From assembly GCA_009829735.1 (NCBI GenBank), contig CM020618.1, positions 20,631,346 through 20,695,345 of the forward strand: a stretch of 64,000 bases of DNA, read 5' to 3'. The stretch is from Pyropia yezoensis (lineage: Eukaryota; Rhodophyta; Bangiophyceae; Bangiales; Bangiaceae). The position numbers and the translations under genes were made by a program. Shown here piece by piece: positions 1-64,000 of this stretch. The notes under the pieces are model-generated. The model was not told where the DNA came from. It searched no databases and saw nothing but the letters and a program-made list of their open reading frames with translations. Numbering within the stretch: the first letter of the stretch is position 1; each line of letters starts with the position of its first letter.

Positions 1-1283
1 ATGTTCCCTTGAGGCTGGAAAGGAACAGGAGGAAGCGGAGGGGCACGCCGAGGTGGCGGTACCCGGGTATAACTGCGACCCCGACTTGGGGCCCCCGCAG
101 TAGGTTGAGTCATATGGTCATCATATGAGGGCACAGCCATAACTATGGGCTTGTCCGGGGGTGGCGCAGTGTGGCGATCCACCCCCGGGGCATACGGGTA
201 GTCCCCGATGCCCAACCCCTCTCGTAGGACCACACGGCCGTCGTGAAGTTCACGAGCGACCCACACGAACTGGCGAAGTGCGCCATCGTCCTTGGGCCCA
301 CGAGTGGGGCGGCGCAACTTGTGCTCAATGCTCCCCCACTCGATGAACTTATGGAGCCGGAGCATCTCCTCAAGTAGAGTGAGTTGTCCTGATGAGCACC
401 CCTCAGCAACTAGCTGAGGGGTGAGCTGTTCCAAACCTTGGATGAGCCGGAGGGGGAGATGCCAGAGCATCCCCCGCCGCTGAACACAAGACACCCAGGT
501 CGACATGACCTCGAGGAGCCACTGGGTGGCCAACATGGCCCACACCAGGTGATCAGGGCCAGCCGTCAACATGACGGAGCCGAAGTGGTCAAGCAACCGT
601 GGCAGCAACGCCGGGAACCCGTAGGGGACCTCAACTTGAGGCCACCACTCGGGCTTCTTCGGATAGTACTGCTCCTTGCTGGCAGCAGACTGTTGAGGAA
701 ACTCAAGTTGAGCCGAGGTCACCAAGTAGGGACCTCGCCGGAAGTCTTTCTCCATCCGCACATCAAAGTGATGAGTGTGCGGATCGGCCTCGTGGAGGTA
801 CGGGGGGCGAGTTGCCACCGCGTCCCAAGTAAAGGTCGGCAAGTCGCCGGGACCCGGGATAGTTCCCCCGCGGTCCACCATGGCCTTGGCACGCTGAACG
901 TCCTCAACCTCCTCATCGTCCAGGAAGGCAAACTGGTCCGTCCTGAAGCCGGCAGGGAACCCGACCCTACGGGGATGCTTCTCCCGTAGGCGGTCCCATA
1001 CCCGACCCATCGCTGCGCCAAGTCGGCCACAGCGAAAAACAGTCAACCCCTCCTCATAGAGAGGCCAAGCGGGGTAAAACCACCGCCCCAAGGCCTCACG
1101 CGGGACAACTTATCCCGCCTCCGGGGGAGACCCCGCCGTCAACCCAAAGCCGGGTGACGCGGGAGTCCCATCCCCCGGAGCGATCGCGGAGCCCCCGCCG
1201 GAAGTCCCGGCGGGTGCTGCACCGTAGGTGGTGTCCTCCATACGCTCATCTAGAGAGTCCGTCTCCACTCCCGGGGTCGCCAT
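1..1283 (-). pseudogene. Gag-like/unknown mobile-element ORF, truncated by window edge, one internal stop
   Basis: A minus-strand frame is open from the ATG at 1283 (CCATGG context) to the left edge of the window, apart from one TAA at 1110-1112. After the stop the same phase stays open for about 370 codons to position 1. It has ordinary protein composition, with aromatic and charged stretches such as GRWFYPAWPLYEEGL and FAFLDDEEVEDVQRAKAM, then a Trp/Leu-rich helical part and a Pro/Arg-rich end. Base use is less GC-extreme than in neighbouring host genes and resembles the two DNA transposons in this window. I do not recognise the family. A retroelement gag-like or other element-encoded structural protein is the best guess, because a Pro/Arg-rich end after a helical core is common there. 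Being open at the edge, it probably continues into a zinc knuckle, protease or polymerase region that would settle it. The internal stop suggests a decayed copy. Confidence 0.5.
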
Positions 1284-1579
1284 GGCTCTCCCCAAGTTGG
1301 GGAGAGACGCTCTGGCTATCGCGGCACGAGACCCGCCTCGAGTTGAGGGGGACTCGGATCGTGGGTATACGGGTGGCCTCCCCAGCGTGGGGCGGCCCAG
1401 TGGAAGGTGAAGGGGAGGTGGTGGTGATGGTGAAGTGTGAACTGAGGAGAGCAAGTTGCCGAGTGGGCAAGCTTGAGGAGAGGGGCGGTCAACGTGACCG
1501 CCTCCACATCCGCGTTACGTACTCGCTGGGGGACAGGAAGTCGCTCCCCCAACGCCGAGACGTGCGTTTACGCACCCCC

Positions 1580-2089
1580 TCACAGGGCCGACCGGGTCGG
1601 TCGGAACTGAGGAGAGGGGAGTGTGGCAGTATTGACCCCCAGGTAGGGGGGCAACACGTGCCATGCATGGGGCGGCAGGCCACTAGCCTGATCCGTTCCT
1701 CCCTCTGCATTTGGGTCCATATTCCCTAAGTTTGGGATAGTTAGCTTAGTAGTAAATCCAACTTGGATTTGAGGGTTTTCTGCATTTATCGTCTTGATTT
1801 TTCGTGTGGCCCGGTGGGCAGGTGCTGGGGTGGGAGATTCTGAGTGGCGAGATTCTGAGTGGACCCTGGGGGGATAAGGGGAGGGACAGCGGGGCTTGGC
1901 CCTGCGTCCCCGTCCCGACCAAGAAACTGTTGGACCACACACCATCCTCTTGTTTGTCCGTGGGGGGTTTGCCCCACAACAGGGACAGAGTGTGTGCGAC
2001 TTGCACTTCTTCCGGTTCCCCCGACACGGGAGGCAGCCCTTGCACACCGCCCCAACTTGGGTGCCGTGTGTGCATGTGGTTTTTGCCAC
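1580..2089 (-). CDS. Cys-rich open frame of unknown function (possible exon)
   Basis: This minus-strand open frame of about 169 codons begins with a dense cysteine/histidine block: C-T-H near its start, then CKGCLPCRGNRKKCKSH and CPCCGANPP. The spacing suggests two zinc-binding clusters. The rest is basic and Ser/Pro-rich. The first codon of the open stretch is GTG, no ATG lies upstream before an in-frame stop about ten codons away, and there is no clear downstream domain. If coding, it is an internal exon or a decayed piece of a mobile element; similar Cys-rich short domains occur in element-encoded proteins of algae. It lies about 300 bp upstream of, and on the same strand as, the gag-like frame at the left edge, so the two may belong to one element. 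Confidence is low because the region is repetitive and no splice sites were fixed. Confidence 0.25.
   Translation of the reverse strand: MAKTTCTHGTQVGAVCKGCLPCRGNRKKCKSHTLCPCCGANPPRTNKRMVCGPTVSWSGRGRRAKPRCPSPYPPRVHSESRHSESPTPAPAHRATRKIKTINAENPQIQVGFTTKLTIPNLGNMDPNAEGGTDQASGLPPHAWHVLPPYLGVNTATLPSPQFRPTRSAL
1834..1863. repeat. 15-bp tandem duplication
   Basis: Two adjacent copies of GAGATTCTGAGTGG(C/A) lie inside the Cys-rich frame region. This is a simple local duplication. Confidence 0.8.
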
Positions 2090-2705
2090 AGGGGGCCTGG
2101 ACGACTAAGCGTCCTCCCAGTGGTGTTCCCGTCCCGCCTGTACGTCGCACCCGTGCGACTACGCGGGTCGATGTATGGCCCGTACTGGCTGCAGTGGACA
2201 CAGTCGTCGACGGTGGTGGTGGCGGTGGCGGTGGCGGTGGCGGTGGCGGTGGCGGTAGGGGGGGTGTCGACGGCGACGCGACGGCGGCGTCCTGTACGAC
2301 GCGACGCGGTGCTCCTGGTGGGGAACAGGTGGCGGCGGCCGGCAGTGCCATGGACGGGGTACGTCGGGCGGAGACGGGGGCGACAGACGCGCCCCGTGGT
2401 CTGGTGGACACTGCAAGACGCTAAGACAGCGCACATCTTGCCCGTGACCCTCACCTACCACGGGGTGCGTCAGCCGCCCCCTTTTTCGCCGACGAGCCAA
2501 TTGTGGGTGATTGTCGGCCGTTCACTAGCAGGTTAGACGCCGGCTTTTCCCGGGGACCTTTCCCAGGATGAGTCGGATGTTTCCCGGAGGGGTTTAACCG
2601 ATAGTAAGCCCGCGTCCACTGAGAAAGTGGGGCCCAGAGCCTCAACAGGTTTTCGAGATCTATGTAGCCTGCAAAGATGACGCCCGGGCATCCCTGCTCG
2701 TCCCT
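2090..2705. other. Intergenic, GC-rich, no gene seen
   Basis: Contains a GGTGGC hexamer microsatellite at 2211-2256 and no reading frame with recognisable protein character on either strand. It ends at the CCCT target-site duplication of the first DNA transposon. Confidence 0.6.
2211..2256. repeat. (GGTGGC)n microsatellite
   Basis: About seven tandem GGTGGC units with small edge variation, visible directly. Confidence 0.9.
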
Positions 2706-3316
2706 CACACCCAGTTAAGACCCCATCAGAGCGGACATACGGGTTTCCACAGGATCCGGGCCGTTCCATTGGCGGCCGGGGAACCTCTGAAAGATCTGAG
2801 CCTGGTGATTGGTGACGTCGCGGGGTGTCGGCTGTCACCCTTGAACGCTCGTAAGATCCTCGGAACTCTGCGACGTGGCGGTCTGCACCCTCGCGGGTGG
2901 TGCCCGAGAGGGGCCCTACCAGTCCATTCATGAGGCCGAACCGTAGCTGCCGCGAATCCCATCGTGAGAAAATATCCAAATGTCTTGACCTTGCACACGT
3001 CGGCCGCATCTGACTGGATGACTTGGTGCGGTTCCGAGCCGCGTCCTGTCCGGTGTGGCAGCCAAGACAACGGACAGAATTCGAGCGGGGCGCGCCGACC
3101 AAAGCCGCTCGCTTGCCCACAGCCTGCCCAGCGAGTCACGGGTCCATATCCCTGGGGCCAGTCGGGCGCCCAGATGACAGCCCGCTGGCTGGCAGCCGCG
3201 TCGGAAACATGACCCGACGGCGCTAGCGCCGCGTGCCGGCCCGCCGTGTCACCAGCGGGCGCCGCGCACCGGGGGTGAGTCTTGCCGGAGGGTCAGCACA
3301 TGAATGTAACAGGCAC

Positions 3317-6289
3317 TTATTGTCTCTCCTGTCCTAAACTCAACAGGCACGCCGTTTCAGCTTCCAGCAGCTCCTCGTAGTGGTCCTCGCCATCGGCAGG
3401 GCAGTCCTCCGTCCCCGCCCCCGCCTGTTGCCCGCCCACTCGACGCCGGTACGAATCAATCTTACGAACTGCCAGTGCCAGATTATCGGCCGCCCACTTG
3501 GTGGCTTCGTCTGTCTGCTTCTGAGCGCAGGAGGCAGACTCCAGGCGGGGCCCTTCAGAGGCTGCCCGCCCTACAGCTGTCCGCTTGTCACCTAGATTCT
3601 TGGCGACCCGGGCGCCTTCTGGCGCTGGAGCCCTTCGCGGTCCGCGGTTAAAGGCCCCGTCGCCTGGCGCCCGACTCACGGCCATACGCCGCACGTAGGC
3701 CAGGCAGCTCTCCAACAAGGTGTCAGCCGCGTAATGATTGGCGTTCTGGTTATAATGCCCATGCCACGCCTCCAGCCCTTGCTCACTGTAACGGCCCAAG
3801 CTGCCGAATAGCGAGAGGAAGTCTGGGGCGTGGCACGCCAGCACGTGCAGCTTTGGCGTGATAGACGACCACTCAAAGTGCTTTTTAAGACCGTCCACCA
3901 GCTGGGCAGCGCCACGTCGGAAGCGCGCCACGTCGTCCTTAGGAATGGTCGCGACGGTGGTCAGCACGGGCAGGAGCTCCCGCCACGTTGCGCAGGCGCC
4001 CGAGTACGCCGTGCTGACCCACTGGGGCACGCTGCCGTCCAATAGGGAGCACACCATGGACAGCCGTCGCCCAATGCGCTGGCATTGTCGCCCCTCGAAG
4101 GCCCCTCCAAAGTAGGGCTTGGGCTTGACCCCAACTGCATATCTCAGCACACGCACCAGGTCATTGGCGTACCCGCGCGCTCGCGCCAGCCCATTGCAAA
4201 AATAGACGGCCTCAATCCCCAGACAGAGGAGCCAGACCGTGACGCCCAAAACCAAATGAAGGGGCATTGGAGAGATATGGCTGGGGTCGATGATGAGGAG
4301 GGGGCGGCGCTCGATGGAGAGGTGCTGCTTCAGCGACAGCGGGGTCCCGCGACTCGCGTTTCCGCCTTCTTGATAGGCCTCGGCCATTTTCTCCATTTGC
4401 TGCCGTGTCCGCAGAGTGCCGCGTGCCTTGCTCCCCGCTTGCATATCCCCGTACTCGTCGACCAATAGGCCGATGCGATCCGTACGGCCCCGCATTGCTG
4501 TGCAGTAAATGCATGGCATGCGGCTGCTGGCCCCCATGTGGCCGCACCAGAGGGTAACGAAGCTGTAGTCCCCCGTCAGGATGAGCCGCACGGCGCGGCA
4601 CTCCCCTGAGACCTCCACCCCGTCCGTCCGCAGCGCGTCAATATCTGGAACGTACACGTCAGCCATCCTTGACAGGGCGTCATGGTCATCTTTCTTGGAC
4701 GGGAACACGCCGTAGAGAATTGTGTTCCCTCGACTGCATGGGTGCTCTTAGTTGAGGATGGAAAGGAAGGCTTTACATGAGCTTAGCAAGCCACCCTTGT
4801 CAAGTCCAAAGCACAGCTGGACGTCCCGCACCTTCGGGTCCGGCACGGCCCCCGGGCTGTCTTGCCCCTCAAATGCGGACACAGCCTTAATCTCCTTGCC
4901 GTCAGGTCCACGTGTCGCACGCTCGAGGAAGTCGCCGCCAGCCAGCAGGTCGTCAATCAGTCCTTGTACAGCCGCCCGCGGCGTGACGAGGAAGGCCCCC
5001 GCCCCGTCAGACATCACCTGGTTCCGCTCCTCCGCTTGGGCCTCGGCGAGGTCGCGTCGCAGTACTTCCCGGCTTGCCAGACCACTGGTGGCCCCACCCC
5101 TAAAAAGGCGGACACGCTGCCATAGCGTCCTGCTAATGTTGTTGTCCAGGACGAATTGCGTTTGCAGCCGAGCTGAAAGGGGCGCCAGAGCCGCCGCAGC
5201 GGGGGCCACCACCACGCCACCACTTTGGCGGGCCCGCCGGCATAAGTCCTTCACAGCCGCAATGAGGAAGCCGTGCTCAACCCCGAGCACCCTGCTGGCC
5301 GCTGCGGCAACCTCAGCGGCCCTCCACCGTTTTTGGCGCGGGCCCACGTCCACCTTGCGGGGGATGGTATAGCTCGTGTAAATCCGTGTGCTACCATTAA
5401 CAAAGGTGACCTTGATAGACCCCGGCCGCGTAGCAGCAAAGTACTCATTGACTCGTGCGGCGTCAAGCTCCCCATCCTCCTCCTGCGCCTCTCCCATTGG
5501 ACCGTCAAGACGGGATACCTCGGCCGAGGTAGAGGCTCTGCCGCACCCGCACGCTCGCGCGGAACGGCCAGTGGGGAGACGCCAAGGGAGTGGGGCCACG
5601 TCCAGGCCAGCCACTTGCACTGCCTCCAGCTGAGGAGGCGTCACGTCCACACCAGCCACCCACACTGCCTCGAGCTGAGGGGGCGCCACGTGCGCACCAG
5701 CCACCCGCACTGCCTCGCGCTGGGGGGGCGCGACGTGGAAGCCGGCAGGGCGGACGGTCCGGAGCGCCGGGCGCGGACCGCCAGACCTGTCCAGAGTTCC
5801 GCGCGTCGCCTTCTTGCGTGCTCTCAGATAGCACACCGAGCAGGTGCCTGTCGGCGCCCCACGACTGTCGGTGGGCTCCGACACGGTACACTTGCGCAAC
5901 GGCGCGGCGGCCACGAGCGCAACAGCTGCTCTCTCAGTGTTGACGGCCGACGTGACCGCGTGCCGCCATAGACGGCCGGCTCGGCTGTCTCGCACGAACG
6001 GAGACGCGCACAGGGAGCACACAAACGCCAAGGGAGGACCTGTAAACGCTTTACCAACCAAGAGAGAGGCTTGAGAGCTGAACCAATCAATCATGGTCCG
6101 TGGGAAGCGTAGATAAACGAAGCCCCGTAGCGAAAAAATAAGCAGGGGTTCCAGGGGTTCCAAGGGCACAGGGAGGATCAGAAAGCCATCCCGCCTCCGT
6201 TCAACGAGAGACCTCTTCAAGAATCGCGATGCCCCGGACCGTTTGTGCGTCTCAAAGTACGTACAGGTCTGGTCGATCTCCCGAGTCAT
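3317..6289 (-). pseudogene. Transposase of element A (DKGG/SEQGLEAWHGH type), broken by one TAA
   Basis: Two long frames (6289-4748 and 4708-3317) are in the same phase and are separated by one TAA at 4748-4750 plus 13 in-frame codons. The intact relative in element B reads a Gln codon (CAG) there, so this looks like a nonsense mutation, probably CAA to TAA. Start: ATG at 6289. Full length would be about 990 residues. Seen in order: two CxxC pairs near the N-terminus (CSLC, CSVC), probably zinc-binding; four imperfect 15-residue repeats around VAPPQLEAVQV; the shared SGLASREVLR; FGLDKGG; GDYSFV followed by MPCIYC; EYGDMQAGSKA; HVLACHAPDFLSLFGS; and SEQGLEAWHGHYN. The acidic residues of DKGG, GDYSF and SEQ..E are candidate DDE catalytic positions (inference). 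The C-terminus is helical (VRKIDSYRRR). Confidence 0.8.
5595..5755 (-). repeat. 45-bp coding minisatellite in transposase A
   Basis: Four imperfect 45-bp units encode the 15-residue repeat AG(F/A/V/L)(H/D)V(A/T)PPQ(R/L)EAV(R/W/Q)V. The element B transposase has no equivalent, so it is a lineage-specific expansion. Confidence 0.75.
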
Positions 6290-6561
6290 CCGTCATGGCC
6301 TCAGGTGCCATCCTCGGCACTGCGTGGGACAATAGGGTGCAATGGGTGTTGGGTGGGGGGCGTGCCGGGGTGTTCTGGGTCGACGGTTTGGGCGATGGAA
6401 GGGCGCAGGGCGCCAGCAGACGCGGGCGTGGTGTCGCCGCGATAGTCGCCACCGCGACGACGACCGGGCCTAGACGCCTTACGTTTCGGAAAAAGTCGGA
6501 ACGTGGCACTGTAATGAGCAAATGTGGACGAATACGGTAAGACCGCCCTTAACTGGGTGTG

Positions 6562-7650
6562 CCCTCCCGCCTCCTGCCGCCCGGGATCCCTCTGTTTCGT
6601 GGCCGCCCTGGCGGCCGCCACCCTCCCGCGCGCGGCGGCCGCCTCGTGTGCGTCCTGGGCTCCCTCGCCCCTGCACCATTGTTGCCCGCCGCCACCGTCC
6701 CCGCCGTCGCCGTCGCTGTGGCTGCTGATGGCGTGGCACGGGTACCTCATCCGTGCTCGGGGGGAGGCGGGCTCCAGTGAGGGTGGGGGGGGAAGAGGGG
6801 TCGGTGCGCCCGCCGCTCATGGGGATCAGGCGCGTCGCTCCCCCCCCCCCTTTCCCACTTTTATCCACTCGCATACGGGGCGGTAGGCCGGGCGCCCCGC
6901 TGGGCAGCGTCGGCGCCATGGTTGTCATGGCCGCCCCTCGGAACAGCGGAGGATTGCGTGGCGGCCTTTGTTGCCGCCGCGTGCCGGCGCCCCCGCTGTC
7001 GCCACCACTGCTGCGGCCATTTCCTCCCCCGCCACTGCCGCCGTCGCCGTGATGGCGGCCACCTAGGCGTCCTCTGCGGCAGACATCCTCTCCCGCCGCT
7101 GTGCGGTGGACGTCCCCTCCGTTTCGGTTCAGGCGCAAGGACCTCTGGCGCCGCATTGGGTCCGTTGGCGGACGACCCCTTCTCCCCCCAACGCCCCCCC
7201 CCCCTCCCCCGGTCCCTACTGCGCTTCCTCATTGCCTCCCTCCACCCTTCCGTGTGTAGGAGCGCTGCCCCTGCAGTGCCTGCATCGGGACGCGGGGGCC
7301 CTCCGTTCCGGCACGCGGTCCAACGACACGGCGCCACCCCCATCCCGTCCTCTGCGGTGTGCGTCGTGGGGGGCGGGGGGGGTGTCTCCGTCTGGGCGGG
7401 CCAGTCACAGGCACGGCCCCCGCTCAGTTGCGAGGGGCCGGCTGAAAACAAAGGGTGCACCTTGTCGCGGCTGGTGTCGAGATCGGCCGCCGCTACCCAT
7501 TGCACGCGCCCTTCCCGGTTGGGCCAGCCCCTGCACGGCAGGCGTGGCGCGGCTGCCTCGCTCCACTGCCGCTGTCGTCGGTTGGACGCGGTTTCCCGAC
7601 CCGTTGTCGGCACCGCCCTCAGGAGAGGGCGTCTTCTCCTGTACTCCGAG
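6562..7650. other. Intergenic, no gene supported
   Basis: GC-rich sequence between transposon A and the secreted-protein gene. Open frames on both strands are Arg/Pro/Gly-rich and look like composition artefacts. The last few hundred bases should hold the promoter of the gene starting at 7651; no TATA box was found. Confidence 0.5.
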
Positions 7651-8787
7651 ATGGGATCCACGAGCCGTCTTGCCTTGGTCGCGTTGGCGGCCGGTATCAC
7701 GCTGTCGGTATGGAGGAGTGGCAGTGGCTGCGGGGGGTACCATCAAGGGGCGGGAAGGGGCGGGTGGGGCGGTCGCCAACCACGCGTCTGCGACCAAAGC
7801 TGCAACTACAATCACAAGGAGCGCATGTAGACTAACCAATTGACTGTGAACGCGGTTGAGCTGCGGCGGCTCTGCTGTACGGATCTCCACTTTGTGTGTG
7901 TGCCATGCGCTTGCCGTCCATTTGCGTCCATCCACTCTTCGTCGTGTCTCTTGGGTGCCCCTCACCCTCGATTGGTCACTTGCCTCCCTTCCCCTCTCCA
8001 TCTTTCCCCCCCCGCATTTGTGTTTTCCCCTTTTTTGCAGCTGGCGTCTTCGGCCGTCGCGTGGAACGAGTGCGGTACCGCGTGGTGCTGCCGCAATGAA
8101 TGGAAGTTTTCCAGTGCCAACGAATCCACCGAGGCCTCCCTTCGCGCCTATGAGGAGTGCCAGGTGACCACGCCAACGGTGCCTCTGGTTCGGCCCGGCC
8201 CCTCCCCCGCGCCCACCCCCGAGCCGATGCACCTGCTGTGCTACAACTCGGGGGCCGCCACCTTCCCTTCATGCCCCGGGACCAACGCCTCTGCCCCTCC
8301 ACCGCCGCCGCCGCCCTACTACCAGGCCTTGGAGGTGTGCAGCTCGTCGTGGTGCTTGCATTCGGGCTGGCCCAGCCTGTTCTACGGCCGCCCCTGCTAC
8401 TTTTCGGCCCGCTTTGCCTACCCCATGACCTGCGCCCTGTGGGCGGCCACGTTCGGGTCTCGTGAGGTTGTTGAGCGCAAGGTGGCCTATGGTGGGCCCG
8501 CCTGGGACCCCTCGTGGGGCGGCGTGGGGGCCCGCTTTGGGTTGACAGCCGACGAGGCCGCATCGACGGCGGCGGCGGTGGCGGTGGCAGGCACCGACGC
8601 CGCGCGGGAGCCAGCCGCTGGCGGCGCCACCGCGCACGCTGACCGCGGCGTCCGGCAGCTGACGGGGGAAGGCCCCACGGCGGGGGCACGCGGCCAAGAC
8701 TTGGACGCCCACACGCTGGCACTGTTGGAGGCGCTGGCGCCCATGAACGTGTGGGTCAAGCACGGGGTCGTTCAACCCGAGCGCTAG
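7651..8787 (+). CDS. Secreted Cys-rich protein, two exons
   Basis: Exon 1 is 7651-7707 and exon 2 is 8041-8787, joined across a 333-bp GT..AG intron (GTATGG donor, TTTTTTGCAG acceptor after a pyrimidine tract). The product is 267 residues. The two exons together make a textbook signal peptide: a short N-region, a hydrophobic Leu/Ala core ending near ITLSLASSAVA, and a likely cleavage before WNECG. The intron lies inside the signal peptide, which strongly supports the splice. The mature protein has ten cysteines in its first half and a repeated motif C-x3-W-C-x4-W (CGTAWCCRNEW and CSSSWCLHSGW), possible N-glycosylation sites (NES, NAS), a Pro-rich linker, then an Ala-rich half with no cysteines. 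The family is not recognised. It is probably an extracellular or cell-wall/secretory-pathway protein stabilised by disulfides. The nearest neighbour, a BAR gene, converges on it. Confidence 0.8.
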
Positions 8788-9510
8788 GGGGGATGTGGCA
8801 GTGGGGAGGGGGGGGGAGGGGTGTTGGTGGGGGGGCAGTTGGCCCTGCCACTCAGAGGCGCGAAGCGGGCGGCATTCGGCACCGGGGCCACACCCTTGCG
8901 GTGTGGCCCGCCCGTGGCATGGTGAGCGGGCCTCGGCGATCCGTCGGCGCCACGCGTAGGCCCCCATTCACTACAAATCGGGAGGGTTAAAAAAGACAGG
9001 CCCTCTCGAGCTGTTTACCAGTGTCTCACCCCTGGGCAGATGGCACGCCAGAGGGAACGCTCCACTGCTAGGGATGACGATGGCAGGTCACACGGGAAGC
9101 GTGTGGGACGGACAGGGCCGGCTCACACGCCCGCTGGCCGCCCCGCCCCCGTGACGTGCGTACCGCCCTGCACTGACCGCGGTCGCCGCAGACTGACAGA
9201 CGCCCTCTGGCGAGGGAGCGGGTTGGTGCTGAGGTGGTTGGTCGGCGAAAAACCGCCCCCGCGTCGGCGCACAGCCGCTCTCCCTCACGCAAGACACCAA
9301 CGTCAACGCCAGGGTGAGTGGAACTGGAATGAAATAGCGTCAACGGGGCGTGGCCCCCCTCTCCACAGGCCGACCTTCCCCCCCCCAGCGCCACACGTTC
9401 GTGGCACTGCACGAGGCAATGCTCAACTTCCCGGCGGCGGCGCCCATTGGCACGGCGGCGCGCCCCCCGCCCCCCCCTCCCACCCTCCCGCCATGGCCAC
9501 GCTCCAAACG
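8788..9510. other. Convergent intergenic region
   Basis: Lies between the 3' ends of the secreted-protein gene (+) and the BAR gene (-). It begins with a G-rich tract and contains no convincing frame. It should hold both 3' UTRs; no AATAAA signal was seen. Confidence 0.6.
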
Positions 9511-10762
9511 TTAGGCAGCCGCGGGCGCCGAGGAGGCCACCGTCGCGGACGCCTCTGCCGTCGCCGCGGACGCCTCTGCCGTCGCCGTGGGCACCTCTGC
9601 CGTCGCCGTGGGCACCTCTGCCGCCGCCGCGGGCGACGATGGCGCCGGCGGGGTGACGCTCTCGCCAACCTCGGCGGGCGGCGGCGGCGGCAGCGCCTGG
9701 ATGGCCTTGACCCCCCCCGCCGCCCCGGCCACCGGCTCCACCGCCGCCCAGCTGGCCATCTCCTCGTCCAGCCGGGACAGCGCGTCCTGGTTGTCATCCA
9801 CAAATGCAAAAGTCCCCGACAGGGTGGTCATGCAGGCCGACATGGCGCTCGCCTGGGCGGCAAAGAAGGAGCAAAACAGGGCGGTAAACGCCACCCGCCG
9901 CTTCTCCCAAATCCCCTTTTGCCGCGCCGTCACCGCCTCGACGGCGCCGTCATAGGCGGCGCGGGCGGCCTCAAACTTTTCCAGGTTACGCCCAATCTTG
10001 GCCTCGTCCCGCCCGCTGCCGGTCTTCGCCTGGAGGGTCTCGAGCTTTTTCGCATACATGTCGAGCTCCACTTTGCTCGCCTGCAGGGTGGTCTTGATGT
10101 CCTTTTCCACCCCGTCAATCTCGGCGAGGTAGGCCCGCACGAGCGCCTCCAGCTGCTTGTGCTGGCTCGTCGTGCTCTCCACCCGCCCGTTAAACGTCTT
10201 GAGCAACGCCAGCGAGGTGGTGGCCGTCTCCTTGGCCACCACCCGCATGTGGTCGGGGTCGGGGTAGGATGTGGCAAAGCTGGGGCCACCATCCAGGGGG
10301 GGCATTCGTAACAAGTAGCAGCACACGCACAGCCAGAGAAGTGGGATGGGGGTGGGCGGGGGTTGGGGGGTGGGTGGGAACAAGCAGCCACTCTGTTAGC
10401 AACGAGCTGCATGCGGCGGCAGTCCAAGACGACGGCCTCCCTCACGTGTGGCTCCGCAGGAGAAGCAAAAGGAACAGGCGACCAAGTCCAACGGAAGAAG
10501 AAGACAAAAGACAGAGAGGGTAGGGGAGTTTTGGCATGCACCACAGGGGAGGCGGCGGCGGGTGCACGTACCGGTCCGCAAAGTTGACAAAGTTGCTGCC
10601 CACCAGGCTGGTCCAGTTGCGCTCCGTCGCGGCCGTCTCCTCCAGCCCCGCCTTGAGCGCCTTGGCCGCCCCGTCCAGCCGCTGGCGGTAGTCCTGCACC
10701 TCGGCATTCTCAATGGTGTGGGTGGACATGGCGGCCACGTTGCGCTTCACCTTGTGCAACAT
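9511..10762 (-). CDS. BAR-domain protein, two exons
   Basis: Exon 1 is 10762-10572 and exon 2 is 10279-9511, with a 292-bp intron (GTACGT donor, CCCCAG acceptor) that splits an Arg codon and restores one continuous frame of 319 residues. The protein is a long helical coiled coil from about residue 5 to 220. A segment with FEAARAAYDGAVEAVT and WEKRRVAFTALFCSFFAAQ corresponds to helices 2-3 of a BAR domain, the crescent dimer that senses or makes membrane curvature during endocytosis and vesicle traffic. After it come a short acidic stretch and an Ala/Pro/Thr tail with PTATAEV-type repeats. There is no SH3 domain, so it resembles the single-domain Rvs161 type more than amphiphysin. The start ATG directly follows a CAG in a pyrimidine-rich run, so a 5' UTR intron or an earlier exon is possible. 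Confidence 0.8.
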
Positions 10763-12227
10763 CTTGGCAGGCTGGGGGGGGGGGGGGGACAAACACACAC
10801 GCCGCACGGGGTGGACAGAGGGGGGTTGGGGAGGGGGCGGGGGGGGGGGGGGCAGGAGCGTTGGTGAGGGAGAGAAGGATGCACTGCGCGCCGCACGGAC
10901 GGGGCGGGAAGACGGGAGCGGCCGGCGCGTGCGCACCGGGGGGGGTCACGGTGGGGCGGCGTGCGTCGCGCAGGCAGCGTTGGCGGTGAAGGGAATGGCG
11001 GCGCCGGCGGCACCGCACCGTTGGGCCAGCACCCACAGCCGTCATCACAGTCGCTTTATGAGCGCAGAGGGGGGCGCCGCTCCCGCTGGTGCGGCAGCAG
11101 GCACCAGCGGCGACGGCGGCGGCGACGGCGGCGGCTGCGACGGCGGCACCCCGCCGCCGTTGCGGCGCCGTTGCCTTGCCGCCGCCGCTAGCCGCGGCGG
11201 GCCGCGGCAGGGGCGGCGGGCGGGGCGCGCCAGCGGCGAGCGGGCCGGTGGGGGCGGGGGCGGGGGCGGGGGCGGGGGCGGGAGCGGGGGCAGGGGCGGG
11301 AGCGGGGGGGGACAGGGCACAGGCAGCGACGCTGCTCCTGCAGGGGGGGGGCGGCGTGGAGCGGCCAGGCGGCCGGCGGCGGGGTGGCCGGCAGCAGGGG
11401 CGGCGGCGGCGGCGGGGGGCGGGGTGGGCATCTGGGAGGGGACGGGGAGGGCTCGAATATTTTGCCGTCCACCGCCCCCCACCCGCCGGCGGCGGCGGTA
11501 GGTAGCGGTGGCGGTCACTGCCGACACGGTGTCGCGGTGGCGGCGGCGGCGCGCGGGGGTGGTAGGTAGGTACGGGGGGGGGGGGGGGGTCCAAGCGGGT
11601 GGCCGGCAGACACTGGGGCGGCGCCTGGCCGCTCGCGCCGCTGCCCACAGCCGTCGCCGGGGGGGGGGTTGGGGGGGGGGGGCCTGGGGTGGTGAGTGGA
11701 AGGCTGCCGCTGCGGCCACGCGCGCCGGATGCGCCGCGGCGTGCGCGGCGCCAGCAGCCCCCCCCGCGTCGCGCGCGGTGGCGCCCGAGGACCGCCCACG
11801 CGCAAAGGCGCGTGGCAGGCGCAGGGGGGGAAGGGGAGCCGGGGGGGGGGCGGGGGACCACCGCCCAAGTGGACTGGACTTGGAAGAGGGCGGTCCTGGT
11901 GGGGTGACGTTGCGTGGCGCGCGGGGGGGAGGGAGGGGGGGGCTGAGATTGGGGGGAAGTGGGAGGGGGGCGAGGTGCGCCGCTCCAACCCCCTCTCCCC
12001 CCTCCTTTCTCCCCCCCCCCACCCCCCCCCCCCCCTCAACCCTCCCCACCCTCCTGGGTCCCGCCCCCCCCCCCCCCCAACCCTCCCCACCCTCCTGGGT
12101 CCCGCCCCCCCCCCCCCCCCCCGCCCTCCCCTCGCTGCGCCTCCCAGCAGCAGACACCGCCGCCGCTGCGCGGCGGCGGGGACTTGGCCGTCGCGGCTGC
12201 CGGCGGGGGCGCCTCGCCCCCCCGCCA

Positions 12228-12258
<31 letters not shown>

Positions 12259-13224
12259 CACGCACCCCCGCCCCAGGGACCGCCCTGCAGGCACGCGGGC
12301 GGGCGGGGGCGTCGGCCGTGGGCGGCTGTGTGGCAGTCCCACCGACGGCGCCGCGCGCGCTCCCGCAGCGCACGCGGCGACCGACGCGGCGCGCCTCTGT
12401 GCGCGGCGGCGGCGGCGGCGCCGCGGCCGCGGGAGGGCGGGGGAAAAAAAAAGAACAAGGCCGCGGGGTGGCAGCGGGCGAAAGGGCGGGCGGGCGGGCG
12501 GGCGGGCGGGCGGGCGGGCTGGGTACGCCCGCCCACGCCCACAGCCGTCCTCCTCACCCCACCACCGCCCCTCACGGCGGGCCCCCAGCGCCTGCCTGCC
12601 CCCCCTCACGACTGCGGGCAGCAGCGCCCGCCGCGGCGGCGCACGTGTACGGTACAGTGTAGAGTACAGGCGGCGAGGCAAGACGGGAACGAGCCAGGAG
12701 AGAGAGAGCGGTCGTCGACCGGGGCGCGCGCAAGCGCCAACGCCGCGGCCTCTTAACACAGAGGGCGCCGCCAACGACGCGGCGCGCGCGGCGGCCACCC
12801 GCGGCGGCCTCCGCCGCCGCCCGTGGGTCCTGACCCTTGAGCATAGGACAGGGCGGGGGGGGGGGGGGGGGGGGCGCCCAGCAAGCCGACACGGGAGCCG
12901 CCGCCGTCCCCACCGGCCGCGACCGCCCCGCGCGCGCTCGGCGGTGCCCCCGTCCATCGGGCGGACGCGCCGCGGCCGTCCCGCGTCTCGGGTGGAAGCG
13001 CAGTTGGGCGGCCCGCCCATAGGGCACGGATGGGTGCCGTGCCGTCTTTTCCTTGTCCACTGCCCCGCGCCAGTGGGCGGCGCCGCCTTGACGACCACCA
13101 TGGGTAGGTGGTCAAAGGACCCGCCGCGACCGCAAAGATGTCTTGTCTAGGCGGAGAAAAAAAAAAGAGGGTTGTGGTGGGCCTGCTCGACAAGGCGGGG
13201 CGGGCACGGGAAAGGACGGCGGGG
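10763..13224. other. 2.5-kb GC-extreme intergenic region
   Basis: Dominated by G or C runs (for example about 12228-12256), GGGGGC repeats near 11250-11310 and a GGGC microsatellite at 12485-12519. Very long frames exist on both strands but consist of Arg/Pro/Gly/Ala only and overlap each other in all phases, as expected of low-complexity DNA. No gene is supported. A GTACGGTACAG patch lies near 12649. Confidence 0.6.
12485..12519. repeat. (GGGC)n microsatellite
   Basis: About nine tandem GGGC units. Confidence 0.9.
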
Positions 13225-16200
13225 CACCCCCAGTTAAGACGCCCGGAGAGCGGACACTAGGGTTCAGAGCGATTCCGGATCAGCCATTGGCCCAGAGCGC
13301 TGTGTCAGGAGCAAATATGGCATATATTGAAACTTGTGACCCTATTCCAAGGTTCAAACGACGTGTCTGATGAGAATTGGAGCACAGCTGCCTGGGGCGC
13401 CTGCGGTGGGCCTCTCGGGTTGAAAGTCGACATGGAATCGGCACATTTCTTCTCGATGGAAGAGCGCCTAGAGCTTTGTGGGCATCAGCACAGCAATGGC
13501 TAAGTCACACAAGGGAGCCCAAGAGAGGGAGAGCAGGTCGTCTGAGGCGGAAGGGGGTACTTGCACGGAAACAAGAGCAGCTTGATCATTCCCCCGTATC
13601 CCAGGAGGTCTCTTACAAGGGTTGGTCGTCAGATCCCCCTCCCCTGTATGCGCGCAGGTCGCACGCGGGGAAGCCGGGGGAAGCTGAGGGAATACATAGG
13701 AGCCTGGAAGACGTCCAAGCGGTCGTCCAGAGTGCACAGGTCATGTGAAAGAACAGCCAGTGTATCTTTAATCGTCAAGCAAGATGGCAAGGCACATTTC
13801 CTCTGCGGCAGCGAGCAAGGCATCGTCGGCCTCCGCTTCGGCCTCCTCCGCTGCTACTGCCTTATCCTTTCTCTGACGATAATCAGCTATCTTGGTCACA
13901 GCCCCTGCGGCCGTATTGGTCGCCCGCTTGTTCATGTCGTCCTCGCGCATCTCAAGACACGCTGCCGACTCCCCAGGGCTGCTCCCGGCTGCTATCTTGG
14001 CACTAGTCGTGCGCATGTCGGTCTCTCCTTAGTCGCTTTGCGAGCTCCAGCCGCCGCGGCGGCCCGAAGCTTGCCGAGGTTGAACGATGAGTCGTCTAAG
14101 CCGCATCCCACGGCCGCTTTCTGCAGCAGTCGCACACAGCGCTCCAGGAAGGTGGCTCCAACATGGGCCTTGTTGTTCTGGTTGTCATGCCCATGCCACG
14201 CCTCTAAGCCTTGCTCACTGCAGAGGCCAATGGATCCATGCCTGTCCAGGAAGTCAGGCGCATGGCAGCAGAGAATGTGGAACTTGGGGATGACACTGCA
14301 CCACTAAAAGTCCGCAATGAGGCCGTCAACAAAGGCAGCTACTCGTCGACGGAAGGTGGCTCGCTCCGCCGGCGGGATGATCTCAGCCCGGTTCATCACG
14401 GGGATGATAGAGCCCCAGAGAGTGCACGCATCGCGATAGGCACGCGCGCGCGATGCGGGCACGAAAGTGTCCAGCAGGACGCACAAGAGCTCCAGCTTAG
14501 CAGCAATCTTGTGGCTCTGCTTTCCAGCGAACGCGCCCCCGTGGTACGGAGCCGGGCATACACCCACGCCGGACCGGAGGACCTCGGCCATTGCCATGGA
14601 GTACTCAGCCGCCTTCTCCGGCCCTTGATCGAAGACAACCGCTTCAACGCCGAGGATAAGAAGGTAGCCCGTGCCACCCTGCGTCACGTGCAGCGGCATT
14701 GGGGCGATGTCAGCAACGGCAATGACCAGGAGGGGCTTCCGCTCAATGGAGAGGTGCTCGGTCATGTCCAAGGGCTCGTCCATGCCCGCCAGCGGCACAT
14801 CTTGGTACGCAAGCGCCATATCCTCAGCGTTCTGGATCGTACGGAGCCGACCCCCCGCCTTGCTTCCAGCTTGCATGTTGCCATACTCATGCAGGTGCTC
14901 GGCGTTCACCTTCGTTGGCCGCGCCCACGCAGTACAGTACAGGCAAGGCATCCGACACGTGGCTCCCGCGTGCCCCAGGTGCGCCGTCATGAAGGCATAG
15001 TCTCCCATCATGATGAGGTGGACCGGCCTGAGCTGGTCCCCGACAGTCATGCCATTGCTCCGCAGGTCCTCAATGTCGTCCGAGAAGAGGTCCGCCATTG
15101 TTGCTTGAGCGGCGTAGTCATCCTTCCGACATGGGAAGGCCCTAAAGAGGATGGTGTTCTCCCGGCTGCAGGGATGCTCCTGGTTGCCACACCCCAAGAC
15201 CGCCTTGCACGTGCTCTGGGTCCCCCCCTTGTCCATCCCGAAGAGCACAATGACGGCGTTCGTAGACTTGCCCGCCAGCTCGCGCTCGATGAACATCCCA
15301 CTCCGCCACAGGCGCTCAACCATCGCCTCCAGCGCTGCCCGAACGCTAGCGAGCGTCGCTCCAACCTCCGTCGAGGTCACGAGGTTGCTGCTCTTGGTGT
15401 ACTCAGCCTTCAACCCCGCACGCATCACCTCTCGGCTGGCCAGGCCGCTGGCGGGTCCACCTTGGAGACGACGCAGAGCCGCCCACGTCTCCTGGGTCAG
15501 GTTCCGAGCAACAACGAGCGTGGCCTGCACATCGACCGGAAGAGGAGCCAGCGCGCGTCGTGGCACCACCGCAATGACGCCGTCACGTGCAGCCCTCCGG
15601 CTGAGGTCGCCAATCAACGTCTGGTACGAGTCCACGCGGGACTCGCACAGGCTCGACAGAGTGTCCCAAGCGAGCGAGGAGCGACGCCGCAGCTGGCGAC
15701 GACCCACATCTGCACCAAGAGGGACGCTTAGGCGCCGGTACAGCATCGGTCGGCCGTTGCCCCAGCGCGCCCGCACCTCCAGGGGCTTCATCAGCTCAAG
15801 GTACATCCGCACGATGCCCAGCACCTCCTCACGCTGCGCGGCGTCCATCCAGGCAAAAGATGACCGTACGACTGTGATCGCCTCACCAGCCGTGCAGGTG
15901 GGGGGAGCGGGCGCCACGTCCAGCGCGCATGCTCCTACCGTCGTAACGAGACGCGGGGCGGCAGCGGAGGCCTCACACGCGGCGCAAGGCAGCGCAGCTG
16001 CACGTGTACGCAGCCCGTCCACAGGTGCCAACCCACAGCCGCTGTGAGGAGCCTCTCCGGGGCCACCGTGCTGGGAAGCAAGAGCCCGTCGGGTAGCCGG
16101 AGACCGGCATGCACGACAGACCATCATCCGGTCTCGCGGAGCGCGCGCCGCCTGCTCCAGCGCCACCTGCGGTCCCCAAAGGAGTGCGAGGATACCCGGT

Positions 16201-16822
16201 GTGGGGGTGATGGTGGGGGGCCCATCGGTCGAAACCAACGGGTGCAGAAGTGAACAGCACGCACCAGGGGGAGTGGGGACATCGTGTGGGGCCATGGCGG
16301 CGGACCCGACGTTCACCCGGTAGGATGCCACGGTGCTCGGCGGACGTCACGATGTCTGATCTGATGGGGAGAGGGAAGGCGCCGCGTGTGACGCTCTGAT
16401 GTCCGGATCTGACCGTGGGCTCAAGCAGGAGCGGGTGGGGCCGTTTGATTTGCGCTCCGGATCAGACCGATTCCCGAAAGAGTGTGAAATTTACATGCAA
16501 GGGCAAGAGCTCCTGAAAGTTGCATTCGCGCTCGGGGTAATTGCCGAAACACTCTGAGGTAACGCCTTTTTTTGCATGGAAAAAAAGGCCCGCATTATGG
16601 GGCATGTTTTGGGTCTATGAGAAGGACAGTGCCATACCTCTTTGTTCTCTTGTTCCTTCTTTCGTGTTCTTGCTCCTGTTTTTCTTGTCGTATATAGACG
16701 TATATGTTTTCTCTCGTCCAACCAGGAAGCCGTGTCGGGAGAGAAGTGGCCCGAACGTGGCACGTGTTGGATGTAATGCAATATTCGCTCTGAACCCTAG
16801 TGTCCGCCCTTAACTGGGGGTG
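13225..16822 (-). mobile_element. DNA transposon B, TIRs CACCCCCAGTTAAG, 4-bp TSD GGGG
   Basis: Perfect 14-bp terminal inverted repeats lie at 13225-13238 and 16809-16822. A second perfect 23-bp inverted block, from GCGGACACTAGGG to CAGAGCGA, lies at 13250-13272 and 16785-16807. The flanking tetranucleotide is GGGG on both sides; it is less certain than in element A because the right flank is a G run. The TIR differs from that of element A at one base (CAC[A/C]CCCAGTTAAG), so the two are subfamilies of one family. Length is 3,598 bp, with one transposase-like gene on the minus strand. The left end has the same extra bases between the two blocks as element A. Confidence 0.85.
13768..16295 (-). 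pseudogene. Transposase of element B, broken by one TAG and one C-terminal frameshift
   Basis: The start is the ATG at 16295 (CCATGG context). The frame is open to a TAG at 14304-14306, then continues in the same phase with clear homology to element A (CCHAPDFLDRHGS and SEQGLEAWHGH) down to about 14000. Element A has GAG (Glu) where B has TAG. The last part (VTKIADYRQRKDK onward) matches the end of transposase A but lies in another phase, from about 14016 to 13768, so a frameshift near 14010-14030 is also needed. Domains in order: two N-terminal CxxC pairs (CRAC, CAAC), SGLASREVMR, FGMDKGG, GDYAFM plus MPCLYC, EYGNMQAGSKA, LSIERKPLL. Element B is intact exactly where element A is broken, so together they define the ancestral protein layout. 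A small intron instead of the frameshift cannot be excluded. Confidence 0.8.
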
Positions 16823-17136
16823 GGGGGGGGGAGAGGGGTGAGGCGGGGTTGGCGACTGCGGCCGCACGGTCGGTGACGGTCTGCCAACAGACCTGTTTGT
16901 GAAAAAGCCCCTGCAGCATTCGCGTCGACTTGACCAATGTTTTCTTCCTTTTCGTGATCCGAGGCTCTCGCCCACCCGCAGCCCGTCGTGGCGTGGAGCT
17001 CTTTCTAAAGGTCATCCCGCGCTACCGCACCCCGCCGCCACGAGGTCTGCACCGGCAACGGCTTTACCCCTCGCACCTCCCGACTGGCGGCTGCACGCTG
17101 CCGCAACCACCTGCCGACTGTGCCGTTCCGGTGACC
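16823..17136. other. Promoter/5' region of the SufE-MnmA gene
   Basis: A short region between transposon B and the ATG at 17137. Transposon B therefore inserted about 300 bp upstream of this gene and may lie in its promoter. The coding phase stays open upstream to about 16930 but without an ATG. Confidence 0.5.
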
Positions 17137-17535
17137 ATGGCAGCGGCGGCGGCGCCCCCTCCCGGCCGCGCGGCCCCGTCCTTGTTGCCACCCCGCCCGC
17201 CGACGGCGGGCGCGGGCGCCTCCCCCGCCCCCTTTGCAGCGACCGCCCCCACCGCCACCCCCACCTTCCTCCCGCCCCCGCCGCTGCCGTGCTGCCGACG
17301 GCCCCTGCAGGCCGCCGGCGTCGCCGGCGCCGCGCCCGGCCAGTGGCGGCGGCTGCGGCGGCGGCCGCCGTCGCCGGCGCCCGCCGCCGTGCCGCGGCGC
17401 GTGGGTGGGACGGGCCGGCGGCGGGTGGCCAGGCCGCCCCCGCCGGGCGGGCGCCGGTGGGTAGCGGTGGCCACCGCCGCTGCCAACTCCACCGGCGGCG
17501 GCGGCAGCAGTGGCGGTGGCAACGGTGGCGACAGA

Positions 17536-17589
<54 letters not shown>

Positions 17590-19746
17590 AGGGGGAGTGG
17601 TGGGGGCAGCGTCCCCCCCCCTGCCCTTTGCCTGTCCCCTGCCGCCGCCGAGGCGGCCGCCCACCTGGCGGCCGCACCCAACCAGGCCACCCGGCTGGCG
17701 CGGCTGGTCCAGCTGGGCGACCGCCTCCCCCCCCCCCCTGCCGCGGCGTCGACGGCCTCTGCCGGCTGGTCGCCGCTCACCCCCGTCCCCGGCTGCACCG
17801 CCATTGTGCGCGTGGCGGTGCGGCTGGTGCCGGCCGCCGCCGGCGGCAGCGGCCGCGTGGGTGGGCCCGCCGACGGCGGCGGCGGTGGCTCCGCGGCCGT
17901 CCCACCACTGGTGATCCAGGCGGCAGGGGAAGCGGACGCGCGCCTCTCCCGTGGCCTCGTCGCGCTGGTGCTGGCCGCCATTGACGGGGAGGGGGTGGGT
18001 TTGCTGCTGCCCGACCCGTCGGGGGGGCACGGCGGCCCGTGTTTGACCGCCCCGGCTGTAGCGGCCGCAGCGGGGCTGGACGTGGCCGCTGCGGGCCTGC
18101 GCTCCCGCCTCAACGGCCTTGGCGCAGTGGTAGAGACGCTGACAGGGCTGGTCGCCTCCGCCGTGGCCGCGGCCAACCAGAGGGGTGTGGCGGGGGGCAA
18201 AGCGGGTGAGGGGGGGGCCTCTGCGACGGTCTTGGCCGCGCTGACGGGCGCATCGGAGGGGGGGGTGCCGCGGCCGACCGCTCCTGCCGACTCGTCTGCT
18301 GTCCCTGGCGGCGTGGTCGCTGCCGCCGCGACCGCCGCCTCGCCCACCCCCCGCCCCGTCATGGACGGCACTCTGTGGACATCCCGTCAAGGCACAGACG
18401 TGGCGGTGCTCCTGTCGGGGGGCGTCGACTCGTCCGTGGCCCTCCGGCGGCTGCTCGACGCGGGCCACGCGGTGACGCCCTACTACCTCAAGATCTGGCT
18501 GGCGGACGAGCTCGCCCACCTGGGCGCCGCGTGCCCGTGGGAGGAGGACATTGCCGCCGCGAGCGCGGTGGCCGCCCAGGCGGGCCTGCGCCTCCACACC
18601 CTCCCCCTCCAGGCCGAGTACTGGGACCGCGTCGTCACGTCCACGGTCGCCGAGGCGCGGGCGGGGCGGACGCCCAACCCCGACGTCCTGTGCAACGGGC
18701 GGATTAAGTTTGGGGCGTTTTACGACGCCGTTGGCGGGGGGGGGGGGCACGCCCGCGTCGCGACCGGCCACTATGCGCGCACGGGGGGGGGGGGGCCGGG
18801 CCGGGGGGGGGACCTCGTCGACGGTCTGGACGGCGTGGCCGGCCCCAGCGGGGCCGCGGCGGGGAGGGAGGGTTGGGCTGGTGACGCGGCCGCCGCCCCC
18901 GCTGTCGAGGACGGCGGCCCCGTGCGGCTGCTCGTGTCGGCCGACGCGGCCAAGGACCAGACCTACTTCCTCTCCCACCTGACGCAGACGCAGCTGGCCA
19001 AGGCGGCCTTCCCCATTGGGGGCATGCCCAAGCCCGCCGTCCGCGCGGCGGCGGCGGCGTATGGGCTCCCCAACAGCTCCCGGCCCGACTCGCAGGGCAT
19101 CTGCTTCCTGGGCAAGCTCAAGTTTGACGCCTTCCTCGGCCACCACCTGGGCACCCGCCCCGGGCCGCTCGTCGAGTACGAGACCGGCACCCGCCTGGGC
19201 ACCCACCGGGGCTACTGGTTCTACACGCCGGGTCAGCGGCGGGGGCTGGGCCTGTCGGGCGGGCCGTGGCACGTCGTGTGGAAGGGGGTGCAGGAGAATG
19301 TGGTGTACGTCAGCCGGGCGTATGGGGAGGTGGCGGGGGTGGGGGTGGCGTTTTCGTTTGGGGGGGCCTCCTGGGTAGCCGCCCCCGGGGGGGGGGGGGC
19401 GCCGGGCGCGGGCGCTCCGGCCGCCGACGGGGTGGGGTGGCGGGCGGGGGTCAAGACGCGCCACGGCCCGCGGATGGGCGCCGGGGAGGTGGTGCTGTCC
19501 GCCGGCGGCACGGGGGGGGTGGTGACGCTCGACGCCCGCGACGGGGGGCTGGCGCCGGGCCAGTACGCGGCCTTTTACGTGGACGGCGCCTGCCTTGGCG
19601 CGGGCGTCATTGAGGCTGACCTGGGGGTCCTGGGCGGGGGGCTCTTGGGGGGGGGGTTGGGGGGGGGGTGGCGCCCAAGAAGCTGCAGGCCCACTACTTT
19701 TAAGGCGGGATGGGGGGGGAGTGGGGAGGGCCCAAGCTCACACTGA
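17137..19746 (+). CDS. SufE-MnmA fusion: sulfur acceptor domain joined to plastid-type tRNA 2-thiouridylase
   Basis: A single exon of 869 residues from an ATG in CCATGG context. Residues 1-130 are Ala/Pro/Arg-rich without acids, like a plastid transit peptide; a Gly run follows. Residues about 160-345 are a SufE-like domain: RLARLVQLGDRLPPP, GCTAIVRV with candidate persulfide Cys220, GEADARLSRGLVALVL and LRSRLNGLGAVVETL match the family pattern around GCxS, SDA..xGL and SRxNGL. Residues about 409-850 are MnmA: PP-loop SGGVDSSVA (427), KIWLADELAHLG, TPNPDVLCNGRIKFG (Cys519), GHYAR, AKDQTYFLSHL, DSQGICFLG (Cys656) and FYTPGQRRGLGL. Both catalytic cysteines are present. The KIW..DELAHLG and GYWFY wording is that of plant/plastid MnmA. 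Role: ATP-dependent 2-thiolation of U34 in tRNA Lys/Glu/Gln. Low-complexity inserts lie near 18735-18930. The exact C-terminus sits in G runs and could shift. Confidence 0.9.
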
Positions 19747-20000
19747 CGGGGGCGAGCACCAGCGCCATGGCTATAGCATCAGACTAAGAGAAAACGAGGG
19801 GCGAACGAATTGCAGACATGAGCGCGCGCCAGCACGCCGTCACCGCCAACAATGTCTAGTGCGCGCGGCGGCTCCCTCCCTCGATGTTGCACCCCCGAAG
19901 CGAAAAACACAGAGCAAGCCTCGCAATCACCAAGACCCAGTCAATCAGCCAGACCCAGTCACGAACCGCCGCCCATTGCACACACTGACCCGCACGCTCC

Positions 20001-20948
20001 TCACACCGACGTTGGTGGATGTAACCGGGAACTCCCGCCCTCCTCGCTAGTGGTGTCCCCCTCTGCTAAACCCGTTCGGACGTCGCCATCCGACTCCACC
20101 CCCCCCCCCGCGAGGGCCTTGCCAGGCGACGCCGGCAGCGGGGGCTCCCCCGCCACGTGGTGCACAACCCCCCCCGCCGCCGCCGCAGCGGCCGCGGCCG
20201 CGGCGGCAGCGGCCGTGGCGGCCGACTCCTCCACCGCCCCGTTGTCTCGGGCGGCGTCGCCGTTGCCGCCACCGCCGCCGTCGCCGCCCAGGGTGTCAAG
20301 GTACCGGCCGGCGGCGGCGCGGAGGCCGCTCACCCCCGGGCCGTCGGTGGTCGCCCCATAGGCGCCCACCAGCCACGCGCAAAAGCGGCCGACGCACCCT
20401 GGGTAGAGGGCGTAGAATGACTGCAAGTTGTCCACAATGGCCTTCTCCACGTACCCGCCCAGGTACGGCACCCGCACGGTTGCCGTGCCGTCCACAACGT
20501 GGGCACACACGTCCGCCGCGTCGGTTGTTGGGGCGGCCACGACCGCCGCATCCGACTCTGGGGTGGGCACCGCATCCGCCGCGGGCCCCGGCACGATGGA
20601 GAGGGACCCCGACGTGGACGACAGGGCAGTGAGGAAGGAGGGGGTGATTTTGAAGTCGAGCGTGTAGGGGGGCACCGTCGCCGACCACGTCTGGTGGTCT
20701 GTCACTGCAAAGGCGGTAGAGCCGACGAGCGGGCGGAGCATGTCGGGGCACGCCACAGTCGCCGGGATGTACGACTGCGTGCGCGTCAGCGTGTCCGGCG
20801 TGGAGTCGTGCGCCACGGGGGGCGTGGAAGTGATGGAATTGAGCAGGTGGTCGTCCACAATCCACTTGAGAAAGGCGGGGGTATCCCGCAGTGCCCAAAA
20901 GAGGTCTGCCGGCAGCGGCAGCGTGCACTCAACCCGAAAGGCTCCCAT
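20001..20948 (-). CDS. START-like/SRPBCC (DUF2505-type) protein
   Basis: The chosen ATG at 20948 has a strong CCACCATGG context and starts directly at the domain (MGAFRVECTLPLPADLFWAL), giving 315 residues. The pattern is that of the START/SRPBCC helix-grip fold, specifically the DUF2505-like group: an initial beta strand, then FLKWIVDDHLLNS, TWSATVPPYTLDFKITPS, and the closing VRVPYLGGYVEKAIVDNLQ helix. Such proteins bind lipids or other hydrophobic ligands; the ligand is unknown. The last 80 residues are Gly/Ala-rich and acidic. The phase stays open upstream, and an ATG at 21323 would add 125 residues of Arg/Pro/Ser-rich sequence that could be an organelle targeting peptide, so the N-terminus is the main uncertainty. 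Its 3' end lies about 250 bp from that of the convergent SufE-MnmA gene. Confidence 0.75.
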   Translation of the reverse strand: MGAFRVECTLPLPADLFWALRDTPAFLKWIVDDHLLNSITSTPPVAHDSTPDTLTRTQSYIPATVACPDMLRPLVGSTAFAVTDHQTWSATVPPYTLDFKITPSFLTALSSTSGSLSIVPGPAADAVPTPESDAAVVAAPTTDAADVCAHVVDGTATVRVPYLGGYVEKAIVDNLQSFYALYPGCVGRFCAWLVGAYGATTDGPGVSGLRAAAGRYLDTLGGDGGGGGNGDAARDNGAVEESAATAAAAAAAAAAAAAGGVVHHVAGEPPLPASPGKALAGGGVESDGDVRTGLAEGDTTSEEGGSSRLHPPTSV

Positions 20949-22148
20949 GGTGGGCGCGACCCCCCCGCGGCGGCGGCGGCGGCGGCGTGACGCAGACCCC
21001 GGCGCTGCCGGGGTTGCAACCGCCTGCCGGGCGCAGCGGCGGTAGCGATCCCCCAGCGCCGCCGACGCTGGTGGCCCCGCCGGCAGCAGCGGGGTGTGGC
21101 GGCACAAAGACCCGGCGGGCGGCAGCAGGGCACGGGTGCCAACGGGGAGGGCCGCGACAAAGGCGGCAGCAGCCTCTGTCGGCGGTGGACGCGGCAACAG
21201 GCACTGGCGAGAGGAAGCGACGGAGGGGACGGCGGTCGGCAGCACAGGCGTGCGGCGGGTGCCCGTACTACAGGAGGTTGGGACGGGGGCCGGAGAAGAC
21301 GCCGCCAGAGAGCGCGGGCGCATGGTGCGTGGGCGTGGCCCGGGCGGTCGGCACGTCGGGGCGGCGGAGGCTGGGGAGAGGGTGCGTGGGGGGGGGGTGT
21401 CCACCTTCGCGCCGCAATGGGCGGAGAGGGTCCTGGATGCGGGCGGGCCCGTCCCCCCACGGTGACCGCCCGCCCAAGTCACAACTATCAGCTGCTCTCC
21501 TGCGCCGCCCACAAAACCCGCCCAACCAATGGTGCAGCCGCAAAGGCCAACGTGGGTGGCCGTGCAACGGGTCGTTTCAGACGCGGAACCGTCTTCCTTT
21601 TTGGCGCCCCGCCCGGACGGGCCGCCCCCGCGAGGGATGCAGACGGGGCCTACAAAAAAAGGTGCTGCACCGCAGCGTGCATCGCTGGGCTGTAGGGGTG
21701 AAAATGGTTGGTTGGGGTCCTCGGTCCACGCCCGCCTCTCCAGCAAACGGCCATGGCCTGCAGGCTTGCATGTGCAAATGCACCGAGCAGGCACTCCACC
21801 AGCCACACACTTTGTTTGGCGGAAGGAAGCACGTTTCGCTCCAAGATCGAGGGTGGCCAACGCAGTCACATTAATTATCGGGCATTGACTCAAGTACTAA
21901 CAACCTTTAAACGCAAACAAACAGCATGAACTGCCCAATACTTGCCCCGTACCGTATCCAATGCGGGTGTGCCACGTGGACAGTACGGTCGCCGGTCGTC
22001 GCAGCGGGATCCGGGCGTGTCCTCGACGTCGGCGCAGGCTCTTGAACACTGTCTCAGCCATTGCCGACCGATACCGCGCGACTCTGCCCTGTTCGCACCC
22101 CCCCCCCCTTTACGTCCCTCCGTTCGGTGCACCAACTCGTTCTCAGTC
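20949..22148. other. Divergent promoter region between START-like and NAC-alpha genes
   Basis: 1.2 kb between two divergently transcribed genes. The first 375 bp could encode an N-terminal extension of the START-like protein. The remainder (21324-22148) becomes AT-richer towards 21900 and shows no other gene. It probably holds both promoters. Confidence 0.5.
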
Positions 22149-23115
22149 ATGACGCGCGATGAGGCGGCCGTTGCGGCTGAGTCGTCTGACGATGACGTGC
22201 CTGGGCTTGTCGAGGACGCCGCTCCGCAGGCGGCCGACAAGGCCGCCCCGGAAGGGGATGCCGGTACGCGTCGAGTGAGGCCGTTGGATTCTGATGGATT
22301 GGTCATCTCGGGGATCTGGGTCGCTGTGAACGGTGCTGTGGGGCACATGGCTTTTGGACTGCAGTATTGCATCTGCGCTCCTTCGTTAACTCCGTGCGTG
22401 TGTTTGGCCATCTCGCCTGCTGTTTACGGACTCGCCCCTGACATTTTGAGTTTCTTATGTCTCTATGACTGCTCTCTGTCCTGCTTTGTATAACTCCTGC
22501 ATGTCTTTTTTTTTACGTCGGTCAGCCGCGGCCGGCGGCGGTGCTGGGGGTGAGAAGAACTACTCGCGCGGGGAGAAGAAGGCGCGCAAGGCGCTCTCCA
22601 AGCTGTCCCTCAAGCCTGTTGCCAACGTGTCGCGCGTGACGCTGAAGAAGAACAAGAATGTTCTGTTTGTGATTGATGGCGCGGACGTTTACAAGTCGCC
22701 CACGTCGGACACGTACGTGGTGTTTGGGGAGGCCAAAATTGAGGACCTTGCCGCCAAGGCCGCGGCCAAGGCCGCCCAGCAGCACAAGATGTCTTCCCAG
22801 ATGGCTATGGCACCGCCGCCCTCGGCGGGTGCCGTGGCGGGCAGCGGCGCCACTGGCCGTGTGCGTGGGGGTGACTTCCCCGCTGCCGCGGCGGGTACGG
22901 CGGGTGTGGCCAACAAGGCCGCCGACGCGTCGGCGGGCGCCGCCGATGGTGGTGGTGGGGATGATGACGATGAACCGCTGGACGAGACTGGCGTGGAGGC
23001 CAAGGACATTGAGCTGGTCATGCAGCAGGCGGACGTGTCACGTGCCAAGGCGGTCAAGGCGCTCCTGACCAACGATGGGGACATTGTCAATGCCATCATG
23101 GCGCTGACAATGTAG
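22149..23115 (+). CDS. NACA: Nascent polypeptide-associated complex subunit alpha
   Basis: Exon 1 is 22149-22263 and exon 2 is 22526-23115, across a 262-bp intron (GTACGC donor, GTCAG acceptor after a T run). The join splits an Ala codon and gives 234 residues. An acidic N-terminus ([13 protein letters not shown]) is followed by the NAC domain at about 50-115 ([58 protein letters not shown]), an Ala-rich acidic linker, and the C-terminal UBA domain ([20 protein letters not shown]). This is the classical eukaryotic layout. The protein pairs with the beta subunit on ribosomes, shields emerging chains and limits inappropriate ER targeting. The Ala/Gly-rich linker makes it slightly longer than animal or plant relatives. 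Nothing indicates pseudogenisation. Confidence 0.95.
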
Positions 23116-23566
23116 GTACGGCGGCACGCCTTCGAGGGACGAGCGATCCCTTGGGGTTGTGGCGCACCTATTTGTCTCCTTTGCTCCTGTATGCTTCGTC
23201 CCTGTTAATTGTGTCTCTAGGTTGGAATGAAGCACTCGTGAGGGTGTAGGCTTCCCATCTGCGCGCGCCTCATGATGTGACTACGGCTCGTGTACGCTGG
23301 GGTTCTCGTACCCCTGTCAGCGAGAGGCCTCAGCGGTACAAGGGGCAGCATATCCTCGACACAACAGTGGAAACAGCAATTGGTTGGGGGTTGAGTCGCG
23401 CGGACCAGCCCACTGAGCGTCGGAAACAGGCACCCAAGTAAATGTACAGTGCAACAAAATAGCGATGGCGTCCCATGCAAGTGACGAACGGGCTCAATGT
23501 ACAGCCCGTCCGACCAGCACAGCACAGCTCTAGGTACAGCCGCGGGTCGCTTGCAAGCACGGACCA
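23116..23566. other. Convergent 3' region between NAC-alpha and HIG1 genes
   Basis: No frame of substance. It is less GC-rich than average and contains TGTACAG/ATGTACAGTG patches near 23440 and 23505. It should contain the 3' UTRs of both convergent genes. Confidence 0.6.
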
Positions 23567-24275
23567 TCACGTGGAAGCCCCAGGCGAAGGAGCATCTACT
23601 GGCGGTGGTGGTGGTGAAGCGGGCGCGCCGTCGCCCTCCAACCACTTGGAGCCTTGGACAGACATGATCAGGATGCCTACTGTTGCTGCCTGTCATTCGC
23701 CGCCAACGCGTGCAGAAAAAGCCACGCCAAAGCCGGAGAGAGGTTCAAACGAAGAACACGCAACGCAAAAAGAAAGATAGCATAGTGTCAACGTCGGTAC
23801 CAACGTAACGGGTGACACACATACAATACGCGACAATAATATGCGGTCGGAGGAGTTCCACACGCTGAGGCGCTCCCATCTACCCCAGAAACCCGGCCCC
23901 GTCAGAGCGTATCCACCACTACAACAACGAGCGTCCTCATACCTGTGCCACTACCCGCATCCGCATCAGCCGCTGAGACCAGAGGCTGTCCCCCCGGTTG
24001 AACGCTAGCAACCCCGCGCCGAGCACACCAGCGGTGACGCCCGCGCCAACCAGGACCGCCGGGTTGCGGCGGAAGCGGGACAGCCGCTCCGCCCCGTCGT
24101 CAGAGTCGTACGCGTCGGGCATGGCAAAGGTGGGGAGCGTCGACTCAGTAGCTTCTAGAGAGGTGGGCGCCGGCGGGTGCACCACAATGGCCGACCGTCG
24201 GCGGGGGGCGGGCACCGGAGGGGCGGGGGGTGGCGCCGTCGCGTCCGCCCCAGGGGAGGGGGCGTCCACGGCCAT
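23567..24275 (-). CDS. HIG1-domain (Rcf1-like) mitochondrial inner membrane protein
   Basis: Exon 1 is 24275-23943 and exon 2 is 23689-23567, around a 253-bp phase-0 intron (CAG|GTATGA donor, AATGACAG acceptor), encoding 151 residues from an ATG in CCACCATGG context. The HIG1 signature is split by the intron: RFRRNPAVLVGAGVTAGVLG, a GLLAFNRGDSLWSQRLMRMR loop, and then RVVAQ joined to AATVGILIMSVQG. That gives two short membrane helices with the conserved Gln-rich MRxRVxAQ turn. HIG1/Rcf1 proteins associate with respiratory complexes III and IV and support supercomplex assembly. The N-terminus is Pro/Ala-rich without a clear presequence, and the short tail after KWLEGDG is Pro-rich. It shares a 144-bp divergent promoter with the frame at 24420. 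Confidence 0.85.
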
Positions 24276-24419
24276 GGTGGGCCCGCAGTGTGGCACAGGC
24301 GGGGGGAGGCAGCTCAAAGCAGCGGCGCAGAGTTGACGAAGACGACGCGACAGTCGGGCGTGGCGGCGAGGTGGGAATCTGCCGGCGCTGCGCAGGAGGA
24401 AGCCCGGAGCGAGTGGAGC
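24276..24419. promoter_or_regulatory. Putative bidirectional promoter
   Basis: Only 144 bp separate the ATG of the HIG1 gene (minus) from the ATG of the small plus-strand frame at 24420, so both must share this stretch for initiation. No TATA box is visible. Confidence 0.4.
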
Positions 24420-24848
24420 ATGGCGCGGCTGTCAACTAGCGGTGGGAAAGGCCGCCGCGTCTTCCAGCAGAAGAAAGCATCGCCCGATTTCGCCTTCGTC
24501 GATTTCATTGGCAAAGCTTCCTACGACACACAAATTCGGTGTGTCGTCCCTGGGTCGGCAGCTGCCCCCGCGCTCTGCCGAGGGTGCGATACTGCACTGT
24601 ACCCGCGTGGCCTCTTCAGTCGTGGCCGCCCTGACTCCCCTCCCCTCCCACGCAGCCGCCGCCCGTCTCGCGGCGATGGCGGGGCGGCGGCTCGCCGTTT
24701 TTCCACGGCGGCAGCCGTCGGCGCCCGTCGCGGCGCCCGCCTTCACCAACTGCTGGCCGGCCCCCATGGCGCACCTACCGTCCAATTGCGCCTGCCTGGC
24801 GGCCACCGCTACCCACGACTGCCCCCCGCCGACTGCCCGGGCCGCTAA
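24420..24848 (+). CDS. Small hypothetical protein (first part credible, rest uncertain)
   Basis: A plus-strand frame starts at the ATG at 24420 with a well-behaved segment of about 40 residues (MARLSTSGGKGRRVFQQKKA then FAFVDFIGKASYDTQIR), unlike the surrounding low-complexity DNA. A GTGTGT donor at 24539 and a pyrimidine-rich acceptor ending CACGCAG at 24655 would remove 117 bp without changing phase and lead to a stop at 24848 (about 100 residues). The second part is Arg/Ala/Pro-rich and may not be the true continuation; splicing to a more distant exon is possible. No family recognised. The tight divergent arrangement with the HIG1 gene supports a real transcript here. Confidence 0.35.
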   Translation: MARLSTSGGKGRRVFQQKKASPDFAFVDFIGKASYDTQIRCVVPGSAAAPALCRGCDTALYPRGLFSRGRPDSPPLPRSRRPSRGDGGAAARRFSTAAAVGARRGARLHQLLAGPHGAPTVQLRLPGGHRYPRLPPADCPGR

Positions 24849-26487
24849 TGCCATCCGCCGCATGCCCCTGGGTGACCTCTGTCGTCTGCTCTGCGCCCGC
24901 TCGGCGGTCACTGCCATCCGCCTGGCGCGAACTGGATACTCCTGCTGCAGGCTGCCGGTTGGGACTTTGCAGCTACTGGCGCAGCGCCGTGGCACGGGGC
25001 TGCCGGCTGGTTGCCCGTCCGCGGTGGCGCTGGCTCCCCGCTCCCATTGCCGCCCAAACCACACCCGTGGCTTCATGTTGTGCAACGCGGCCCAGCCGCC
25101 GCCTCCAGCCCACCATCCGCCGCGCCGCTCGACGGCTGTCCCTGCGGCCTATGGCTGACACCCTCACCCCGACCGCGGGTGGTCCTGAACGCGCCCGCCG
25201 TGGCGGTAGCTTCCTGTTGCGCCGCCAACCTCTCTGTCATGGTTGTCACCGCCGCCGCCGCTGCGCGGCTGGTGGCCGACGTGGGGGAGGGGAGGACGAC
25301 ATCGCCTTGCCACCGCCGTCCATGGCGGTCGCGGCGGCGGCTGAGAGAAGGAGCGCGGCAGTTGGCGGATCCCGCGTGATGAGGGTCGTCGCCGGCGGCT
25401 GTGCGGTGTGAGTAGCGCCAGGTGTTGCCGCGCTGGGGGTTCTTGTGGCCATTGTGGGGGCGGCTCCCCCCCGCGGGTGCCTCGGGATGATGGGGGGGGG
25501 CATCGCCCAGCGGGGGATCATCCTCGCCGGTGGCTCACCGGCGTTGGCGGGTACGCAGTGGGGCAGGCCACCTTCGTGGCTTGGGAAGTGGAGTCGAGGT
25601 GGCGCGCCGTGGTTCGTCTCACGCCCAGCCTGGAGCAGCCGCCGCCTCCCCTCTGTCCTTGGGGGGAGTCGCCCCTGGTGAAGGCGCGAGCGCTCCTCCA
25701 CCCACCTCGCGGGTGTAGCCGCGCACTCTCTCGGCTGGGCCATCCGCCGCCTCTGTCGCTCCTGCGGCCCCGCCCCCCCCCTCAGCACCACCCGCTTCGC
25801 CCAATGCCCCACGCTGCCCCTTTTCAAGCCCCTCCTCACCCATTTGCCTCGCCTTCCCCGCGCACTATGGTGTCTGCCGGCCCGGACGCCATCGTTTGGC
25901 TCGCTCTGGGCCGGGAACGGCTGCCCCCGCGAGGACGCCGCCGCGGGCCTCCAGACACGGCCTACCAATGTGAGTGACAATCTCGGCTGATAATGTGAGA
26001 GGGGGAGGGTACTGACGGTGACAGTTGGAAGGCACTGTACTGTACAGGACGTACATAGTCTTATATAGGTATGCGGCGCCTGGTCTCTCCTGAGACTCTG
26101 GTGGGGGGGTGGCGTGACAAGCCCCCTGAACCACGCTGGGGCTCTGTCTGAAGTTGGACAGATTAATCTTGATACGAGTCAAGCTACGCACGAGCGTCAA
26201 CTCTCTACATATCACGTGCGCAAGGAAATGTTTGTGGGTGTACCTACAGTACATATGTGAGGGGCCACTATTGATCGAATCTGGTCCTGCCATCGGGTCG
26301 CTCCCACTGGATGGTGCAGCTCGCTCCTCGTCAGACCAATCGGTTTGTGAAGGCGTGTGCGCACATGAACAGCACCCACTTGTGTTCGCCCCGTCATCAC
26401 GACCGGACCGCCCTTGACGCCCACATTGCTCATCCTCACCCCCTTCCCCACCCTTTGCCGTTTGTTGTCCACGTCCACCTGGCCTGA
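24849..26487. other. Intergenic, mostly low-complexity frames; promoter island near 26040
   Basis: Open frames in 24849-25980 on both strands are Arg/Pro/Gly-rich with no recognisable domain. From about 25980 the DNA is AT-richer and contains the GTACTGTAC/TATA module upstream of the DUF924 gene. Confidence 0.5.
26037..26068 (+). promoter_or_regulatory. GTACTGTAC element plus TATA-like CTTATATAG
   Basis: GTACTGTAC at 26037-26045 is followed 14 bp later by CTTATATAG at 26060-26068, about 420 bp upstream of the ATG of the DUF924 gene on the same strand. It has the arrangement of an upstream element plus TATA box. A very similar pair occurs at 49516-49538. Confidence 0.4.
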
Positions 26488-27423
26488 ATGGTTGCGTTCC
26501 TACAGTCCCCTTCGTCCGTTTTGGTTGGTCGTTGCATCCGCGGCCGCCTGCGCTCCGTGGGCATCTCTGCCTTTCCCGGGAGCGCCCGCAGCGGTGCGGG
26601 CCCCCCTCTCGTTCGCCCATCGTGGCCGCTACTGCCGCGCCTGCAGCAACCGACCGCCTCCTTTGACGCGATGAGCTCCTCCAGTCCTGCTGCCACCATC
26701 GTGCCCACCCCCCCCCCTGCGTCCGCGACGATGCCCTCTGCCGCTCATAGCCGCGCGCGCGAGCTGCTTGTGTTTTGGTTTGGCACCCCCGAACCGCTGT
26801 CGCCCTACGCAACAACTCCCAAACAGGCAGACACCCTCTGGTTTGCGAGTGGCGACGCGGCCGCCGCAGCCGACGCGGCTCTTCGGGATCGGTTTGCCAC
26901 GGACGTGGAGGCTGCCCTGGCGGCGGACGAGGCATACATGGGCCTGGCGTACGGGCCCGACGCGAGCCCGTGGTCGGCGTTGGCGCTGGTACTTCTTCTC
27001 GACCAGCTCCCGCGGGCGCTCTTCCGTGGCACCGCCCGCGCCTTTTCGGGTGACCCTGCCGGACTGGCGGCGGCCAAGCACATGCTCGAGCCCGGTGCCA
27101 ATGGCGGGCCGGCCCTGGTCGATGGCCTGCCCTGGGTCACTCGCACGTTTGCAGTCATGCCCCTGATGCACGCAGAGAGTGTTGACGATGTGCGGCGGTG
27201 CGTAGACACCTTTTCGGCTATGGCCGACACGTTGAAGGCGCACGGGGAGCCCGCCGAGAATGTGCAAAAAGTGTTGTCGGGTAGCGCGAGCTTTGGTGGC
27301 AAGCACCTGGACATCCTGGTGCGCTTCGGCCGCTATCCTTACCGGAACAGGGTGCTTGGTCGTGAGACAACGCCCGACGAGGCGGCGTGGATGGCCGACG
27401 GTGGGGACTCCTTCGGCCAATAG
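26488..27423 (+). CDS. DUF924 family protein
   Basis: From the ATG at 26488 the frame encodes 311 residues; the ATG at 26671 gives 250 and starts just before the domain. The DUF924 pattern is clear: RELLVFWFGTPE, DTLWFASGDA, LRDRFATDVEAAL, PWSALALVLLLDQLPRALFR, GTARAFSGDP, the VMPLMHAESVDD block, and the closing ILVRFGRYPYRN. This is a helical TPR-like family best known from bacteria and also found in many algae and fungi; its biochemical function is not established. The extra 61 residues from the first ATG are rich in Ser/Arg/Gly/Pro and poor in acids, as an organelle presequence would be, so targeting to plastid or mitochondrion is possible. No intron is needed. Confidence 0.9.
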   Translation: MVAFLQSPSSVLVGRCIRGRLRSVGISAFPGSARSGAGPPLVRPSWPLLPRLQQPTASFDAMSSSSPAATIVPTPPPASATMPSAAHSRARELLVFWFGTPEPLSPYATTPKQADTLWFASGDAAAAADAALRDRFATDVEAALAADEAYMGLAYGPDASPWSALALVLLLDQLPRALFRGTARAFSGDPAGLAAAKHMLEPGANGGPALVDGLPWVTRTFAVMPLMHAESVDDVRRCVDTFSAMADTLKAHGEPAENVQKVLSGSASFGGKHLDILVRFGRYPYRNRVLGRETTPDEAAWMADGGDSFGQ

Positions 27424-28140
27424 GCATTCTGTCCGACACGGGCGGTCGCACTCGCGCGTGGGCGGGAGTGGGAGGGGGGGAAGGTCAGCCTGGCTTCCCA
27501 ACCAGGCCTGCCAGCCAGGCCTTATGTTGCGAGGGGGGGGCGGGGTCGAAGGGGATTGTGTGGACCACTGCGGTCCCGGTACGTACGTGACGCGCCGGCT
27601 CATGGGCGGCTAGCATCGGAACAAGACAAAAAAAACGGACACCCGGAATACTTAACTCGTCGCCAGGAGCGACCTGGGCGCCACGCATCGAGGCGCATGA
27701 CGGACACCGTATTGGAAGCGGTGTCCTGCTCTCTCACTCCAATAGCTTCCCCCTTCCGCACTTGCCAACGTCCGCCCTCCCTGGCCGTGCCATCCATTCC
27801 ACCTCGTCCTCCTCCGCCACAGGTCAGCCCGTTGGCCCTCAGCACGCCCAGGTCAACCACCCACTCTTCAGCGGCATCGTGCGTGGGTGGCCAGCGTGCG
27901 GCGCCCCTCGAGTCCCCCGCCGGTCGGGGAGCGCACATCAAACAAAGCAGGAGAGGGGAAGCACCCGCCCATGCGTCACGCCGTGGGAAACACGACGACA
28001 TGGTCAACCAACAGGGGGGAGCTGGTGGCATTAGCCAGAGTCATTAGTGAGGGAAGAGCAGATTGCTGGTGATGACACACCACGCCCCACCCAGGCCCCA
28101 GCCCGCTCCCGCTCCCCTCAACGGGAAAGGCCGCTCGTAG
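27424..28140. other. Convergent intergenic region
   Basis: 3' regions of the DUF924 gene (+) and the PAP2 gene (-). No credible frame or RNA gene was seen. Confidence 0.6.
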
Positions 28141-30504
28141 CTAGGCGGCGGTGCCCTGCCTGAGCAACGCCTCAGCAACAGCGCCCAAGGCAGGCCCACC
28201 CATCTCGGGAGCCGCGTGTCGCAGCCGCCACGCAACGATGAATACCAGCGACCCAAAGTAGGTCACCGTGAAGTTGATCAACCGGAAAGCGCCGTGGAGG
28301 CCGCGGGTGGCCATTCCAAAAGCGAGCAGAGCCCCAAAGACCGCTACCACAGTCATGTGGCCGCTCATCGTCTGAACAGGCAGGGGCGGCAGCGCAACAG
28401 CGGGTGTCGCTGGCGTGCCTCCCACTGGACACAGTAGCACCCAGCGCAGCGTAACGCACGAAAAAAGCAGCCCGTAGACGTACGAGCACTTGACCCAAAA
28501 GCCCTTGAAGCTGGCGAGCGTGACCGCGTAAGAGACGGCAATCGCAATGGCCAGCCCCCGGTATGGCAGTCGTGCCCAAACCGTCTCCGACGTCAGGTTA
28601 ACAGCATGCGGGGCGTAGTAACAGGCGCCCGTGGCGGTGGCACAGCCAGAACGGCCCCACAGGTCGTGGGCCCAGGAACCCACCGAGGAAATAAGGGCAC
28701 CAAAAAGGGCCCCCGCCCCCGTGTCGGACGGGTAGTGGGCACCAACATGGACCCGCGACCATGCGGTGAGCAGCACAAACGACGACACCAGGGACACAGA
28801 AGAGAGGGCGTGTAGGGCTGACGAGCTTCCCGACGGTGACAGCCGCCACAATAGGGCAGCAGGCCCCCACCCGCGAGCGCGCGCGCCCTCTTCCGAAGCG
28901 GCGGCTGCAAATGCCGCGGCCGAGGCAGCAAACTCTGCTTGTCGCCCTGCCGCCAAGATCCCCGAGCCCGAGGAAATGTATGGCGCCGCGGCGGTCCGGT
29001 AGGCCGCCTCAGCAGCGTAGGCGCGCAGGGAAACAATCGGGAAGACAACCGCGCAAACCACAGCACGAGACGGAAACGAAGAGGTACTGTCCCGCCTCAG
29101 TCCAACCGCCCGCCCCGACATCCATGGGCGTCGGCGCCAGATGAGCTTCTTCGGCAGCTGACTGAGGATGCCCAGGCACAAGAGAGAGGCGGTAAGCCAG
29201 GATGCGGCGCTGTCATAGCCGAGTGCAAAAAGCATGCCAGGCACGGCCAACGCCGTCTCTACCGCCGTCAGCGTGGTAAGGATCATAGCAAGGGCGTATA
29301 GGGCGCGCGACTGCCGCGCCTGCACCCGCCGGATGCCGTCATCATCCATGCCGCGGAGGGCGGCTTCAGCCGACTCGGGGAAGTTGATCAGGTACTTGGG
29401 TGGCGACTTCTTCTTCTTGACCTTCTTGCCTGCGCCATCAGCTGGGGCCAAACTGCCTCCAGCGCCGTCGGATGGGGGGGAGGTAGCGGACGAAGCTGCA
29501 GGAGCGGCGGCCACGTCGTCCGCGGGTGAGCCCGCCCCTGTCCCGTCTGTTGCTCGCCGCCGGGTGGTAGCGCGGAGGGGGGCGTCAAACGCCGCAGCGG
29601 CCATGGGTGGGGGGGCGTCACCGGGTGGTGGGCTGTCCGCCTCCACAGTTGCTCTAGCCGCCGCTGTCGACGACACGTTTGCAACAGGCGTGCACACCGA
29701 CGGCGGCTGCCGATCATGGCGGCTAGGCCCAGTCGCGGCCTCAATCGCCGCGCTGAGCCCAGTCGCCGCCTCAGTCTCCGCGCCAAGCCCAGTGGCCGCC
29801 ACAGTCGCCACGCCAAGCCCAGTAGCCGCCTCAGCAGCCGCCTCAGTCGCCGCGCCAGGCCCGGTTGTCGCTTTCGTCGGCGCACCAAGCCCAGTCGCCG
29901 CTTTTGTCGACGCGCCAGGTTCAGCCGCCTTTGTTACCGCGCCAGGTAAGGCTACTGTCTTTGTTGCCGCCCCCGGTCCAGCTGCCTCCGCGCTCGCGAC
30001 GGGGGGAATGCAACCGTCGGCCGCGGCCGGGGCAGGCATGCGTTCCCCAGGCACGCCTCTTCCATTGGTGTCGGGACCCAGCGATCCCCTCCGCCTGCCC
30101 TCAGAGGACGCAACGCCGACGTTGTTCGCCTCAGCCGTAGGCAGGGCACGGGCGACGTCAGGGGCGGCCGGTGGCTCCGCCTCTGCCCGAGCGGGCGGTG
30201 GGGTCATGACCCCGTCCGCCACGCCGACGGGCGGTCCCAGCCCGGGTTCCGCACCCGCAGCACCCGCAGCAGGGACACGCCGCCTCCCCTCTCCCACTGT
30301 CCCCAGCACCCCCACGGCGGGCCTTCCCACTGGGTCATCCCGCGCCGCCGCCTCGAGTGCCGCCGCGGCAGCAGCCACACGGCCGGCCGCCCCCCCCGCA
30401 CCCCCCCCCGCCCCACCCTTCGGGTCCTCCCCAGGGGGGGACGACCCGCGATGCCTCCGCCGGGCCGCCAACGCACGGTCTTTGTCCTGGCCAGGGGAGC
30501 CCAT
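28141..30504 (-). CDS. PAP2-superfamily membrane phosphatase with long disordered N-terminus
   Basis: The ATG at 30504 gives 787 residues. Residues 1-400 are disordered and Ala/Gly/Pro-rich, with about eight degenerate 11-residue repeats (TGLGAPTKA / TGPGAATEA type). After a Lys-rich KKVKKKKSPPK patch, a membrane half begins with about nine hydrophobic helices. PAP2 motif 1 is KKLIWRRRP (K-x6-RP, near 450) and motif 3 is SRVHVGAHYPSD (SR-x5-H-x3-D, near 581), both complete. Motif 2, normally PSGH or PSxH, reads SFPSRAV, so the expected histidine is an alanine. The family removes phosphate from lipid substrates (phosphatidate, sphingosine or polyprenyl phosphates) at ER or plastid membranes. 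Helices after motif 3 exceed the usual six. Loss of the motif 2 His may make it weak or catalytically dead. Confidence 0.8.
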   Translation of the reverse strand: MGSPGQDKDRALAARRRHRGSSPPGEDPKGGAGGGAGGAAGRVAAAAAALEAAARDDPVGRPAVGVLGTVGEGRRRVPAAGAAGAEPGLGPPVGVADGVMTPPPARAEAEPPAAPDVARALPTAEANNVGVASSEGRRRGSLGPDTNGRGVPGERMPAPAAADGCIPPVASAEAAGPGAATKTVALPGAVTKAAEPGASTKAATGLGAPTKATTGPGAATEAAAEAATGLGVATVAATGLGAETEAATGLSAAIEAATGPSRHDRQPPSVCTPVANVSSTAAARATVEADSPPPGDAPPPMAAAAFDAPLRATTRRRATDGTGAGSPADDVAAAPAASSATSPPSDGAGGSLAPADGAGKKVKKKKSPPKYLINFPESAEAALRGMDDDGIRRVQARQSRALYALAMILTTLTAVETALAVPGMLFALGYDSAASWLTASLLCLGILSQLPKKLIWRRRPWMSGRAVGLRRDSTSSFPSRAVVCAVVFPIVSLRAYAAEAAYRTAAAPYISSGSGILAAGRQAEFAASAAAFAAAASEEGARARGWGPAALLWRLSPSGSSSALHALSSVSLVSSFVLLTAWSRVHVGAHYPSDTGAGALFGALISSVGSWAHDLWGRSGCATATGACYYAPHAVNLTSETVWARLPYRGLAIAIAVSYAVTLASFKGFWVKCSYVYGLLFSCVTLRWVLLCPVGGTPATPAVALPPLPVQTMSGHMTVVAVFGALLAFGMATRGLHGAFRLINFTVTYFGSLVFIVAWRLRHAAPEMGGPALGAVAEALLRQGTAA

Positions 30505-32565
30505 CGCGGCAGCCCGCCGGCTGAGCCAGTCGCACAGCGGGCGCCGCGCCAGCCGGGCCTCCTCACCCGCGGTGGGGTCCCCCAGCCCCCAAGCACACCG
30601 CACGGAGCGCCGGAACCACCACCACCACCACCACCTCCACCACCACCGCCCACCCGCCTACAACGCCCGTGTCTACCGCGCAACGCACGTGGCGGACCGG
30701 GATGTGGCTACCCCCTCCCCCCCCCCCCCCCCCCAACCCCCCCACCCAGTCTCCCCCCCCCCCCCCCCCTCCCGGCCACCACCCAGCACGTTGGTAGTAG
30801 GCACACCACACGGCCCGGCAACCGCCGTTGGGTCGCAGCGCCGCCTGGCGCAGCGCAACGCGCCGCTGACGCACGGTCGGCGGTGGCGAGCACAGCGGCT
30901 GCGCCGCACAGGCGCCGGGGGCGAACCGCCCGCAGGGGCCGCCCGTCTCCCACCGCCCCCGCGTCCACGATGCGGCGGCCACACGCAGCCGACCGCGGGC
31001 CTCCCTCCCCCCCCCCCCCCCCCCCCCACCACCCGCTCCCCACCCAACGCGGCAACCGCGGCCCGGCCAGACACACCTCGCCGCCTGCACGCACCCCCTC
31101 CCCCCCCCCCAACCCCCCGCGTTGCCTCCTCCCCACTCCTCCCTCCGCCGCGCACGGGTCTCCCCCCCCCCCCACCGCCGCACCGGTAGGCACGAGCAGG
31201 GTTCCCGCCCCCCCCTCCCCTCCCGGTGCACCGGCAACGTCGTCGTGACGGCGGGCGGTGGCGGCGGCGGCGCGGGCGCGCCTGTCCCCGCCGGGAATGG
31301 GAGGAGTATGGCGGTGCGGTGCAGCACTGGGGAGGGGGACGACCCCTCTTGGTACCTCCGCCCCGCTTGGAAGCACAGATAAGAGGTCATTGGCCACCAG
31401 CACCCATACGTCGATTCCCATTGGTGGTAGCTCACTGTCGGACGATTCTAGGACTGGACAAACACACAGCTATGCTGAACGATAGATTCATTTAACAATA
31501 TTCGACTCGGAATTTCGAAAGAATAAGGAATTGAATAATACAAGTCAGAGTAAAACAGATATGATTGACTACTTTCCATTTTGGGCCTCTCTATTTGCTT
31601 GCGTCGAGCTGTCCTCGCGTAGGCGAGAGTGTCCGTCTACATACTATACATATCTAGTGCATGCCTGCCGTCCGTCGGGACTGTTCTTTTTTCGTCAGCA
31701 CATTCCCAAAGAGCGAGACAGGACAAGGACAACGAGCACAGCACCGACAGATACCATCGAATGTAAAAATGTCAGCAACGGAGCAGCACCCACACGCCCT
31801 CGTGATTACGTGTCATGCAGTTTTCAACTGTAATTGTAAGCAAACAACGACCGTGGCGGAGAAGATTCTGTGCACCTGTTGCCAGTGTGGGCGAGAGAGG
31901 AGAGGGAGCGGGGCGCGCCAAGACAGGTTGGGGAGCCAGAGCGAGTCGTGCCGCCCCCGCCCCACCCCGCCCCTCATCGCACCCCTTTGAATTGGCCCGC
32001 TGTGCCGCGGATAGAATTGGGCCGGCCCGAGTGGCAGGGGTGGTTGAATTTTGACAGGCCAGGCCTGGCCGACCTGCCCGCAGGGCGCCCATCTATCCAA
32101 ATAGCATCACTGGAAAGGGGGTTCGTTGGTGAGGAGCCGTTGTCGAGCCGAGCCGTGGCGTCAGGGCACCCGCGCCCCCCCCACGGAGGGTCAGGAGGAG
32201 GGGGGGACTCGTGGCGACAGAGGCGGCACCGTCGGCACGTCGCGGTCGCTGTGGGGGGGTGGGGGCGTTGGCGTGCGGCACCAGCGGTTGGCCCGTCGTG
32301 GCCGGTCCGGCTCTGTCCAGTGAAGGGGGGTTGCAGCCAAAAATAGCAGCCAATGAGAGAAAAATTCCGGGCATTTCGATCAGAACGACCAGACACGTCG
32401 TACACGACAGATGTAGTGAAATGGCGACGGAATGTCACTTGTAAGCTCTGCTTTTTCGTGTCAACTACGATGAGCTGGATCGCCCATCGGGGCGGCTCTT
32501 CCGAGCCCCCGGGAACGAAAAAAACGAAAACACGCTGCCCCACGCACCCCTCCGCTGGCTCCCTC
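30505..32565. other. Intergenic: C-rich tracts then AT-richer island
   Basis: 30600-31300 is C/CAC-rich low-complexity DNA. 31380-31880 is distinctly AT-richer, with no long frame. 31900-32565 is mixed. No tRNA, rRNA or repeat array was recognised. The region lies between the 5' end of the PAP2 gene and the 3' end of the pseudokinase gene. Confidence 0.5.
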
Positions 32566-32988
32566 CTATGTCCGCGCAGACAAAAGGCGCTGCATGCGCC
32601 CCCCCCCCTCTGCCCCAATGCCCTTGCGCAGCGCCGCCATGGCTGCCGCCGCCTCCTTTGCGGCCGCTGCGGCGGCCACCCCCGCGTTGCGCCGGTGCGC
32701 CGCGCGCACCGCCTTGACCGCCGCCTCGGCGTGAGAGGTGCGGAGGCGGGCGGCGAGCAGCGACCGCTCCGCCGACGTTGCCGGCCCGTTGGTGCCGCCG
32801 CCCAGGCCCTTCCCATCGCCCCCGCCGCCACCGCCGCCACCGTCCCGCCGCGACGGGCGTGGGGGGGCCTCAGCACACAGGGCGGTGAGGGCGAGGCACG
32901 CGTCGGCGGCAATCGCCGCAGCGCCGTCGAGCGTCGCCACGGCCGCGGTCGATGCGGGGGTGGATGTCCCCCCGCCCGCCGCAGACCC

Positions 32989-33030
<42 letters not shown>

Positions 33031-34308
33031 CCGGGCGGCCCCCCCGCCGCCACGGCCGTCGACGCCCCAGCCGGGCCCGCTGCTGCCGCTAGCGCTCCCG
33101 CGCCCGTGTCCGCTGCCGCTGCTGCCCCGGACGCCCGCCCCCCCCCCGCCAGCGGTGCCGCTGCCGTCGGCCGGCAGGGAGAGCCCCAGGCCGTGCACGC
33201 GGATGGCGCCGACCAGCGCCTCGACGAGGCCGTTGCGGACGCACGGAAAGACGGCCGCCCGGCCGGCGTGCCGCAGCAGCGCCCGCGTCAGGGCGAGGCA
33301 CGGCGCAATCACCCCCGCGTCCGCCGCGTGTGCGCGCATGAGGGCGGGGAGGATGCGCGCGACGGCGCCTTCGAGGACGTTCTGCGCGGCAGACGCGGAA
33401 AAGGTGAGGGCGGTCAGCGCGCGGGCGGTGCGGGCGGCAAAGTCCGCGTTGGGCCCCCCCCCGCCCCCGGCACCGCCAGCCGCGGCCACAGAGCCGGCGT
33501 CGACGCCGCCCGCGGCGAGCTGCCCCGCCCCCCCCCCCGCCCCCGCCGCGGGCGTGGACACAGACGCCTTGAGCGACGGCGGCGGCGGGAGGCACCACTC
33601 CTCCGCGGAGCGGAGGAGAACCGCCGCGGCGCCAACGTCGGCCGCCTCGCGCACATTGGCGGGGGCGTCGAGGAGCGCCAGCAGCGCCCGCGCCAGCAGC
33701 AGCCCGTCCCCGTGCTTGCGCAGCGACACGGCGGTGCGGCGGAGGGCGTCAAATGCTGCCACAATCCGCCGTGCCGCCCCGCGCTTGCCCGCCCGCACCC
33801 CATTCGCGGGGCACCCCGACAGCATCCCAACGAGCGCCGCCGCCGCCTGCTTGACCCCCGCCCCCGGCCGGCCGCCCGAGATGCCACCCCCGCCCCCCCC
33901 GCCGCCGCCGCCGCCGCCGCTGCCCCCGCCAGCGGGCGCGGCGGACGCGGCGGAGGAGCGGAGCGCCAGCGCCAGCGCCCGGACCACCACGTCCACCGCG
34001 CGGGAGGTGGAAAAGACGTCCTTGGAGCGGACGGGGAAGCCCAGGCTCGCGCACGCCAGCGCGTAGCAGCCCCGCTCCTGCACGCCCGCGTGGTTCTGCC
34101 AGTGGATCATGACCCGCACGACGGTGCGGACGCCCCCGCCAGTGGCGCCCATAAAAACGGCGTAGGCGCGGACGTCCCACGCGACCAGGTTGCCCACCGC
34201 CAGGAGCACAAAGCAGCACAGCGCGGCCATGTCGTCGGGGGGTGACGACCCCGCCGGGCCGCCGGGCAACTCGCCCCCGCCAAGGCCGCTGGTGACGCGC
34301 GACACCCC

Positions 34309-34342
<34 letters not shown>

Positions 34343-37152
34343 GCACCGCCCAGCGCGTCGTCGCTGATGGAGCGGAAGCTCCCCCCCGCCGCCATCCGCT
34401 CCCGCCGGGCGGCGGCGTGGAAGCGGGTGAGCGTTGCGAGCAGCGTCTCCACCCCCCCCATGTCCACAATGAACCCCCGCACCGATGCGTCCGCCTCCAT
34501 CACGTCGGTCGCGGCGCGCGCCGTCGCCTGCGACCGCGGGGCGGTCACCTTTTGGAGGACCGCCGCGGCGGTGGCGACCGTCTCCACATCGTCACAGTGG
34601 GGGGGGCGCGACAGCGCGCGCAGCGCGTGAGCGGCGCGCGCCTTGCGCTCCCGCACCCCCGCCACCGCCCGCCCGCCACCACCCGCGGCGGACGTGGCCG
34701 TCGAGAGGGGCCGGGGGAGGGGTCCACCCCCACCCCCCGCTTCCGCTGCCGCCGCCGCCGCCGCACCTGCGCCGGCGGCGCTGCCGCCACGCGCCCGGCC
34801 CCGCCGGTGCATCGCGGCGGCCACGTCGGCGGGGACGTCGACAAAGCCGCTGCTGACCGTCTCGGCATCCCAGATGGACGATGGCGGCGGGGGGCCGCCG
34901 TCGCCATCGTCGGAGCGCCCGCCGCCCCCGCCGCCCCCCCCTCCCCCCGCCCCGCGCGGGGGGGGGTGCACCTCGGGGAAGGCGTCGGCGGGGTAGGCGG
35001 CGGTGAGGCGAAAGAGCATGGCGTCCTTAGACATACACGCCGCCTCTTCCGCGCCGGGGGTACCCGGCGTGCTGGCCCCCCCGCGGCCGCCGGGCGTGCG
35101 GGAGCGGCGGAGGTCGTCGAGGGAGCCCTTGGCGAGCGGCCCCCCCATGCGCCCGCCCGCGCGGCCGCTGGTGGCCGAGCCAAGGAGGCTCCCCTCCGAG
35201 GCGGTCTTTTCAAACCGGGCCGCCACCGCCGGCGGGGCGCCACCCCCCACGCCCCCGCGGGGGCCCCCCAGCTCCGGGGTGCTCACGTCCTCAAAGCGGG
35301 GGAAGAGCGGGTCCACGTCGGGGGGGGGCGACGCAGCCGTCGCGGGCGCCGCGCCGACCGCCCCGGGCCGGCGGGACGCCCAGCCGGCGCCCCCGCCACC
35401 CGCAGCACCACCACTGCTGCTGCCGCCGCCGAGCGTCAGGTCCGACACCTCCCGCGATACGGCCCCCCGTGCGCGGTCGGCGGGGCCCGCGCCGAGGCGG
35501 TCCGCGTAGCCATGGAGGTCACTGACGGTGCGGCGGGGGACGCTGGCAGCCGCGGCGGCGGCGGCGGCCGCCGCGGCCGCTGCGGGTCCCCTCTCTGTCG
35601 ATGATGGCCGCGTTCGTGGCCGCTCTGCGCCTACCACCCCCGGAGGGGGCGCCCGCTCTTCCGCCGCCGCATCCTCCCCGCCCGCCGCGTCGCCACGGCC
35701 GCCCGCGTCGTCCCAGTCTGCGTCGTCAAACACCCCCGCGTCTGCCCAGCTGTCCCCACTGAGCATCATATCCGCGGCGAGGGGGGAGGCCGCCGCCGCT
35801 GCCGCCGTCGCCAGCTCCACCACAGCCGGGCGGGGTGGCGGTGGTGGTGGCGGCTCCCCGTCCGTCATGTGGCCGGCGAGCGCGCCCGGCGACGCGCGCC
35901 CCGATGGGGAGCTTGGCAGCGACAGGTGCGGGGTGAGGCGGCTGCCTCCGCCGCCGCCGCCGCCCACGGGCGACGGCATGGCCGGCCACGGGTCCCGCGC
36001 GCAACACGGGTCAGCTGCCGGCTGTGAGGGGGGCGACGCAGCGGTGGGGGGGGGGGGGGTCGACGCGTCTGGAGCAGCAGCCGCGGCGGCAGCTGCGGCG
36101 GCGGCGGCGGCGCGCTTGCGCTCCCGCACCGCCGCCAGCCGCCGCAGCAGGAGCGCCTCCTCATCTTCACTCGACGACGCCGCGTCGTCGTGGTCGCGCG
36201 CCGACGCGGCGGCGGCGGCAGCGGCGGCGGCGGCGGCGGCGTCGTCGGCATCGCTGTCGCTACCGTGCGCGTCGGTGGCGTAGCCCGCCGGCCCTTCTGG
36301 GGAGGCCTCGTCCTCAGCGGCAGCGGCGGCAGCGGCGGCGGCGGCCGCCGCAATGGCAGACGCGGTGGTGGGCCGGTCGGGCGGCGGCTCGTCCCCCCTC
36401 CCCCCCACCGGGCCGTCCCCTTCGGCCGGCACGCCGCCGAGCCGCTCCACCGAGTCGCACGAGAAGCAGGTTGCCGCGTCGGTGGCGACCGACGCCAGCG
36501 ACGGCCCCCGCCGGTGGGTCGGCGCAGCGGCGGGCCGCGGCGGCTCCCCACCGCCGCCGCCCCGAGCGGGGGCACCCCACAGCTCACCGGCAAGGCCCAG
36601 CCGGTCACAGTCGGCGGTGCGGTCGGCGGGGGTGGGCACTGGTGGCAGCGACGCGGCGGCCGCGGCAGCGGCGGCAGCGGCAGACAACGAGGACGCCCCA
36701 GACGAGGCGGCCCGCCCGTCGCCGCCGCCCCCCCCGTCGTCGACGGTGCTGTACTCAGAGTCGCCGTCCCCGTCGTAGCTGTCGTCCTCGTCAGCAGCAG
36801 CGGCCGCCGCCGTCGCGGACCGCCGGGCGCCGCGTGGCGGGGGGAACGCAGACGCGCCGCCACCGCCCACCCCTCCTCCGCGCGCGGGCGACCGCCCTGC
36901 GGCCGCTCCCCTGGCCGCCGCCGCCACCGCCGACGCGACGCGGCCGCCAACGGGCGGCAGCGATGCGACGGCGGCGACTTCGGCGGCCGCCGCCGCCTCC
37001 AGCGCCAGCGCCCGCCGCCGCACCACCCCCGCGGCGGGCGTCTCGGCTGCCCCCACCGCCGCCGCAGCCGCCGCTGCCGCCGCGGGCCGCGCCGGCCGGG
37101 GCCGCCGCGGGGTGGCCGCCCAGCCCCCCCCGCCGGGGATGGTGGCGCCCCA

Positions 37153-37193
<41 letters not shown>

Positions 37194-38065
37194 CCGCGGG
37201 CGGGGCGGGCGGCTGCCTGCCGTCGCGGCGCGCCGCCGTTGCCCCCCCTCCCGGCGGATCCGCGGCCGCCGCGCCGCCGCCCCTGTCGCCGCCGTCGGCA
37301 GCGGCGGCAGGCGCCCGCGCCGCGCCCCCCACCCCCACCCCAACCCCCACCCCCACCCCCACCTCTGCCGACGCCGCCGCCGCCGCCGCCGCCACCCGCC
37401 GGGCGGCGGGCTCGTGGTCGGCGGCCGTCGCGCGGCGGCGCCGCCCCATGGCGCCCAAAAACGCGGCCGCCGCCGCAAACGCATCCGCCGCCGCCGCGGC
37501 GCGGAGGCGTGCCGGCGGCCGCCGCGCCGTACACGCGGCCATGACGCGGGTCACCGCCGGCGGGGCGGCGGCGAGGCGCGGGGGGTCCCCCGGCGGGGGG
37601 TCCCCCCGGATGGTGCCCCGCGCGTAAATGTCGGCGGTGGGCACGCCCGCCCACGGGGGGGACCCCGCCAGCAGCTCCCACACCACCATCCCCAGCGCGT
37701 AGACGGAGGCGGCCTCGGCGGCGAGCACCGCCTTGGCCCGTGCCGACAGGCCGATGGGGGCGGCGGCGGCGGCGGCGGCGGCGGAGCCACCCCCACCGCC
37801 ACCCCCGCCGCCGCCGCCGCCGCCGCCGCCCTCTGCTTCCGCCACCGCCTCTGCCTCGGCGGCGGCGGTGGCGGCGGCGGTGGCGGCGGCTGCGCCCGCC
37901 CGGCGGCGGGCGAGCGACTCGGGCGCCAGGTACGGGGCGGTGGCAGACAGGGGGGGCGGCGGCGCGGCCACGTCCAGCACCGCCTCCACCGCGTCGGGGG
38001 CGGTCAGCCACAGGTCCGCCGCCGGGCGCGCGTCCGCTTCTGGGGAGATCTCGTCTGCAGCGGCA

Positions 38066-38108
<43 letters not shown>

Positions 38109-38583
38109 GCGGGGCGCCCACCCCCCCCCCCCCCCCACCTCCCCCGCGGGGCACCAGCCACACCGTCGACGGGTGGACGGTGACGGCAACGCCCGCCAGG
38201 GAGGCGGCCGCCACCGCCGACGCGACGCCCGCCGCCCACCGTGCCACCGCCGCGGCGGGCAGGGACGGCCGGGCGGCGGGGGCGCCCCCCCCGGCGCCCC
38301 CCCCCCCCCCCCCCCGGCGGTCGCCGCGTCGAGCGCCGCCGCCAGCAGCACGCCCCCCGCGGGGACGGCGGAGAGGAGGACGGCGGCCCCCCCCGGCGGC
38401 TCGTCGGGCACCGCCCCCACCACCCGCACCGCGTGCGGGTGGGAGAGGCGGAGGAGGGCGGCGGCGGCCGCCGCCGACGGCGCCCGCCGCACCGCCACCG
38501 CGCCGGCGGCGGCGGCGGCGGCCCAGTCGGCCAGCTCGGCCGTCGTTGGCGCCGGCACCACCCCCCGGACGACGGCGCCAACG

Positions 38584-38617
<34 letters not shown>

Positions 38618-38801
38618 CGCCGCCCGCGTCTCGGCGGTGCCATGGCCCGTCGCGGCTGCGCGGGGGCGACGACACGACGCTGGTGTTTTCCAGCTCATCC
38701 CCGCCGCTGCCGCCGCCGCCGCCGTCGGCCGAGTCGTAGGGCGTGACCGGCAGCAGCGGCGGGGGCGCCAGCAGGGAGGGCCCCCGGGATAGGCCGTCGC
38801 G

Positions 38802-38839
<38 letters not shown>

Positions 38840-39065
38840 GGCCGCCACCCACGGCAACGCCAAGCACCCCCCTCCCCCCGCCCCCCCCCCCGCCGCCGGC
38901 GGTATCGTCCCCCGCCGCCGACGACACGCCGGTGAGGATGGAGAGGGCGGCGGCAAAGTGGGCTCGCGCCGCCGCCGTGGCGGCGGCACTGCTCATCGCC
39001 TCGCCGCCGCCGCCGCCGCCGCCGCCACCGCCGCCGCGGCGGCGGCCGCCGCCGCCGCTATCCAT
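32566..39065 (-). CDS. Pseudokinase-ARM repeat protein, frame changes at a C19 run
   Basis: Composite model. The ATG at 39065 begins an N-terminal part with ALSILTGVSSAAGDD and a kinase-like N-lobe (GAVAVRRAP, then LLRLSHPHAVRVVGAVPDEP). At 38285-38315, a pair of C runs, the phase changes and the C-lobe continues: WAAGVASAVAAASLAGVAV, TAPYLAPESL (APE motif), SVYALGMVVWELLAGSPPW. The catalytic loop HRD reads VHPST, no DFG is visible, and the beta-3 Lys is Arg, so it is a pseudokinase. A very long Ser/Ala/Gly/Asp-rich linker follows, and the last 700 residues carry armadillo-like helices (FIVDMGGVETLLATL, VQERGCYALACASLG, GLVEALVGAIRVH). About 2,160 residues in all. Likely a scaffold; partners are unknown. 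Poly-Ala and poly-Gly runs are abundant. The phase break may be a run-length error. Confidence 0.7.
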
Positions 39066-39393
39066 CGGGGGGAACAAGCGCCAAGGTGGCCACCCCGCCG
39101 GCCGCCCGACGGGTGGCTCGCCCACCCCCCGGCGTCGTCGCCGTCGAGTGGGGATAGGGGTGTGCCGGCGGCGGTGCGCGGTGCGACGGCTGCCGCCGCG
39201 CGGGGAAGGCGCGGGGGGGGGAAGGGGGGGGGGGGCGGGGGGGGGGGGGTGGCAGGGAGGGAAGGGACGGACGGCTGCGCCGATGGCGCGGCTCCCCGCC
39301 GAGGCGGCGTCGTCCCCGCGCCGCCGGCGGCGGCGCTGACGCCCCCCCCCCCCGCCCAGGCGGGGTAGGGCGGGGCGGGCGTGGACGTCGACC

Positions 39394-39416
39394 AAAAAAA
39401 AAAAAAAAAAAAAAAA
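39394..39416. repeat. A23 homopolymer
   Basis: Unbroken run of 23 A on the plus strand, 330 bp upstream of the pseudokinase start. Confidence 0.9.
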
Positions 39417-40735
39417 TGGCAACGGCCGCTCAGCGGCGCTCCGCGCTGCGCACACCCCTCCCCCACGCAAGCCGGGGGGGGGGGGGGGGGAGCTCTACCT
39501 GGCGTGGCTGCACGCTGCCGCCAGAGGTGTCCCTTGGATAGGGTGCGGGGCGGGGAAGGGGGGGGGGGGGGGGCGGTGGTCGAGTGCGGGGAAAGCGCCG
39601 CGCGCCCCCCGCCACACCACCACCCCGCCCACGCCGACCGCGTCGCCGCGCGTGGCACTCTCAGACACAAGAATGCGGGGGGGGGGGGGGGAGTGGGCGG
39701 TCCTCCCCTTGCACCACACTGCCCCCCCCCCCCCCCTCTCCCCCCCCCACCACCCCCCCCCCCCCCCTACCTCCGCCGCCGTCGCTGTCTCTCCCTCCCA
39801 CTACCGGCCACTGCAAAGACACGTTGCCGTCGGGGGCACCGGACCTACCGCCCGTGGCGGGCGCCTGGCAGTGACACGCCAGCCGACGCCGGGTTGGGGC
39901 TGGGGCGGGTGGGGGGAGCGGGAAAGGCGGGGGGAAGATGGAGAAAGGGAGGAAGCGGGGGTGGAAGGGGGGGGGGGGGGGGGGGGGGGGGGTTGAGAGA
40001 GAGAGAGAGAGCGACAGCGAGAGAGAGGGAGAGGAAGATTTGAAGTGGGAAGCTTGGAGGGGGGGGGGGGGGTGTGTGGGGTGAAGAGGGGGGGGGAGGG
40101 TCAAAGGCCGATGGACGCGCGCGCGTCACCCGCCCACGGTCGTACACGGGTCGCCACGGTGGTGGTGGTGGCGGCGGCGGCGGTGCGAAACGGGGGGGGA
40201 TAGCCACCGGTGGGGGTGGCGGGGCGTCACCGCCCGGGGGGAAGGACACGAAGGAGGCGCTGCTGGCCACCAAGGAAGGGGCGGGGGGGGGGGGGGGGTG
40301 GGAACGGGAAGGGAGCCGCCGCGCGCACCCCCCGCACCCCCCGCGCGGGCGCCGCCGCCGCCGCCCTCCTCTGCCGCAATGTCCCCGCGGCCGGGGACGT
40401 GGCGGCGGCGGCAGCCGCGGCAGTCAGCCGCGGCGGGGAGGCGGGGGGGGGGGGGGGGGGTGGGGGGGGGGTGGGGGTGGGGGTGGCTTGGCGTGTGAGA
40501 CGCCGCCCTCCCCCCACACCGCCGGCCACGCGGGCGCGCCGTCGCCGTGCTGCCCGCGCCCCCCGTCAGCGGCGGCTGCCGTGGGCGCGGATGGGGGGCG
40601 TGGCGTTGGGCACACACCCGGGGGAGGGGGGGGGGGGGTGTGGTGGTGGTGGGGGGGGGAGGGGATGGCGTCGTGTCCTGTACCTTTAGGGATATGTGGC
40701 CGCGCGCCCCGTGCGGCCTATGCCACCGCCACGCT

Positions 40736-40737
<2 letters not shown>

Positions 40738-40768
<31 letters not shown>
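40738..40768. repeat. T31 homopolymer
   Basis: Unbroken run of 31 T. It could be a relic poly(A) tail of a minus-strand retrocopy, but no body or target duplication was identified. Confidence 0.9.
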
Positions 40769-40770
<2 letters not shown>

Positions 40771-40923
40771 CCCAGAGGGGGGTAGCGGTGGGGGGCGGCG
40801 GCGTTGACCAGAGGAGGGCGCAGCGAGAGCGTGGATAGGGACGTGTGGCGTGTGGCGTGTGCCGCTTTTTTTTTTTTTTTGGTTGCAACCACCCACACCC
40901 CCACCCCCCACCCACCCCCCCCC

Positions 40924-40959
40924 ACCACCACCACCACCACCACCACCACCACCACCACG
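40924..40959. repeat. (CCA)n microsatellite
   Basis: Twelve CCA units. Confidence 0.9.
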
Positions 40960-43186
40960 GCGCTGCCGCTGTTATGGAGCGGGGAGCTTTTTCCGTCCCT
41001 GCTCTGGCTTCCGGTCCCCCCCACTGGCAGCGGCGCCGCCAGAGGGGGGGACCCAAGGAACAGCACAAAAAAAAAAACCGCCGGCGCACGGATGGCACCA
41101 ACACCCGCGTGGGAGGAGGGGGGGGGTCCGCGGGCGGTTTGCACGACGCGCCCTCCCCCCCCCCACACATGCGTGCGCGCTGGCGTGTGCCGCGGTGCGG
41201 ACGCGGGGATATCCCTGTGGAAAGGGGGGGGAGAGGCGGGGGGGGGGGGGGGGTTCCAAACCCACCCACACCATCACGTCACGGTGGGGGGGTGTGGTGG
41301 TACTGTACGGTAGTGGTGGGGGTGGGGGTGGGCAGCCGCGCGGCCGCTGCGGAGAGTCAGTGTGGGAAAGGACAGTCGGGGTTGGTTGGTAGAGAGGGGG
41401 AGGAGCCGCCACGTAGTTGGGGAGGACTGCGTGGTGGGGGGGGGGGGGGGGGGGGGGATGCCCAGCCGAGTTGACGTTTGTCCGCCCAGCAGACGAGCGA
41501 CGCCGCCACCTCCCCCCCCCCCCCCCCCCCCCCCCGCCCGGGTGGCTCGGCGACGCGGACGCCACGTTGGGATCCCCCCTCTACGTACGGTGGCGCGGTA
41601 GGTAGGGTAGGGTAGGGGTATGGCGGCGGCGGCGGCGGTGGGGTCGGAGGGGGGGGGGTGAGTTGGGCGGGGGCGGGTGAAACGGGGCACGCAGCCGACG
41701 GCCCGCCGCCGCCGCTGCCGCCGCTGCCGCCGACGGTGCGGTGCTCGTGGGGGGGGGGGGGCGGGGGGCGGAAAATCGTGCCAGCCGCCCGGGGGGGGGC
41801 GCGCACTCGCCGCCGCGGGCGGTCGGCGCAGCGGGCTGTCACCCCCCCCCACCCCCCCCCCCCCGCCGCCCCCCCTCCCCCCCTTCCACACGCCGCCTGC
41901 CCACGCGGGGGCGGCCACGGGCGCGGGCGGGGGGTGGGGGGGGGCCAACACAGGGAGCGCGGGATTCTCGGCCACACGGGGGCGTCGTGGCGTCGTGTGG
42001 CGAGCGGGGGGGGGGGGGGGGGGGGGGTTGTGTGGCGGCGCCGTGGTGGTGGCCCGCCCCAGCACACGGCGCGGCGGCCGCGGGGGGCGAGTGTGTTGGG
42101 TGGGTGGGTGTGTCCCCTGCGCGCGGGTCGGCCGTCGCTGCCAGCAGGGGCACCGTCTGCGTTTCCGCGAGGCGTCGACTTTCCCCCCCCCCCTGCAGGG
42201 GGGGGGGGGGCCAAGGCTCCAGCGGGCACGCGGGAGCGTGGGCGGGTTCGTGGCGCGCGGGCGGGGATCGGGCCCCACTTTTTTTTTTTTTTTTTGTTGT
42301 TGTTGTTGGTGATGTCGCCTCACGAGTCCGTCTCTCGAGGGACTTGCTCTCAGCAATTACTGTTTGTAATGAGTGAGTCCATAGGACAAGATTCTCTCAA
42401 ACAACGAGTTGAATCGGGGGGCGATGATGAGGATGGCGCGTCGCGTCACCCCCCACGCGTGTGCGTGCAAGGGGGGGGGGGGGGACTGAGTAGCAGGCGG
42501 CACATCTCTGGGCGTCAGATATATAGATATCGATGCGGTGGCCAATGGGGTGCCGTCGCGCTGCGCACCCGGGCGCTCGGCTCTGGCCGCCTCGAGGAGG
42601 AGAGAGGAGGGCCCGCGGGGCGGGCCCCCTCCGGACCCCCCTCGCTGGTGCCATGTCTGAGGTGGGGCGGCGGGGGGGGCCGCCCAGTGGTGGCTGCCGG
42701 CCGAGTCCCGGGCCACACGACACGGCACCCCGCGGCCATTGGCAACGTCGGTCGTAGGTAGGGCGGGTGGGACGACGGGCGTCCGCGCCGCCTTGCCGCC
42801 GTCCTGTGCCGTCTCTTGGTGGGACCCGTCCCGTGCCGCGTCGTTGCCCGTCAAGCGTCTTTTTGTGCTGTCGGTTGCCCCTGTGCGTTCGCTCCCTGTC
42901 CTACTGCTTCCCCCCCCCCCCCCTCCTGCCTTGCCCGGCTGCTTCGCTGGTTTTCCCAGCGCTTCCCGCCCGCGCGCCGCCCGCGTTGTTTTTTCCTGCC
43001 GCGCCGGCCGTCTCCGCCCCACCACCTGCCCCTCCCACCCCGTCCACCGCGCCGCTGCCCTCTCCTCCCTCTTCCCCCCCCCCCCCCCCCCCGTCGCCGT
43101 CCCTCCCACCCACCACCCACACTCCCCCACCTCCCTCCTGTCTGGGGTTGTTCCCAGAGCGCGCGCACCCGCGGGCGGGGGGCGCC

Positions 43187-43480
43187 ATGCAGACGACCCG
43201 CTTTGCGTCGTTCAAGGCCCGCTGGGTGCGGCCCGAGGTGTACCCCCTGGCGGCGGCCATTGGCGCCGCCGTCGGCCTCTGCTCCTACTTTGTGGTGCAC
43301 AAGGCGACCGCCGACCCGTCGGTGACGTGGGACCGCGCCGCCCGGGCGGCGGGGGTGGAAGCGCAGTACGCGGGGCGGGTGGGGGAGGGGGGGTGACGCC
43401 CCTGTGGGGGGGGGTCAAGACCCGCAGCATCCGCGTCTTTGAGTCGGTCAACCCGGTGATGGACGCCAAGCGGGCGGCAG
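43187..43480 (+). CDS. B12D/MLRQ-like (NDUFA4-type) small protein, C-terminus after a G-run frame change
   Basis: The ATG at 43187 (GCGCCATGC) opens a 69-codon frame: KARWVRPEVYPLAAAIGAAV, one membrane helix (VGLCSYFVVHKATADP), then VTWDRAARAAGVEAQYAGR. This is the B12D/MLRQ signature (WxxPEVYPL, a single helix, NPxVxW, R.AGV) of small mitochondrial proteins related to the complex I/IV subunit NDUFA4. The frame stops at 43394-43396 inside G-rich DNA. In the next phase a sensible continuation follows at once, KTRSIRVFESVNPVMDAKR, up to about 43480, resembling the short tail expected. A one-base difference in the G run at 43387-43393, or a very short intron, would join them. Total would be about 90-100 residues, the usual family size. 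Confidence 0.75.
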
Positions 43481-43975
43481 GGGGGGGGGGGGGGCGGCGG
43501 CGGCGGAGCAGGGGGGGGGGGGGAGGGGAGGGGTCTGGGGGGGGGGGGGTGGCGGCGCGCCGGGTCTTGCCCAGTAGCGGGGCAAGTCCCGATGGGTGGA
43601 AGGGGGGGGGGGGGGGGGGGGTGGACGGGGTGAGGGGTTGGGAGGGAGGCGCATGAGGACGGGCACGGGGGTGGAGGGGGGGGTTGTGTGGATGCGTGCG
43701 TATGCTCGTCACCGCGCGCGGGTGCGCCACCCACCCACCCGTGGGGGGGGTGGCTTCGGCAGCGGACCGGTTTGCGTGGCTAGGCGGGGGTGCCTGCTTC
43801 AGGCGGTGCAGGCCGCGGCGGCGGCAGCGACGGCGACGGCGGTGGTGGCGACGGCGGCGGCGGCGGTGGCGGCAGCGGTGGCTGCCATCCTCCACCAGCC
43901 ACGCCGGCTGTGGGGGGCGGGCACCCACGCGCAGCGGGGGCGGCGGACGCGGCCGGGGGGGGGGGGGGGGGGGAA

Positions 43976-44013
43976 GGGGGGGGGGGGGGTACCCCCCCCC
44001 CCCCCCCCCCCCC
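43976..44013. repeat. G14-TA-C22 perfect inverted repeat
   Basis: Fourteen G, then TA, then twenty-two C: a self-complementary hairpin with a G19 run just upstream (43955-43973). Confidence 0.9.
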
Positions 44014-44501
44014 GCGCCAGTCTGCCGCGGTCTGATGCCCCTGTCGCAAGCCGCGGCGGTGGGGGTGGAGGCAGGGAGGTTGCGGCGGCCAGCTATGAGG
44101 GCGAGGGGGGGGAAGAGACGTCGGCGGCGGTGGTGGTGGTGGTGGCGGCAAGCGGCGGCGGCGGCGGGAGCGGCAGTGGTGGTGGCAGCAGCGGCGGGCG
44201 ACGGCGGGTGGGGGTGCCCTTGGCCCCCCCCCGGCGCCCCCCCCCCCCCCCCTCGTCACGTCCCCCCCCCGCCCCTCCCGCCGCAAGGCCGCGGCCGCCC
44301 CCACGCCCCCCAGAGGGTCATTGCGTGTAGGTAGTTTCTCGCTCTCGTTGCCTTTTCTTCTCTATCCTCCCACCGCCACCCCCGTCGCCGCCCGGGGGGG
44401 GGTCCCATCGCGGCCGCCGTCCCCGGCGGCACGGCCGTGCCCACTACCGCCCCCCCCCCCCCCCCCCCCCATGGGCGTTTGGCAAAAAGAGGGGAGGGGA
44501 A

Positions 44502-44539
<38 letters not shown>
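44502..44539. repeat. G38 homopolymer
   Basis: Unbroken run of 38 G, the longest in the window. It has quadruplex potential, and its length in an assembly is likely unreliable. Confidence 0.9.
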
Positions 44540-44540
<1 letters not shown>

Positions 44541-44752
44541 AAGGGGCACCCCCCCCCCGTCCCCCCCCCCCCCTGCACGGGGGCCCGCCAGAAACAAAGG
44601 GGGCTTCTCCCCCGGGGGGGGGGGGGGGGAGGGGAGGGGGGTGGGGCGTTGGCGGCTGGCCGCCGTCCCCCCCCCCCCCGCCTCCCCCCTCCCCCACCCC
44701 CGCCAGGCGCGTGCCCCTGCGGCACGAAAAAAAGGCGGCACAAAAGTCAATG

Positions 44753-45741
44753 CTAGACCCCCCCCACACGCCGGCGGTGCCCCCCCCCCCCCGTGGCACC
44801 ACGCCAGCCCCACAGGGGGAAACAGGAGGGGGACGGACGGACGGACGCCCCCCCCCCGAGGTGGGTGGCCACCCCCCACCTCCCCCCGCCCCCCCCCCTC
44901 CCCACCTCCCACCCGCGAGCGATCCGCCCCCCCCCCCCCCCCCTCAGCCGACCGCCCACCGCGGGTTCCCCCCCCCCCTGCCGCCACCCCAGCCGCCATC
45001 GTCGTTGTAGCCCCCCCCCCCCCCCCCCCCCCCCCTCCTCCCCGCGGTGGTGGCGGCCGCCGGGACGCCGCCACCGCCGCCGCCCACCCGCCGCCCCCCG
45101 GGGCAGCAGCACCCCCGGCCGTGGCGGGGGGCGGGCCAGGCCGTCCCCACCCTCACCGTCCGTGTCGTCGCTGCTGCTGCCGCGGCTGCTGCTCCCGTCG
45201 CCGCTGCCGCCGCCGCTGCCGTCGGCGGTGCGGCCGCCGCCGCCACCGCCGTCGCCGTCGCCCCGCGTCGGCGGGGCGTCGCCGGGCGTGTCCACCCCCG
45301 CCACCCCCCGGTGCACCCGCAGGGCGGCGAGCCGCGCCGCCGCCGACGCCCGCAACGGCGGCGGCGGCGGCGGCAGCACCGGCGCGGGGGGGGGGTCGAG
45401 GAAGGCGTCGGTGCCGCGGCCGCCGCGGCCGCCGCCGCCGCTGCCGCCGCCGCCGCCGCCACTCCCCCCGCCGCCGCCGCTGCCGCTGCCGCCGTTGCCG
45501 CCGCTGTCGCCGTCGGCCTCCTCGTCGGTGAGGACGGCGGTGACGTCCACGGGGGAGGTGAGGTCAATGGGCGCCGCGCGGGGGCGGGGGCGGGGGTGGG
45601 GGCGGGGGGGGGGGTGGGGGTGGGGGCGGGGGGGGGGGGGGGGCGCCCACGAGCTGCCCCCGCTGGTGGAGGAGGACGCAACGGGGGAGAAGGCCGACAC
45701 GGCCGTCACCAGCGCGGGGGGGGGGGGGGGGTGACCGCGGC

Positions 45742-45773
<32 letters not shown>

Positions 45774-47401
45774 CGGCGGCGGGGCGGGGCCGCCGCCCCT
45801 CCCCGACCGCCTCGGGGCGCCGCTGTCGGGTGGCGGCGGGCCCCCGCCCGTCACCCGCCGCCAGCCGGGGGGCGCAGCGGCCGCCCCAGGCGGCGGCGGC
45901 GGCGGGCGGCGCCGCCCCCCTCTCCCCCGGCGCCAGCTCGGGGTCGGACCCCTTGGCGACCACGCCGGCGCCGCCGGCGCCGCCCCCTCCCCCTTTCCCT
46001 CCCCCTCCCCCTCCCCCTCCCCCTCCGCCGACGTCGGCGCCGCCCCCCCCCCCTCCCCCCACCCCCCCTGCTCCTTCATCTTGGCCTCCCTGTCTCCCCA
46101 CACGGTACACAGCACGTAGTCCCCCCCCTCCTCCCCGTCCGCTTCCGACTCCATCGCCGCCGCCTCCAGCCGCCGCCGCCGGCGGGACGCCCACCACCAA
46201 AACGCCCCCCCCGCACCCGCCGCCGCCGCCACCACCGCCCCCAGGCCGACGCCCACCCACGCGGCGCCGCTGAGCCCCCCCCCCCCCCCCCCCCCGCGCC
46301 CCCCCCCGCCCCCCCCCCCCCCCCCGGCGGGCGCGGCGCGGGTCGCCCCGGGCACCCAGCCAGGCCACACGGGCCGGGGGCGCCCAGCGGCCCCGCCACC
46401 CGCGGCTGCAGCCAGGCCACCCACGTGCCGCCGGCGGCGGTCAGCGGCGCCGCCGCCCACCCCACCTGCGCCGCCGCGCCGGGGCGGGCGGCGAGGCGCG
46501 CGCCAAGGGGGGTGGCGGCGGCGCCGACGACCGCCCACGCGTCGTTCTTGGTCGGCTCGGTGGAGAGGATGGAGACGGTAAAGGACGCGGCGGTGGTGGT
46601 GCCGGGCGGGACCGCCCAGGACACCACGTGGGTGGTGTCCTCGTTGCCGCCGCCCACCTGGCCGCCGGTGCCCCCCGGGGCGGCGCCCCCCGCGGGGGCA
46701 CCCCCCTCCCCCGTGCCGGGGGAGGGGGAGGACGGGGAGGCGGGGGGCGGGGATGCCGCCGCCGTCGCTGCCGCCGACGGCGGGCCGGCGGGCCCCCCGC
46801 CCGTGCCGGGGAGCGCCTTGAACGCCACGGGCGCGCACACGGTGGTGGCGTCGGCGACAATGGCGCCCTGCAGCTCGTACTCAAACGCCCACGTGCCGCC
46901 GGCGGGGGCGGGCCAGCTCACCGCCAGCCCCCCGCCGCCGCCCTCCCCCACCGCCGCCGTCTGCACCGACGCGTCCACCGCGGGGGCGGGCCGCAGCCGC
47001 CGCAGCCGCACCACGTGGGGGACCGCCGACGGGGCGGTGACGGGGGAGGGGAGGACGCGCGTAAAGAGGGCGCCGCCGCCGCCGCCGCTGCTGCCATTAC
47101 CAGGGGGGGCGGGCAGCACGATGGTCTCGGTGACCGCAAAGCCACACGAGTGGGGCGACGGCGCCACCTCAACGGCGAGGGAGCACGCATAGTTGGGCGG
47201 GTGCGCCGCGGGGGGGCAGGCGAAGTCGCCCAGTGTGGGTTGACCCGCCACCAGCGGGGAGGAGGCGGCGGAGGGGGATGATGCCAACGCCACGGCCACG
47301 GCCGCCAGCACCGCCGCAGCAGCCGCGGTGGCGGCGACGGCGGGGTGGCGGCGGCGGGCGGGGCGGCATTGCCGGCCCCGTGGGGGGGGGGGGGTCGCCA
47401 T
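44753..47401 (-). CDS. Type I single-pass membrane protein, composite frames
   Basis: The ATG at 47401 begins with a basic N-region and a hydrophobic Ala/Val segment (AAAAAVLAAVAVALASSPSA), a likely signal peptide or signal anchor. The lumenal/extracellular part has paired cysteines (FACPPAAHPPNYACSL, HSCGFAVTETIVL), beta-rich segments such as GGTWAFEYELQGAIVADATT and VVSWAVPPGTTTAASFTVSI, and a DAWAVVG stretch. After C runs at 46275-46325 the phase changes to a membrane helix (AAWVGVGLGAVVAAAAGAG then FWWWASRRRRR) with a basic stop-transfer, then an acidic tail (ESEADGEEGGDYVLCTVWGD). Further tail segments in other phases (VTAVSAFSPVASSSTSGGSS, PIDLTSPVDVTAVLTDEEAD) suggest it continues to about 45100 or beyond, changing phase at the G16 run 45716-45731. 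The family is unknown. The part 46080-47401 is the most secure; the 3' limit is a guess. Confidence 0.5.
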
Positions 47402-48496
47402 GCAAGATGGGCGCGCACCAGCGGGGGAAGGGGGGGAGGTCAGAGGGGACGGACCGTGGGGGGCCAAAAAGGGGGGGGGGGAGTGAGAAACGCGTCAAGG
47501 GGGAGGAAGCGAAGAGAGGAGGGGGACGGGGCGGAGCTGGCAAGGGACGAGGCCGGCGCCGTTGCCTTGACGTGGCTCGTAGCGACGGCGGCGGCCGACG
47601 CACCTGCAAGGCACGGCCAGGGGGACTGGCCGGAAGCAGCGGCCGCCAATAGCCCCCGTTGCGATGGGCGGCAGCGGACGACGCCGCCAGCTTTGGGGCG
47701 CGAGCCGCCCCCCCACGCCCCGCCGTCCACGCAGCCGAGGCAGCGACGGCGGCGGCGCGGCGAACCCCGCCCCGCCCCGCCACCCGCCGGCTCTCCGCCA
47801 CCGCGCGGCGCGGGGCGGCCACCCCGCCCTCCCCCCCACCCCCCCCACCCCCAAACCCCCTTCCCCACCAACGCGCCCGCGCGTCGTGGGGGCGGTCGGC
47901 ACACACACAACGGCACCGGTGGTCGCCGCTCCCCTCTGGCAGCAGCCGCCGGGCGGGACCGCCGCGGCGGTCCCTCGCCCTCTCCCCGCTCTCTCCCTCC
48001 CCCACTGTTGCCGCGCTCCACCCCGCGTCGGCAGCGGCCCGACCCGCCGCCGCCGCGCAGACCGCCCGCCCTGCCCCGCCGCCGTGTGTGCCGGCGGCCG
48101 CGCCGCGGTCGCCGCGCCCGCGGGGGGTCGTGCGCCCCACACCGCCCGTCCGCTCCCCGGCCGCCTCAGACGACCGTCGTCCACGGGGCGGGGGGGGGGG
48201 GCCGGCCCCGCGGGGGGTCAGCCGCGCCGCCGCCCGGTCGGTCGGTCGGTCGCGCGCGCGCGCCGCCGCCGCCGCGGGCGCAGCTGAGCGGCAGGGTGGG
48301 AGTGGGGGTGGGGTGCCGAGCCTGCCGCCCGCCGCAACGGGCACGCGCGGCCGGGCCGCGACGCGCCGCGCAAGCGCGGCGCAAAAAAAAACACCCACAT
48401 GGCCGCCACGGCGTGGCGGCCGCGAGCCCAATCCCTCCTCCCCAGCCTATCAGGTGTGGCTCTGGTTGGGGGGGGGGGGCGCGGCTTTCATTCTCA

Positions 48497-48524
48497 GGGG
48501 GGGGGGGGGGGGGGGGGGGGGGGG
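48497..48524. repeat. G28 homopolymer
   Basis: Unbroken run of 28 G. Confidence 0.9.
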
Positions 48525-49515
48525 CGTGCGTCAGCCCACCTCCCGAGCCGCCGCCTTGTCCTTTCACCCCGCCCGGAGCTGACGCCCCGGCGCCGCGCGG
48601 CGGCCCCGACGTGCGGCACTCCCCCCCCCCACGGGCGGGGCGGTCGGGCGCATATACCCATCGCCGCCGCCGCTTCCAGAAGCCGCCCGCCGCGGGGCCC
48701 TCGGGGCTGGGGGGGGGGGTACGGCGGAGGTGTGGCCCGTCTGGGTCCGGGCCCGATTACACACCGCCGCCCGCGTGGCCGCCGGTGGTGGGTGGGGGAG
48801 GGGGGGGAGTGGGGGTGCGGTGGGTGCCCGCCGCCACCGGCACCACCCTCCACGCGGGACCTGCTGCCAGCCGTGGAGGACGGCATGGGCTGTACTGTAC
48901 TGTATATTGATAGAGGGGCGACCTGCGCTCGGCACGGTCTCCCCCCCTTTTGGGGCCCTCCTCGCCAGAGAGCCGTCGATGCGCGTGTGTGGGGGGGGCA
49001 GGGGGGGGAGACGGGGGGGGCGTCGTCCCACCGCCACCTTTTTTCCCCGCGGCCGCTCACCACAACCCCTCTGGCTGCCCCCCTCCTCACTCAGTGAGGC
49101 GACGGAGCTCTCCGTGGCCACTCCGCGCCCCGTTGCGTCGCTCCCCACCCACACAGCCGTAGGCGAGGGGAGTGTGACGGCTGCCCCACCCACCTCTCTC
49201 CTCAATCCATTTGGGGGGGGGGGGGGAGGAGGGGGTTCTCGGGGGAGGCGAGAGGAGCGGCTGTGCGCCCCGCCACGACGCCACCCGCCACGACCACGAC
49301 AACCGCGCGAGCCCCCTCGCGGGAAATCCCGTCGACACAAACACTGCCACGCACCGGGTGCGCCAGGACAGACAGCCGCAGCCCCCCGCCCGAGGGGCCG
49401 GCGTGAACTCCCGACGCGCCGCGGCACCCCCGCCGGGGCCCGGCCGAGAGGCGTACCTACTACCTGACAGACTGCTCCGTCATACTGCGTCGAGATGGAG
49501 CTGTATCCTATGTAT

Positions 49516-49538
49516 GTACTGTATGGAGGCTTATATAT
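49516..49538 (+). promoter_or_regulatory. GTACTGTAT element plus TATA-like CTTATATAT
   Basis: Same arrangement as at 26037: a GTACTGTA core, then CTTATATAT at 49530-49538. On the plus strand it points towards 49600 and onward, where no gene is recognised, so an unannotated or non-coding transcript is possible. Confidence 0.35.
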
Positions 49539-50510
49539 GGAGGTGCACGCAAGTTCAGGTTTCGGTCTGGTTACACACAGGTAGAGGCTGGCTGAACCAG
49601 GGAGAGACTCGCGGTTGGCCCGTGCGCACCCAGCCACCACGCTTGCGTAGGTTGCCGCAGAGTGAGGATGCACTGACCGCAGAGTCCGTGACAATGGGAG
49701 GGCGGCTAAACCAATGAACCGGCAGCACCGCGTCCGTCTGCCAGCCAGTTGACCAATCAGCCGCCCGATCATGCGTCAGGAGTCAAACAAGGCTATGCCA
49801 TTTCATTTTCTTCTTAGCCAGTGTTTAGGACAGGGCGAAGTTAGGACACTGGCATACATACTTAAACGTGTACAGTACAATACGGGAAGCTAGATAATAT
49901 CTTTATTATGTACGCATGCACCGGTTCAGCCGTCTCTGACAGCCTCCAGAGTAACGCAATAGAAGATGGAAGAGCTGCTCGACTGCGTTCTCGTGTTCGG
50001 GGACGACCAAGACGTTGTCTGCACCGCTGCCACATTCGCGCTCGGGTGCGGATGATCCCCCGCACTGGCTGCAGCCAGCTGGGCTCCCACCCAGTGTATG
50101 TACGCAATCCGTGGGGAAGCCGTCCTCTCACCGTCTGCAAGAGAATTACAGCAGGTCGACCCGACCAGCGACGACGGGGGCAAGCTGCGGGATCGGGCAC
50201 CCCGCTGCCGTCGCCACTGCGCAGACCGCCGCGGCGTGTCCCCCCGACCGAGGCTACAGTACCGGACGGCCCGAAGTTCTGGCCAAAAAAAAAGGGAGAA
50301 CGAAGACGGAGAGGAAGACAGTCGAAAAAAAGAAAGAAGAGGAGAAGAATAGTGGAAAAACGGGAGAACACGGGGGGATGCCGACGAGGGAGGGCGGGGG
50401 CCGACACACATGGCAGACGACGGAGACGGCCGCTGCATACCATCATCTACCTCTTGTCTACCAGCGTGGCGGCAGAGGCCGTCGGCGCAAGCGCCCCACC
50501 CCCCTCCACG

Positions 50511-53500
50511 TCAAAAGCCAAAGCCCTCCCCATCGGAAATGCCACTCCACTCGCTGCAGTCACTGCTGTCATCGTCGCTGCTGTTGTCGTCGGCGCCGCC
50601 ACCAGGACGCCCCTCCGCACCGCCCTTCTTGTCCGTGCCCCGCCGCCACGAGTGCACGCCCCGTCGCGGCGGGGCCCACGCACCGCCGCCGCCGCCGCCG
50701 CCCGCATCTTCCTCCTCATCGTCTGACGAGACGGGCGCCAGGCCGCGGTCCACCACCCCCCACGCGGCGTCCTCCACGTCATCCTCGGCGGCCGTTCCAG
50801 CCACGACGCCGCCACCGCCGCCATCGTCGTAGCCGTCCGTCTCGGCGCGGCCGCGGTAGACGCCCGCGACGCGCGTGCGGCGGACGCCGCCGCCAATCAG
50901 GTGGCCGTCCTCGTTGGACGAGGACCCGTCCCCGCCGCCGCCGCCGGCACCGCCGCGGGTGCCCGGCCGCCTCGCCCACCACCCGCCGCCGGCCGCCGCG
51001 TCTGGCGCGGCGGCAGCGTCCCAGGCGAGCGTTTCGGTCGGCGGATTATCGTCTGGGTGGCGCACGTCGACGGGCGCGGGGGGCGGGGGGGGTGGGGACG
51101 CCGGGAAGGAGTCAATGACCTCTGCCAGCCGCCGGAGGAGGCAGTCCCCAAAGACCAGGGAGGGTGCTGCGGGGGGGAGCGTTACGCCGTCCTCTTTGCC
51201 ACCGCTGGCAACGCCACCGCCGCCGCTTCCACCGCCGCCGCTGCCCCCGCCGCCACCGTCGGCAGGGACGGCGTCCGCGGTGGTGGCGATGGCAAAGACC
51301 ACACTGCCCACGTCGCTCCCGTTGGGCGCCGTGGCTGCCGCATCGCCATTGGCCGCGCTCTCGCCCGCCGCGCCACGGCAGCCGCCGCGCACGCCGTCGC
51401 CGCCGCCACCACCCCCATCGCCGCCGCCGTCGCCGCCACCGCCGACGGTGCCGTCACCACCACCGCCACCGCCGCCAACGCCACAGCCACTGCCGGCGGC
51501 GGTGGCAGTGACGGTGGCGGCGGCGGTGGCCGCCGCCGCCGCTCCTTTACAGCCGCCCACCATGCCGCCGCCGGCCGGCGTCGCGGCGCGGTCGCCGCCG
51601 CCCGCGGCGTCCCCACCGCTGCCGCCGCCACCGCCACCCCCCTCCCCGCCTTCCTCGCGGCCGCTGCCACCATTGACGGGCGCGGCGGTCGCGCCCGGCG
51701 GTGGCCGCTTTGGCGGCAGCAGCCCGCCCCCCCCCCCGGCGCGCAACGCCCGCGCGGCGACGTCGGGGGCGGCACGTCGCACCCTCCCCCCGAGAGGCGC
51801 CCCCCCCCCCCCCCCCCCCCCTCCCCCCGCCACCGGAGGCGCGCGAGCGCGTCGCGGAGGACCCCCCCCAGGCGCCCCCCCCCCTCCCCCCCCACCTCGA
51901 CCGCCGCCACCGCCTCCCGCAGCAGCTCCCCCACCCGCCGCAGGTTGTACACCAGCTCCCCCGGGGGTACCCCCGCCGCCGCAGCCGCCGCCGCCACCAC
52001 CCCCGCAGGCACATCCGCAACGGGAGCAGCGGCGGCGGCGGCGGCGGAGGGCGCAACGGCAGCGGCGGCGGGCGCGACGGCAGCAGCGGCGCCCCCCCCC
52101 CCCAAAAACACCGCCACCGCCGGGGTGAGCCCCCAGTTGAGCGCCCGCACCAGGCACCCGTCGGGGGCTTCGTCACAGACGCCCGCTGCCGCCTCGGCGG
52201 CGTGCACCCGCTGCGCAGCGGCCAGCACCGCCCGCTGGGCGGCGCCCGCCGGGGTGGCCGCCGCCGCCAGGCCGCCGGCGGACCGGGCAGCGGGGGGGCC
52301 CCCGCGCCAGCGGGTAGTGAGGGCAGACAGGATGGCGGCGGCAACGGGGGGGGGGAGCGCCGACAGCGCCGCCCCACAGGCGCCGTGGACGGCCTCGATG
52401 ACGAGCAGCGGGTGGGCGGTGGTGACGGCTAGGGCGGACCGGCCGGCGGGGGTGAGCCGCGGGGGGGGGCGCGGGGGAGGGGGGGCGCCGCCCCCGCCCC
52501 CGCCGCCGCTACTGCCGCCGTCGTTGCCGTCGGTACCGCCGCCGCCGCCGTCGGGGGGGGGGGGGGGAGTGGCGCGGGGGTGACGTAGCCGAGGGTCTCC
52601 AGCACCTCGAGCTGCTGCCGTGCTACGGCCGCAAGGGCGGCGGTGGGCGGCGGCAGCCGCGGGGCGGCCAGGGCGGCCACCCCGGCGGCAAGGGCGGGCG
52701 GCAGGTCGCCGCCACGGCCTGACGCCGCCGCCGCCGCCGCCAGCAGCGCCGCCGCGCGGTCGCGGAGGAGGGTGTGGCGGAAGCTCCCAAACGTGGACCC
52801 GAGCAGGTGGTCGAGCGTTGGTGCCACCGCCGCCGCCACCACACCCGCACCGCCACCGCACCCACCGTCGTTGCCACCGTCGTTGACGCTACCGTTGCTA
52901 CCGTTGCCGCTACCATCGCCGTCGCTAGGGACGCCGCCAGTGCCACTTCCATTGCCGTTGTCGCTGACATTGCCATTCCCGCCGCCGCCGCCGGCACCGC
53001 CCGCGGCCGTACCGCGGGGGCCGACGCGGCGCCCTCCCCCCCCCCCCCCGCCTCCGCGCTCTGCCCGAGCGGCCCACTGCAGCAGGGCGGGGTACTCACA
53101 CACGTAGCGGCTGGCCACATCTTCCGCCCCCCCCCCCCCGGCTCCCGCCCCTCCCCCAAACAGGCGGCCCAGCTCCCCCCCCCCAGGGGGCTTGCGCCCA
53201 TACCCCACCAGCACCGACACGTAGCCGGCAGTGTCAAAGCCGCGGCGGCCCGCCCGCCCCGCCATCTGGTCGGCCTCGCGGCGGCTGAGCGGCACCACCC
53301 CCCCCGCCGCGTGCTTGGCCAGCGCCGTGAACACCACCGACCGGGCGGGCGCGTGGACGCCCACCGCAAAGGTGTCGGTGGCAAACAGGACGGGCGTGGT
53401 GCCGGCGGCAAAGGTCGACTCGACGAGCTCCTTGAGGACGGGCAGCAGCCCCGCGTGGTGGGTGCCGACGCCCCGGCGGAGGGCAGAGGTGACGGCCGTC

Positions 53501-53627
53501 ACCTGCGGAAGCGCCCGGTCGGGGGGGGGGAGGGCGGCAATGACGGTTGCGACAGCCGCCTCGACGGCAGCGCGGGCGGTGGGGCGGTCGGCCAGCAGGT
53601 CCAGGGGAGGGGGGGACGCGCCGCCAC

Positions 53628-53671
<44 letters not shown>

Positions 53672-54404
53672 CCGCCGCCGCCGCCACCGCCACCGCCGTT
53701 GCCCGCCGCGTCGCCCGCCCCACCCACCCCCCCCGCCGCGAGCAGCCCCACTGCCGCCGCGTCAACGGCGGCGCGCGAGAAGAGAAAAAAGATGGCGGGC
53801 GTCCGCCGGCGCGCCACGAGGTGCGCCACCGCCGCCGCGTAGGGGCTCCCCCCCCACCCCCCCCCCAGCAGCGCCCGCCGTGCCGCGGCGGGTGCCACCG
53901 CCCGTGCGTAGGCAGCACGGTCGAGCGCGCCGCCGCCCGCGGGGATGAGGGTCGTTTCTGACACCCGCGCGTCGGGGGTGATGCCATGCGGCACCAGCGC
54001 CGTGACGGTGAGGGGCACGACGCGGGCGGGGGTGGTGACGACCGTCACGGGCAGGGGGGCGGCAGAGGTGGGGGGGGGGGCGGTGGTGGTGGGGGGGGTG
54101 GTGGTGGTGATGGACGGGAGGGTATCGCCGCAAGCGGCGGTGGTGGGGGCGGCGACGACGGTGGGGGTGGCGGCTGTGGCGGGCAACCCCCCGCCGCCCC
54201 GGGCGCGGCGGCGGGCGGCGCCCACCCAGGCGGCCAGCTCCACCGCGTTGCCCACCGACGCGGACAGCATGACCAGCTGCACCGCCGGCGGGAGCGCCAG
54301 GATGACCGACTCCCACACCACCCCCCGCTCCGGGTCGTCAATCATGTGCACCTCGTCCAGGACCACCACCCGCACGCCCGCCATCAGGCGGTCGTCGCCC
54401 GTCG

Positions 54405-54439
<35 letters not shown>

Positions 54440-55299
54440 CCGACGCGGGGGCGCCGCCGCCGCCGCCAACCCCGCCCGCCCCGCCGCCGGCCGCCCCCGC
54501 CGGCCGCCCCCCGGCCGAGGGCGTTGCGGAGGATCTCGGTGGTCAGCACCACCACCGGCGCGCGCTCATTCACCTTGAGGTCCCCCGTGGAGAGGCCAAC
54601 GCGGGGGCGGCCAAAGCGGCGGCCCAGCTCCACCGCCTTTTGGTTGCTCAACGCCTTGACGGGGGTGGTGTACAGGGCCCGCCCGCCACCCCCCCCCCCA
54701 CCCCCGCCGCCGCCGCCGCCGTCGCGCCCGCCGCCACCCCCACCGCCGTCCGCCGCGAGCGCGCGGGCGATCGCCCACTCGGCCACGGCGGTCTTGCCGG
54801 TGCCCGTGTGGGCGGCGACGAGGACGTCACCGCCCGCGTCCACGGCGGCAACCGCCGCGGCCTGCCAGCCGTCGAGGGGAAAGGGGAAGAAGGCGGCCAC
54901 GGGGGGGGCGGGGGGGAGCGCCGCCGCCGCCGCGGCGGCCGACACCACCGCCGCCGTGGCGGCCAGGGCGGGGGTGAGCCGCGCCGCCGCGCCGGCGGCG
55001 TCGGTGACAGCAGCGGCGGCAGCAGCAGCAGCAGCGGCGGCGGCGGCGGCGGCGGGGGGGAGGCTGCCGGGCGGCAGCAGCGCCGCCGCGTCGGCGAGGA
55101 GCTCCCGTGCCGCCGCGGGGGCGTCATAGGGGGGTGGCCACGACGGCGGCGGCGGCGGCGGAGCCCGCGGCGGCCGTCCCGCCGCGGCGGCCGGCGTGAT
55201 GGCGGCCGCCGCGGCGGCCGCCGCCACTGGGGAGACGGGGACAGAGGAAGGGGGACATGGGAGGGGGGCGGCGGCGGCGTCCACCCCCGGGGCGGCCAT
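50511..55299 (-). CDS. Ski2-like DEVH-box RNA helicase, composite of three phases
   Basis: The ATG at 55299 starts an Ala/Pro-rich N-terminus. Segment 1 (55299 to about 52560) carries all superfamily II motifs: GWQAAAVAAVDAG, AHTGTGKTAVAEWA (motif I), YTTPVKALSNQK (Ia), GLSTGDLKVN, LTTEILRNAL (Ib), DEVHMIDDPERGVVWE (II), LSAS (III), FFLFSR (IV), GVGTHHAGLLPVLKELVE, FATDTFAVGVHAPARSVVF (V) and QMAGRAGRRGFD (VI). At the G15 run 52553-52567 the phase changes, and segment 2 supplies the DSHCT-like C-terminal helices (LTPAGRSALAV, LVRALNWGL, PPGELVYNLRRVGELL). At the C22 run 51800-51821 it changes again to a Gly-rich then acidic tail ending SDCSEWSGISDGEGFGF. DERGVVWE recalls cytosolic Ski2; plastid ISE2-type is the alternative. 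Role: 3'-5' RNA unwinding for exosome or organelle RNA processing. Confidence 0.8.
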
Positions 55300-56805
55300 G
55301 CGGCCAGCACGGAGAAGGAAGGGGGGGGGTGGGCAGAGGGCGGCGCGTGACGCGCTGGCCGCCTACGGCGGCAGGGCGGCCGCGGCGGCCGACGGCGGGC
55401 GGGCGGGCCGTTCCGGAGAAGGACGCCGCGACGGCGGGGACCGGCGGCCGCCGACAGGGCGGCGGCGGCGGTTGACGGCGGCGGCGGCGGCCGCCGCTGG
55501 GGCGGTGACTCGTGGGCGCGACGCGCAATGGAGGCGAGGCGCGTACGGAGGGGGGGGCGGGGGGGGGGGGGGGGGGGGGGGGGGCCGATGGGGCGGTGAG
55601 GTGGGACGGTGAGGTGAGGCGGATGGTGGTGGCGGTGGCGGTGGCGGTGGCGGTGGCGTGGCGGGGGGGGGCGGGTGGGGGGAGAGGGGGGGGATCCACC
55701 CGCCCAGGCGGTACTGTACGGCTGCCGGCGGGCGCACAGCCAACGGGGCCCACGGGTGGGAGGCGGCAACAACAGGGGGATGGCCTGTGCAGACCGCGCA
55801 GGACGTCACGGGAGGCAGCAAAGAAAAAACGGGTCGGCGGCGCGGGATCCCAGACGCGGCCGCGCGGCGCGCGTGATCCGTCGACCCGTTTTTTCTGCCC
55901 CTTTTTCTTTTTCTCTTCTCGTCGCCAACCCCCCCCCGGGGCCCCACCGTCGCGCCGATCGGCCACCGCGGGCGCGCGTGTGCCCGGCCTACATCCCAAT
56001 GGCCGCGGGGACCCGGCGCCCCCCCCCCCGGGCTGGGAGGGGAGGCCTCTGCGGGGCGGGGTGGGGCGGGGTGGGGCGGGGTGGGGTGAGGTGGGGGCGG
56101 CGCGGCGCGGGGCGGGGCGGGACAGGGGCGTCCATGGGTATGGTACTGAACCGTACCGTCCGTGCGCGCGCGCGGCGCGGTTGCAGAGGCCAGGCCAGGC
56201 GGTCGGCGGCACCGGCACGGCGCCTACGGGGTGGACGTGCCCGCGCGCGCGCGCAGCAGGCAGAGGGTGGCTTGCCGCCCCGGCGCGTCTTTGGGGGTGG
56301 CTGCCATGCACAGCTGCGGGCGGGGGCGGGGGGGGCGGGCGGGGGGGCGGGCGGGCGGGCGGGCGGGCGGGCGGGCGGGCGGGGGGGCGCGTACGGCGCG
56401 GGCGCCGCTGCCTCTCGCCATGGTAGGGGACCCCGTGCGGCGAGGCCGTCGGCATTGTGCGGCCATCTGGCAGCAGCCAGCAGGGACGCGAAGCCCGTCG
56501 TCCGCCAGACCGTGGTCTGGCTGCTTGGCGGGTGGCGGCGCGGCGTCCGCGGCGCGAGGCGCAATGGCCTGGCGGGGGGACCACCCCCGCCCCCCGCCGC
56601 TCGTCAGTCCACCCCCCCCCCCCCCCCCGCTGGCGGCCCCTCCCCACCTGACGGGGGCACGTCGCCAGCACGCCAAAGGGAAAGAAGAGAAGGACCAAAA
56701 AAAAACAACAACAAAAAAAAAACGCGGGTGCCACCACCCGTTTGTCCGTCCACGAGGCGCTGGCCAGACGCTGGGGCTGGGTGGCCGTGGTGCCCGCCGC
56801 GTCGC

Positions 56806-56900
56806 GGTGGTGGTGGTGGTGGTGGTGTTGGTGGTGGTGGTGGTGGTGGTGGTTGTGGTGGTGGTGGTGGTGGTGGTGGTGGTGGTGGTGGTGGTGGTGG
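56806..56900. repeat. (GTG)n microsatellite
   Basis: About 30 GTG units with two interruptions. Confidence 0.9.
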
Positions 56901-57846
56901 CTTCCCCAATGAGGGGCAGGGACCCTTTTCAGCGGGAAGAAAACAGAGGGCGCGGGCGCACAGCGGCGCATACACACAGTGGCCCGCCGACAGGGTGAGC
57001 GTGCGGTTCCGTGTCACCGCCCCCTCACCGGGGCTGGCGCCGCCGCCCGCGATGGGCGCAGCGACGATGCGCAAAAAGGTCTTTGAATCATGATGGCTGC
57101 GGGGTGATGCAAGAGTGGTGTGGCTGCAGGGTAGCGGCGCCCGCGTGGGGAGCCAGCCCAGGGGCGCATGGGAGGAGGAGAGGGAGGGGAGCGCAGGGGT
57201 GAGACGTGGACCGAGACAGGGTGGGCAGGGCAGGAAAGGGGGGGGGGGGGGCTGGGGAAGGGCGCGCGTGCCCCGCCCCCTCCCCCTCAAGGGGGCCTCC
57301 GCCCCCATGCCCGCCCCCGACCCACGACCCCCCCCTTTTGGAAGAACCGACGGCACGAGCGCCCACCGGCGGTGGGAAGGGGAGACTGCAGGGAGAGCAC
57401 ACAGCGCGGCCGCGCTGCGGAAAAAGGGGGAGGGGGGGGGGGGGGGGGGGAGGTGGACCGCCGCCCGTTGTGGGGGGACAAGTCGGGCGCCCAAGACACA
57501 ACCCGCCGCGGGTGGTGGGCGGGCCGTGGGGCGGGGGGGCGCCTGCCTGCGTGGGGGGAGGAGGAGGGGGGGGGGTGGGGCGGCCCCACCTCCGAAAGCG
57601 GCACCCGCCACACGCCCGGGCGTGCCGCCGGCAGCGCCGCCGCTGGCGCGTCGCGCAGTGGCGGCTGCGTCCCCCCCCCCCCCGGGGGGCGGCTCCCCCC
57701 CCCCCCCCCCCCCTCCCCCCCCCCCCGCACGCTCAAAGCCAGTCTGGCACTCGGCGCGTGGGCGTCGACCATCATCGGCTGGCGGCGCACCTCATCAACC
57801 TTTTTTTTTTCGCTTCTTCTTTTCTTGTCGTCGCCCGCCCGCCGCT

Positions 57847-57892
57847 GCCCGCCCGCCCGCCCGCCCGCCCGCCCACCCGCCCGCCCGCCCGC
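57847..57892. repeat. (CCCG)n microsatellite
   Basis: About 11 tetranucleotide units with one A interruption. Confidence 0.9.
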
Positions 57893-58761
57893 CGGCCGCG
57901 GCGGCGGGTGCCCCAACCTGCACGCCAGTGTGGACATGGCGGTGCTCGCAGCGAGGGGGGGGGGGTGGGAAGGGGGAGAAAGCGGGGGGGGGGGGGGGGG
58001 ACGGGGCGGGGGGGGGGGGGGGGGGGGGGGGGAGGCGTGTCCTGCCCGCCCCCGCCGTCCCCAACCCCACGTCCCATCCTGCTTGGCGCTGAGGCCACCC
58101 CCCCCCCACCCGGGTGCCCGGGCAAGGAGGGAGGGGATTGGGGGGGGGGGGGGGGGGGGGGAGGGGGGGGACGCCGCGCTGCGCCGTCCCCCCCCACTGG
58201 CGGGGCGCGGCCGCCAATGGCCGACGGGTGCTCCTCCCCCCCCACGTCGGACACCCCCCCGCCAGCCAGCCCCCCCCCCCCCCCCGTCTCCGCCACCCCG
58301 GTCCACCCCCCTGCTGCCACCACCCCCCACCGTCCGTCCCGCCGTGGCCGTGGCTGTGGCCGTGGCCGTGGCGGTGGCCGTGGCCGTGGCGGTGGCCGTA
58401 GGCGCTGCCACTCGACTGGCAGCAACGGCGGCGGCGGCGGTGGTGGCGGCGGTGGTGGTGGCGGCGGTGGTGGGGGGTGGTGGGGGGGGGCGGCGGTGGG
58501 AGCGGCGGGGTGCGGGTGGGGAGGCGGTCGCAGCGGCGTCCACCGCCACCCGCGCGCGGGGGGGTGCGCGCCGGGCATCCCCCAACCCCCCCTTCCCCAA
58601 CGCCCCCCAGCATCCCCCCCCCCCTCTCCTCCCCAAACCACTCACCCCCCCCCCGTCGCCCGGCCGCCGCCGCCCGTTAGACTCCCCGACGTCCGCCACC
58701 ACCACCGCTGCGGCACACGGCCATTCCCGTCCCCCCCCCCCCCCGCCCCCCGCCGTTTTGT

Positions 58762-58795
58762 CATGTGGCGACGACGACGACGGCGGGGGCGGGCG

Positions 58796-58845
<50 letters not shown>

Positions 58846-58934
58846 GGTGCCGCCGCCGGGACACCGGCCTCCCGGCACGGCGCCGCCGTCGCTCGGCCGC
58901 CTCGCCCCCGTCGTGACGTTTGGGGAGGTGGTCA

Positions 58935-58968
<34 letters not shown>

Positions 58969-59731
58969 CGGTGGCGGTGGCGGTGGCGGCGGCGGTGGCT
59001 GTGGCGGCAGCGACACGTCGTGCTGCTCCCTCACCATTGTGCCTACCGGCCGCCCGCCGGGCGGCGGCGGCCAGCCGCGCGCACCAGCCGCCGCGGCGGC
59101 GGCGGCGGGGGCGGCGGCGGGGGCGGCGGCGGGGGCGGCGGGCCGGTCGGCGGCGGCGGCGGCGGCGGTGTCGCCTGGCAGCCAGTCTGGCGGGGGGGGG
59201 GGGGGCGCCTCGGCCGCCGCCCGTCGGTGGGCTCCCCCGCGTCCATGGCCGGGGGGCTGGTGCGGGCGCCCTCCCGCGGGGACAACCTCCTCTACCTCTT
59301 CCTGTCGTCGGTGGGCGGCGGCGGCGGCGGCGGGGCGGGTGGCGGCGGCGGCGGCGGCTCGCTCCCCCCCCCCCCGCCACCCCCCCCCCCCCACCCCCGC
59401 CACGGGCGGAGGCGGCGGCAGCGGCGTCGGTGGCGGCAGGGGGGGGGGCTGCGCCAGCCCCGGGGACCTCCCCGTTGCCCTCTACGCCCTCTCCCCAGCG
59501 ACCGACGGGGAGGAGGCGGCGGCGGCGCTGGGGGCGGCCGCCGCTCCCAGCGGCAGCTCCCACTCGGCGTGGCTCCTCGGCGCGTCGGCCGACGGCGGGT
59601 GGGGGGGGGGGGGGGGGGGGGGGGGGGTGCCCGCCGCCGCCGCCGCCCCCGCCGGCAGCAGCGGCTGGCGGCGGCGGTGGGGGCGGGGCCGCCGCCGCCG
59701 CTGCCGCCGCCGGGGGGGGCGCCGCCGGCCG

Positions 59732-59763
<32 letters not shown>

Positions 59764-60668
59764 TGGTGGGCGGCCTCCCCGCTCCCCGTTTACCCGCCGT
59801 CGCGGGGGGGCAGCGGCTGCTCCGCGTCGCCCCTGCCGCCGCCCCTGTGGTGGGCGGCGTCGCCGCCGCCGGCGCCGCCGTCGCGGTCGGGGAGCGCCTA
59901 CTCGTCGGGGGCGCCCCCGGCGCCACCATCGCGGTCGGGGAGTGCCTACTCGGCGGCGGGGGCGCCCCCGGCGCCGCCGTCGCGGTCGGCCAGTGCCTAC
60001 TCGACGGGGGTGCCCCCGGCGCCGCCGTCGCGGTCGGGGAGCGCCCGCTCGGCGGCGGGGGCGGCGCCGCCGCCGCCGCCGGCGGTGGCGTCGTGGTCGG
60101 CCGCCGGCTGGGAGGGCCCCGCCGGCGGCACGCCCCCGCCGCCAGACGAGCGGTGGGCGCCCGGCGGGGGCGGGGGGGCCCGCTCCCCAGCCGAGTCGGC
60201 CGTGTCGGCCGCCGGCGGGGGCGGCGACGGCGGCGGCGGGCTGCTGCTGGGGGGGCCACCGCCTGCACGCGGCGGGGGGGGGGGGGACGGCGGCTGCCGC
60301 CGCCGCCCCGGGGGGGGGGTGCGGCAGACGGTGGAGCGGGGCCGCCGTCGGCGGGGCGGGGGGTGGAGAGCTGGGCGTCGACCGTGACGGGGGGGGGGGG
60401 GGGGGGGTTCACCCCCGCGGGGGAGGGGGGGGGGGCCGTGTCGCCCGCCACCACCATCGCCACCACCGCGTCCAGCAGCCGCAGCCGTCGTGGCCGCCGG
60501 TCGCGCTCCCGCTGGGGCGCCTCGGCTCGCGTCGCTGGTGGCGGTGGTGGTGACGGTGGGGCGGGTGCCGGTGGGGGTGGGGGTGGCGGTGGCGGTGGCG
60601 GTGGCACCGTCTCTGTTGGGGGGGGTGTAGAGGGCGGAGGGGGCAGCCGCCATGGCGGCAGCGGCAGT

Positions 60669-60700
<32 letters not shown>

Positions 60701-60842
60701 GGGGGGGGGTGGCGTCGGTGGCGTCGGCGGCGGTGGTGGCGGTGGCGGCGGCGGCGGGGGGGGCGGCGGGCGGTCTGTAAAGAGCAAGGTGACCCGCTGG
60801 CTGTTTGCGGGTGCCGCCGACGGCCGCCGGCGGACTGGGTGA
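58762..60842 (+). CDS. Gly/Ser/Pro-rich low-complexity protein, composite phases
   Basis: Islands of normal protein composition occur on the plus strand between poly-Gly, poly-Ala and poly-Pro stretches: PSLGRLAPVVTFGEVV, SDTSCCSLTIVPTG, RGDNLLYLFLSSV, PGDLPVALYALSPATDGEE, SSHSAWLLGASADGG, and at the end VKSKVTRWLFAGAADG. They lie in different phases that meet at G or C runs. A roughly 51-bp tandem repeat (59880-60070) encodes PPAPPSRSGSAYS units. The end reads GGGTGA at 60838-60842, which is both a stop in phase and a good GTGAGC splice donor, so a further exon is possible. ATG 58762 is only one candidate start. No domain recognised; probably a disordered regulatory or cell-surface protein. 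A long minus-strand frame covers the same DNA but is homopolymer artefact. Confidence 0.35.
59880..60070 (+). repeat. ~51-bp coding tandem repeat (APPAPPSRSGSAYS)
   Basis: Four imperfect units, each encoding about 16-17 residues built on PPAPPSRSGSAYS with Ser/Ala/Gly spacers. Confidence 0.8.
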
Positions 60843-61861
60843 GCCGTCGGGGCCGCCGCCCGCGCTCGTCTGGACGGACACGGCGGAGGTGGGGGGGAGA
60901 ACAAGGGGAGCGAGGGAGAGCCGGCGGGGTGGGGGGGGGGGGGGGTGGGTGCGCGACGGCGGGGACGGGGCCGCCACGACGCTGGCCGCCCGTGCCGGTC
61001 GAGCGCGCGGCCGCCGCCGCGCCGACCCCGCCGCCGTTGGGCGGCGGGTGGGGCGGCGCGCCCCCGCGCCGCCGCCAAGGACGGTGGTGGCCCGTCAGTG
61101 GGTGGGGGCGCACGCGACGCGGCCGGCGGCGGCGGGGCCGGCAAGCGCACGACGCCGCGCTGGGGACGCGGCGCGCCATTCCCCGCCGCTGACTGCTCTG
61201 CTCTCGGCTGCCGCCTCGACGGGCACGCGCCGGCGGCAGCGGCTTGCGTGAAAAGGGGGCGGCCCGACGGCGGCATCGGCTTCCCCCCCCTACCACTCTT
61301 CCATGCCCTGCCACCGTCCGTCGCGCCGTCGCGGTACCCGTCAGCTACAGGACGGCTGCCGGGCACGACGGCGGTGGCCGCGGGCGGGTGGTCCACGGCT
61401 GGCTGCCGCGGCGCATGGCGCCTCGGCTGTGGATGGGGACGGCCTCGACACGCGGCAGCGGGGTGTTGTACAGTACCATTATCGCACGGGGGACGGGGGG
61501 AAGGGAGGGACGGGGAGTGTGCCGTGGTGAGAGCCTCCTTGTCCCTGTGCAGAAGTCGGGAGGCCTGCGACGTCGGGCTGTCGCAGCCGCTGATGTATTG
61601 TGAGGGCGGCGGTGGAACGGGTAGATGTCTGTCCCACGGTGGCAACGGGGGTGACTCGCACGGCGACGGGAAGAAAGAACGGGGGACCACCCCTTTTTTT
61701 CCCTGACGGCACACGTACCGCGACGCCCCCCCCCGGGGGGCGGACGCCAACATAACACAAACACACACACACCACACGTATACACAACGGCACTCGCCGG
61801 TCGGGGGCGCACCATCCAGCGCTTCCCCCCCTTGCGTGTGCGCACCCCCCCTCGCGCCGTG
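60843..61861. other. Intergenic between low-complexity gene and unknown protein
   Basis: No supported frame. GTACAGTAC lies at 61468-61476. A CACACA-rich stretch near 61755-61780 precedes the 3' end of the minus-strand gene. Confidence 0.5.
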
Positions 61862-62094
61862 TCAATCGGCGGCGCGGTGGACGAGGCGGTTCCAGCCGCG
61901 GAGCAACCAGCGGCGCACCCGCGGGCGGTCGGGCTCGTAGCGCCACCCGAGCGGCTGCCCCGCCCCGTGACCGCGGCGCCCCCCCCGCCCGCCTGGCGCC
62001 GCCGCCCCCCCCGCCGAGCGGGTGAGGAACTGGATAAACTCGTCGTTGGCGAGTGACACCTTGTGGCACTCGATGCTCTGGCGGCCGCCACCGC

Positions 62095-62125
<31 letters not shown>

Positions 62126-62629
62126 AATGCCGCCGCCGCCGCCGCGAGTGGTCGCGATGGCGCCCGCCCGGTGTCGCAGCGCAATGACCCGCGACGCGGC
62201 GGCGGTGGCGGCGGCAATCGCTGACGGCGACGGCGGCAGCGGCGCGTCGGCGCCGCCGGCGGCGGCGGCGGCACCGCCGCCGCCAGCCGCCCACGATGGC
62301 AGCGGCGGGTAGGCACCGCCGCCGCCATCCTCCCCCCCGCCCCCCGCACGGCCGGCAGACGGAGGGGGTCGTGGCCACATGGCCGGCGGCGGCGGCGGCG
62401 GCGGCGCGCGGGGGTGCTTGGCCAGCCGCTGCCGCCGCCGGACGGTGCGGGGCGCCGGGCCGAGGCGTGCGGGCAGGGCCTCCTTCAGCCGCCGCCGCGC
62501 CGCCCGGTTCTGCGCCGGCTGCCGCCGCCGGGAGGACAGCAGCAGGTACTCGTCAAAGAGGGTGCTCGTGTCGAGCGCCGTCGCGGGGCCGTCAAAGTAG
62601 GACCATTCGGGGTCGACCGTGGCCGTCAT
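61862..62629 (-). CDS. Hypothetical protein, 255 aa
   Basis: The ATG at 62629 begins a normal-looking N-terminus (MTATVDPEWSYFDGPATALD, then STLFDEYLLLSSRRRQP and a basic RRRLKEALPARLG). A Pro/Gly/Ala-rich middle follows, then a second ordered island (QSIECHKVSLANDEFIQFLT) and a Trp/Arg-rich end (GWRYEPDRPRVRRWLL, WNRLVHRAAD). The ordered islands with acids, aromatics and hydrophobics set it apart from artefactual frames here. No family recognised. The aromatic/acidic start resembles a short binding motif, and the basic middle could bind nucleic acid, but that is speculation. The plus-strand neighbour converges on it. An intron hidden in the Gly-rich middle cannot be excluded. Confidence 0.6.
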
Positions 62630-64000
62630 GGCGGGGAAGGGGGCAGAACAGAAGGGGGGGGGGGGTTGGGGCAGTTCTCGCACGTTGGGGGGCGGGGAGG
62701 GGGGGGGGTGTGGTGGGGAGGGGGTCCGAAGGGGGTGCGGCGGTCAGTGCCTGGAAGGGGGTGCCTTCCTCAATGAACGGCAGCGACCGGCGGGAAGAAG
62801 AAGCTCACGCCTCACGCCGCAAGCCAGCGACCACCCGCGGAAGCCCACCCCCCCCCCGCAATCGGTGGAAAAGCGGGGAGAGCACGGTCGACGTCGACGA
62901 CGCGGGTGCGGGGATGCAACCTCTTGAGGGGGGAGATGCGGGCTTCTTGTACCCGCGCGGACTCTGGGGGTGCCCGTTTGTGCGCACGCCCCCCCGGCCA
63001 GGCAAAAGCCCCCGGCGCGGGAGGTGCGAGAAACGGCCCCCCCGCCGGGCACAGCACACGAGCAAACTCTGTTGGCCGATGGCCACCACCCCATTCCCCC
63101 CGGCCTGCACCAGGCCGAGAAGCAAACAGTCCCGACGCTGCGGCCGCCCCGCAGCCGCCGCCGCGACCATCTGTCGCTGGTGGAGGGGGGGAGGGGGAGG
63201 GCGGGAGGTCGCCACGGGGCACCCGGCCGGCGGGTGGCTGCCAACCAGGACTGCCGCCGTGGCCAACCACCGCCGACCATCATTTCTCCACCCCCCATGG
63301 AGTCGTCCCCTTGAGGGGCTGCGCCGCCGCCGGCCGGCGCGAACCGCCAGCCGCCGCGTCCGGGTCCTACAGCGCGCCGGGATGGTCTCGAGGCACACCC
63401 CCGCCCCCCCCCCCCCCCCCCCCCGCGGATCGAAGAGCGGCCCCGGCGCTGTGCGCGGCTGGCCCGCGTTCCGTCGGCGTCCCTCTTTCACCGCGCCACG
63501 TTTGCATCCTCGCGGACGGTCTGTTGTGCGGGGAAGAACAGGGGTGGCTGGCCGTCGGGCACCCCCGGGGGTCCCCCCCGGAGCAGCACTTGCAGGAATT
63601 GTTCCGGGCGGGAGGCGCGGGAGGCGGGCGGGGGGTGCCCGTCAAGAGTCTCGGTGACAGCACCACGCCAGCCACTGATTGCAGGGAGAAGAGAAGAATA
63701 GAGTAAAAAAAGGAAAGGGCCGCCAGTGGGTCGCGCAGCGTCGTCGACAGGACCGCCCACCGCGCACGCTACGTGATTGCCATGCAGGCTGGCGCCAACA
63801 GTGTGATCCAAAAACCCCACGGGCTCGCGCGGTCTGCCAGAGGTGACGAAAACACGGTGGGGGAGAGGGGGCAGAGGGGGGCTCTGCTGTGGCATTCCCA
63901 GGCGGGTGGCGTGTCCTACCGTTGAGCTCAAGCCAAGTTGGCCGCCGATGGGGCGCCAACCCCTCGGCGGGGTGGGGGCGGGGCGGTGCGCAAACCCAAC
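62630..64000. other. Right-hand flank, no gene supported
   Basis: GC-rich, with C runs near 63400-63424. Frames on both strands are low-complexity. A minus-strand frame is open at the right edge from about 63642, but without recognisable protein character. The first few hundred bases should contain the promoter of the gene starting at 62629. Confidence 0.5.

Follow-up and report, generated by a model that had tools for sequence, protein, structure and literature searches.

Our analysis of the window, a 64,000-nucleotide stretch of the Pyropia yezoensis genome to which all coordinates below refer unless a locus is named, points to a nuclear gene for a single protein in which a SufE-like domain precedes MnmA. 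The reading we favor, with a probability of about 60%, is that this protein is targeted to the plastid and acts there as a sulfur relay, in which SufS would load Cys220 of the SufE-like domain and the sulfur would then pass in cis to MnmA, a function that we predict from the sequence. The anatomy is that of one frame carrying both domains and their key residues, with a predicted SufE fold, in a genome that encodes SufS and in which an intron-blind search found neither TusA nor TusE. The preliminary description of the locus knew of no SufE-MnmA fusion; this was wrong, as such fusions have been reported from Toxoplasma (2022, PMC9420914) and Plasmodium (2023, PMC10219651). The architecture itself has therefore already been described, and what is new, as far as the literature searched shows, is that a primary-plastid red alga has it.

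MnmA is supplied with sulfur by different routes: the Tus relay from IscS in Escherichia coli, a dedicated desulfurase in Bacillus subtilis, and SufS in the apicoplast, for which the SufE-like domain of apicomplexan MnmA was offered as one possibility of sulfur supply (PMC10219651). Finding SufE-MnmA in a free-living, primary-plastid red alga makes it less likely that the arrangement is a peculiarity of parasites and yields a testable hypothesis of its origin, namely in the red plastid before secondary endosymbiosis. The algal protein also provides a non-pathogen system in which the cis relay could be probed via a single cysteine.

The SufE-MnmA reading frame

On the plus strand, positions 17137-19746 form a single frame of 869 codons without a stop. 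Its first in-frame ATG is at 17137, and the open stretch upstream, from 16903, lacks any ATG. No stop separates the SufE and MnmA parts, so the earlier statement that both lie in one frame holds. The openness of the frame is nonetheless little proof, since the antisense strand of this G+C-rich DNA has an open frame too, 819 aa long; the evidence is homology. Codon position 2 is lowest in G+C in every 300-base step from 17437 on, from the SufE part into MnmA. It is not lowest in the steps at 17137 and 17287, and 5' of the ATG the codon-position G+C is irregular and lower. The N-terminus had also been called transit-like, with which its composition agrees: residues 1-159 are of low complexity and poor in acidic residues, with none in residues 1-60 and one, against 15 basic residues, in 61-159. 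Targeting to the plastid is predicted from this acid-poor composition. The features of the gene are collected in Table 1.

Table 1. Features of the SufE-MnmA gene in the window.
Feature	Position	Strand	Basis or remark
Whole SufE-MnmA ORF	17137..19746	+	869 aa + stop, no intron needed
N-terminal 159 residues, low-complexity, plastid-transit-like	17137..17613	+	composition
SufE-like domain (approximately residues 170-345), its loops bearing Gly/Ala-rich insertions	17644..18171	+	PF02657, local profile, fold match
Cys220, candidate persulfide-accepting cysteine (GCTAIVRV)	17794..17796	+	aligned with invariant SufE cysteine, E. coli Cys51
Arg324 of SRLNGL, candidate counterpart of Arg119 in E. coli SufE	18106..18108	+	profile alignment
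Ala/Gly-rich linker, residues 346-408	18172..18360	+	in-frame stop absent
Internal Met409, possible alternative start giving MnmA without SufE or targeting sequence	18361..18363	+	
HUP (ATP-pyrophosphatase) domain of MnmA, residues 421-660, with PP-loop at 427 (SGGVDSS)	18397..19116	+	PF03054
Cys466, first cysteine of C-DxxC-C (D-type) pattern	18532..18534	+	
Asp516-x-x-Cys519, catalytic DxxC	18682..18693	+	alignment
Cys656 (GICFLG), candidate equivalent of E. coli MnmA Cys199	19102..19104	+	alignment
Central PRC-barrel of MnmA with its C-terminal barrel, residues 665-825	19129..19611	+	PF20259, PF20258

The MnmA half

By its domains and motifs the MnmA part is unambiguous, complete and of D-type. 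The HUP domain (PF03054, E 9.2e-58) and both barrels (PF20259, E 8.4e-20; PF20258, E 8.7e-8) exceed their Pfam cut-offs, and the PP-loop, Cys519 and Cys656 are present; the preliminary description, which had called MnmA complete, is upheld by this HMM check. Among the NCBIfam models, TIGR00420 scored above its cut-off (279.6 bits against 236.95) and NF001138 below (279.9 against 284). Gly/Ala-rich insertions break up the MnmA domain as well in the alignment. Cys656 presumably corresponds to Cys199 of E. coli MnmA, an equivalence that we take from the E. coli motif. The role of Cys199 in the E. coli enzyme is treated in PMC11784392, and the D-type pattern, C-DxxC-C, in both that paper and PMC10219651.

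For a tree of MnmA, loci were collected with peptide patterns of the window protein, and this sampling is biased because the patterns came from the very protein under study; the best 80 of 110 loci were kept, and they include neither cyanobacteria nor other algae. The tree has 61 rows, the window and 60 of the 80 loci, the other 20 being left out as their best stop-to-stop frame fell outside 330-460 aa. The MnmA half (18361-19653) groups with 100/100 support with sequences from a Peregrinibacteria and a Latescibacterota MAG (L012, 234-1289, and L013, 2995-4050), to which it is about 50% identical and with which it has the block YLKIWL.DEL..LG..CPWEED in common. The remaining 58 bacterial MnmA sequences stand apart from these three. 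This grouping is a hint of a separate type of MnmA with some bacterial source, and no donor of the gene is indicated by these 61 rows.

Evidence for the SufE-like domain

The SufE similarity is low, yet by profile comparison it is far above chance. The SufE family model named in the preliminary description, PF02657 (IPR003808), scored 22.5 bits (E 1e-4) on the whole protein, under the 27-bit gathering score, and 28.9 bits (E 1.1e-6), over it, on residues 160-385 taken alone. In a search of the alga's own genome with PF02657 the MnmA-fused domain was absent from the list, which held the other SufE gene alone. No SufE match over the cut-off was obtained with NCBIfam, where only a sub-threshold match to CsdE appeared (E 0.075), and phmmer against PDB sequences did not find SufE. 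As these searches were weak or empty, a local profile was built from 40 sequences, 39 bacterial SufE and the genome's own SufE.

Against this profile the fused domain reached 21.1 bits. The match runs through three collinear blocks: the first, GC220TAI and the helix that precedes the cysteine, scored 5.1 bits, the second, around DARLSRGLVALVLAAIDG, 11.9 bits, and the third, SRLNGLGAVVE, 0.0 when taken alone. The control comprised 15,000 shuffles, namely 5,000 global, 5,000 in blocks of 10 and 5,000 of the reversed sequence (including one plain reversal). Scored matches arose in 5,822 of the 15,000, with a maximum of 7.8 bits against 21.1 for the real domain. A chance match to Gly/Ala-rich sequence was accordingly rejected, none of the 15,000 exceeding 7.8 bits. 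When the window was translated in six frames and all segments of 30 aa or more were compared with SufE, this ORF ranked top at 14.7 bits and the runner-up scored 2.1. Elsewhere in the genome the fused domain has three further matches: two weak ones, at E 0.0053 and 0.0065, are both interrupted by a stop, and the other has an E of 0.52.

The motifs first noted here, Cys220 in GCTAIVRV and SRLNGL at 323 with its RxNGL motif, are both found. In SufE folds Cys51 and Arg119 (E. coli numbering) are universally conserved according to PMC11408855, which also describes both residues of the E. coli protein as required for transfer and release. The counterpart of Arg119 is Arg324 by profile alignment and Arg322 in a three-row MAFFT alignment. 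In a sample of 27 of the 39 bacterial SufE sequences six columns are invariant; the fused domain keeps four of them (the cysteine, the arginine, G87 and G129), and two are changed, W25 to Gln and Y29 to Leu. That the SufE part has Gly/Ala-rich insertions is no argument against it, as the clearly intact MnmA domain carries comparable ones.

In a model guided by SufE sequences, residues of about 170-345 match the SufE fold. The model, from a three-row alignment of which two rows are SufE sequences, has a mean pLDDT of 67 and a pTM of 0.65. Its Foldseek matches at ranks 1-16 are all SufE or CsdE, 14 of the 16 at E of 0.001 or less, with TM-scores normalized to the target of 0.59-0.79. Folding of the single sequence was poor (pLDDT 45.5, pTM 0.29), with a similar order of helices and strands, so the fold evidence is that of the alignment-guided model. 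Given a profile score far above the shuffles, the retained Cys220 and arginine, and the fold match, the SufE assignment made in the preliminary description is the best-supported reading of this region.

Sulfur-transfer genes elsewhere in the genome

The genome searched comprises 107.5 Mb in 11 contigs. Twelve matches to the phycobilisome linker family and one to the phycobilisome family fit a red alga, together with a SufE gene that bears an intron. It encodes its own SufS (547.7 bits, over the NCBIfam cut-off) and, as its canonical plastid-type SufE, a separate SufE-BolA gene of two exons (L006, 1826-3099), the second of which matches SufE at 84.8 bits and BolA at 88.9 bits. Of the Tus proteins the search covered TusA (PF01206) and DsrC/TusE (PF04358), and it gave no match in six frames; small split Tus genes could escape, since such searches are intron-blind. 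SufE-BolA carries GRNNGF. The fused domain has SRLNGL, which is nearer to RSNGL, the consensus among the sampled bacterial sequences; it may not have been copied from SUFE1 recently.

A second MnmA-like gene lies 1.7 Mb away (L007, about 2969-3741), and no SufE was found around it. Its blocks fall in two reading frames (tblastn +2 and +1), which suggests an intron or a frame problem. It is possibly the mitochondrial Mtu1.

Comparison with known fusions

The closest parallels are apicomplexan. Toxoplasma gondii MnmA (TGGT1_309110) resembles the algal protein in that it is encoded by a nuclear gene and its SufE domain, at 519-589, is N-terminal to the MnmA (tRNA_Me_trans) domains; it was placed in the apicoplast by endogenous tagging (PMC9420914), the algal protein being predicted to be plastid. 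It differs in residing in a secondary plastid and in being much longer, with its MnmA region at 807-1598 (PMC10219651), and is likened here by its description. In Plasmodium falciparum MnmA (PF3D7_1019800), also likened by description, a 421-aa N-terminal end contains a SufE-like structural domain, and the same transfer from SufS through the SufE-like domain to MnmA was proposed (PMC10219651). There, however, SufE was found by structure modelling, and the organelle is the apicoplast of a non-photosynthetic parasite. Plastid SufS is reported to supply the sulfur for tRNA thiolation in P. falciparum, and a figure supplement of the same paper includes the N-terminal regions of MnmA from Babesia microti, Theileria annulata, T. 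gondii and Eimeria tenella (PMC10219651).

Other SufE proteins differ in their partners. Plastid SufE of the Arabidopsis type is fused as well, but to BolA (SUFE1) or NadA (SUFE3) and not to MnmA. E. coli SufE and CsdE have the fold, the cysteine and the arginine in common with the algal domain but are stand-alone proteins, and E. coli MnmA receives sulfur from IscS through TusA-BCD-E (PMC10219651, PMC11784392). In bacterial SufS-SufE fusions (L097, L139) SufE also lies in cis with a partner from the same sulfur route, but is joined to the donor desulfurase rather than to the acceptor enzyme. One of these (L097, 1477-3201; Aminotran_5 and SufE), from the same genome as the Chromatium okenii locus L038, is, of the 40 sequences compared, the one that the fused SufE domain matches best singly (E 2e-13).

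In the open-access papers searched, no report of SufE-MnmA in red algae was found. A 2021 algal survey distinguishes SUFE1, SUFE2 and SUFE3 types, with Galdieria as the red alga of its SUF table (PMC8003979). The words MnmA and thiouridylase do not occur in its main text, and the present protein seems to add a type of SufE fusion to those named there.

Proposed relay and alternatives

We infer plastid import, SufS binding, persulfide transfer and activity along the following lines. A nuclear gene of the red alga would give rise to one plastid-targeted protein, whose SufE-like domain would dock on SufS, the cysteine desulfurase of the plastid, and accept a persulfide on Cys220. Swinging on the flexible Ala/Gly linker, it would then hand the sulfur in cis to the MnmA domain, either to Cys656 or to an Fe-S cluster, the latter being a disputed model (PMC11784392). 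MnmA would adenylate U34 with ATP and then form 2-thiouridine in the Lys, Glu and Gln tRNAs of the plastid. Two results from P. falciparum support this relay indirectly. The apicoplast is destroyed when SufS or MnmA is lost but not when stand-alone SufE is, which fits a SufE built into MnmA, and B. subtilis MnmA without its own desulfurase replaced the native protein in only one of four attempts (PMC10219651).

The same organism provides the case for the main rival, in which the SufE-like domain would only dock and activate: it would bind SufS and hold MnmA close by, and the sulfur would go straight from SufS to Cys656, comparable to the transfer by YrvO in B. subtilis. The authors of PMC10219651, who knew of the SufE-like domain, judged the direct transfer from desulfurase to MnmA of B. 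subtilis to be most similar. A line with B. subtilis MnmA beside the parasite SufS could be obtained, and it grew equally to one supplied in addition with the desulfurase of B. subtilis (PMC10219651). It is this equal growth and the authors' view that make direct transfer the main rival; the low similarity of the algal domain and its loss of two of six invariant columns agree with it as well. However, the cysteine and an arginine, which E. coli SufE needs in transfer and release, were kept while the rest of the domain drifted, and we consider a docking role alone unlikely.

A SufE part that is translated but has degenerated and plays no role in sulfur transfer, with MnmA alone fed by another route, would account for the weak profile scores and for the heavy Gly/Ala-rich insertions. 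Such insertions also interrupt the intact MnmA domain, though, and a remnant would hardly be expected to keep three collinear blocks with Cys220 and Arg324 or to have its architecture shared, as published descriptions indicate, by T. gondii and P. falciparum; we judge it improbable. That the two parts do not form one protein is a very improbable reading, in which MnmA would start at Met409 (18361) and the upstream frame would be a chance opening or a separate transcript. Met409 does directly precede the MnmA domain, and the 819-aa antisense frame illustrates that long chance frames exist in G+C-rich DNA. Against this, the SufE homology far above chance lies in the same frame, no stop intervenes, the coding-like G+C pattern spans both parts, and a start at 409 would leave out the transit peptide.

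Origin of the fusion

The apicomplexan plastid is of red-algal descent. As the fusion occurs in a primary-plastid alga and in apicomplexans, inheritance with the plastid is the simplest explanation and a probable one, and the algal copy suggests that it predates the apicoplast and reached the parasites with the red-algal plastid. Independent fusion in the red alga and in apicomplexans is possible. The wider proposal, that the relay originated in the red-algal ancestor or earlier, came to apicomplexans with the red plastid, and replaces Tus such that a SUF-only organelle could thiolate its tRNAs without stand-alone SufE, has in our estimate an even chance of being correct.

No bacterial ancestry of the fusion was found: SufE and MnmA were neither fused nor neighboring at the bacterial loci compared. 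No SufE ORF lay beside MnmA at the best 80 of 110 MnmA loci (flanks up to 3 kb), and no MnmA beside SufE at 43 SufE loci (flanks up to 1.5-2 kb). By Pfam, the six longest bacterial SufE frames from 51 places encode SufE alone (L096, L104, L113, L138) or SufS-SufE (L097, L139), without MnmA. SufE was present in 8 of 18 and in 40 of 100 bacterial genomes searched, the latter search giving 42 places, of which 30 and a further 2 were taken as loci. In viral contigs the fused protein and one SufE protein had no match, and a SufE alignment matched two loci.

As to the surroundings of the gene, its downstream neighbor on the opposite strand (20001-21893, minus) has a DUF2505 domain (E 1.7e-9), and positions 22465-23115 on the plus strand encode a nascent polypeptide-associated complex alpha-like protein with NAC and HYPK-type UBA domains.
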